This document shows positions 1 through 41,615 of a stretch of 41,615 nucleotides of DNA, one piece after another. The notes beneath the pieces were generated by a model that was not told the origin of the DNA, made no database searches, and worked only from the letters and a program-made list of their open reading frames with translations. Source of the stretch: Flavobacteriales bacterium (GTDB taxonomy: Bacteria; Bacteroidota; Bacteroidia; Flavobacteriales_D; Parvicellaceae); contig JADHMB010000009.1 of NCBI GenBank assembly GCA_016780365.1, positions 1 through 41,615 on the forward strand. The letters are read 5' to 3'. A program made the translations under genes and the position numbers. The first letter of the stretch is position 1. Each line of letters opens with the position of its first letter.

Positions 1-55
1 CTCCAAAAAGACTTAGGTTAAGTAAATGTTGTTGTAAATATTCTATAAAATCCAT
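1..55 (-). CDS. Start of an unidentified gene (5' fragment, 18 codons)
   Basis: An ATG lies three bases after the dnaG stop on the same strand and opens a frame that stays open to the window edge. The 18 visible residues (MDFIEYLQQHLLNLSLFG) are hydrophobic and could begin a membrane protein. The tight spacing suggests it is co-transcribed with dnaG. Too little is visible to name a family. Confidence 0.45.
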   Translation of the reverse strand, partial: MDFIEYLQQHLLNLSLFG

Positions 56-58
56 AAT

Positions 59-1993
59 CTATTGTGTTACAATAATACCCAATTCATTAGCAAATATATT
101 GCGTACTTTGGTTAATTCCTTAATTTCTTTAATTATTGACTCATTGGATTCATTGGAGTCCATTTCTTTTAATGCTTGTTGCTTCTCTAAAATAAGATTT
201 TCAGTCACTCTTAATTTAAAAATAAAAACAGACTCTTCGGCTGCTTGTTTTAATCGGTCAGATTCAATTTTTGTATGAATTTGGTGTTTGTTTTTCCAAT
301 TTTCACTTAAAATGTTCTGCGAAGTTGTTAAGTCTGCAACTAGACTAGTTAGATTTGGATTTTGCACAAAATGTTGTTCATTTAATACTAGTCCTTTTTC
401 CAACCCTTCTAAAAACTCATTAAAAACCAACTGATATTTCTCATTTTTGTAGGAAAGTTTATCGGATAAAATTTCCTCTACTATAAATTGGGCTAAAGGA
501 TATTCTACGGTTGATTTTTCATTTTCGTTCAATACCTCTACTTTAATAGAATGTGCTCCATAACTTAACATTAGTCTTATTAAGTCCTGCTCTTGGTTGC
601 TTAAATCGTGTTTTATCCCCTTTTGAAATGTTTTACTAGGTAAGTTATTTGGAGTTATAGATGGAAGAGAATTGGGAGATTGAGGCTCTCTTTTAGAACG
701 TAATTTTTTTTGAATTTCAGTAATGAGAAGTTGCTCATCCATTTCAAATATTTGAGCAGTTTTTTTAATGTAAACCGATCGAGATACTGCATCTGGAATA
801 ATAGAAATGGAAGTAATTATATCATTAATAGTTTTAGAAATATTTATTGGATCGTTCTTTGTTTTTTCAAGTAAGTGATTTGCTTTAAATGAAATAAAGT
901 CAGTTTGCTGGTCATTTAAATAAGATCTAAAATCTTCAGTAGATAATTGATGGGAATAACTATCAGGATCTTCTCCCTCTGGAAACAAAACTACTTTAAC
1001 ACTTAAACCAGCTTTTAATAACATGTCCACACCCCTAAAAGAAGCGTTAATTCCAGCTGGATCGCTATCATATAGAATTACAACATTATTTGTAAATCTT
1101 TTTATCAGCCTAATTTGACCATCCGTTAGCGATGTTCCACTTGATGCAACAGCATTTTTCACCCCGTTATGGTGAAGAGAAACAACATCGGTATAACCTT
1201 CTACAAGCAAACATGAATCGCTTTTAATAATTTCACTCTTGGATTGGAATAACCCATATAGAACATTACTCTTGTTGTATATGTCGCTTTCCGGGGAGTT
1301 GAAGTATTTTGCAACTTTTTTATCTGTTCTTAAAGTTCTGCCTCCAAAGCCTATTATTCTACCAGTTATATTATGAATTGGAAAAATTATTCTTCCGCGA
1401 AAAAAATCATAGGTACCTTTTTCACCTTCTTTTATTAATCCAGATTTTTTTAATGGCTCTAGGCTGTAGTTAGAATTTTTTGCTTCACTTTCCAGAGCAT
1501 TATAATCGTCTGGAGAGTAACCAATTTCAAATTCTTCTATAGTATTTAGATTATAACCTCTTTTTTTCAAATAGGACAATCCAACAGATTTCCCTTCGTT
1601 GGTTTCCTTTAAAGATTTTTTGAAAAACTCATTAGCAAATTGGTGGGCTAAATACAATCCTTCCTTTTGGTGCTTTGCCGCTATTTGTTCTTCAGTTTCT
1701 TGAGTTTCTTCAATTTCAATATTGTATTTATTGGCGAGCCACTTCAGTGCTTCTGGATAGGATAAATGTTCGTGTTCCATTAAAAAGGATACTACATTTC
1801 CCCCTTTTCCAGAGCTAAAGTCTTTAAATATCCTTTTCCCAGGAGAAACCATAAAAGATGGTGTTTTTTCATTTGCAAATGGGCTTAGACCTTTAAAATT
1901 TGAGCCTGATTTTTTCAAATGAATAAAATCGCCAATTACTTCTACAATATCTGCAGAATCAAAAATTTTCGCTATTGTTTCTTGGGGAATCAA
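59..1993 (-). CDS. dnaG: DNA primase DnaG with a ligand-less zinc domain
   Basis: Replicative primase that makes RNA primers for the lagging strand at the DnaB fork. At 644 residues it is normal length. The order is an N-terminal zinc-domain fold (about 1-100), the catalytic RNAP-basic/TOPRIM core (GRIIFPI and GFGGRTL around 200-220, then LVEGYTD and LYDSDPAG), and a helical C-terminal DnaB-interacting region. The four zinc ligands expected at positions 37, 40, 58 and 61 are Ser, Ala, Asp and Ser, with the usual 3-18-3 spacing kept. The start is TTG: MIPQET is the conserved family N-terminus, and an in-frame stop lies four codons upstream with no ATG between. A possible promoter (TTG-N19-TATTTTTA) lies at about 2029-2058. 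Divergent from the acyl-CoA dehydrogenase gene. Confidence 0.96.
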   Translation of the reverse strand: MIPQETIAKIFDSADIVEVIGDFIHLKKSGSNFKGLSPFANEKTPSFMVSPGKRIFKDFSSGKGGNVVSFLMEHEHLSYPEALKWLANKYNIEIEETQETEEQIAAKHQKEGLYLAHQFANEFFKKSLKETNEGKSVGLSYLKKRGYNLNTIEEFEIGYSPDDYNALESEAKNSNYSLEPLKKSGLIKEGEKGTYDFFRGRIIFPIHNITGRIIGFGGRTLRTDKKVAKYFNSPESDIYNKSNVLYGLFQSKSEIIKSDSCLLVEGYTDVVSLHHNGVKNAVASSGTSLTDGQIRLIKRFTNNVVILYDSDPAGINASFRGVDMLLKAGLSVKVVLFPEGEDPDSYSHQLSTEDFRSYLNDQQTDFISFKANHLLEKTKNDPINISKTINDIITSISIIPDAVSRSVYIKKTAQIFEMDEQLLITEIQKKLRSKREPQSPNSLPSITPNNLPSKTFQKGIKHDLSNQEQDLIRLMLSYGAHSIKVEVLNENEKSTVEYPLAQFIVEEILSDKLSYKNEKYQLVFNEFLEGLEKGLVLNEQHFVQNPNLTSLVADLTTSQNILSENWKNKHQIHTKIESDRLKQAAEESVFIFKLRVTENLILEKQQALKEMDSNESNESIIKEIKELTKVRNIFANELGIIVTQ

Positions 1994-2046
1994 ATTAATT
2001 TTTTAATGTAAAATTATAGGTTTACTGCATAAAAATACGAATAGTT

Positions 2047-2060
2047 CATTGTACACAATG
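2047..2060. repeat. Inverted repeat CATTGT-AC-ACAATG between divergent genes
   Basis: Perfect 6-bp arms separated by two bases in the 140-bp gap between dnaG and the acyl-CoA dehydrogenase. It overlaps the likely -33 region of dnaG, so it could be an operator, but nothing in the window identifies a regulator. Confidence 0.35.
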
Positions 2061-2110
2061 CAATTTTAAAAAAATGCATCAACATTTAGCCATAGATTTT
2101 TAATTACCTA

Positions 2111-2118
2111 TACATTTG
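2111..2118 (+). promoter_or_regulatory. -7 promoter element TACATTTG of the acyl-CoA dehydrogenase gene
   Basis: Exact match to the Bacteroidota -7 consensus TAnnTTTG, 15 bases before the ATG at 2134. It covers the TTG at 2116 that could otherwise be read as an upstream start, so it supports the ATG. No good -33 TTG is visible. Confidence 0.6.
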
Positions 2119-2133
2119 TGTAAAATTAACAAA

Positions 2134-3312
2134 ATGAGTAAAGATCAATACCAAGCACACGACTATTACTTTATGGACGAACTTCTTTCTGATGAACACA
2201 AATTAATTAGAGACTCTGCAAGAGCATGGGTGAAAAAAGAAGTTTCGCCAATTATTGATGATTATTATGAAAGAGCAGAATTTCCCAATCAAATTCTAAA
2301 CGGCCTTGCTGGTATTGGAGGATTTGGACCCTATATTCCTGAAGAATATGGTGGAGCAGGGTTAGATCAAATATCCTATGGCCTAATTATGCAAGAATTA
2401 GAAAGGTGCGATTCAGGGTTAAGATCTACTTCTTCTGTTCAGAGTTCTTTAGTAATGTATCCAATTTATAAATTTGGTAGTGATGTCCAAAGAAAAAAAT
2501 ATTTACCCAAACTAGCCAGTGGAGAAATGATTGGCTGTTTTGGGTTAACAGAACCTGATTTTGGATCTAATCCAGGAGGAATGACTACCAATTTCAAAGA
2601 AGATGGAGATCATTTAATACTAAATGGAGCCAAAATGTGGATATCCAATGCTCCATTTGCTGATATTGCAGTAGTTTGGGCAAAAGACCCTAATAACAGA
2701 ATAAAAGGAGTTATTGTGGAAAGAGGGATGGAAGGTTTTCAAACACCAGAAATGCATGGAAAACATTCCCTGAGAGCTTCTGCAACAGGAGAGCTTATTT
2801 TTAATAATGTCAGAGTCCCAAAAGAAAATATCTTACCAAATAAAGATGGTCTTGGAGCTCCATTAATGTGTTTAGATTCTGCAAGATATGGTATTGCTTG
2901 GGGAGCAATTGGTGCAGCAATGGATTGCTACGATTCAGCACTGAGATATTCCAAGGAAAGAATCCAATTTGGAAAACCAATCGCTAGCTTCCAACTTATT
3001 CAAAAAAAGCTTGCAGAAATGATTACAGAAATTACCAAAGCGCAGCTTTTAACTTTCCGTCTAGGGCAACTTAAAAATGAAGACAGAGCAACTTCTCCTC
3101 AAATATCTATGGCTAAAAGAAACAATGTGGATATGGCTTTGAAAGTAGCTAGAGAAGCAAGACAAATTCATGGCGCAATGGGAATTATGAATGAGTATTC
3201 TGTGATGAGACATATGGCCAATTTAGAATCTGTAATTACTTACGAAGGAACGCATGATATTCATTTGTTGATTACTGGTCTTGACATAACTGGTATTCAA
3301 GCTTTTAGTTAA
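2134..3312 (+). CDS. Acyl-CoA dehydrogenase, glutaryl-CoA dehydrogenase-like
   Basis: FAD-dependent acyl-CoA dehydrogenase of 392 residues, with helical N-terminal, beta middle and helical C-terminal domains. Visible motifs are the flavin/substrate region FGLTEPDFGSNPGGM (about 150), WISNAPFAD, the R-QFGKPI segment, and the catalytic-base motif TYEGTHDIH with Glu near residue 371. The YEGTHDIH context and overall pattern are those of the glutaryl-CoA dehydrogenase branch (lysine/tryptophan breakdown: glutaryl-CoA to crotonyl-CoA), though substrate cannot be proved by eye. The ATG at 2134 is preferred to an upstream TTG because that TTG lies inside a promoter box. The gene stands alone and its 3' end overlaps gldD tail-to-tail by 8 bp. 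Confidence 0.92.
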   Translation: MSKDQYQAHDYYFMDELLSDEHKLIRDSARAWVKKEVSPIIDDYYERAEFPNQILNGLAGIGGFGPYIPEEYGGAGLDQISYGLIMQELERCDSGLRSTSSVQSSLVMYPIYKFGSDVQRKKYLPKLASGEMIGCFGLTEPDFGSNPGGMTTNFKEDGDHLILNGAKMWISNAPFADIAVVWAKDPNNRIKGVIVERGMEGFQTPEMHGKHSLRASATGELIFNNVRVPKENILPNKDGLGAPLMCLDSARYGIAWGAIGAAMDCYDSALRYSKERIQFGKPIASFQLIQKKLAEMITEITKAQLLTFRLGQLKNEDRATSPQISMAKRNNVDMALKVAREARQIHGAMGIMNEYSVMRHMANLESVITYEGTHDIHLLITGLDITGIQAFS

Positions 3313-3880
3313 CCCACTGAAAAGAACTTATCATTTCTTCCAAATCTTCAATGATAAAACTAATGCAAGGCTTCAATGAGTCGTAGTTGGGTTTCGTTTG
3401 AAAAAGTAATTGTCCTGAAAAAAAATGTTGAGAACTATCCGTTATTGTAAAAGCATAATTACAAGCAGTATTGCCTTTTATTTCATAGGCTAGTGCAAAA
3501 ACTTTTTCATCTTCATTTTTCCAAACTCTTTCTACAATAGCAGATGATTTAAAGCTGTGTTCGTAGACCATTTTTCTAAATCCCTCTGACATTTCTAAAA
3601 GATTGTCATTCAGCTCAAAATATTCACATAAGACTTCTGCTTTAAATTCAGGGAAAATAATAGTTTTGCTGCATTCAGGATAGTCTTTAAATTTTTGTTC
3701 CCATGAAGCATAATCGGGAAGTTTAAAGCTAAACATACAAGAATCTTTTATATCGTAAAAATCTTTTACTGGTAAGTCTATTCTCAAGTAACTTTTTGGT
3801 TTTGGGAAAGTTTTTTCTCTTGAGCAACTTAAGGCTACAATTAAAATAGATATTAATAAATATTTTAGGAAATTAATCAA
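3305..3880 (-). CDS. gldD: Gliding motility lipoprotein GldD
   Basis: GldD is an envelope lipoprotein required for gliding and linked to T9SS function in Flavobacteriia. The 191-residue product has a short signal peptide ending in a lipobox (VALSC, Cys19), then a soluble domain with the family's PKPKSYLRIDLP opening. The start is TTG, overlapping the gldE stop as TTGATTAA; no ATG precedes the lipobox, so the TTG is needed to keep the signal peptide. The 8-nt overlap suggests translational coupling to gldE. The order mutY-ssb-gldE-gldD is the classical Flavobacterium arrangement, which supports the name. Its 3' end overlaps the convergent dehydrogenase gene by 8 bp. Confidence 0.93.
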   Translation of the reverse strand: MINFLKYLLISILIVALSCSREKTFPKPKSYLRIDLPVKDFYDIKDSCMFSFKLPDYASWEQKFKDYPECSKTIIFPEFKAEVLCEYFELNDNLLEMSEGFRKMVYEHSFKSSAIVERVWKNEDEKVFALAYEIKGNTACNYAFTITDSSQHFFSGQLLFQTKPNYDSLKPCISFIIEDLEEMISSFQWVN

Positions 3881-5198
3881 TTCTAACTTTTAGTTTCTTG
3901 ATTCTTCTTTTATCCGATGCTTCCACTGTGAAATGGTAATTTTGATAGGAGATTCTTTCATTTTTTAATAAAATCTTACCTGCTTGCTCAATACAAAATC
4001 CAGCTAAAGTGTCAGATTCTCCCTTAGCTTTCTCAAAAATTTTCCCATCTATATTTAAAATTTTATAAAAGTCAATTAAAGGAGTTTTTCCATCAAAAAT
4101 ATAATTACGCTCATCAATTTTTAAAAATGTAACGTCTCTTTCGTCAAATTCGTCGGTGATATCTCCAACTATTTCTTCAAGTACGTCTTCTAAAGAAACT
4201 ATTCCAGACGAACCTCCATATTCATCAACAACAATTGCTATATGGGTTTTTTCTTCCTGAAACTCTTTAAGCAAGTCATCAAGTTTTTTATTTTCAGGTA
4301 CGAACTTAGCATCTCTTAATAGCTGTTTCCAGTCATATTTAGAATCTTCGTTCATATTGGCTAATAAATCTTTAACATATAAAATGCCTTTTATCTGATC
4401 AAAAGTTTCTTCGTAAACAGGAATTCTAGAAAACTTAACAGTTTTCAGTTCGTTAATTAGAGATTTATAATCTAAATCAGTTCTAAACGCTAAAACATCG
4501 GTTCTAGGGGTCATAATTTGTTTTACATCGGTGTTTCCAAATTTTGATATCCCTTCTAAAATTTTTTTCTCCTCATTATTTTCTACACTATCTTTTGTTA
4601 AATCAAGTGCATGCTTAAGCTCCTCCGAATTTAATAGCTCGATTTTTTTATCAATTTTTTTATCAATTATTGACGTGCTGGATATTAGTAAATTACTTAA
4701 AGGGTTGAAAATAATTTTTAAAATGGTAATAGGTAATGCCATTGTTTTTGAAAATCTTATGTTGTAACTATTCGCATAAACTTTAGGAATAACCTCCCCA
4801 AAAAGCAATATTATAAATGTGACAGAAACTACTTGGATAATGAAACTAGTTATAAAGTTTTGTGTTTTAGTGGGGAAAATTTCACTCATTATTATTGAAG
4901 AAACTATAACTATAGCGACATTAACTAAATTATTTCCAATCAATATTGTAGCTAAAAGTTTTTTTGGGCTTTCTAGTAATTTTAAAACTCTGTTGCTGTT
5001 TTTGTTGTCAGTTTCGTTAGACAAATTTAGCTTCTGCGAATTTGATAAGCCGAAAATTGCTACCTCAGAACCTGAAAGAAGAGCGGATAAAAAAACTAAA
5101 ATCAACATAGCTAAAGCCCATATTCCAAGATTAGGATTTGAAAAATCTACAATAATTAAAGGTTTTAATAAAAATTTAAAAGCAGGGGGAATTTCCAA
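3873..5198 (-). CDS. gldE: GldE, CNNM/CorC-type membrane protein with CBS domains
   Basis: The 441-residue protein has a DUF21 transmembrane domain (about 20-190, opening with LSALLSGSEVAIFGLS), a CBS pair (about 210-330, with IMTPRTDV and VDEYGGSSGIVSLEDVLEEIVGDI), and a C-terminal CorC/HlyC transporter-associated domain. This is the CNNM/CorC family layout; in Flavobacteriia the copy next to gldD is GldE, which helps GldD in gliding. The start is TTG 15 bases after the ssb stop. An in-frame stop lies a few codons upstream, and the next ATG would remove the beginning of the first membrane helix. Confidence 0.93.
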   Translation of the reverse strand: MEIPPAFKFLLKPLIIVDFSNPNLGIWALAMLILVFLSALLSGSEVAIFGLSNSQKLNLSNETDNKNSNRVLKLLESPKKLLATILIGNNLVNVAIVIVSSIIMSEIFPTKTQNFITSFIIQVVSVTFIILLFGEVIPKVYANSYNIRFSKTMALPITILKIIFNPLSNLLISSTSIIDKKIDKKIELLNSEELKHALDLTKDSVENNEEKKILEGISKFGNTDVKQIMTPRTDVLAFRTDLDYKSLINELKTVKFSRIPVYEETFDQIKGILYVKDLLANMNEDSKYDWKQLLRDAKFVPENKKLDDLLKEFQEEKTHIAIVVDEYGGSSGIVSLEDVLEEIVGDITDEFDERDVTFLKIDERNYIFDGKTPLIDFYKILNIDGKIFEKAKGESDTLAGFCIEQAGKILLKNERISYQNYHFTVEASDKRRIKKLKVRID

Positions 5199-5213
5199 TT
5201 CGTGTTATTTGAT

Positions 5214-5660
5214 TTAAAATGGTAAATCATCATTTTCATCTGGCGATGAAAATTCCTTTTCGGGGGATGGTTTACTTTCATTTTCAACAGGTTTCCCTGG
5301 ACTAGAGCTTCCCATAGATTCTCCAGTACTACCTAGCATAGTGAGACTATCGGTAATTACTTCAGTCGAATATCTATTGTTCCCTTCTTTATCTTGCCAA
5401 GTTCTTGTTTTAAGTTTCCCTTCTATGTATACTTTGGCTCCTTTCTTTAGATATTTCTCTGCGATCTCTGCAAGTCCCCTCCAGGCAACAATATTATGCC
5501 ATTCTGTTTGAGAAACTTTTTCACCTGTTTTTCTGTCTTTATAATTTTCTGAAGTTGCAATTGAAAAATTTGCTACTGCTGCTCCATTTTCTAAATGCCT
5601 TACTTCTGGGTCTTTTCCAAGGTTACCGATTAGTATTACTTTATTTACACTACCTGCCAT
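5214..5660 (-). CDS. ssb: Single-stranded DNA-binding protein
   Basis: SSB coats single-stranded DNA at forks and repair sites and recruits partner proteins by its acidic tail. The 148-residue protein has an N-terminal OB fold ([21 protein letters not shown], then [22 protein letters not shown]), a low-complexity Ser/Pro/Glu linker from about 112, and the canonical C-terminal tip DDLPF. ATG start. A -7 box TAAATTTG sits 18 bases upstream at the end of mutY, so ssb can probably be transcribed separately from mutY and drive gldE-gldD as well. Confidence 0.97.
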
Positions 5661-5678
5661 GATTTGTTTTTATCCTAT

Positions 5679-5686
5679 CAAATTTA
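5679..5686 (-). promoter_or_regulatory. -7 element TAAATTTG for ssb-gldE-gldD
   Basis: Exact TAnnTTTG match on the minus strand, between the mutY stop and the ssb ATG (18-base gap). No clear -33 TTG inside mutY. Confidence 0.45.
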
Positions 5687-5687
5687 A

Positions 5688-6725
5688 TTATAATCTATGA
5701 ATACTTATGTTTTGATTTATATAATTTTCAACAATTTTTGGAACTGGATATTCGTTCAATTTTTTTATTTTAATTTTTTCGTATTTCTTGTTTTGAAAAA
5801 GTTTTTTAAATTCAAATTCCCAGAAAGTAACATTTAGTTTTTGATGTGTTAAAAGATGGGTAACTTCTGTTTTTTTAGAAAGGATAGAAGTTTTAATTAA
5901 GTCTTTAGGAGGAGAGAAGGATTCTATTGGTTCTTCAAAAAGTGGAAACTGATACATGTTTTTCCAAATATCATTTTTAATTCTTTTTTCTAAAAAAATA
6001 AATTTTTCACTCTTTAAAATTATAAAATTAAAAAAACGTTCTTTTTTTATGATTTTCTTAGACTTTAAGGGTAAGGAAAGGATTTTATTATTATTGAACG
6101 CAAAGCACTTGCTATTTAATGAACACGAGTTACAGTTAGGTTTTGCAGGTTTGCATTGAAGTGCGCCAAATTCCATTACAGATTGATTGTAAGTGTCTAC
6201 ATTTTTCTTTGGTAAATTGATGAAGGCTATATTTTCAAATATTTTACTTCCCAATGTAGTATCTATGGGGTCTTCAATTCCAAAATACCTGCTTAGAACT
6301 CTGAAAACATTTCCGTCTAATACTGCTTTTTTTTCATTGAATGCAAATGATGCTATTGCCGATGCTGTATATTTGCCAACTCCCTTAAGTTTGATTAATT
6401 CATCATAAGTTTTTGGAAATTCTCCATTTAGATGGTTAGAAATATACTTAGCCGAATAGTGCAAATTCCTTGCTCGAGAGTAATAACCTAGACCTTGCCA
6501 TAGTTTTAAAACCATATTTTCATTTGCTATTGCAAGATCATGGACATTTGGAAATTTTTTGATAAACTTTAAATAGTATGGAAGCCCTTGATCTACTTTG
6601 GTTTGTTGAAGAATTATTTCACTAATCCATATTTTATAGGGACTTTTACTTTCTCTCCATGGTAAGTTTCGTTTATTTTCACTATACCATTTAATTAATT
6701 TTAGACTAAAATCATCATCAATCAT
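5688..6725 (-). CDS. mutY: Adenine DNA glycosylase MutY
   Basis: Removes adenine mispaired with 8-oxoguanine. In the 345-residue form the helix-hairpin-helix (LKGVGKYTA, 113-121), catalytic Glu36 (SEIILQQT), catalytic Asp137 (VLDGNV) and the Fe-S cluster cysteines 191, 198, 201 and 207 (C-x6-C-x2-C-x5-C) are all present, followed by a NUDIX-like C-terminal domain. The ATG at 6725 is chosen over an in-frame ATG at 6794 because the extra 23 residues are not MutY-like and would run through the HU promoter. A -7 box ends five bases before this ATG, predicting a leaderless transcript. First gene of the mutY-ssb-gldE-gldD cluster. Confidence 0.95.
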   Translation of the reverse strand: MIDDDFSLKLIKWYSENKRNLPWRESKSPYKIWISEIILQQTKVDQGLPYYLKFIKKFPNVHDLAIANENMVLKLWQGLGYYSRARNLHYSAKYISNHLNGEFPKTYDELIKLKGVGKYTASAIASFAFNEKKAVLDGNVFRVLSRYFGIEDPIDTTLGSKIFENIAFINLPKKNVDTYNQSVMEFGALQCKPAKPNCNSCSLNSKCFAFNNNKILSLPLKSKKIIKKERFFNFIILKSEKFIFLEKRIKNDIWKNMYQFPLFEEPIESFSPPKDLIKTSILSKKTEVTHLLTHQKLNVTFWEFEFKKLFQNKKYEKIKIKKLNEYPVPKIVENYINQNISIHRL

Positions 6726-6730
6726 ACTTA

Positions 6731-6738
6731 CAAAAATA
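6731..6738 (-). promoter_or_regulatory. -7 element TATTTTTG of mutY, five bases from ATG
   Basis: Exact TAnnTTTG on the minus strand followed by TAAGT and then ATG. Transcription starting a few bases after the box would give an mRNA with no or almost no 5' leader. Confidence 0.5.
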
Positions 6739-6758
6739 AAAAACTCAGCGGTAGCTTT

Positions 6759-6786
6759 TTGGCTTTCATAAATAAAATTATATTTG
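6759..6786 (+). promoter_or_regulatory. HU promoter: TTG-N17-TATATTTG
   Basis: -33 TTG at 6759-6761 and a perfect -7 TATATTTG at 6779-6786, 17 bases apart, ending 34 bases before the HU ATG. Both elements fit the Bacteroidota sigma-A pattern. It faces away from the mutY promoter in the same 95-bp gap. Confidence 0.65.
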
Positions 6787-6820
6787 CAATCCAATAAATG
6801 GTGAAATCCTAATTTTAACT

Positions 6821-7108
6821 ATGACAAAAGCAGACTTAATTTCAGAAATAACAGATAAGACAGGTGTTGAGAAAATAGCTGTGCAGGCAACAGTAGAATC
6901 ACTTATGACTTCCATTATTGATGCAATGGAAAGTGGTGAAAATGTTTATTTACGTGGATTTGGAAGTTTTGTGATTAAAAAAAGAGCAGAAAAAACTGGT
7001 AGAGATATTTCTAAAAACACAACAATCATCATACCAGAGCATTTTGTTCCTACCTTTAAGCCAGCTAAAACTTTTGTAGAAGGAGTTAAAAATAAGATTA
7101 AGAAATAA
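6821..7108 (+). CDS. HU/IHF-family DNA-binding protein
   Basis: Small histone-like nucleoid protein of 95 residues that bends DNA as a dimer. It shows the family start MTKADLISEI, the core GENVYLRGFGSFVIKKRAEKTGRD, and a beta-arm region carrying the IIIPEHFVPTFKPAK segment (the usual arm Pro lies in IIPEH). Length is normal. It is followed by the tiny ribosomal peptide gene after 32 bases and then RNase G, an arrangement I recall as common in Bacteroidota. It has its own strong promoter. HU cannot be separated from IHF by sequence alone here. Confidence 0.93.
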   Translation: MTKADLISEITDKTGVEKIAVQATVESLMTSIIDAMESGENVYLRGFGSFVIKKRAEKTGRDISKNTTIIIPEHFVPTFKPAKTFVEGVKNKIKK

Positions 7109-7140
7109 TAAAGTATTTAATAATAATTTAAAAGATTAGT

Positions 7141-7230
7141 ATGCCTAGCGGTAAAAAAAGAAAAAGACATAAGATTTCTACACATAAGAGGAAAAAGCGT
7201 CTGAGAAAAAACAGACATAAGAACAAATAG
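7141..7230 (+). CDS. 29-residue basic ribosomal peptide (AURKAIP1/COX24, mS38/bS22-like)
   Basis: ATG to TAG encodes MPSGKKRKRHKISTHKRKKR plus nine more residues (LRKNRHKNK). Sixteen of 29 residues are Lys or Arg and three are His. It closely matches the short Bacteroidota proteins annotated as AURKAIP1/COX24-domain, the family of mitochondrial mS38 and actinobacterial bS22, which bind the small ribosomal subunit near the decoding region. The ribosomal role is inferred from that family. It lies 32 bases after HU and 66 bases before RNase G, the last linking it to RNA metabolism. It is easily missed by gene callers because of its size. Confidence 0.88.
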   Translation: MPSGKKRKRHKISTHKRKKRLRKNRHKNK

Positions 7231-7263
7231 TCTTTTTCCACTGACAATATTATTTTTATTGTG

Positions 7264-7295
7264 TAACCGCTCTGCTATAATCAGATAGGAGGTTA
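7264..7295 (+). promoter_or_regulatory. Possible SD-sequestering fold in the RNase G leader
   Basis: TAACC (7264-7268) can pair with GGTTA (7291-7295), which includes the last two G of the Shine-Dalgarno. Inside it TCTG (7271-7274) can pair with CAGA (7282-7285). The stems are short, so this is a suggestion from pairing only. Confidence 0.25.
7287..7292 (+). promoter_or_regulatory. Perfect Shine-Dalgarno AGGAGG of RNase G
   Basis: AGGAGG lies four bases before the GTG start at 7297 and fixes that start. It stands out because the other genes in this window have AT-rich upstream regions with at most weak purine runs, as expected for Bacteroidota. Confidence 0.75.
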
Positions 7296-7296
7296 A

Positions 7297-8841
7297 GTGT
7301 CGTATGAATTAGTTATAAATTCATCATCAGACGAAGTAGTAACTGCATTACTTTATGACAACAAATTAGTTGAAATTCATAAAGAAGGTCTTGATGATCG
7401 ATTTAATGTAGGAGATGTTTATCTAGGTAAGGTTAAAAAAATCGTACCAAGTTTAAATGCCGCATTTGTAGATGTTGGATACGAAAAAGATGCATTCTTG
7501 CATTATTTAGATTTAGGTCCACAATATAGATCAATGAGTAAATTTACCAAAGATTCTATATCTGGAAAACAGTCTACCCATAAGCTTGGTTACAATAAGA
7601 TAGAGCCAGATATTTTAAAAGATGGAAAGATAAAAGAACACCTCTCTTCTAACCAAATAATCGCTGTTCAGGTAACTAAAGAACCAATATCCTCTAAAGG
7701 CCCAAGGCTTAGTGCTGAAGTAACTATTCCTGGAAGGTTTTTGGTTTTAGTTCCATTTTCAGAAAAGATTTCAGTTTCTCAAAAAATAAAAGATCCAGCC
7801 GAGAGAAATCGTTTAAAGAGACTTATAAATAGTATCAGACCAAGAAAGTTTGGTGTGATTATTAGAACTGTAGCACAGAATAAAAAAGTTGCCGAATTGG
7901 ACCAAGACCTTAGAGACTTAGAACAAAAATGGTCTAAAATGTTCAAAGAACTTAAAGATGCAACTCCAAGAAAAAAGCTACTTGGAGAAATGAATCGGGC
8001 TACTACAGTATTAAGAGACGAGTTAAATAAAGAGTTTACAAGTATTCACGTAGATGATGAATCTTTATATAATGAGCTAAAGGATTATGTTAAGACTATT
8101 GCCCCTGAAAAGGAAGATATTGTTAAGCTCTATCAAGGGAAAGTAAGCCTATTCGAAAGCAAGGGAATTAATAAGCAAATAAAAGCAACTTTTGGCAGGA
8201 AAGTTAACTTAAAATCCGGAGCCTATCTAATTATTGACCATACTGAGGCAATGCATGTTGTGGATGTTAATAGTGGAAACCGAAAGGCCACCAATGTCAA
8301 TCAGGAATTAAATGCTTTAGAAACCAACTTAGAATCAGCTGAAGAAATTGCTAGACTTTTAAGGTTAAGAGATATGGGAGGTATTGTAGCTGTCGATTTT
8401 ATCGATATGTACGATAGAGCTAATAATAAAAAGCTTATTGAAAGTTTTAGAAAGTTTATGAAGGACGATAAAGCTAAGCACAATATTCAGCCACCAAGTA
8501 GATTTGGAGTTGTAGAATTGACTAGGCAGCGTGTTCGTCCAGAAACTGAAATTAAAACTACTGAAACTTGCCCAACTTGTCTTGGGAAAGGAGAAGTGCA
8601 AGCTTCAATTCTAATTATAGATGAGATTGACTCAATGCTCAACTCAATTATGGTTGAGGGGATAGCAAAATCTATTACTTTAAATGTTCATCCCTTTATT
8701 GACGCTTTTTTGAAAAAAGGAGTTAAAAATATCCAAAGACAATGGTTTTTAAAGTACAAAAAATGGATTGCTGTTAGACCAATGACAGAGCTTGGTATTC
8801 TACAATATCAGTTTTTAGACGAGTCCGATAATTCTATTTAA
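7297..8841 (+). CDS. rng: Ribonuclease G/E family endoribonuclease
   Basis: RNase E/G-type endonuclease of 514 residues, a full-length RNase G core without the long RNase E tail. The order is an N-terminal S1-type RNA-binding domain (GDVYLGKVKKIVPSLNAAFVDVGYEKDAFLHY, about 40-75, with an insertion before the next strand), the 5'-sensor/catalytic region with the DNase I-like acidic residues (MHVVDVNSG and IVAVDFIDM), and the Zn-link CPTCLGKGE near 430. It acts in mRNA turnover and rRNA maturation. The start is GTG, set by AGGAGG four bases upstream. It follows HU and the ribosomal peptide on the same strand. Its stop is two bases from the thiL stop on the other strand. Confidence 0.95.
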   Translation: MSYELVINSSSDEVVTALLYDNKLVEIHKEGLDDRFNVGDVYLGKVKKIVPSLNAAFVDVGYEKDAFLHYLDLGPQYRSMSKFTKDSISGKQSTHKLGYNKIEPDILKDGKIKEHLSSNQIIAVQVTKEPISSKGPRLSAEVTIPGRFLVLVPFSEKISVSQKIKDPAERNRLKRLINSIRPRKFGVIIRTVAQNKKVAELDQDLRDLEQKWSKMFKELKDATPRKKLLGEMNRATTVLRDELNKEFTSIHVDDESLYNELKDYVKTIAPEKEDIVKLYQGKVSLFESKGINKQIKATFGRKVNLKSGAYLIIDHTEAMHVVDVNSGNRKATNVNQELNALETNLESAEEIARLLRLRDMGGIVAVDFIDMYDRANNKKLIESFRKFMKDDKAKHNIQPPSRFGVVELTRQRVRPETEIKTTETCPTCLGKGEVQASILIIDEIDSMLNSIMVEGIAKSITLNVHPFIDAFLKKGVKNIQRQWFLKYKKWIAVRPMTELGILQYQFLDESDNSI

Positions 8842-8843
8842 AT

Positions 8844-9881
8844 TTAATTGTTAAAATGGTTCCATCCCTGCGCTTGTAGTGGGGTAGAGGTGTCCCCATT
8901 TCCAATTAAATTAATTCCTTGAGATTTTTTGGTAATATGACCTATTACAGTAAGGTTAGGGTCGTTTTTAATCTTCTCATAATCTTTTTGATTAATGGTG
9001 AAAAGTAATTCATAATCTTCTCCTCCGTTAAGTGCTGAAACGGTAGGGTTTATATTGAAATCCATAGAAGTTTGATAAGTCTGTGGGTCTATGGGTATTT
9101 TTTCTTCGTAAAGCTGACATCCAACATTACTAGATGTGCAAATATGAAAAACTTCAGATGCTAATCCGTCGGATATATCTATCATACTGGTTGGAATTAC
9201 ATCACATTTTTTTAAAAATTCAATTACATCTCTCCTTGCCTCTGGCTTAAGTTGTCTTTCTAGAATATAATTAAAGTTATCTAGTTCAGGTTGCATATTT
9301 GGGTTGCTTTTCCAAACCTCTTTTTCTCTTTGCAGTACGTTAAGTCCCATATAGGCTCCTCCCAAATCCCCTGTGGTAATTAATAAATCATTTTCTTTAG
9401 CTCCAGACCTTTTGACAATTTCTTTTTTCATTGCTTCTCCAATTGCTGTTATGGAAATGGTTAAGCCGTTGATACACGACGTAATATCTCCACCAATTAC
9501 ATCAATTTTGTATTTTTCACAAGCCAGTAAAATTCCATCGTAAAACTCTTCAATTGCTTCAAGAGTGTATTTGCTAGAAATAGCCAAACCAACTGTAATT
9601 TGTTTTGGAATACCATTCATGGCATAGATGTCACTTATGTTTACAATTACAGATTTGTATCCTAAATGTTTTAAAGGGGTGAAGGCCATATCAAAATGTA
9701 TTCCTTCCACAAGCATATCGGAACTTACTAAAATTTCTTTACTAGAGTTTATTATTGCAGCATCATCTCCTGGACCAAGAAGAGTATTATCATTAAATAA
9801 TTTAATTTTTTTTGTCAGTCTTTCTATAAGCCCAAATTCACCTAAATCTTTTAGATCAATATTTTTCTCTTCTTCATTCAT
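8844..9881 (-). CDS. thiL: Thiamine-monophosphate kinase
   Basis: Phosphorylates thiamine monophosphate to thiamine diphosphate. The 345-residue product has the PurM-like fold: LLGPGDDAAII near 35-45 for Mg-ATP, the SDMLVEGIHFD substrate loop, VNISDIYAMNG, VIGGDIT, and ISDGLASEVFHI in the second half. Length is normal. ATG start, with a -7 box exactly five bases upstream, so a leaderless mRNA is predicted. No other thiamine genes and no TPP riboswitch are visible nearby. It meets rng tail-to-tail. Confidence 0.95.
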   Translation of the reverse strand: MNEEEKNIDLKDLGEFGLIERLTKKIKLFNDNTLLGPGDDAAIINSSKEILVSSDMLVEGIHFDMAFTPLKHLGYKSVIVNISDIYAMNGIPKQITVGLAISSKYTLEAIEEFYDGILLACEKYKIDVIGGDITSCINGLTISITAIGEAMKKEIVKRSGAKENDLLITTGDLGGAYMGLNVLQREKEVWKSNPNMQPELDNFNYILERQLKPEARRDVIEFLKKCDVIPTSMIDISDGLASEVFHICTSSNVGCQLYEEKIPIDPQTYQTSMDFNINPTVSALNGGEDYELLFTINQKDYEKIKNDPNLTVIGHITKKSQGINLIGNGDTSTPLQAQGWNHFNN

Positions 9882-9886
9882 GAATG

Positions 9887-9894
9887 CAAATTTA
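9887..9894 (-). promoter_or_regulatory. -7 element TAAATTTG of thiL, five bases from ATG
   Basis: Exact TAnnTTTG on the minus strand, then CATTC, then ATG. This is the same five-base geometry as mutY and murB. Confidence 0.5.
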
Positions 9895-9991
9895 GTTCAA
9901 TAGTTATAATTTCACCTTGTTATTTGCAATAACAATCAATTCTTGTATTAAATACTATTCAACAATTCTTTTATCATCTGTTATTTTGAGG

Positions 9992-9999
9992 TATATTTG
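9992..9999 (+). promoter_or_regulatory. -7 element TATATTTG of the suf operon
   Basis: Perfect TAnnTTTG 29 bases before the sufA ATG; the -33 region is T-rich with no exact TTG. No IscR- or Fur-type site was recognised. Confidence 0.55.
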
Positions 10000-10028
10000 C
10001 AATAATTACAACTATTTCAAATAGCTAG

Positions 10029-10352
10029 ATGATCAAAGTAACAGAAAATGCAAAGTCCAAAGCTTTACAGCTTATGAAAGATGACGGTAATGAAGGTTAT
10101 TTTATTCGAGTTGGTGTAAAGGGAGGAGGATGTTCAGGTTTGATGTATGAACTCAAATTCGATAATACTCTAACCGACAGCGATAAATCTTTTATGGACA
10201 ACGGAATAAAAGTTGTTGTAGATAAAAAAAGTTTTCTTTATCTAATAGGAACAACGTTAGATTTTTCAGGTGGGTTAAATGGAAAAGGATTTGTTTTTAG
10301 CAATCCTAATGCGGATAGAACATGTGGGTGTGGAGAAAGTTTTTCATTATAA
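10029..10352 (+). CDS. sufA: A-type Fe-S carrier (SufA/IscA family)
   Basis: The 107-residue HesB/IscA-family protein carries Fe-S clusters from the SufBCD scaffold to apoproteins. The three conserved cysteines are present: Cys35 in GGGCSG and Cys99/Cys101 in the C-terminal CGCGES segment. It is the first gene after a clear promoter and lies nine bases before sufB, so its place in the SUF pathway is well supported. The SufA name follows from context; IscA and ErpA look alike in sequence. Confidence 0.94.
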   Translation: MIKVTENAKSKALQLMKDDGNEGYFIRVGVKGGGCSGLMYELKFDNTLTDSDKSFMDNGIKVVVDKKSFLYLIGTTLDFSGGLNGKGFVFSNPNADRTCGCGESFSL

Positions 10353-10361
10353 AAAGGATAA

Positions 10362-11807
10362 ATGTCATATACTGAAAAAGAATTAAAAGAAGAGTTAAAC
10401 AACAAATCCTACGAATTTGGTTTTGTTACTGATATCGAAAGTGAAAAGGCACCAATAGGCCTTAATGAAGATATAATTAAATTAATTTCTTCAAAAAAAA
10501 ATGAACCCCAATGGATGCTTGCTTATAGACTAGAAGCTTTTCGTGTTTGGCAAAAAATGTCAGAACCAAATTGGGCCCATGTCAAATATACAAAGCCAGA
10601 TTTTCAAAATATTTCTTACTACGCAGCCCCCAAAAAGAAAAAAGAACTTAAAAGTCTAGATGAGGTTGATCCTGAACTTTTAAGGACCATGGAAAAACTA
10701 GGAATATCTATTGAAGAACAAAAAAAATTAAGTGGAGTTGCTGTAGATTTTGTCATGGATTCGGTTTCGGTAGCTACATCCTTTAAAGAAAAACTAAGTG
10801 AATTAGGAATAATTTTCTGCTCTTTCTCAGAAGCTGTAAATAACCATCCAGATTTGGTTAAAAAATATATGGGAACTGTTGTTCCTCACACCGATAATTA
10901 CTATTCTGCCTTAAACAGCGCAGTTTTTTCAGATGGTTCTTTTTGTTATATTCCTAAAGGTGTCAGATGCCCTATGGAGCTATCTACATATTTCAGAATT
11001 AATGAATCTGGAACAGGACAGTTTGAAAGAACACTTTTAATCGCAGACGAATCTAGTTACGTAAGTTATTTAGAGGGCTGTACGGCTCCACAAAGAGACG
11101 AAAATCAATTACATGCTGCAGTTGTGGAACTAATTGCTCTTGACAAAGCAGAAATAAAATACTCCACAGTTCAAAATTGGTATCCTGGAGATGCTAAAGG
11201 CAAAGGTGGCGTTTACAATTTTGTTACCAAAAGAGGAATTTGCGGTTATAGATCTAAAATTTCTTGGACACAGGTAGAAACTGGATCAGCAGTAACTTGG
11301 AAATACCCTTCATGTATTCTTAAAGGAGATCATTCTATTGGCGAATTTTATTCTGTTGCAGTTACCAATAATTTTCAACAAGCCGATACAGGAACTAAAA
11401 TGATTCATATTGGGAAAAATACCAAATCCACCATTATTTCTAAAGGTATTTCTGCTGGGAAAAGTCAAAATAGTTACCGTGGTTTGGTAAAGATAGGTAA
11501 AGGTGCAAAAAATTCAAGAAACTTTTCTCAGTGTGATTCACTCCTAATGACTGACCAATGTGGCGCGCATACTTTTCCATACATAGAATGCGAGAATCCA
11601 ACCGCTACCGTTGAGCATGAAGCAACCACTTCTAAAATCGGAGAAGATCAATTATTTTATTGTATGCAAAGAGGGATAAGTGAAGAAAAGGCAATTAGTT
11701 TGATAGTAAACGGATATGCAAAAGAAGTTTTAAATAAGTTGCCAATGGAGTTTGCAGTAGAAGCCCAGAAATTATTAGAAATTAGTTTAGAAGGTTCTGT
11801 AGGATAA
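10362..11807 (+). CDS. sufB: Fe-S scaffold subunit SufB
   Basis: SufB (481 residues) is the scaffold subunit on which Fe-S clusters are built in the SufBC2D complex. Visible family features include [20 protein letters not shown], the [19 protein letters not shown] segment, [23 protein letters not shown], the beta-helix core with the conserved Cys-containing [19 protein letters not shown] segment, and the C-terminal [16 protein letters not shown] shared with SufD. An AAGGA lies three bases before the ATG, a weak ribosome-binding match. Nine-base gaps on both sides indicate a single suf transcript. Confidence 0.97.
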
Positions 11808-11816
11808 AATTTAATC

Positions 11817-12581
11817 ATGAGTGAATTACTAATAGAAATCAAAGATTTAGAGTGTAATATTGACAACCAAAAGATTCTTCAAGGATTAAATCTTAAAATT
11901 AACAAAGGAGAAGTTCATGCCATAATGGGCCCCAACGGTTCTGGAAAAAGCACACTTTCATCTGTCTTAGCTGGGAATGACAACTATGAAGTTACCAATG
12001 GCTCAATTAATTTTTTGGGAGAAGAGATTTCTGAAATGAGTCCAGAGGAAAGATCTTGGAAAGGAATGTTTTTAGCATTTCAGTACCCAGTAGAAATTCC
12101 TGGTGTTAGCAATATTAATTTTTTAAGAACTGCACTTAACGAAAGAAATAAATACTTCGGAATAGATTCTATCCCAGCAAAAGATTTTTTAAAAATGGTT
12201 GCCGAAAAGTCAGAACTTGTAGGCTTAAATAACAAACTTAAAAATAGATCTGTAAACGAAGGTTTTTCAGGGGGAGAAAAGAAAAGAAATGAGATTTTTC
12301 AAATGGCAATGCTTGATCCTAAATTATCAATTTTAGACGAAACAGATTCTGGGTTGGATATTGACGCATTGAAAATTGTAGCTAATGGGGTTAATAAACT
12401 TAAATCTTCTGAAAATGCTACGGTTGTTATTACTCATTACCAAAGACTACTTGATTATATTGTCCCAGATTTTGTCCATGTTTTACATGAGGGAAAAATC
12501 ATTAAATCGGGCGATAAATCTTTAGCATTAGAGTTAGAAAAAAAAGGATATGATTGGTTAAAAAATGATGAAAATATTTAA
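11817..12581 (+). CDS. sufC: Fe-S assembly ATPase SufC
   Basis: ABC-type ATPase (254 residues) that powers SufB-SufD rearrangement. Walker A GPNGSGKST at 38-46, the modified signature FSGGEKKRNEI, and Walker B SILDETDSGLD are all present; the E-T-D-SGLD form is typical of SufC rather than of transporters. It sits between sufB and sufD. Its TAA stop is in the same reading frame as sufD, seven codons before the sufD start. Confidence 0.97.
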   Translation: MSELLIEIKDLECNIDNQKILQGLNLKINKGEVHAIMGPNGSGKSTLSSVLAGNDNYEVTNGSINFLGEEISEMSPEERSWKGMFLAFQYPVEIPGVSNINFLRTALNERNKYFGIDSIPAKDFLKMVAEKSELVGLNNKLKNRSVNEGFSGGEKKRNEIFQMAMLDPKLSILDETDSGLDIDALKIVANGVNKLKSSENATVVITHYQRLLDYIVPDFVHVLHEGKIIKSGDKSLALELEKKGYDWLKNDENI

Positions 12582-12602
12582 AACTCTTTTAAAGTTATCC
12601 AA

Positions 12603-13814
12603 TTGATTATTAAAGATTTAAATCATAATTCATTACTTAAAGAAAATTCTAAATTAGATTTAGAAGCTCTAAACCTAGGCTCTTTTCCAAAAAGAAAAGA
12701 AGAAAGATGGAAATACACTCCTTTAAGATTTTTAAAGAAAATTAATTTTCACAACCAATTTAATTTTAAAATTGAGCATCTTAATTCTCTAGGAATCCCA
12801 AAAATTGAAGGACTGGTTATTGTATTGGAAAATGGAAAATTTAATTCCAGCTTATCCAATATTATAGATTTAATGGATATTGAATTATTATTTCTCAATG
12901 ACGGTGATATTGTCAACAATTCTCAAGAACCAAGTCATAAAGATTATTTCACCAATCTTAACTTTAGTTTTTTAACTGAAAAAGTTGTTTTAAAAATAAA
13001 GCCTAATGTTAATATAAATGAGCCTATAAATTTTGTGAATATTATTTCAGATGATAATTGTATTTCTAATACTCAATTTAATATTGATATTTATGAAAAT
13101 TCCAAGCTTCATATTAGACAGTATTTTTTAGGAAGTTCCAATAGTAAAGATGGTTTTATCAATCACAGAAATCAGGTTTCTTTGAAAAGCCAAAGCTCTT
13201 TAACCGTTGATAAATTTCAAGACCTCAATCAGAATTTCAATTTTTGTAATGAATTTATAGACCAAGAGCAAGAAAGTAAATTCATTATGAATACCTTTTC
13301 TGCATCTGGTATTATTCTAAGAAATGATGTTTTCAATAATGTAAATGGAAAGAACTGCCATAGTGAACTTAATGGAGTTTTCGCACCTATAGAAAAACAA
13401 CATTTTGACAACCACACAACCATAAACCATTTTGTTGCGGATTGTAAATCATTCGAAAATTACAAAGGGGTAATTAAAGAAAGTGGTGTAGGGGTATTTA
13501 ATGGAAAAGTTATTGTTCATCAAGATGCTCAAAAAATTGAAGCATTCCAGAAAAATAATAATATTCTTTTAGATGATGAATCCAAGATTTACTCTAAGCC
13601 CGAACTAGAAATTTATGCAGATGACGTAAGGTGTAGTCATGGTTCTACTACTGGAAGATTTGATGAGGAAGCATTATTTTATTTAAGATCTAGAGGAATA
13701 AGTGTAAAAAAATCTTTAGAGTTAATGACATTAGGATTTATCAATGAGGTAATTGAAAAGTCTAATGATTCAGCGTATAAAGAGTTTGTCCTTAAAAGAT
13801 TACTTAAAGATTAA
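12603..13814 (+). CDS. sufD: Fe-S assembly protein SufD
   Basis: Partner of SufB in the SufBC2D scaffold. The 403-residue product has the N-terminal RKEERWKYTPLRFL motif, a variable beta-helix middle, and the conserved C-terminal part with ADDVRCSHGSTTGRFDEEALFYLRSRG, which holds the family Cys-x-His. The start appears to be TTG: the only in-frame codons back to the sufC stop are AAC TCT TTT AAA GTT ATC CAA, none of them a normal start, and the next ATG would remove the WKYT region. The N-terminus is shorter than in many SufD proteins. sufS and sufE, often next in Bacteroidota, are absent here. Confidence 0.94.
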   Translation: MIIKDLNHNSLLKENSKLDLEALNLGSFPKRKEERWKYTPLRFLKKINFHNQFNFKIEHLNSLGIPKIEGLVIVLENGKFNSSLSNIIDLMDIELLFLNDGDIVNNSQEPSHKDYFTNLNFSFLTEKVVLKIKPNVNINEPINFVNIISDDNCISNTQFNIDIYENSKLHIRQYFLGSSNSKDGFINHRNQVSLKSQSSLTVDKFQDLNQNFNFCNEFIDQEQESKFIMNTFSASGIILRNDVFNNVNGKNCHSELNGVFAPIEKQHFDNHTTINHFVADCKSFENYKGVIKESGVGVFNGKVIVHQDAQKIEAFQKNNNILLDDESKIYSKPELEIYADDVRCSHGSTTGRFDEEALFYLRSRGISVKKSLELMTLGFINEVIEKSNDSAYKEFVLKRLLKD

Positions 13815-13846
13815 TTGTTATTTATTTAGAGTTTGTTTTACTTTAG
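13815..13846 (+). promoter_or_regulatory. Possible promoter TTG-N21-TACTTTAG after sufD
   Basis: TTG at 13815-13817 begins at the first base after sufD, and TACTTTAG, a near match to TAnnTTTG, lies at 13839-13846, 14 bases before the TTG start of the next gene. The same box TACTTTAG appears before the GT4 gene. Confidence 0.35.
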
Positions 13847-13860
13847 GATATAAATAAATT

Positions 13861-15309
13861 TTGATCACTAGAGTTAAAATATCTTTCTTCTTATTATTAA
13901 CTTTAATTGTTTCATTTGGAATATCTCAAAAACTTAGCCTAAGTTTTTCTCAACATGTTCCTTACTCTAAAGACTACAAACCACTTTCTTGTATTAGTTA
14001 CAAGTCCAACAATGTTCTTTTTCAAAAAAAAATAAATTCTAAATTTTGTGATTTAAAAGTAAATATTTTTGACAGCCATCTAGACAATGTAAATCACTTC
14101 AATGTTTTATTAAAAGATGAAAATTTTATCGGTATTAGACACATATTTGGCGAAATTTATTTGTTTACATCTGTCAATAACGGTGTTGAGACCATTTTAA
14201 AATACAGAGTATTAGATATTGCTTCTAACTTCCTGAGCCCTATAAATTTATTTACCGAAAAAAACAAGTCTGGATATCCCTCCAATTATATTCTTGGAGA
14301 AAAGACCTTTGAAAATAAATTTCATTTTCTTGTAGAACTCCCATTCCAAAATGGCAAGCAAGAAGATTTGAGAACAATTACTGTTGATAATAAACTGAAT
14401 ATTGTAAATGAGGTTTACAACAAATTAGATTTATTATTTGATTCTAAAAGAGATAATAAGATTTTGTTATCCAATAATGGAGTTGTTTACTTGCTTAAGA
14501 AATTTTGGAAAAAAGGCAACCATTTTTATATCTATAAACTAGGTCAGGACATAATTTCTGAAGTTCAGATAAAATTAAATAACAGAAAAATAGCAGCACT
14601 AGATTATTTTTTTAATTCCAAGGATGAGCTTGTCATATCTGGTTTTTACTCTTCCCCTATTCGATTTAATTATGAAGGTTTTTTTCTGCTCAGATACGAC
14701 GCGGATTTACACTTAGTTCATAAAAATCAATATTCATTGACTGAAAATATTGTACAAGCCTTCAAGTCTTCAAAAGAAATTAAAGAAAGTGGTTTTGGAT
14801 TGGATAGGTTTATAATTACAGATTTTAGTTTAGACAGTATTGGCAATTATTATTTATTGTCAGAAAACATATCAAAAGCTACTATTAAAGAGGAAACTTA
14901 CTGGGTATCTAGTGGGTTTTTTGTTATAAAATTTAATAAGAATGGCAATTTTATATGGGGAAGTCCAGTTCCTTTAAATCAAAAACACAAATATTTAAGT
15001 TTCATGGGTACTTTCTTAGTTAATTCTTACAATTACAAAAAATACTTTTACAATGATTTACAAAATTCAAATTTGAGAAAAGGGGTTCCTGCTGAGTATG
15101 GAATTCTAAATTATTGTGGTACAAAATATGTAGAGTTTACACTGGCTGGGGTTGCTCAGGAAAATATTAATTCTATCAATTTCCCAGGTAAAGATTCTGA
15201 GAAGTATGCATTTTTTCCAAATCAGCTCAACCCAAATTCTAAGGGACCCTCTTATTTTGTTGTTTTAAATGAGAAATCAACTAATATTATGCTTGCAATT
15301 GCTAAATAA
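13861..15309 (+). CDS. Secreted protein of unknown function
   Basis: The 482-residue product is not recognised. A signal peptide is visible (VKISFFLLLTLIVSFGISQ, cleavage near residue 23) with no lipobox and no T9SS sorting domain. The body is rich in Asn, Lys, Phe and Tyr and has alternating short strands with turns such as NKNGNFIWG and DSIGNYYLL, resembling a beta-propeller-like extracellular protein, but no repeat is clear enough to call a family. The start is TTG; no ATG lies upstream in frame and starting later would lose the signal peptide. It may be co-transcribed with suf or use its own promoter. Its end overlaps murB by 8 bp, tail-to-tail. Confidence 0.75.
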   Translation: MITRVKISFFLLLTLIVSFGISQKLSLSFSQHVPYSKDYKPLSCISYKSNNVLFQKKINSKFCDLKVNIFDSHLDNVNHFNVLLKDENFIGIRHIFGEIYLFTSVNNGVETILKYRVLDIASNFLSPINLFTEKNKSGYPSNYILGEKTFENKFHFLVELPFQNGKQEDLRTITVDNKLNIVNEVYNKLDLLFDSKRDNKILLSNNGVVYLLKKFWKKGNHFYIYKLGQDIISEVQIKLNNRKIAALDYFFNSKDELVISGFYSSPIRFNYEGFFLLRYDADLHLVHKNQYSLTENIVQAFKSSKEIKESGFGLDRFIITDFSLDSIGNYYLLSENISKATIKEETYWVSSGFFVIKFNKNGNFIWGSPVPLNQKHKYLSFMGTFLVNSYNYKKYFYNDLQNSNLRKGVPAEYGILNYCGTKYVEFTLAGVAQENINSINFPGKDSEKYAFFPNQLNPNSKGPSYFVVLNEKSTNIMLAIAK

Positions 15310-16318
15310 TATTAACTTCTTTTTCAAGTGTTATTCCAAATTTGTCTTTTATATCCAAAATAATTTTTTCTGATAACTCAAATATTTCCATTCCATTTGC
15401 AAGACCATAATTGACCAATACAAGTGCTTGTTTTTCATGAATTCCATAGTTGTTAAATTTCTTCCCTTTCCACCCGGCTCTCTCTATCAACCACCCTGCT
15501 GCAATTTTAAACTCATTTTCATTGATTTCGTAGTTTACAACATTTGGATATTTTTTCTTTATCAGTTCAAGTTGATTTAAACTTACTATTGGGTTTTTAA
15601 AAAAACTTCCACTGTTTCCAATTTTTTTTGGATCAGGGAGCTTACTTTGTCTTATACTAATTATAGCATTACTTACCTCTTTGATACCTGGATTCTTTAT
15701 ATTTTGACTTTCTAATATTGCTTTAACGTCCCCATAATTAATATTTAATACTGGATTTTTCTTTAGCTCTAGAGTGATATTTATAATAATATATTGATTT
15801 TTCATTTTGTTTTTAAATACACTTTCCCTGTATCCAAATTCACAATCTGAATTATTAAATTTAACAATCTTCCCAGATGAAATTTCTAATGCCTCCAGTT
15901 CTATAAATGTTTCTTTAATTTCAACTCCATAGGCACCAATATTTTGCATTGGAGCAGTCCCAGTATTTCCTGGAATTAAACTTAGGTTTTCAATTCCTCC
16001 CCATCCGTTGTCTACACAGTACATAACCAATTCATGCCAATTCTCTCCCGCTCCAATCTTTAAAAAAATAGATTGTTGGTTTTGGTAAATAATTTCTTTT
16101 CCTTTTATGTTATTTAATATTACTAGTCCATCAAAATTTTTTGTGAAAAGAATATTACTTCCTCCACCAAGAATAAGCAACTCTAAATCTTTAAATACAT
16201 TAGTTTTTGTTAATTCTATTAATTCATTAATTGTATTTATAGATGTGAAATATTTAGCCTTAACATCTACTCCAAATGTATTTAGTTTTAATAATGGATA
16301 ATTTTCAATAATATTCAT
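15302..16318 (-). CDS. murB: UDP-N-acetylenolpyruvoylglucosamine reductase MurB
   Basis: FAD-dependent enzyme that reduces UDP-GlcNAc-enolpyruvate to UDP-MurNAc in peptidoglycan synthesis. The 338-residue protein has the N-terminal NTFGVDV, the FAD-binding LILGGGSNILFTKNFDGLVI, the central LSLIPGNTGTAPMQNIGAYGVEI loop, GYRESVFK, and the late NSGSFFKNPIV motif with the catalytic Ser. This is the type I form. ATG start, with TAGGTTTG ending five bases upstream, predicting a leaderless mRNA. Divergent from the GT4 glycosyltransferase. Confidence 0.96.
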   Translation of the reverse strand: MNIIENYPLLKLNTFGVDVKAKYFTSINTINELIELTKTNVFKDLELLILGGGSNILFTKNFDGLVILNNIKGKEIIYQNQQSIFLKIGAGENWHELVMYCVDNGWGGIENLSLIPGNTGTAPMQNIGAYGVEIKETFIELEALEISSGKIVKFNNSDCEFGYRESVFKNKMKNQYIIINITLELKKNPVLNINYGDVKAILESQNIKNPGIKEVSNAIISIRQSKLPDPKKIGNSGSFFKNPIVSLNQLELIKKKYPNVVNYEINENEFKIAAGWLIERAGWKGKKFNNYGIHEKQALVLVNYGLANGMEIFELSEKIILDIKDKFGITLEKEVNII

Positions 16319-16323
16319 CTAGA

Positions 16324-16331
16324 CAAACCTA
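16324..16331 (-). promoter_or_regulatory. -7 element TAGGTTTG of murB, five bases from ATG
   Basis: Exact TAnnTTTG on the minus strand, then TCTAG and ATG. The distance is identical to that of mutY and thiL. Confidence 0.5.
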
Positions 16332-16358
16332 ATTATATTTTCTTGGATTTTAATATGC

Positions 16359-16388
16359 TTGTCCTTAAAACAATATTACATACTTTAG
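16359..16388 (+). promoter_or_regulatory. Possible promoter TTG-N19-TACTTTAG of the GT4 gene
   Basis: TTG at 16359-16361 and TACTTTAG at 16381-16388, 19 bases apart. The box ends 22 bases before the proposed ATT start at 16411, leaving a short leader and supporting initiation there rather than far upstream. Confidence 0.4.
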
Positions 16389-16410
16389 TAACACTTTAAA
16401 TTAGTACGTT

Positions 16411-17520
16411 ATTAAAAAAGTAATAATTTCTGTAACAAATGACTTGGCTAATGATCAGCGGGTTAAGAAAGTTTGTGATACGCTAACCAAAAATAATTTT
16501 AATATAACTTTGGTTGGTAGGCAATTGCAACACTCGCTAAATATTAATAGACCCTATAAAACAGTTCGCTTTAAACTAATTTTTAATAAAGGGGCATTGT
16601 TTTATATGGAATATAATTTAAGATTGTTTTTTTTTCTTTTGTACAGAAGATTTGATATTTACCATTCTAACGACTTAGATACATTGCTTCCAATGTGGCT
16701 TTCTGCATTTATTTTCAACAAAAAGTTAGTTTACGATTCTCATGAGTATTTTTTGGGGGTGCCAGAAATTCAAAATAGATATTTTGTTAAAAAAGTTTGG
16801 TCTTCTATTGAAAGTTTTATCTTCCCAAAATTAAAGCATGTTTTTACTGTAAATAAATCTATTTCAGATTTGTACTTTAAAGATTATAAAGTAAGGCCAT
16901 TAGTTATTAGAAATCTTCCAAATAAAAGCATTCTAATAAAAGTTAAAACCAAGAAAGATCTTGGTTTGCCCAATGACAAGAAGCTTGTAATTCTTCAAGG
17001 CTCTGGAATTAACGTCGCTAGAGGAGCTGAAGAGTTGTTAGAGGCTATTTCTATACAAGATGATTTTTTTCTTTCTATAGTTGGCAAAGGAGATGTTGTT
17101 GATAAACTTAAAAAAAGATGTACTCAATCAGATTTGGTTAATAAAGTGCTATTTGTTCCAACTCTTCCATACAGTCAAATGATGCAGTTTACTTTAAACT
17201 CTGATGTCGGAGTTAGTCTCGATAAGAATAATAATATTAATTATCAATTTAGTCTTCCTAATAAAATTTTCGATTATGCCAAAGCTGAAATACCATTCGT
17301 TTCAACAAATCTTGTGGAGATAAGAAAAATTAAAGAAGAATTCCATACTGGTGTTTTAATTTCAAATCTTAATCCAGAAAGTATAATTGAGGGCTTGAAT
17401 AAAGCTATAGTTTTAAAAAAATCAAAAAATTTCACCACTAATATTGCCAAAATGAATACCACTTTACATTGGGAAAGCGAATCTATTTCATTAATTAAAA
17501 CTTATAAAAAATTTAAGTAG
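16411..17520 (+). CDS. GT4-type glycosyltransferase with an apparent ATT start
   Basis: GT-B fold glycosyltransferase, probably of surface polysaccharide. The N-terminal half has KKVIISVTNDLANDQRVKKV and YHSNDLDTLLPMWL ... VYDSHEYF; the C-terminal half has LQGSGINVARGAEELLEAI, LSIVGKGD and LPNKIFDYAKAEIPFVST, matching the nucleotide-sugar site. The only canonical start codon near the front (TTG at 16444) would cut off the first beta strand, whereas ATT AAA AAA GTA ATA at 16411 gives the expected N-terminus, as if ATG had become ATT. An in-frame TAG three codons before that ATT limits any extension. Either initiation is at ATT, or the gene is damaged, or there is a sequence error. The 3' end overlaps the methyltransferase by 8 bp. 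Confidence 0.85.
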   Translation: MKKVIISVTNDLANDQRVKKVCDTLTKNNFNITLVGRQLQHSLNINRPYKTVRFKLIFNKGALFYMEYNLRLFFFLLYRRFDIYHSNDLDTLLPMWLSAFIFNKKLVYDSHEYFLGVPEIQNRYFVKKVWSSIESFIFPKLKHVFTVNKSISDLYFKDYKVRPLVIRNLPNKSILIKVKTKKDLGLPNDKKLVILQGSGINVARGAEELLEAISIQDDFFLSIVGKGDVVDKLKKRCTQSDLVNKVLFVPTLPYSQMMQFTLNSDVGVSLDKNNNINYQFSLPNKIFDYAKAEIPFVSTNLVEIRKIKEEFHTGVLISNLNPESIIEGLNKAIVLKKSKNFTTNIAKMNTTLHWESESISLIKTYKKFK

Positions 17521-18283
17521 AAGTAGCCTTTCTACATACGTAGATTACTTCATTTTCAGAGAAGCCGTATATTTTTTTTTCTTCACTATTGTATTCTTTC
17601 ACTATGTCAATAGGCTTTGCAGAAAACCCATTTTCATTTAAAATTAATGGCAGACTATCTTCACCGTAAATTCTTACGTGGTCTTCTTGTCCAAAAGCTT
17701 TCAACCTTCCTTCTTTAGAAATTATCGAGTTGTCTTGGTAAGTTTTTCCTTTTTTTAAAGGAACTTGAATTAATAAATGACCATCATTTTTTAAAACTCT
17801 ATTTAATTCTTTAATAGCTTTTTTATCTTCTAGAATATGTTCTAAGACATGAAAACAAATAATTAAATCAAATCTTTGATCAGCTTCGTTTATTTTAGTT
17901 ATGTCATAACTTTTTTGAGCATAAAATTGGTTTTCAAAGTCGGATGAAATATAGTTTTCAAATATTGATTTGAAAAAATTATTTAAACTTCTGTGGGGTG
18001 AAAAGTCTAAAATTTTTTGACTTTGATTCTTAAAATTCTTCCTTATATATTCTCCTAGCGCTCTAGATCTTGACAATGCACCACAATTAGGACAGATTTT
18101 GTCATCACTATTATAAAAAGAAATTGGAATAAACTTTTTTGACTTAGCAGAACAAATTAAACATGTTGTATTTCCCCCTTTGTAGATAAGGTAATAAACC
18201 ATCTTTCTTATGAAAGGTTCTATTTTAAATTGCCAGCTTTTTGGTGTTAAAACTTTATAAATATTCTTAAAAAAACTATACAT
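17513..18283 (-). CDS. Class I SAM methyltransferase with N-terminal zinc ribbon
   Basis: The 256-residue protein has an N-terminal zinc ribbon (Cys41, Cys44, Cys64, Cys67) and a class I methyltransferase domain: ILDFSPHRSL (91-100) as motif I, DLIICFHVLEHI (139-150) as the Methyltransf_11-type motif, then LNRVLKNDGHLLIQVPL. Such proteins are often found in polysaccharide loci, and the neighbouring GT2 gene, which it overlaps by 8 nt, points to sugar modification, but the substrate is unknown. Third gene of an ftsE-GT2-methyltransferase operon. Convergent with the GT4 gene, with an 8-bp overlap. Confidence 0.85.
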   Translation of the reverse strand: MYSFFKNIYKVLTPKSWQFKIEPFIRKMVYYLIYKGGNTTCLICSAKSKKFIPISFYNSDDKICPNCGALSRSRALGEYIRKNFKNQSQKILDFSPHRSLNNFFKSIFENYISSDFENQFYAQKSYDITKINEADQRFDLIICFHVLEHILEDKKAIKELNRVLKNDGHLLIQVPLKKGKTYQDNSIISKEGRLKAFGQEDHVRIYGEDSLPLILNENGFSAKPIDIVKEYNSEEKKIYGFSENEVIYVCRKATST

Positions 18284-19163
18284 TTTGTTTTTCTCTAAGA
18301 AAGTAAATCAGTTTATATAAGTCAAATATTTTTAGAGAAGGTCTTGAAGAAAGCAGCTGTCTTTCTAGGATATTTGAAATAGGTTTTGACAATGGAAAAA
18401 TTAACCATGTCAATTTTAGTTTATTAATTACATGATAGGTTTTTATAAGTTTTATAGAACTGGTGTTTAGAGTGTTTTTTTCCAAAAATACTAGGTTTTT
18501 TATAGCACTCTTGGTTTTTTCTAAAAAAATACTGCTGTCTTCAATTCCCTCATGAAAAACAGGATTATTAATTTGAAAAATAGCTATTTTATTTTCTTTA
18601 AGTTCTAAAGATAGTAGGGTGTCTTCATGGCCGTAGGTTTCAATTTTTTCATTAAACCTTATTTGTGATAAGATTGCTCTTTTTATCAAAAAGTTGTTTG
18701 ATCGAAAACAATGGTATGGGTTTTTAACTCTATAATTAAGGTTTTGATCTTCTCTCTTAATTCCATATAACCACCTTAGTTTTTTATTTTTATTTTTTGG
18801 CGGATTATAGTGGTGTTTTCTTCCACCATATACTACTGCATTGTCAAGTTGTTCAAAATAGTTTTCTAGAAAATTTTCACTTTGGATGCTGCAGTCACAA
18901 TCTATAAACAGTAGATTTTCATAATTGGCGTTTTCTAAAAAAAGATTTCTGATTTTAGACCTTCCAATGTTTTTTTTAAGAATTAGGTATTTAACCTTAT
19001 TGTGGGAATTGATTTCAGCATTTAATTTTAAAGTTTCCTTATTAGAACCATCGTCAATACAAATTACTTCATATGGTTTTTTACTTTCCTCTCCTTGGTT
19101 AATTATGGTGATAATTAAATCAACAACATGGAAGTTATAAATAGGGATGCAAATACTTATCAA
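18276..19163 (-). CDS. Family 2 glycosyltransferase
   Basis: GT-A fold glycosyltransferase of 295 residues. The N-terminus ISICIPIYNF, VICIDDGSN, KKNIGRSKIRN and the metal-binding LLFIDCDCS (DxD) define GT2; YGHEDTLLSLEL matches the ED acid motif of the acceptor side. The C-terminal 60 residues are hydrophobic/basic and may touch the membrane. The start is TTG: the nearby ATG is out of frame and stops after two codons. It lies 11 bases after ftsE, so it is probably on the same transcript. The sugar and acceptor cannot be told from sequence. Confidence 0.88.
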   Translation of the reverse strand: MISICIPIYNFHVVDLIITIINQGEESKKPYEVICIDDGSNKETLKLNAEINSHNKVKYLILKKNIGRSKIRNLFLENANYENLLFIDCDCSIQSENFLENYFEQLDNAVVYGGRKHHYNPPKNKNKKLRWLYGIKREDQNLNYRVKNPYHCFRSNNFLIKRAILSQIRFNEKIETYGHEDTLLSLELKENKIAIFQINNPVFHEGIEDSSIFLEKTKSAIKNLVFLEKNTLNTSSIKLIKTYHVINKLKLTWLIFPLSKPISNILERQLLSSRPSLKIFDLYKLIYFLREKQNV

Positions 19164-19174
19164 TTCATAAAAGA

Positions 19175-19843
19175 TTATTCCAAAATAGTCTGATTATTGA
19201 ATTTCACAACTCTTGCTGGATATTTATTTATAATGTCAAAATCGTGAGTTGCCATAATTACTGTTTTTTCTTCTTCGGCTACTGATTTTAAAAGATGCAT
19301 AATTTTCTCACTTGTTTCCGGGTCTAAATTTCCTGTTGGTTCGTCTGCTAAGATTAATTCTGGATTATTAACTAATGCTCTTGCAACAGCTACTCTTTGT
19401 TGTTCTCCTCCAGAAATTAAATGTGGAAAAGAATCTGCTTTATCTACCATATCTACTTTTACAAGTAGCTTCTCAATTCCTTCATTAATTATTTTTTTCC
19501 CTTTCCATCCAGTTGCTTTCATTACAAATCTTAAATTATCAGCAACTGATCTATCCATAAGTAGTTGAAAATCTTGAAAGATTATACCAACCTTTCTTCT
19601 GAGTTCTAATATTTTCTTTCTTTTTAATTTTTTTAGAGTTTGTTCTTTAAAAAAAATATCTCCACTACTAATCCCTACATCTCCATAAATTGCTTTAAGA
19701 AGACTACTTTTTCCACTCCCAGTTTTACCGACAAAATATACAAATTCACCTTGATTTATCTTTAAATTAACTTCGTTAAGAATTATTTTATTTTGTTGTT
19801 TTATTTCAACATTTTTAAAGTCTAGAAAAAGGTTTTGTTCCAT
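19175..19843 (-). CDS. ftsE: Cell-division ABC ATPase FtsE
   Basis: Cytoplasmic ATPase that with FtsX controls septal peptidoglycan hydrolases. The 222-residue protein has Walker A GKTGSGKS (39-46), the Q-loop FQDFQLL, the signature ISGGEQQRVAVARAL, Walker B LILADEPTGNLD and the switch His in MATHDF. The RRKVGIIFQDFQLLMDRSVADNL stretch is typical of FtsE rather than LolD. ATG start, with a -7 TAAATTTG 23 bases upstream. ftsX is not adjacent; instead a glycosyltransferase and a methyltransferase follow. Confidence 0.9.
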   Translation of the reverse strand: MEQNLFLDFKNVEIKQQNKIILNEVNLKINQGEFVYFVGKTGSGKSSLLKAIYGDVGISSGDIFFKEQTLKKLKRKKILELRRKVGIIFQDFQLLMDRSVADNLRFVMKATGWKGKKIINEGIEKLLVKVDMVDKADSFPHLISGGEQQRVAVARALVNNPELILADEPTGNLDPETSEKIMHLLKSVAEEEKTVIMATHDFDIINKYPARVVKFNNQTILE

Positions 19844-19866
19844 GGCAGTTTAATATCTTTTACATT

Positions 19867-19874
19867 CAAATTTA
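19867..19874 (-). promoter_or_regulatory. -7 element TAAATTTG of the ftsE operon
   Basis: Exact TAnnTTTG on the minus strand 23 bases before the ftsE ATG. No matching -33 TTG. Confidence 0.45.
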
Positions 19875-20005
19875 TAATAATATAGAATACTTCTTTAATT
19901 CTTCTATTTAATGTTAACACATTGTAGTTGAAAATAATAGTAAAGCCATAGTTCTTATGGGTCATCACTAACTATCTTTAATAATTATCAGATTATAGTT
20001 TTTTA

Positions 20006-23000
20006 ATGAATAAGATTATCAAGGTATTTATTTTTTCTCTAGCAATAATTTTTGCAAATATTTCTATCGCACAAAAAACTTTTCTACGTAACGATCCTTA
20101 CAAAAACTATAAAATAGCGCAAGAACTTTTTGACAAAGAAAAGTATAGTTCAGCCCAATACTATTTCAAGAATGTTATTAATAATTTCAGTAATCCTCAG
20201 GATGAGGTGAGAATAAATGCTGAATATTATTTTGCAGTTTGTGCATTGAAATTATACCATAGAAATGTAGAGACGATTTTAACTAGGTTTTCACTAGACC
20301 ATCCAGATCATCCAAAATCTAAGAATATTTATTTCCAACTTGGAAAGCATTATTATCAAACCAAAAAGTTTAAAAAATCTATCGAATTTTTTGAAAAAGT
20401 TGATCAATACGATTTATCAAGTGAGGACCAAAGCGAGTATCTTTTTAAACTTGGATATTCCAAATTTATGAAGAAAAATCTTCCTGAATCAAAAGTTCTT
20501 TTCAACGAGCTCTTGCAAAGTAAATCAGATTACGATGTTCCAGCTACCTATTATTACAGCCACATAGCATATGCCCAGGGAAAGTACCAAACTGCTTTAG
20601 TTGGTTTTAGAAAGATTGCCAATAATAAAATGTTTAAGCCTATCATTCCTTATTACATTACACAGATTTTATATCAGCAAAATAAATACGACGAACTTAT
20701 TGCCTATGGACCATTGTATATTGACTCTATTACAGAAAAAAGAAAAGGGGAATTTGCTAAATTAATTGGAGATTCTTATTTCAAAAAAAACCAATACGAA
20801 CGTTCTTTAGAATATTATCAAACTTTCATGAGAAATGCAAAATCTACTAGGGAAAGTAATTACCAAGTTGGTTATTGTTACTACCAAACAAAAAAATATA
20901 AAAAAGCTATTGAAATTTTTTCTAGGGTTGCTACTACAGACGATTCGTTAACACAGATTTCCTACTACCATATGGCGGATTCTTATTTAAATCTTGACGA
21001 AAAAGATTATGCAAGAAATGCATTTCAGGAGGCGAGCAAGCTGAATTTTGATCTAGATATAAGACGAAATTCATTATTTAATTATGCTAAGTTGGCTTAC
21101 GAACTAAGTTACAATCCATACGACGAAGCAATTAATGCCTTTCAGCAATTTATTGAAGATTTTCCAGATTCTGAAGATGCTAAAGATGCTTACGAGTTTT
21201 TATTAAAAGTGTATCTAACCACAAAAAATTACGACGATGCACTTGCTTCAATGGATAAAATAAAAAATAAGGATCCAAGAATGCAGAAAGCTTATCAAAC
21301 AATTGTGTATAACAGAGCTGTAGAGCAGTATCATAATAGAGAATACAAGAATGCAATTGCAAACTTTGAGTTGGTTAAAAGGTATCCAATTGACCAAAAT
21401 TTAAATGCCATGAGTCAGTTTTGGATCGGAGAATCAAATTATAATTTAAAGGAATATTTAAGGGCTGTGGAGAGTTATGAAAAATTTAGATTTATTAACG
21501 GTGCTATTTTAACCGATCAGTTTTTAGATTTAGATTTTCATATTGGATACAGTTATTTTGAAAAAGCCAACCCATATGAAAACTTGTCGGGACATGAAGC
21601 GAAAACTCAAAAAGAAGAACTTAGAAATGCTTTAAAATACTTTAGGAACTACATTCATCAATACAATTTGCCAGATTCAAGTAATTATAAAATTGCACTT
21701 TTAAGAATTGCTGACACTTATTTCTTGCTAAGAGAAGATAGCTTAGCAATAGAAAATTATGCATTGTCTTCTAAAGTGGGAAATGAAAACCATTCTTACG
21801 CATTAAATCAAATGGCTACTTCTCAAGGGCTAATTCAGGACTACCTTGGGAAAATAAACACTTTAAAAAGGCTAACAGACCAATACCCTAATTCAAAGTA
21901 TCAAGTTTCTTCTCTTTTAAATTTAGCCCAGGCTTATAAGGATGAAAACAGAAATAATGAGTCAATAGATACCTACTTAAAATTTATTGATGAATATCCA
22001 AATAACAATTTAATATCTAAAGCATATGTGGAAATAGGGAGTATTTATTTAAAAGAACAAAACCATCAAGAAGCTGAAAAGTTTTTATTAACGGTAATGG
22101 ATAATTATCCAGATGCAGAGCAAGAAAATCAATTAGCTACTGAATTAATGATGGAAGTTTATAATTTAAGGGGAAATTTAACAGGTTATTACGACTGGCT
22201 TAGCTCAAGAGGAATCGATGTTAGTGTTCAGGAGAAAGATTCAACTTTATGGAGGTCTGTTGTTCTTGCAAGAGATAACGGAGATTGCAATAAGCAAATT
22301 GAAAAAGCTTCTTACTACCTAGATAATATTGAAGAACCTGTAAGAGAAATTTCTGCACATTATTTTATGGCTAATTGTTATTATGCGGAGGATAAGAAAA
22401 CACAAGCTTTATTTCACTATGATTACATTTCTGCAAAACCAAATAATAATTATTATATAGAAGCTTTAAAGTATGCTGGAGAAATAACTTATGATGCTAA
22501 AGACTTCAAAAAATCTCTTACTTACTTTTCAGTTCTAGAAGATGTAAGTATTAATCAAGAAGACTTGTCAATTTCTAAAAAGGGGCAGTTTTATTGTTTT
22601 CATTATTTAGACAATCCCAATTCTACCATTAAGTATGCAAAAAAGGTTCTTCAGTTATCGGACTTAAATAATAAGCTTCAAGAAGATGCGTATTTATTTT
22701 TGGGTCAATCTTATCAAAAAATAAATCAATTAGATAGTGCGAAATTATATTACGACAGTGTCGTGCAGTTCACCAAAAGTATTGCAGCAGCAGAAGCGAA
22801 ATACCACATTTGCGAGATTGCATTTAAAAGTGAAGATTATATATCCTGTGAGTCTTTAATAATGGAGCTAGTCAAGCAAAAGCCTTCCTACGATTATTGG
22901 TTAGCAAAAGGAATACTATTGCTTGGAGATAATTTCACAGCTCAGAAAGATTATTTCAATGCAAAACATAGTATTGAAAGTATTTTAGACAATTACGATG

Positions 23001-23209
23001 GTTATAAAAAAGATGAAATTTTAGCAGTAGCAGTTCAAAAAATAGAATATATCCAGAATTTGGAACTTAATGAAATGCAAGAACAGCCAGAGCAAGAAGA
23101 ATTGGAAATAGAATTAGAAACAATTGATAAGGATCTAGAAAACACTCCGGAAGTTTTAAATCCAAAGGAAGTTGATTCAAAGGAAATTAAGAAAGATGAA
23201 AATAAATAA
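20006..23209 (+). CDS. Large secreted/periplasmic TPR protein
   Basis: The 1067-residue protein has a signal peptide (residues 1 to about 22, ending ANISIAQ) followed by many tetratricopeptide repeats from about 30 to about 1000. Recognisable units include YYFKNVINNF, KYYQTKKFKKSIEFFEKV, YERSLEYYQTF, YKKAIEIFSRV, YLRAVESYEKF and NNESIDTYLKFIDEYPNNNL. The last 50 residues are strongly acidic (Glu/Asp/Lys) and probably disordered. TPR arrays bind other proteins, so it is probably a scaffold in the periplasm or at the outer membrane. It overlaps the barrel gene by 14 nt, which implies a linked function. No specific family name is assigned. Confidence 0.9.
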   Translation: MNKIIKVFIFSLAIIFANISIAQKTFLRNDPYKNYKIAQELFDKEKYSSAQYYFKNVINNFSNPQDEVRINAEYYFAVCALKLYHRNVETILTRFSLDHPDHPKSKNIYFQLGKHYYQTKKFKKSIEFFEKVDQYDLSSEDQSEYLFKLGYSKFMKKNLPESKVLFNELLQSKSDYDVPATYYYSHIAYAQGKYQTALVGFRKIANNKMFKPIIPYYITQILYQQNKYDELIAYGPLYIDSITEKRKGEFAKLIGDSYFKKNQYERSLEYYQTFMRNAKSTRESNYQVGYCYYQTKKYKKAIEIFSRVATTDDSLTQISYYHMADSYLNLDEKDYARNAFQEASKLNFDLDIRRNSLFNYAKLAYELSYNPYDEAINAFQQFIEDFPDSEDAKDAYEFLLKVYLTTKNYDDALASMDKIKNKDPRMQKAYQTIVYNRAVEQYHNREYKNAIANFELVKRYPIDQNLNAMSQFWIGESNYNLKEYLRAVESYEKFRFINGAILTDQFLDLDFHIGYSYFEKANPYENLSGHEAKTQKEELRNALKYFRNYIHQYNLPDSSNYKIALLRIADTYFLLREDSLAIENYALSSKVGNENHSYALNQMATSQGLIQDYLGKINTLKRLTDQYPNSKYQVSSLLNLAQAYKDENRNNESIDTYLKFIDEYPNNNLISKAYVEIGSIYLKEQNHQEAEKFLLTVMDNYPDAEQENQLATELMMEVYNLRGNLTGYYDWLSSRGIDVSVQEKDSTLWRSVVLARDNGDCNKQIEKASYYLDNIEEPVREISAHYFMANCYYAEDKKTQALFHYDYISAKPNNNYYIEALKYAGEITYDAKDFKKSLTYFSVLEDVSINQEDLSISKKGQFYCFHYLDNPNSTIKYAKKVLQLSDLNNKLQEDAYLFLGQSYQKINQLDSAKLYYDSVVQFTKSIAAAEAKYHICEIAFKSEDYISCESLIMELVKQKPSYDYWLAKGILLLGDNFTAQKDYFNAKHSIESILDNYDGYKKDEILAVAVQKIEYIQNLELNEMQEQPEQEELEIELETIDKDLENTPEVLNPKEVDSKEIKKDENK

Positions 23210-24977
23210 ACTCCAAATATTACTTTTTTTTATTTCAGCAATATTGAGTTTTAGTAGTATTGCTCAACAAAATGAAAACACCGAAACTTTTTTAGGTATT
23301 GGATCTGGGAATAGAAGAATTGCTAAGATTCAAAAAACACCAATTTTCCCAATTCACACAGACTCTGTAACTATATTGGACGATGTTAAATACTATTTAG
23401 AGCCAAAGCGTCATATGACAAATTACTCTATTGAAAATATAAAGCCTGCAAGGTTAAAGATAACTGCTAATGGAGACAAGTTATATAGGGGTTATTTAAA
23501 AGCTGGAGCAGGAACTTACCTAACTCCACTATTGGAATTGAATTATGCTTCAAAAAGATCAAGAGATGAAAGTTGGGGTCTAAACGCAAGATCAAATGGT
23601 AGTTTTTCTAGTATTAAAGAAATGGGGAATACTAAATTTTCAGATTTAAATTTAGGAGGGTATTATCAAAAGTTTTTTTTGAATTACGATTTGTGGTCAG
23701 AAGTTCAGTATGAAAGAAATTCATATCAGTTTTATGGATTGGATTATAACGACAATTCTATGTATCAATTTTATGGTATAGATGTCAATGACTCCTTAGG
23801 AATAGAATCGTTTAAAAATTCTGATACTCTTTTTAAGCAAAATTACGATTTATTGGATTTGCATTTAAAGTTTAATTCTAGAAATACTGGTAGAGACACC
23901 AATAAATTAAGAATTAAAAGTTGGGTAGATTTCCACCATCTAAATAGCAATTATAATCTTTCTGAAAATCATTTTCTTCTTGGGGCTCATTCTGGGTGGC
24001 TGATATTGGATGAAGAATTTTTAGGAACTTTTGAATTAGATATAAATAATATAAATTCTCCAGACATTTTAGAACTAGACGAAAACAATATTATTCAGCC
24101 AAGCAACCAAAGTTCTAATACGTCTGGTATCGTTCGTTTTAGACCACATATTTATTCAAGAAAAAACAATTTAATTTTTAAAGCTGGAATATCTCTCCAA
24201 GCCAATATTAATGAAAATGCTAAATTTTATGTATTTCCAGATTTAGAGGTTAGCTACAGTCTTTTTAACAATGTGTTTATCCCTTATGGAGGGTGGGTTG
24301 GCAATGTAAAAAGAAATACTTTCAATGACATAAGGTTAGAAAATCCATTTATTTCTGAGGATTCACCACTTCAAAACACAGTTCAAAAAAGCAATATATT
24401 TGCTGGTGTAAGGGGTTCTTTAAGTAGTAAATTCACTTTTAATTTATCTAGTTCTTTCCAGAATTTGGATAGTATGTATTTCTTTATTCCAGATACAACC
24501 TCTTCCTACGGTAATAAGTTCCAGATGATGTACGATAACCTTAGTCAAACATCTTTTCTTGCTGAAATCACTTATCAGGAGTTAGAAAAGTTAAAAATAT
24601 CAGCTAAGGGGGAATATTTTATATACAGCCCTTCTAATTTTAGTCGTGCTTGGCAAAAACCTGACTTTATATTTACATTGTCTGGTTTATTAGATTTGTC
24701 TGATAAAATTGTTTTAAAATCTGATTTTTATTTGGTAGGCAAAAGAGATGTTTTTTCTTATTCTGAGCCAGAATCAATTTATGAGTTGGAAGATGATAAA
24801 TACATTTACAGTTTGCCAACTTTTGTAGACATGAATATTTCTGCAGAATATAGGTACAACCAAAAAGTTTCTGCTTTCATTCAGTTCAATAATTTCACAG
24901 CCAAAAAATACCAATATTGGCAAAATTTTCCAGTTCAATCTATTAATATTTTAGGTGGAATTACAATTAGTTTCTAA
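23196..24977 (+). CDS. Outer-membrane beta-barrel protein, TonB-receptor-like without plug
   Basis: The 593-residue protein has a signal peptide (KINKLQILLFFISAILSFSSIAQ) and then repeated amphipathic strands rich in Tyr, Phe and Asn, ending with a terminal aromatic (GGITISF) as in outer-membrane barrels. The final part resembles the last strands of TonB-dependent receptors, but no plug domain or TonB box is evident. The ATG at 23196 is preferred to an upstream in-frame codon at 23172 because the signal peptide starts there. It overlaps the TPR gene by 14 nt, so the two are probably co-translated partners. Confidence 0.85.
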   Translation: MKINKLQILLFFISAILSFSSIAQQNENTETFLGIGSGNRRIAKIQKTPIFPIHTDSVTILDDVKYYLEPKRHMTNYSIENIKPARLKITANGDKLYRGYLKAGAGTYLTPLLELNYASKRSRDESWGLNARSNGSFSSIKEMGNTKFSDLNLGGYYQKFFLNYDLWSEVQYERNSYQFYGLDYNDNSMYQFYGIDVNDSLGIESFKNSDTLFKQNYDLLDLHLKFNSRNTGRDTNKLRIKSWVDFHHLNSNYNLSENHFLLGAHSGWLILDEEFLGTFELDINNINSPDILELDENNIIQPSNQSSNTSGIVRFRPHIYSRKNNLIFKAGISLQANINENAKFYVFPDLEVSYSLFNNVFIPYGGWVGNVKRNTFNDIRLENPFISEDSPLQNTVQKSNIFAGVRGSLSSKFTFNLSSSFQNLDSMYFFIPDTTSSYGNKFQMMYDNLSQTSFLAEITYQELEKLKISAKGEYFIYSPSNFSRAWQKPDFIFTLSGLLDLSDKIVLKSDFYLVGKRDVFSYSEPESIYELEDDKYIYSLPTFVDMNISAEYRYNQKVSAFIQFNNFTAKKYQYWQNFPVQSINILGGITISF

Positions 24978-24990
24978 TTGTTGAAAAGTA

Positions 24991-25004
24991 TCCAATTAAT
25001 TGGA
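24991..25004. terminator. Palindrome TCCAATTAATTGGA followed by a T run
   Basis: Five-bp stem (TCCAA/TTGGA) with a TTAA loop, followed by GTTTTTCTTCCTTTT, 14 bases after the barrel gene stop. It is weak as an intrinsic terminator, and could instead be an operator upstream of gyrB. Confidence 0.35.
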
Positions 25005-25037
25005 GTTTTTCTTCCTTTTAAAATGCTCTATAAATAG

Positions 25038-27014
<1,977 letters not shown>

Positions 27015-27045
27015 TTCTTAATTAAAATTTATAAAATATAATATT

Positions 27046-27975
27046 ATGAAAGTAACCATTGTAGGAGCAGGAAATGTAGGTTCAACTTGTGCTGATGCAA
27101 TTGCCTATAAAAGAATTGCTAGTGAAGTTGTTTTATTGGATATTAAAGAAGGTTTTGCCGAGGGAAAAGCATTAGACATGACTCAAACATCTTCTTTACT
27201 TGGGTTCAATACTAGAATCATTGGCAGCACTAACGATTATTCAAAAACTGCTGGAAGTGATGTTGTTGTTGTTACAAGTGGCATTCCAAGAAAGCCAGGG
27301 ATGACTAGAGAAGAGCTTATTGGTGTTAATGCTGGGATAGTAAAAACAGTAACAAATAATATTTTAGAGCATTCACCAGATGCGGTAATTGTTATTGTGT
27401 CAAACCCTATGGATACTATGACCTATTTAACTTTTAAAGAGAGTGGTTTAAATAAGCATCGAATTATAGGTATGGGAGGAGCTTTAGATAGTGCAAGATT
27501 TAGAACTTACTTATCAATAGCATTAGGAAAACCCTCAAGTGATATTCATGGAATGGTAATAGGAGGTCATGGAGATACAACAATGATTCCTCTAACAAGA
27601 TTAGCAACTTATAACGGAATTTCAATCAGTAATTTATTAGATAAAGATCATTTAGATAAAGTTGCTGCTGATACTATGGTAGGGGGTAAGACTCTTACTG
27701 GATTATTAGGAACTTCAGCATGGTATGCACCTGGAGCAGCCGTAGCTTTTTTAGTAGATAGTATTCTCAACGATCAAAAAAGAATTATTCCTTGCTCTGT
27801 CTTCTTGGATGGAGAATATGGCCAGAAAGACATTTGTGTAGGAGTGCCAGTTATTGTTGGGAAAAATGGTTGGGAAAAGATAGTGGATGTTGATTTAAAT
27901 GAACTAGAAAAAGACTTATTTGAAAAAAGTGCTGGTGCAGTAAGAAATATGAATAGCGCATTAGACAGTATCTAG
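27046..27975 (+). CDS. mdh: Malate dehydrogenase
   Basis: NAD-dependent malate dehydrogenase of 309 residues in the LDH-like MDH group. Evidence: N-terminal GAGNVGSTCADAIA, acidic LLDIKEG for NAD preference, the catalytic loop RKPGMTREEL with substrate arginines, SNPMDTMTY, and the catalytic His in IGGHGDTTMIPL. Links the TCA cycle and NADH supply. Close spacing to gyrB (31 bases) with no promoter box between suggests a shared transcript. Tail-to-tail with the DCC-family gene, with a six-base gap. Confidence 0.96.
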   Translation: MKVTIVGAGNVGSTCADAIAYKRIASEVVLLDIKEGFAEGKALDMTQTSSLLGFNTRIIGSTNDYSKTAGSDVVVVTSGIPRKPGMTREELIGVNAGIVKTVTNNILEHSPDAVIVIVSNPMDTMTYLTFKESGLNKHRIIGMGGALDSARFRTYLSIALGKPSSDIHGMVIGGHGDTTMIPLTRLATYNGISISNLLDKDHLDKVAADTMVGGKTLTGLLGTSAWYAPGAAVAFLVDSILNDQKRIIPCSVFLDGEYGQKDICVGVPVIVGKNGWEKIVDVDLNELEKDLFEKSAGAVRNMNSALDSI

Positions 27976-27981
27976 TTAAAT

Positions 27982-28377
27982 CTAGACTACATATTTATCT
28001 TTTCTTTTCAGTTCATCTATAACACAACTGTCCGACATTATAGATTTTCTATTTCTAGAAATAATATCGTAAAAGAAGTCTCTTATAAAATTTGGAATTA
28101 TATAGCTTACCGACATTATTGATTGCCAATTTTTCATTAAAACTGATATTTTAATTACCGCTAAAGATTTAGAATAAATTTGTCCATTGTGGTAGAGTAT
28201 AATAGTCTCTTTGGGATTTGGAAATAGTTTAAATTTTTTTTTGGTTTCTTTAAAGACATTGGATGTAGATGGACTTATTAAAATAGAGTCCGATTTATCA
28301 TTTTTTAGAATATATTTCCCCCAAAAATTGCAAAATATGCATTCATCGTCTATAAAAACTATTGTGGGATTTAACAT
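27982..28377 (-). CDS. DCC-family (DUF393) putative thiol-disulfide protein
   Basis: Small 131-residue protein with the defining D-x2-C-x2-C motif (Asp10, Cys13, Cys16) in VFIDDECIFCNFW after a beta strand, a thioredoxin-like opening, then ETIILYHNGQIYSKSLAVIKI and IPNFIRDFFYDIISRNR, all DCC features. A redox role is assumed from the CxxC and the family name, not shown biochemically here. It overlaps the end of the FG-GAP gene by 7 nt (ATGTTAA), so they are co-transcribed. Confidence 0.85.
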   Translation of the reverse strand: MLNPTIVFIDDECIFCNFWGKYILKNDKSDSILISPSTSNVFKETKKKFKLFPNPKETIILYHNGQIYSKSLAVIKISVLMKNWQSIMSVSYIIPNFIRDFFYDIISRNRKSIMSDSCVIDELKRKDKYVV

Positions 28378-30614
28378 TTAACAAACTTTAAAATATTTCT
28401 ATGAATCCCATCTTCAAGCATTATAAAGTATATTCCACTGTTCAATTTACTTACTGGAATTGTACCTTTAGTATATCCAGTTTTAACTTTCCTTCCCGTT
28501 AAGCTTATTACTTCAAAATAAAGCAGCTTTTTAAGATTTTTAACATTAATAAAATCTCTAGCTGGTACCGGAAATATTTCATATTTATTTTCTAATTTAT
28601 TCGGGGTTCTTGAAGTCGAAATTAAAGAATCATTAGAACCCATAAATAAAGAAAGTCCACCTCTTTTATTACCAATAATAAAATCAATTAAAGAGTCATT
28701 ATTTAAATCCGAAATTGCTGGTGTGCTATGAGTTCCTGTAAAAATATTATTAAAGTTACTATCTACTAAATTAAAACTTCCCGATAGGTTGTTATCTATA
28801 TTATTGTATTTATAAATAGCGCCTCTTTTGCTTCCTACATACAATTCAATATCAGATCCATTTCTATAAAAAATAGGAGAACTCATTCCTATATTGGTCC
28901 ACCATTCAGATACCGATACTCCTCCGAATGTTTCAGACCTTAAATCAAAATTAAAATTAATAGAATCTCCAATATTCTCAATATAATTTAAATTCCCTAT
29001 TGCTTCACCCACTACTAAATCTAGATCATTGTCATTATCTACGTCAAAAAGTGTAGGGTGAGCATTAAATCCAAAATCAAAAACATTATTAAAAACATCA
29101 GTTAAGGGAGATATGCTTATACTTAAATTTATTATTGCTGGGTTTGAAGAAACGTTTTCTAAGAAATGCAATTTTCCGCTGTAGTCACCCACAATTGCAT
29201 CTAAATCTCCATCTCCGTCTAAGTCTCCTAACGTAGGAATTAAATTAATATCGTTTATTTGGGAGGAAATATTTTGAAAATCACTGGAGATTTTCTTGAA
29301 TATTGGATTTTCGTTGGTTCCTACATTTTCATAAGACTCTATGTAAGAATTATAATGAATTGGAATACTTAAATCAAACTCACCAAAATTAGAGACCAAA
29401 AGATCTAAAATTTGATCGTTGTTTATATCCACTATTAATGGTTTAGACTCTCTCCCAAGTTCAATGGTATTTTCCTGGAGAAAATTTTTATTTTGCAAAT
29501 AAAATTGAGGAGAATTGTTGGCTCCAAAATTTTTATAGAACCAAATACTCTCTTTATCTGCTGACTCACTACTAGAGTTAGGGGATACTATCAAATCTTT
29601 TATACCATCGTGGTCCATATCTTCATAAAATGTAGCTGGGAATAGATGCAAGTCAGCTGGCACAGAGTAACTTGGGAAAAGCGTGTCTTGAGAAATAAAG
29701 GAGGTGTTTAAGTTAACTCCTGTACTATCATTGTATAATGCCACTAGGTTGCTGTAAGAAACATCGCCAAGAATTAGGTCTTTTACTTGGTCGTTGTTTA
29801 AGTCTAAAGAAAGGATGGTTGAACCACTATGTCTTAAATTATTTCTTGTAATACTTACTGAGTCTTCAGGGTTAGGGACATTAAATAAACAAGTATCAAA
29901 TAAGGTGCAGGTATTAGACAATCCAGATTCGCTAAAATTTCCCCAACAAGCATTTTTCATTTCAAAAATTAAGGTATCTAAATCTGTCGAAATATTTTTG
30001 TGGTATTCTATTACTGATCCTTGAACTCCAAAATTTAAAATATCTAAATCTCCATCGTTGTCTATATCACTAATACAAGGAACATCTGATGAAACCACAT
30101 AAATATTGACATCGTTATTGTATTGGGAAGATAAAATATATGGCACATTAGCATTTATAGAAGATTGGAAAAAACTCAATGAATTAAAGGATAGTTCATT
30201 TCCACTAGAAGTATTTTTCCAAAGTCCTATTCCTCCGGAGACATAACTAAATATATCTTTTTTTCCATCATTGTTAAAGTCTCTAAGTAAAACCCAGTTC
30301 TTTAAATCAGGTGGAAATAATCTTTCATATTCTGGGGCGTAGATAAAATTATTATTTTCAGAAATAAAGGTGATTACTTTGTCACTAGATCTGTCAAAGA
30401 CAAATAAATCTTCAATTTGATCATTATTTAAGTCGATTTTTGAAATTTGTGCAGAATTAAATCCGCCTGTCCATGGGTTAATAAGAGTATCGTTATTTAC
30501 GATTACTCGAATACTGTTTTGCTGAACTAGTGAAAAGTTCTGGCTTTTTACCAAAGTAAAAAACATTACTAAAAATAAGAGTATCGATATTTTTTTGGAT
30601 AGAGTCAAGTACAC
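28371..30614 (-). CDS. FG-GAP/VCBS repeat protein with T9SS sorting domain
   Basis: Exported 747-residue protein. An N-terminal signal peptide (ISILLFLVMFFTLVKS) is followed by about nine calcium-binding FG-GAP motifs of the DxNxDxxxD kind (DLNNDQIEDLFVFD, DFNNDGKKDIF, DIDNDGDLDIL, DLDGDGDLDAIVGD, DVDNDNDLDLVVGE and others), probably forming a beta-propeller. The last 75 residues (YEIFPVPARDFINVKNL, then LTGRKVKTG, LNSGIYFIML, ILKFVKC) match a type A T9SS C-terminal sorting domain, predicting export and cell-surface attachment. The start is GTG at 30614 (TTG at 30608 is possible); no ATG lies before the signal peptide. Possible role in adhesion; ligand unknown. Confidence 0.92.
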   Translation of the reverse strand: MYLTLSKKISILLFLVMFFTLVKSQNFSLVQQNSIRVIVNNDTLINPWTGGFNSAQISKIDLNNDQIEDLFVFDRSSDKVITFISENNNFIYAPEYERLFPPDLKNWVLLRDFNNDGKKDIFSYVSGGIGLWKNTSSGNELSFNSLSFFQSSINANVPYILSSQYNNDVNIYVVSSDVPCISDIDNDGDLDILNFGVQGSVIEYHKNISTDLDTLIFEMKNACWGNFSESGLSNTCTLFDTCLFNVPNPEDSVSITRNNLRHSGSTILSLDLNNDQVKDLILGDVSYSNLVALYNDSTGVNLNTSFISQDTLFPSYSVPADLHLFPATFYEDMDHDGIKDLIVSPNSSSESADKESIWFYKNFGANNSPQFYLQNKNFLQENTIELGRESKPLIVDINNDQILDLLVSNFGEFDLSIPIHYNSYIESYENVGTNENPIFKKISSDFQNISSQINDINLIPTLGDLDGDGDLDAIVGDYSGKLHFLENVSSNPAIINLSISISPLTDVFNNVFDFGFNAHPTLFDVDNDNDLDLVVGEAIGNLNYIENIGDSINFNFDLRSETFGGVSVSEWWTNIGMSSPIFYRNGSDIELYVGSKRGAIYKYNNIDNNLSGSFNLVDSNFNNIFTGTHSTPAISDLNNDSLIDFIIGNKRGGLSLFMGSNDSLISTSRTPNKLENKYEIFPVPARDFINVKNLKKLLYFEVISLTGRKVKTGYTKGTIPVSKLNSGIYFIMLEDGIHRNILKFVKC

Positions 30615-30684
30615 TAATATTTATACGATTTATTTTATAAAATAGATGGTTTAGTTCTTTAAAATATTGATAATCTAGTTAATA

Positions 30685-30692
30685 CAAATGTA
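30685..30692 (-). promoter_or_regulatory. -7 element TACATTTG of the FG-GAP gene
   Basis: Exact TAnnTTTG on the minus strand about 70 bases before the GTG start, back to back with the secDF promoter. Confidence 0.4.
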
Positions 30693-30731
30693 GTTCTTAA
30701 AGTCAAACATTATTAACTTGTTGTGGAATTG

Positions 30732-30762
30732 TTGGTAATAACCAATTGAAATTTTATATTTG
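30732..30762 (+). promoter_or_regulatory. secDF-tatA promoter: TTG-N20-TATATTTG, with inverted repeat
   Basis: TTG at 30732-30734 and a perfect TATATTTG at 30755-30762, 20 bases apart, 41 bases before the secDF ATG. The -33 lies in an inverted repeat TTGGT-AATA-ACCAA (30732-30745), a possible operator. Confidence 0.65.
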
Positions 30763-30803
30763 CGCCCTCAATTTTATTTATATTAATAACTAAAAAAATT
30801 TTA

Positions 30804-33800
30804 ATGCGAAATAGAAGTGCAATATGGGTATTTACCATTTTATTATTTTTAGCCTGTTTATATCAGCTTTCCTTTTCATGGGTTACAAAATCTTTTGAAA
30901 CAGATATTCATGATTTAGCAGAGCAAAAGTACGACTCTCTCTCCAACGAGGCGGTCGAATTTGTAATCAATGGAGACACTCTAGTAATTGGTGGTGATAA
31001 AGAAAAACAACAGATTGTTTCCCACTATGAACAAAAATTATTAGCAGAAAACAGAGACCAACCGACCTATCCAATCTTAGATTTAGATTACCAAAGATGT
31101 AAAGATCAAGAATTAGGTCTTGGATTAGACCTTCAAGGAGGTATGAGTGTTACCTTAGAAGTTTCCATAGAAGATTTAGTAAAGAATTTTGCTGGAAATT
31201 CTTCCAAAATTTCATTCAAAAACCCTTTTAATGCTGCTCTTAAAGATTTTAAGGAAGGTTCTACAACAGTAGATTCAGATAACGATGATTTTATAGGTCT
31301 TTTTTATGCTCACTATAAAGAGCTGTATCCTAAAAACCCTCCGATGATTTTCTTTAGTAATGGACTAAAAGATTATATGGATATTAATTCAGTTGAAAAA
31401 ACATCAGCTAATAAAAATGACCAAATAATTCAAACTCTTAGAGATTTGAGTGAAGATGCTATTCAAAAAACACATAGAATAATAGAATCTAGAATCAATA
31501 AGTTTGGTGTTAGCCAGCCTAATATTAAAAAGCTTGCCGTTTCTGGCAGACTTCAGATTGAGCTTCCTGGAGCAAAGGATAAAAATAGAATTAGAAATTT
31601 ACTTCAGTCTACAGCTAGCTTAGAATTTTGGGACGGAGCTCACGCAGATTGGACAGATGAGTTTTTAGAGCTTAACAAGGCAGTTTCCAAAGAGTCATCA
31701 AACGATTTTGAATCAGATTTTATAGAAATTTCTCAAGACTCTCTAAATTCTTTTTCTGCTATTGAATTAGAATCTTATATGAATGATAAGAAAGCTAACG
31801 ATTCTTTACTAGAAGAAAAATCTTTAGAAAGAGTAATTAAGGACTCTATTATGTTAGCCGATGGAAAGATTTTAAATGGTAGTCTTTGGTTTATTCACAC
31901 ATCTAACAGCCCATATATTGGGGTTGCAAAGTCTGTAGATACTGCTAAAATTAATTCTATGCTTAAGTCAAAGGTGGCAAGAGATATTTTCAATCTTAGA
32001 AGACATAAATTTTTATGGTCAAGAGATGTAAGTAAATATGAAACATCTCAAAGTTTCACTGGTCATACTTTAATGGCAATTGAAATACCAACTAGTGGAG
32101 AGCCTAAGATTAATGGGGAAGATGTCGTAAATGCTTCGCAAAGTTTCGATAACGATTCTAAACCATCGGTTGCACTTTCTTTCAATTCAAATGTTGCAGA
32201 TGTTTGGGCAAAGTGGACAGAACAGAAAGTTGGAAAAGTAATAGCAATTGTTTTAGACGATCAGGTTTTTTCATCTCCTTTTATAAGACAAAAGATAACT
32301 GGCGGAAACACAGAAATTTCCGGTGGCTTTGAAACAATTGAAGAAGCGCAAGATTTAGCCAATATTTTGAAGGCTGGTTCCCTTCCAGTTCCTGCTGTAA
32401 TTGTAGACGAAGCTATTGTTGGTCCATCCCTTGGTGAGGAAAATATTAATTCTGGACTTTGGTCTTTTTTCTTTGCTTTTTTATTGGTTCTTTTTTATAT
32501 GATTTTTTATTACAAGAGAGCAGGTTGGGTTGCAAATGTCGCTTTGATAGCTAATGTCTTTTTTATAATTGGAACTCTAGCTTCCCTAGGTGCAGCTTTG
32601 ACATTGCCTGGTATTGCAGGTTTGGTCTTAACTATAGGAATGTCTGTAGATGCAAATGTTCTTATTTATGAAAGAATAAGGGAAGAGTTGAAAAATGGAA
32701 AGGGAATTAAATTAGCTATTCAGGACGGATATAAGCATGCTTATTCTGCGATTATTGATGCCAATGTAACTTCACTTCTTACAGCTGTAGTTCTGGCTTA
32801 TTTTGGTTCTGGTCCTATCCAAGGTTTTGCTACTACATTAATTATAGGGGTATTTACTTCCCTGTTTTCAGCAATTTTTATAACTAGATTAATTTTCTCT
32901 TACTTTTTAGATACTAATAAAGACGTTCATTTTTCTAGAAAATTTACAGAAAATTTATTTACTGGAAGTACGATAGAATTTTTAAAGAAAAGAAAAGTAT
33001 TTTATGTTATTTCAGCCTTGATTGTTGGCTTTGGAATTTTTTCATTATCTACCAAGGGATTAGATGGAGGAGTTGAATTTACTGGTGGAAGAACTTACAG
33101 GGTTGAATTTTCAGAAAAAATAGATAAATCTGCAGTTCAAAATGCGGTAAGTGATAGATGCGTTGATGACAACGGAAATAATATTGCACCTGAAGTTAAA
33201 ACTGTAGATAACGCATATACTTTAGAAATAACTACCAAATATTTAGAAAAATCAGTTCTTAAAAACAAAGTTAAAGTTGCAAAAATAGATGCTTCACTAG
33301 CTCAAGCATTTCAGGATTTAGGTTATTCAAATATTGAGGATGTTAATGAGGGTATGACCTATACTCTTCTGACCTCTAGAGGTGTAGAGAGCCAAATTTC
33401 TGATGAATTAATTAAAGGTTCATTCTTGGCAGTGATATTCTCGTTATTTATCATATTTATCTACATCGCTTATAGATTTAGAAAATGGCAATTTGGATTA
33501 GGTGCTTTAATTGCGATGTTCCATGATGTTTTGGTTGTACTTGGGTTATTTTCAATATTTTACAATATTGTTCCTTTCTCAATGGAAATTGATCAAGCTT
33601 TTATTGCTGCAATTCTAACTGTTGTAGGATATTCCATTAATGATACTGTTGTTGTTTTTGATAGAATCAGAGAATACTCTGTTCTTCACAAAAAATCATC
33701 TGCTGTTCAAGTAGTTGATAGGGCTTTAAATAGTACACTTTCTAGAACTATCAATACTTCTTTAAGTACATTTTTAGTTCTTCTAACTATATTTATTTTT

Positions 33801-33926
33801 GGTGGAGAGTCTATAAAAGGTTTTGCTTTTGCTTTGATGGTTGGCGTAGTAGTAGGAACTTATTCTTCATTATTTATAGCAACGCCACTTGTTGTAGATT
33901 TGTCAAAAAATAAAATAAACGCTTAA
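30804..33926 (+). CDS. secDF: Fused protein translocase subunit SecDF
   Basis: Inner-membrane RND-type protein that uses the proton gradient to help Sec export. The 1040 residues include SecD (1 to about 700) and SecF (about 720-1040) in one chain, the usual Bacteroidota form. Visible: first TM helix, GLDLQGGMSVTLEV (D1 region), INKFGVSQPNIKKL, the SecD TM4 motif SVDANVLIYERIREEL, then SecF GLDGGVEFTGGRTY and the motif GYSINDTVVVFDRIRE. A large asparagine/serine-rich insert lies in the periplasmic part (about 285-390). TAATG overlap with tatA. Confidence 0.97.
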   Translation: MRNRSAIWVFTILLFLACLYQLSFSWVTKSFETDIHDLAEQKYDSLSNEAVEFVINGDTLVIGGDKEKQQIVSHYEQKLLAENRDQPTYPILDLDYQRCKDQELGLGLDLQGGMSVTLEVSIEDLVKNFAGNSSKISFKNPFNAALKDFKEGSTTVDSDNDDFIGLFYAHYKELYPKNPPMIFFSNGLKDYMDINSVEKTSANKNDQIIQTLRDLSEDAIQKTHRIIESRINKFGVSQPNIKKLAVSGRLQIELPGAKDKNRIRNLLQSTASLEFWDGAHADWTDEFLELNKAVSKESSNDFESDFIEISQDSLNSFSAIELESYMNDKKANDSLLEEKSLERVIKDSIMLADGKILNGSLWFIHTSNSPYIGVAKSVDTAKINSMLKSKVARDIFNLRRHKFLWSRDVSKYETSQSFTGHTLMAIEIPTSGEPKINGEDVVNASQSFDNDSKPSVALSFNSNVADVWAKWTEQKVGKVIAIVLDDQVFSSPFIRQKITGGNTEISGGFETIEEAQDLANILKAGSLPVPAVIVDEAIVGPSLGEENINSGLWSFFFAFLLVLFYMIFYYKRAGWVANVALIANVFFIIGTLASLGAALTLPGIAGLVLTIGMSVDANVLIYERIREELKNGKGIKLAIQDGYKHAYSAIIDANVTSLLTAVVLAYFGSGPIQGFATTLIIGVFTSLFSAIFITRLIFSYFLDTNKDVHFSRKFTENLFTGSTIEFLKKRKVFYVISALIVGFGIFSLSTKGLDGGVEFTGGRTYRVEFSEKIDKSAVQNAVSDRCVDDNGNNIAPEVKTVDNAYTLEITTKYLEKSVLKNKVKVAKIDASLAQAFQDLGYSNIEDVNEGMTYTLLTSRGVESQISDELIKGSFLAVIFSLFIIFIYIAYRFRKWQFGLGALIAMFHDVLVVLGLFSIFYNIVPFSMEIDQAFIAAILTVVGYSINDTVVVFDRIREYSVLHKKSSAVQVVDRALNSTLSRTINTSLSTFLVLLTIFIFGGESIKGFAFALMVGVVVGTYSSLFIATPLVVDLSKNKINA

Positions 33927-34171
33927 TGTTTTATAGTCTCCAGCTATTACTTTTAGAAGGAATTAGTGCGGGAGAACTAATATTTGTATTTCTGGTTGTT
34001 CTTTTATTTTTTGGATCTAAAAGTATTCCAAAAATTGCAAGAAGCCTCGGTAGAGGAATGAGACAATTAAGGGACGCTTCTCAACAAATTCAGGACGACA
34101 TTAAATCAGCCGCTTTTGAAGATGACGAGATTACTGGATTTCCAATTGGTAAAAAAGAGAATAAAGAATAA
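33926..34171 (+). CDS. tatA: Twin-arginine translocase TatA/E
   Basis: The 81-residue protein has one N-terminal TM helix (ELIFVFLVVLLFFG), the FGSKSIPKIARSLGRGMRQL hinge plus amphipathic helix and an acidic tail, the Tat pore-forming layout. It begins on the last base of the secDF stop (TAATG), implying translational coupling of Sec and Tat components. tatC is not in the window. Convergent with glnA, 13-base gap. Confidence 0.93.
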   Translation: MFYSLQLLLLEGISAGELIFVFLVVLLFFGSKSIPKIARSLGRGMRQLRDASQQIQDDIKSAAFEDDEITGFPIGKKENKE

Positions 34172-34184
34172 AATTTTCTTTAAA

Positions 34185-35195
34185 TTATACTCTAGCAGAT
34201 TTTACAGTCTTTACTATTCTTCCTGCAATTTTATAAGGATCTCCGTTAGATGCAGGTCTTCTGTCTTCAAGCCAGCCTTTCCAGCCTTGCTCTACAGTAA
34301 TAATCGGTATTCTTATTGATGCTCCTCTGTCAGAAACTCCGTAGCTAAAGTCCGTAATTGCTGCAGTCTCGTGAAGGCCGGTTAATCTTTGGTCATTAAA
34401 CTCACCATAAACCTCTATGTGTTCTTTGGTAACAGGTCTAAATGCTTCACATACTTTTTCATAGATTTCCTGAGACCCACAAGTTCTAAGTAATGTGTTA
34501 GAGAAGTTTGCATGCATCCCAGATCCATTCCAGTCTCCTTTAACTGGTTTTGGATGGTATTCTATATAATATCCATGGTCTTCTGTCAATCTGTCTAAAA
34601 TATATCTAGCAATCCACATTTCATCTCCTGCTTTTTTAGCACCTTTTGCAAACAATTGAAATTCCCATTGGCCACTAGCAACTTCTTGGTTAATACCTTC
34701 TATATTAATGCCAGCTTCTATACATATATCCGCGTGTTCTTCTACCAAATGTCTTCCATGCGTATTTCTTCCTCCAACAGAGCAATAATACATTCCTTGA
34801 GGTCCAGGATATCCACCAACTGGAAATCCTAAAGGGAGTTGGGTATTTACATCCATAATAAAATACTCCTGTTCAAAGCCAAACCAAAAATCATTGTCAT
34901 CATCGTCAATTTTGGCTCTTGCATTAGATTCGTGGGGAGTCCCGTCCGATTTTAAAACTTCAGTCATTACAAGAAATCCATTTTCTCTTACTGGGTCTGG
35001 ATAGCAAGCAACTGGCTTTAATAAGCAATCAGATGAACTTCCTTCGGCTTGTTTGGTAGAACTTCCGTCAAAAGACCATACTGGACAATCTTTAAGTTCT
35101 CCACTAAAATCTTCAATTATTTTAGTTTTACTTCTCATATTTTGAGTTGGATTATATCCATCCAGCCAAATGTATTCTAATTTTGATTTTGCCAT
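34185..35195 (-). CDS. glnA: Glutamine synthetase, eukaryotic-type GSII
   Basis: Makes glutamine from glutamate, ammonia and ATP. The 336-residue length and motifs are those of GSII: YIWLDGYNPTQNMRSKTKII, WSFDGSSTKQAEGSSSD, WFGFEQEYFIMD, GPQGMYYCSVGG, INQEVASGQWEFQ, GDWNGSGMHANFSN and DRGASIRIP. GSII is the plant/animal form, also known in some Bacteroidota and other bacteria. No adenylylation region of the GSI-beta type exists. ATG start; a -7 TATATTTG lies 27 bases upstream. It stands alone, divergent from the PorE-like gene. Confidence 0.96.
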   Translation of the reverse strand: MAKSKLEYIWLDGYNPTQNMRSKTKIIEDFSGELKDCPVWSFDGSSTKQAEGSSSDCLLKPVACYPDPVRENGFLVMTEVLKSDGTPHESNARAKIDDDDNDFWFGFEQEYFIMDVNTQLPLGFPVGGYPGPQGMYYCSVGGRNTHGRHLVEEHADICIEAGINIEGINQEVASGQWEFQLFAKGAKKAGDEMWIARYILDRLTEDHGYYIEYHPKPVKGDWNGSGMHANFSNTLLRTCGSQEIYEKVCEAFRPVTKEHIEVYGEFNDQRLTGLHETAAITDFSYGVSDRGASIRIPIITVEQGWKGWLEDRRPASNGDPYKIAGRIVKTVKSARV

Positions 35196-35222
35196 TTCAA
35201 TAAATTATAAATTAAGTTGTAA

Positions 35223-35230
35223 CAAATATA
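35223..35230 (-). promoter_or_regulatory. -7 element TATATTTG of glnA
   Basis: Perfect TAnnTTTG on the minus strand, 27 bases before the glnA ATG. No clear -33 TTG. Confidence 0.5.
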
Positions 35231-35299
35231 TATTTTTCCATTTTTTAATTTACTTTATGAGCTTGATTTGTAGATAATATTTATTAACAAAAGCCAACC

Positions 35300-35320
35300 T
35301 TAGTGTTAATTAAACACTAA
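35300..35320. repeat. Inverted repeat TTAGTGTT-N5-AACACTAA between glnA and the PorE-like gene
   Basis: Perfect 8-bp arms with a five-base AATTA spacer in the 242-bp divergent intergenic region. It lies about 70 bp upstream of the glnA -7 box and 95 bp upstream of the other gene's possible -7, a position suited to a dimeric regulator. Confidence 0.45.
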
Positions 35321-35363
35321 ATTCAGGTAAAATACACAGCTATTTTTATTTAATTTATTTGAC

Positions 35364-35382
35364 AAAATCTTAAGGAGATTTT
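35364..35382. repeat. Small hairpin AAAATCT-TAAGG-AGATTTT
   Basis: Perfect 7-bp arms around a 5-base loop. The AAGGAG it contains precedes a three-codon ATG AAT TTT TAA at 35390, but if the promoter is at 35415 none of this is transcribed with the downstream gene. Function unknown. Confidence 0.3.
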
Positions 35383-35414
35383 AAGTTTTATGAATTTTTA
35401 AGGAAATAATTAGT

Positions 35415-35422
35415 TATTTTAG
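35415..35422 (+). promoter_or_regulatory. Possible -7 element TATTTTAG of the PorE-like gene
   Basis: One mismatch to TAnnTTTG, 15 bases before the ATG. Similar to the TACTTTAG boxes at 13839 and 16381. Confidence 0.3.
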
Positions 35423-35437
35423 CATCAAATTATAGTT

Positions 35438-37507
35438 ATGATACAATTTATTTTTAATAGATTTTTTTCCAGAACTACAAAAACCTTGTTGATTTTGTCT
35501 TTCTTTTTGTCTTTGAATTCTTTCCATTCCCAGAGTCAAAACCCCTATATCATTCAAGCAGATTTAAATTTCAAAAACGAAGCATATTTTGATGCAATAG
35601 ACTTATACAAAAAAGGAGAAGTAAAAGAAAAAGACATTGAGGAAAAAGGTAGGATTAATTTTCAAATTGCAGAATGTTATAGATTGGATGTAGAACCTGC
35701 TCAAGCAGAAACTTATTATAGAAGGGCTTTTAAGCTAAAGTACCAAAAAAACCATCCTAAATTATATATTTTGCTTGCCGACGTCTTGGTAGAAGAAGGA
35801 GAATATGAATCTGCAGCTGAATATGTTAGAAATTATTTAGAAATTTTCCCTGATGATAAGCATGCAAATATTTTACTTTCCTCCTGCGAACATTATGCAG
35901 AGTGGGTAAGAAATAAGACCAAACACATCATTCAGAATGAAAGACAAATTAACTCTGAACATTACGATTATTCACCCGCTTGGGGAGACATAAATCACAA
36001 TACAATTATTTTTGTTTCTGCTAGAGATGGATCTAATGGTGACGGGATTGACTCTAGAACAGGAGATAGTTTTATGGATTTATGGTCTACAACTAGAGAC
36101 AATAATGGCAAATGGAGTGAGCCTCAGCTATTGCCTAATTCCGTCAATTCTAAAGACAATGAAGGCCCTTCGGTTTTGTCCCCGTCAGGAGAAGAAATTT
36201 ATTTTACTAGATGTCCTAGAATGAAAAAAGTAGATTTAGGTTGTGCTATATTTTACTCAAAAAGAAAAGGAGATTCTTGGACACAAGCTAAAGAAGTAAA
36301 ATTAAAGCCCGAAGATGCAGATACATTATCTTGTGGTCATCCTGCCATGGATTCTGAAATGAAGATAATGATTTTTGCTGCTGATTTCCCTGGAGGATAT
36401 GGAATGCATGACTTATGGATGTCAGAATATGACTCTAGAGAAGAGAGTTGGATGACACCAGTAAATTTAGGTCCTGATATTAATAGTATAGGAGATGAAA
36501 TGTTTCCACATCTTTCAGATAATGGAGATTTGTATTTTTCCTCGGACAGTTACGAAGGATTTGGTGGGTTAGACATGTTTAAAGCTAAAAAAGTTGGAGA
36601 GAATAAGTGGGGCGATTTAGAAAACTTAAGATATCCATTAAACTCAAATGAGCATGATTTTGGAATCATCTTTGAAAGAGATACAGATAGAAGAGGATTA
36701 TTCACTTCCTCAAGAGAGGGGACCAAAGGACACGATGATATTTTCAATTTTAATATTCCACCTGTGTTATTAAAATATTATGTAGAAGTAACCAATTCAG
36801 AAACTGGCGATCCCGTTCCTGGTGCTACTGTAAAAGTTACTGCAATCGATACTTCTGGCGGTATTAGAGATGAGTTTGTTCAAACAACAGATATTGACGG
36901 AACTATTCTTTTTAACGAAATTTCAAAAGGCAAAAGATATATTGAACACGATTTAATTTATGAAGTTGAATGCCAAAAGGATAGCTTTTTAGTAAGAAAG
37001 TCGAAATTTTCAACTTTTAATTTGGAAGACAATAAAACTTTTTATGATCCCTTTGAGGTGCAACCAGTTGGAGATAAAGCAATTGATTTTCCAGAAGTTC
37101 AATATGCTTTAAATAAGGCTGAACTATTAGTGGATACTTTAGAAGCTTCTATTGGTAAAATAAATTCAAAGGATTCTTTGGATTTTTTATACAATACTTT
37201 AATTGATAATCCAACTATTGTTATCGAACTGCAAGCCCATACAGATTGCAGAGGTGGTGATGATTACAATCAAAAACTTTCACAAAGAAGAGCCCAATCT
37301 TGTGTAGATTATTTAATTTCAAAAGGAATCCCAGCTGATCGTATGAAAGCAGTAGGGTATGGAGAAGAAAGACCAAAAATGGAGGGGTTAGAATGTGACG
37401 CAATTTCAAGTTTATCTACTCAGGAGGAGCAAGAAGCAGCCCATCAAAAAAACAGAAGGACTCAATTCATTGTTCTTAACTTTGACTACGCTCCTAAAGA
37501 CAATTAG
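35438..37507 (+). CDS. OmpA-family TPR/propeller protein, PorE-like
   Basis: The 689-residue envelope protein has a signal peptide (TLLILSFFLSLNSFHSQSQ), a short TPR region (about 40-165), a WD40-like PD40 propeller (about 180-445, repeats such as EGPSVLSPSGEEIYFTRCPR and FPHLSDNGDLYFSSDSYEG), a carboxypeptidase-regulatory-like beta domain (about 450-540, GDPVPGATVKVT) and an OmpA C-terminal peptidoglycan-binding domain (about 575-685, QAHTDCRGGDDYNQKLSQRRAQ and AVGYGEERP). This is the domain order of T9SS PorE, of nearly the same size. Unlike PorE as I recall it, there is no lipobox cysteine at the signal peptide. Many Bacteroidota encode several such paralogues, so orthology is not certain. 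Confidence 0.88.
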   Translation: MIQFIFNRFFSRTTKTLLILSFFLSLNSFHSQSQNPYIIQADLNFKNEAYFDAIDLYKKGEVKEKDIEEKGRINFQIAECYRLDVEPAQAETYYRRAFKLKYQKNHPKLYILLADVLVEEGEYESAAEYVRNYLEIFPDDKHANILLSSCEHYAEWVRNKTKHIIQNERQINSEHYDYSPAWGDINHNTIIFVSARDGSNGDGIDSRTGDSFMDLWSTTRDNNGKWSEPQLLPNSVNSKDNEGPSVLSPSGEEIYFTRCPRMKKVDLGCAIFYSKRKGDSWTQAKEVKLKPEDADTLSCGHPAMDSEMKIMIFAADFPGGYGMHDLWMSEYDSREESWMTPVNLGPDINSIGDEMFPHLSDNGDLYFSSDSYEGFGGLDMFKAKKVGENKWGDLENLRYPLNSNEHDFGIIFERDTDRRGLFTSSREGTKGHDDIFNFNIPPVLLKYYVEVTNSETGDPVPGATVKVTAIDTSGGIRDEFVQTTDIDGTILFNEISKGKRYIEHDLIYEVECQKDSFLVRKSKFSTFNLEDNKTFYDPFEVQPVGDKAIDFPEVQYALNKAELLVDTLEASIGKINSKDSLDFLYNTLIDNPTIVIELQAHTDCRGGDDYNQKLSQRRAQSCVDYLISKGIPADRMKAVGYGEERPKMEGLECDAISSLSTQEEQEAAHQKNRRTQFIVLNFDYAPKDN

Positions 37508-37519
37508 TAATATATTTTT

Positions 37520-37529
37520 CCCTTAAGGG
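37520..37529. repeat. Palindrome CCCTTAAGGG upstream of purM
   Basis: Perfect 10-bp palindrome in the 31-bp gap between the PorE-like gene and purM, preceded by TATATTTTT. It resembles neither a good terminator (no following T run on the plus strand) nor a known operator. Confidence 0.3.
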
Positions 37530-37538
37530 GCCACTTTA

Positions 37539-38708
37539 ATGAAAGATGATTCTAGATATGCCCAAAGAGGCGTTAGTTCAGGAAAAGAAGAAGTTCACAA
37601 AGCAATTAAAAATATTGACAAAGGGCTATTTCCCAAAGCTTTTTGTAAAATAGTACCAGATTATTTATCTAACAGCGATGACCATTGCATTGTTATGCAT
37701 GCCGATGGTGCGGGAACCAAATCTTCTTTGGCTTATGCATACTGGAAAGAGACTGGAGATCTTTCTGTTTGGAAAGGAATAGCACAAGATGCCCTTATAA
37801 TGAATATTGACGATTTACTTTGTGTTGGAGCAGTCGAAAATATTTTAGTTTCTTCAACAATTGGAAGGAATAAAAACAAAGTTCCTGGCGAGGTAATAGC
37901 TGCTATTATTCAAGGTTCGGAAGAAATATTAGAAGAACTTAGGTCGTTTGGCTTAAGCATTCATTCTACTGGTGGAGAAACTGCCGATGTTGGAGATTTA
38001 GTTAGAACAATTATTGTGGACTCTACTGTAGTTGCAAGAATGAAAAAATCGGATGTGATATCCAATAAAAATATTCAACCTGGTGATGCCATTATCGGGT
38101 TATCTTCTTTTGGTAAAACTTCCTATGAAAAACAATACAATGGCGGAATGGGAAGTAATGGATTAACTTCTGCTAGACACGATGTTTTTGGAAAAAATAT
38201 TGCTAAAAAATATCCCGAAACTTACGACCACAGTATTAATTCTTCTTTGGTCTATTCAGGTTCTAAAGAACTAACAAGTGCTGTGAAAGATTCTCCTATA
38301 AATGCTGGTAAATTAGTGCTTTCGCCTACTAGAACATATGCTCCTGTTATTTGTAAAATTTTAGAAAAACATAGGTCAGATATTAATGGAATGGTTCATT
38401 GTAGTGGAGGTGCACAAACTAAAATTCTTCATTTTATCGATAAAAACCATATAATTAAAGACAATCTTTTTCCTGTACCTCCTTTATTTAATTTAATTCA
38501 GGAAGAATCACAAACTCCTTGGGCAGAAATGTATAAGGTTTTCAATATGGGACATAGGATGGAGATTTATACCAATCCAAGAAATATACAATCTATCATT
38601 AATATATGTAATGCGTTTAATTTGGAGGCTAAACAAATCGGAAGAGTTGAAGATTTGAATACTAAAAAGTTAACTATTATTTCAGAAAAGGGGGAATTTA
38701 CATACTAA
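37539..38708 (+). CDS. purM: Phosphoribosylformylglycinamidine cyclo-ligase (AIR synthetase)
   Basis: Closes the imidazole ring of purine synthesis (FGAM to AIR, ATP-dependent). The 389-residue protein shows the N-terminal RYAQRGVSSGKEEVHKAI, HADGAGTKSSLAY, DALIMNIDDLLCVGA (the Mg-binding ND-type motif), STGGETADVGDLVRT and GLSSFGKTSYE. Length and details fit the longer Bacteroidota PurM rather than the 345-residue E. coli form. It lies 31 bases after the PorE-like gene and overlaps prfA by one base (TAATG), heading a purM-prfA-pyrF group. Confidence 0.95.
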   Translation: MKDDSRYAQRGVSSGKEEVHKAIKNIDKGLFPKAFCKIVPDYLSNSDDHCIVMHADGAGTKSSLAYAYWKETGDLSVWKGIAQDALIMNIDDLLCVGAVENILVSSTIGRNKNKVPGEVIAAIIQGSEEILEELRSFGLSIHSTGGETADVGDLVRTIIVDSTVVARMKKSDVISNKNIQPGDAIIGLSSFGKTSYEKQYNGGMGSNGLTSARHDVFGKNIAKKYPETYDHSINSSLVYSGSKELTSAVKDSPINAGKLVLSPTRTYAPVICKILEKHRSDINGMVHCSGGAQTKILHFIDKNHIIKDNLFPVPPLFNLIQEESQTPWAEMYKVFNMGHRMEIYTNPRNIQSIINICNAFNLEAKQIGRVEDLNTKKLTIISEKGEFTY

Positions 38709-39802
38709 TGAGTGACAAGGGATTACTTAATAAGTTAGAGCAAATCGCCATAAAATATGACGAGATATCTAAACAGATGGTAGATCCAGATGTTATTAAT
38801 GACATGAAGAGATATGTAAGTTTAAATAAAGAATATAAAGAACTTACAGAAGTGGTAAATACTTACAATTCTTACAAAGATGTACTTGATAATATAGAAA
38901 ATGCAAAATCCATTTTACAAACTGAAACAGACGCTGAGTTTAAGGACATGGCTCGAGAAGAGCTGGAGGAATTTCAGCGTGCAAAGACCGATTTAGATGA
39001 AAAAATAAAATGGTTGTTAATTCCTAAAGACCCGAATGACAATAAAAATGTCATAATGGAAATTAGATCTGGAACTGGAGGGGATGAAGCTTGTATTTTT
39101 GTGGAGGATGTTTTCAGAATGTTTACTATGTTTTTCAAAGAAAAATCATGGAATTTTGAAGTTCTTAATTCTAATGAAGGAGGTACAAAAGGATTTAGAG
39201 AAATATCGCTTAGTATTTCTGGAGAAGAAGTTTATGGGAAATTAAAATTTGAATCTGGAGTCCATAGAGTACAGAGAGTTCCCGAAACAGAGTCTCAGGG
39301 GAGGGTTCATACCTCAGCGATTACTGTAGCTGTTCTTCCCGAAGCAGAAGAAGTAGATTTTGAACTTAATTTAACAGATGTAAAAAAAGATACCTACAGA
39401 GCTTCTGGTGCAGGGGGACAACATGTAAATAAAACGGAATCTGCAGTTAGGGTTACGCACTTGCCGACAGGGACAGTAGTAGAATGTCAAGATGGTCGTT
39501 CACAGCACAAAAACTATGAAAAAGCACTAAAGGTTTTAAGGTCTAGACTGTATCAGGCAGAAGAAGAAAGATTGGATAAGGAAAGGGCAGATGAGAGAAA
39601 ATCATTAATATCTACTGGAGATAGGTCTGCAAAAATAAGAACTTACAATTATCCTCAGGGTAGAATTACAGACCACAGAATAAACAAGACTATTTATAAT
39701 CTTTCTAACTTTATGAATGGAGATATTCAGGAAATGATAGATGCATTGATAATGGCTGAAAATGCTGAGAAGTTAAATGAAAGTAAATTAGACGAAGTAT
39801 GA
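38708..39802 (+). CDS. prfA: Peptide chain release factor 1
   Basis: Recognises UAA/UAG and triggers peptide release. The 364-residue protein has the catalytic GGQ near residue 236 (ASGAGGQHVNKTESAVRVTH), the anticodon-like region upstream (RVPETESQGRVHTSAITVAVLPE, with PET in place of the usual PxT tripeptide) and the C-terminal ERADERKSLISTGDRSAKIRTYNYPQGRITDHRI. RF1 rather than RF2: no programmed frameshift and typical RF1 N-terminus. Overlaps pyrF by four bases (ATGA). Confidence 0.97.
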   Translation: MSDKGLLNKLEQIAIKYDEISKQMVDPDVINDMKRYVSLNKEYKELTEVVNTYNSYKDVLDNIENAKSILQTETDAEFKDMAREELEEFQRAKTDLDEKIKWLLIPKDPNDNKNVIMEIRSGTGGDEACIFVEDVFRMFTMFFKEKSWNFEVLNSNEGGTKGFREISLSISGEEVYGKLKFESGVHRVQRVPETESQGRVHTSAITVAVLPEAEEVDFELNLTDVKKDTYRASGAGGQHVNKTESAVRVTHLPTGTVVECQDGRSQHKNYEKALKVLRSRLYQAEEERLDKERADERKSLISTGDRSAKIRTYNYPQGRITDHRINKTIYNLSNFMNGDIQEMIDALIMAENAEKLNESKLDEV

Positions 39803-40602
39803 CTAGAAATAAAATCATAGAGCAAATACATCATAAAAAATCTTTTTTATGTGTAGGCTTAGATGCTGATATTTCTAAAATACCAAAATATTTATTGGAT
39901 TTTGAAGATCCTATTTTTGAATTTAACAAAAGAATTATTGATGCTACAAAAGATCTTTGTGTAGCTTACAAACCCAACATAGCATTTTATGAATCCATGG
40001 GGATAAATGGCTGGAAAAGTCTACAGAAAACAATAGAATACATTCCTGAAGATATTTTTACTATTGCAGATGCCAAAAGAGGAGATATTGGAAATACATC
40101 TAAAAAGTATGCTGAAACTTTTTTTTCAACCTATAATTTTGATTCTATAACAGTTGCTCCATATATGGGAGAGGATTCAATTACGCCATTCCTTGAATAT
40201 CCAAATAAATGGACTATTATTCTTGGTTTAACAAGTAATGATGGTTCTAAATCGTTTCAAAATTTAGCCCTAGAAAAAGGAAATTTTCTTTTCCAAGAAG
40301 TTTTGGAATCTTCTAGTAAATGGGGCACTGCTTCAAATATGATGTATGTTGTTGGTGCTACTAAAGCAAAAGATTTACTAGAAATAAGAAAGATAATTTC
40401 TGAACATTTTTTATTAATCCCTGGAATAGGAGCACAGGGAGGAGATTTAGATGAAGTAATTAAAAACGGAATTAATAATGATGTAGGTTTGTTGATAAAT
40501 TCTTCTAGAGGAATAATTTATGCTGGGAAGGATAAGGATTTTGATTCAAAATCTAGAGAAGAAGCTATGAAAATTAAAAATAGAATGTCTAATTTCTTAT
40601 AA
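39799..40602 (+). CDS. pyrF: Orotidine 5'-phosphate decarboxylase
   Basis: Final step of UMP synthesis. The 267-residue protein belongs to the longer PyrF subfamily: FLCVGLDADISKIP, CVAYKPNIAFYES, catalytic Lys/Asp array in IADAKRGDIGNTSKKYA, TVAPYMGEDSITPF, and the phosphate-binding IPGIGAQGGD ... SSRGIIYAGK. ATG start overlapping the prfA stop. Pyrimidine and purine genes sharing one transcript with release factor 1 suggests growth-rate-type co-regulation, an inference from overlap only. Confidence 0.96.
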   Translation: MTRNKIIEQIHHKKSFLCVGLDADISKIPKYLLDFEDPIFEFNKRIIDATKDLCVAYKPNIAFYESMGINGWKSLQKTIEYIPEDIFTIADAKRGDIGNTSKKYAETFFSTYNFDSITVAPYMGEDSITPFLEYPNKWTIILGLTSNDGSKSFQNLALEKGNFLFQEVLESSSKWGTASNMMYVVGATKAKDLLEIRKIISEHFLLIPGIGAQGGDLDEVIKNGINNDVGLLINSSRGIIYAGKDKDFDSKSREEAMKIKNRMSNFL

Positions 40603-40611
40603 ATTTAAGTC

Positions 40612-40860
40612 ATGAAAATCTACCATTCCTTATTAGACAAAATTTTAAGTTTCTTTGAGAAGAGAGCATTTGGAGTAAGTGAGTGGTTAGGAACCAAATT
40701 TGGTGTCAATCCAGCATTAGTAAGGAAGTTTTTTATTTATTTAAGCTTTGTAACTTTAGGAAGTCCACTTTTAATTTATTTTCCGATGGCTTATTTTTTA
40801 GAAAATAAGGATAAATTATATTGGAGAAAAAAAAGAAAAACTGTTTGGGATTTTAAGTAA
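40612..40860 (+). CDS. Small PspC-domain protein
   Basis: The 82-residue protein is related to PspC: GVSEWLGTKFGVNPALVRKFFIYLSF, then a hydrophobic helix (TLGSPLLIYFPMAYFL) and a basic tail (WRKKRKTVWDFK). In enterobacteria PspC is a membrane sensor of the phage-shock response; stand-alone short versions are common in Bacteroidota and their role is not established. Nine bases after pyrF, 14 before the next gene. Confidence 0.85.
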   Translation: MKIYHSLLDKILSFFEKRAFGVSEWLGTKFGVNPALVRKFFIYLSFVTLGSPLLIYFPMAYFLENKDKLYWRKKRKTVWDFK

Positions 40861-40874
40861 TTTGAAAGTTTAAA

Positions 40875-41615
40875 ATGGTCAAAAAGAAAATTTTAGTTAC
40901 TGGTGCCAATGGTTTACTAGGTCAAAAAATCATTTACAATTTAAAAAACAGAACAGATGTTTCTTTGTTAGCTTCTTCCAAAGGAGTTAATAGACTTATT
41001 GAAACCAATGGATATAAGTATATAGAACTAGACATTACCAATAAAAATCAAGTTCAAAAGATTATCTCGTTAGAAAAACCAGATGCTGTAATTAATTGTG
41101 CAGCAATGACTAATGTGGACAAATGCGAGAACAATCAAAAAGAGTGTTGGGAAATTAATGTAAATGCTGTTGAGAATATTGCAACTTCTTGTGAGTTGAT
41201 TAAGGCCCATGTTTTGCATTTGAGTACAGATTTTGTTTTTGACGGAACAGCAGGACCTTACAATGAAAATGACCAACCAAATCCATTGCATTTTTATGCC
41301 GAATCCAAACTGAAATCAGAAAAGATTATTAAAAAAACTTTAACCAATTGGAGTATTGCAAGAACCATTATAATCTATGGAATTACCGATAATATGAGTC
41401 GTTCTAATATTGTTTTGTGGGCTAAAAGTGAAATTGGCAAAGGGAATACCATTAATGTGGTAAAGGATCAATATAGGTCGCCAACATTAGCAGAAGATTT
41501 AGCAAAAGGTTGCATTTCTATTATTGACAAGTCAGCCTATGGGTTATATCATCTTTCAGGACCAAAAACTTACAGTATTTTAGATTTAGTTTATCAAGTC
41601 GCAGATTTTTATAAT
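40875..41615 (+). CDS. RmlD-like NAD(P)-dependent sugar-nucleotide reductase (3' end missing)
   Basis: An ATG opens a frame of 247 codons that runs off the window. The protein is an extended SDR: nucleotide-binding KILVTGANGLLGQKI near the start, LDITN, AVINCAAMTNVDKCE, STDFVFDGTAGPYNE, the catalytic Tyr-x3-Lys in FYAESKLKSE, and LYHLSGPKTYSILDLV near the cut. The pattern is that of dTDP-4-dehydrorhamnose reductase (RmlD) family proteins. Without other rhamnose genes the sugar cannot be assigned. It probably belongs to the purM-prfA-pyrF-pspC transcript. Confidence 0.88.
   Translation, partial: MVKKKILVTGANGLLGQKIIYNLKNRTDVSLLASSKGVNRLIETNGYKYIELDITNKNQVQKIISLEKPDAVINCAAMTNVDKCENNQKECWEINVNAVENIATSCELIKAHVLHLSTDFVFDGTAGPYNENDQPNPLHFYAESKLKSEKIIKKTLTNWSIARTIIIYGITDNMSRSNIVLWAKSEIGKGNTINVVKDQYRSPTLAEDLAKGCISIIDKSAYGLYHLSGPKTYSILDLVYQVADFYN

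Follow-up and report, generated by a model that had tools for sequence, protein, structure and literature searches.

The rng gene of this Flavobacteriales genome, encoding a ribonuclease of the Rne/Rng family, is preceded by an extended Shine-Dalgarno (SD) sequence that ranks first in strength among the credible start sites scanned, is conserved in four related genera of uncultured flavobacteria and has a single origin, while rpsU, the gene for bS21, has no SD. With some reservation, we favor the view that this is a genuine SD, gained once, and that rng is preferentially translated by 30S subunits whose anti-SD (ASD) is free, i.e., bS21-poor or immature ones, which would close a loop of 16S rRNA maturation.

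The rng leader and its pairing with the 16S rRNA tail

The following features were revealed in the window (the whole stretch of DNA analyzed, 41,615 nt; g1, g3, g4 and g5 are the four genera with the site):

6821-7108, plus strand: upstream gene for an HU/IHF-family DNA-binding protein (PF00216, 90.6 bits)
7141-7230, plus strand: gene for a 29-aa, very basic peptide (MPSGKKRKRHK...); 79 of 80 named relatives have a peptide of this pattern at their rng locus
7231-7296, plus strand: 66-nt leader from the basic peptide gene to rng
7267-7275, plus strand: CCGCTCTGC, a partly conserved leader element 5' of the SD (CGCTYTGC in most g1, g5 and g4 genomes)
7280-7293, plus strand: invariant block ATCAGATAGGAGGT, 14/14 in all g1 and g3 genomes
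7283-7293, plus strand: extended SD AGA-U-AGGAGGU, pairing with the 16S tail ACACCUCCUUUCU with one U.U mismatch (-14.2 kcal/mol)
7287-7292, plus strand: SD core AGGAGG, identical in 18/18 rng leaders of g1, g3, g4 and g5
7297-8841, plus strand: rng, Rne/Rng-family ribonuclease of 514 aa with a GTG start (TIGR00757 and PF10150)

The rng product reaches 422.0 bits against TIGR00757 (cut-off 325.95) and 314.4 bits against PF10150 (cut-off 25.5), and is thus assigned to the Rne/Rng family. Its score against the ribonuclease G equivalog NF008689, 323.6 bits, lies below the 594-bit cut-off; therefore we name the gene only to the family level, and a role of the Bacteroidota enzyme in 16S maturation is assumed by analogy with Escherichia coli. 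Since no in-frame start codon is open 5' of the GTG and GTG is the homologous start in all 30 family members read, position 7297 was taken as the correct start. The 29-aa basic peptide, which we take to be a small-subunit, bS22/mS38-like peptide, gave no match in Pfam or NCBIfam.

It should be mentioned that in Fluviicola-like relatives (L035, L036, L040, L041, L044, L046, L052) the interval that separates the basic peptide gene from rng contains a terminator-like hairpin (AACTTAGTAGG...ACTAAGTT) followed by a T-rich stretch, which suggests attenuation or separate transcription of rng. In one congener genome (G010, contig C95, L122) a second Rne/Rng gene, 50% identical, was found; it is possibly due to contamination of the bin.

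The letters at 7287-7299 confirm the proposal, made from the sequence alone, that AGGAGG stands four bases before the GTG: the core is followed by TTAA and then by the start codon at 7297-7299. The core does lie at 7287, but the extended site begins at 7283. Its pairing comprises AGGAGGU (7 bp) and AGA (3 bp) across one U.U mismatch; the AGA arm contributes about 2.8 kcal/mol, and without it the energy is -11.4 kcal/mol. All energies were calculated with ViennaRNA duplexfold against the 13-nt tail used by convention in PMC9976891 (16S positions 1532-1544), while the -13 kcal/mol scale of its authors was obtained with free_scan.

The same reading had suggested that a weak fold of 7264-7268 with 7291-7295 may mask the SD. 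Such a hairpin is not supported, as the leader folds no better than shuffled sequences (z = -0.25), the helix is missing from the consensus fold of nine congeners, with no compensated pair, and the letters that follow GGT are free to vary.

Rank, conservation and origin of the site

In total, 1303 start candidates from 1140 ORFs were ranked by pairing energy in 1.415 Mb, or 72% of this genome, and rng was the first of them at -14.2 kcal/mol, followed by candidates at -12.0, -11.4 and -11.3. It was first again, at -14.4, among 746 ORFs from 0.8 Mb (about 36%) of the congener genome G007. The ranking that had been proposed as a check thus came out as predicted for the sampled 72%, whereas the accompanying claim that matches at all other genes are weak at best was overstated, since prfA (38708) reaches -11.3. 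When the scan was widened to open-ended and short ORFs, no credible gene stronger than rng was revealed. On inspection, the higher scores in such liberal scans turned out to come from glycine-rich coding sequence (GGAGGT), from internal starts or from short ORFs judged spurious. As for the runners-up, prfA has a long spacer and shares sequence with the end of the gene upstream, the rplE match (-11.4) lies inside the rplX C-terminal coding region and changes at synonymous places, and the site of the 775-aa ORF with a TTG start (-12.0, L206) is located in what is apparently the coding end of the upstream gene, and its pattern is absent from 10/10 congeners. None of them was accepted as a strong-SD gene.

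An SD-like match of about -9 to -15 kcal/mol precedes rplE across most of the family (L136, minus strand, 11370; L291-L320). It appears to be built from the rplX C-terminal Gly-Glu-Glu codons, and some rplE SDs reported in Bacteroidia may be coding-derived in the same manner.

SD windows contain fewer matches at <= -6 kcal/mol than mock windows (55 vs 111), and AGGAGG-N2-10-RTG is under-represented genome-wide (126 occurrences vs 180 of the reversed pattern). Elsewhere in the genome SDs are thus depleted, as in genomes where rpsU has the strong SD, and rng is indeed an outlier among genes that avoid them. Random 22-nt windows reach -14.2 kcal/mol in 37 of 60000 cases (about 0.06%), or roughly once per 1300 by chance; therefore the rank by itself is modest evidence, and the strong evidence is conservation.

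Thirty rng leaders could be read in the family set of 39 genomes. AGGAGG is located 4-7 nt before the GTG in 18 of 18 readable leaders of four genera (11/11 in g1, three in g3, three in g4 and one in g5), with a spacer of 4 nt in g1, 5 in g3 and 7 in g4 and g5, and is absent from the 12 leaders read in g2, g7, g8 and g9. An order-wide search of 399 genomes with a pattern joining the SD to the rng N-terminus returned the same 18 leaders and nothing else, with near-empty control counts; a class-wide search of 395 genomes returned this genome and one candidate match, G441. The pattern without the SD recovers 40/80 named rng starts and 25/30 of those in the family, hence the absence elsewhere holds at about half sensitivity. 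None of the 80 named relatives has AGGAGG before rng except L031 (Crocinitomicaceae MAG RS467), which from the block onward is identical letter for letter with G016 over 1500 bases. The conservation anticipated by the sequence-only reading is thus complete within four genera but is a trait of one family, not of Flavobacteriales.

In the rng protein tree the SD-bearing rows form one clade (support 100/99) with one change. As far as can be judged from the sequences, the rng SD appears to have been genuinely gained once, in the ancestor of the four related genera, and then preserved by selection acting on its pairing with the 3' tail of 16S. Fourfold sites of rng show 31-39% identity between this genome and g3, and the remaining leader about 50%, while ATCAGATAGGAGGT is identical at 14/14 positions in all 14 genomes of g1 and g3; the letters from GGT to GTG are variable (TAA, ACA, ACC, CAA, CCA). 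Such strong purifying selection on the site within the clade indicates that SD-ASD pairing at rng has a real function. The g5 leader CCAAAAAGGAGGU has different letters and forms nine contiguous pairs (AAAGGAGGU) at -13.6 kcal/mol; since similar pairing is reached here from another sequence, it is the pairing, not the letters, that seems to be selected. Pairing below -13 kcal/mol was thus found in g1 (-14.2 to -14.4), g3 (-14.2) and g5; in g4 it is limited to AGGAGG (6 bp, -10.2).

Could the conserved block be another cis element, for instance a site for an RNA-binding protein, an autogenous RNase site or part of a promoter, with the SD match being secondary? Conservation does extend to ATC at 7280-7282 and to the upstream CGCTYTGC, beyond the reach of 16S pairing. 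However, the start-proximal part common to the four genera is AGGAGG itself, at SD distance, the letters in g5 differ with the pairing kept, and no conserved fold was found. Moreover, the invariant 14-mer occurs once in the sampled 1.4 Mb, so that a regulon was rejected. We therefore regard this explanation as quite unlikely. The CGCTYTGC element (7267-7275) shows no complementarity to the 16S tail.

Alternatively, the SD might be a constitutive aid to initiation by ordinary ribosomes, with no sensing, that offsets a poor GTG and a leader lacking the usual upstream adenines. The start in the SD-bearing leaders is always GTG, the leaders are not A-rich beside it, and g4 retains just a simple 6-bp SD, all of which agrees with such a role. 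However, the start codon of rng is GTG or TTG in 69 of the 80 named Bacteroidota relatives, nearly all of them SD-less, so a weak start needs no SD; in addition, SDs are avoided elsewhere in the genome, and a strong SD is of no help in wild-type Flavobacterium johnsoniae (PMC9976891). We consider a constitutive aid rather unlikely. The conserved weak start codon may itself limit or regulate the enzyme.

rpsU and the 16S tail in the family

In F. johnsoniae, a relative, the ASD is hidden by bS21, bS18 and bS6, and SD use is gained without bS21; rpsU bears an extended SD, and ribosomes that lack bS21 regulate it (PMC9976891). Reporters with AGGAGGU rise on bS21 loss: with this sequence, output of the tuf reporter is somewhat lower in the wild type, while in bS21 mutants or the uninduced depletion strain it is 1.7- to over 2-fold higher (PMC9976891). 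In that work, rpsU was as a rule the sole strong-SD gene of a Flavobacteriales genome (PMC9976891).

A parallel between rng and a bS21 gene with its own SD had been drawn from the sequence alone. This parallel fails in the genome studied, where the rpsU start (...CGCCTATAAAAATTAAAC-ATG) has no SD, and none was found in any family rpsU start read (L125, L146-L174), in contrast to most Flavobacteriales reported in PMC9976891. In other families sampled, some rpsU genes do have an SD (-17.0 kcal/mol in G043 and -14.0 in G072). The target of the strong SD is thus rng and not rpsU itself, which shifts the interpretation from rng joining rpsU to rng acting instead of rpsU. Judging by the sequences, rng looks like a replacement that holds the position of rpsU elsewhere.

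The bS21 residue Y54, which belongs to the pocket in F. johnsoniae (PMC9976891), is present in this genome, and an aligned Y is found in relatives; a search of the sampled stretches for rpsR found none. Only one 16S gene was found in this genome; it ends in ...GGCTGGAACACCTCCTTTCTAGAG and has a canonical ASD, ACACCUCCUUUCU, the sequence revealed in G000, G007, G017 and G021.

Comparison of the 16S tails (L277-L286, L124) revealed that (i) the SD-bearing genera read (g1, g3 and g4) have CCUCCUUUCU with UUUCU; (ii) the SD-less g2, g7 and g8 have CCUCCUUUUU, with UUUUU for UUUCU; and (iii) one g8 genome, G029, has CCUCUUUUUU, in which the core is changed. With the altered tails, pairing of the g1 site would be weaker, -11.6 or -8.9 kcal/mol instead of -14.2. 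This single phylogenetic contrast of 11 sequences suggests that constraint on the tail may have been relaxed where no gene uses it. A broader proposal, which we put forward tentatively, is that in one Flavobacteriales family the signal of ASD exposure has passed from bS21 to a 16S-processing RNase: rpsU has no SD, rng carries the sole extended SD of the genome and alone keeps the 16S tail intact, and the tail has decayed in sister genera that lack the rng SD.

Ribosome state and rng expression

It can be supposed that normal ribosomes of this lineage hide the 16S tail in the bS21/bS18/bS6 pocket, so that most initiation would ignore SDs. The 30S subunits with a free tail, either late assembly intermediates or those that have lost bS21, would pair with the rng leader and initiate more readily at its weak GTG. 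More of them would mean more Rne/Rng ribonuclease, and hence more finished 30S. Sequestration of the ASD in this lineage, the preference of bS21-poor ribosomes for rng and the 16S-maturation loop are all inferred by us; sensing of exposed-ASD ribosomes by rng would fit the work on F. johnsoniae (PMC9976891).

Preferential translation of rng by ribosomes with an exposed ASD is favored by its top rank in two genomes, SD depletion, the 18/18 conservation, the pairing in g5, the canonical tail and Y54. Points against it are the internal mismatch, which makes the pairing weaker than is typical of rpsU, the weak g4 pairing, the g1 spacer of merely 4 nt, and the conserved ATC and CGCTYTGC.

Another possibility is that the SD serves as a 30S-docking or standby site protecting the rng mRNA, and controls its stability (e.g., against autocleavage) rather than the initiation rate. 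Enzymes of the RNase E/G group are often autoregulated, which counts for this explanation. In F. johnsoniae, the complexes of ribosomes with rpsU mRNA are unusually stable (PMC9976891), which also speaks for it. We hold a role of the rng SD in mRNA stability to be very unlikely.

Among known systems, the one closest to preferential translation of rng by ASD-exposed ribosomes is the rpsU autoregulation of F. johnsoniae and other Bacteroidota (McNutt et al., 2023, PMC9976891), which shares the SD-avoiding genome, the canonical ASD, bS21 Y54 and a single gene with an extended SD and predicted pairing below -13 kcal/mol. It differs in that rpsU typically has 9-13 contiguous bp, while rng has 7+3 bp with one internal mismatch; the rng SD is confined to four genera; and the rng product is an RNase, so that bS21 would not be a direct target of the loop. 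Strong SDs on single genes in SD-poor genomes are also known in other Bacteroidia orders for rpsR and some other ribosomal protein genes (PMC9976891, PMC8710568), to which class rng does not belong.

The third counterpart, RNase G (rng/cafA) of E. coli, is a member of the same Rne/Rng family and trims the 5' end of 16S rRNA. Its role in 16S processing and the control of its level by RNase III acting on rng mRNA are described in PMC3985665. Unlike it, the enzyme studied here falls below the equivalog cut-off, and the E. coli level is reportedly not set by ASD exposure.

No report of RNase G with SDs in Bacteroidetes/Bacteroidota was found in the literature searched, and PMC9976891 mentions neither rng nor any ribonuclease. 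In that literature, rng is the first gene other than those for ribosomal proteins to carry the single extended SD in a genome of Bacteroidota. These data suggest a link between the production of rng and ribosomes that are unfinished or damaged. If this is true, "specialized" ASD-exposed ribosomes can be wired to an enzyme of ribosome maturation. The family also offers a natural test of what conserves the ASD in bacteria that hardly use SDs, as a single gene is left on the list of its users, and sister genera with and without the rng SD can be compared in their 16S tails.
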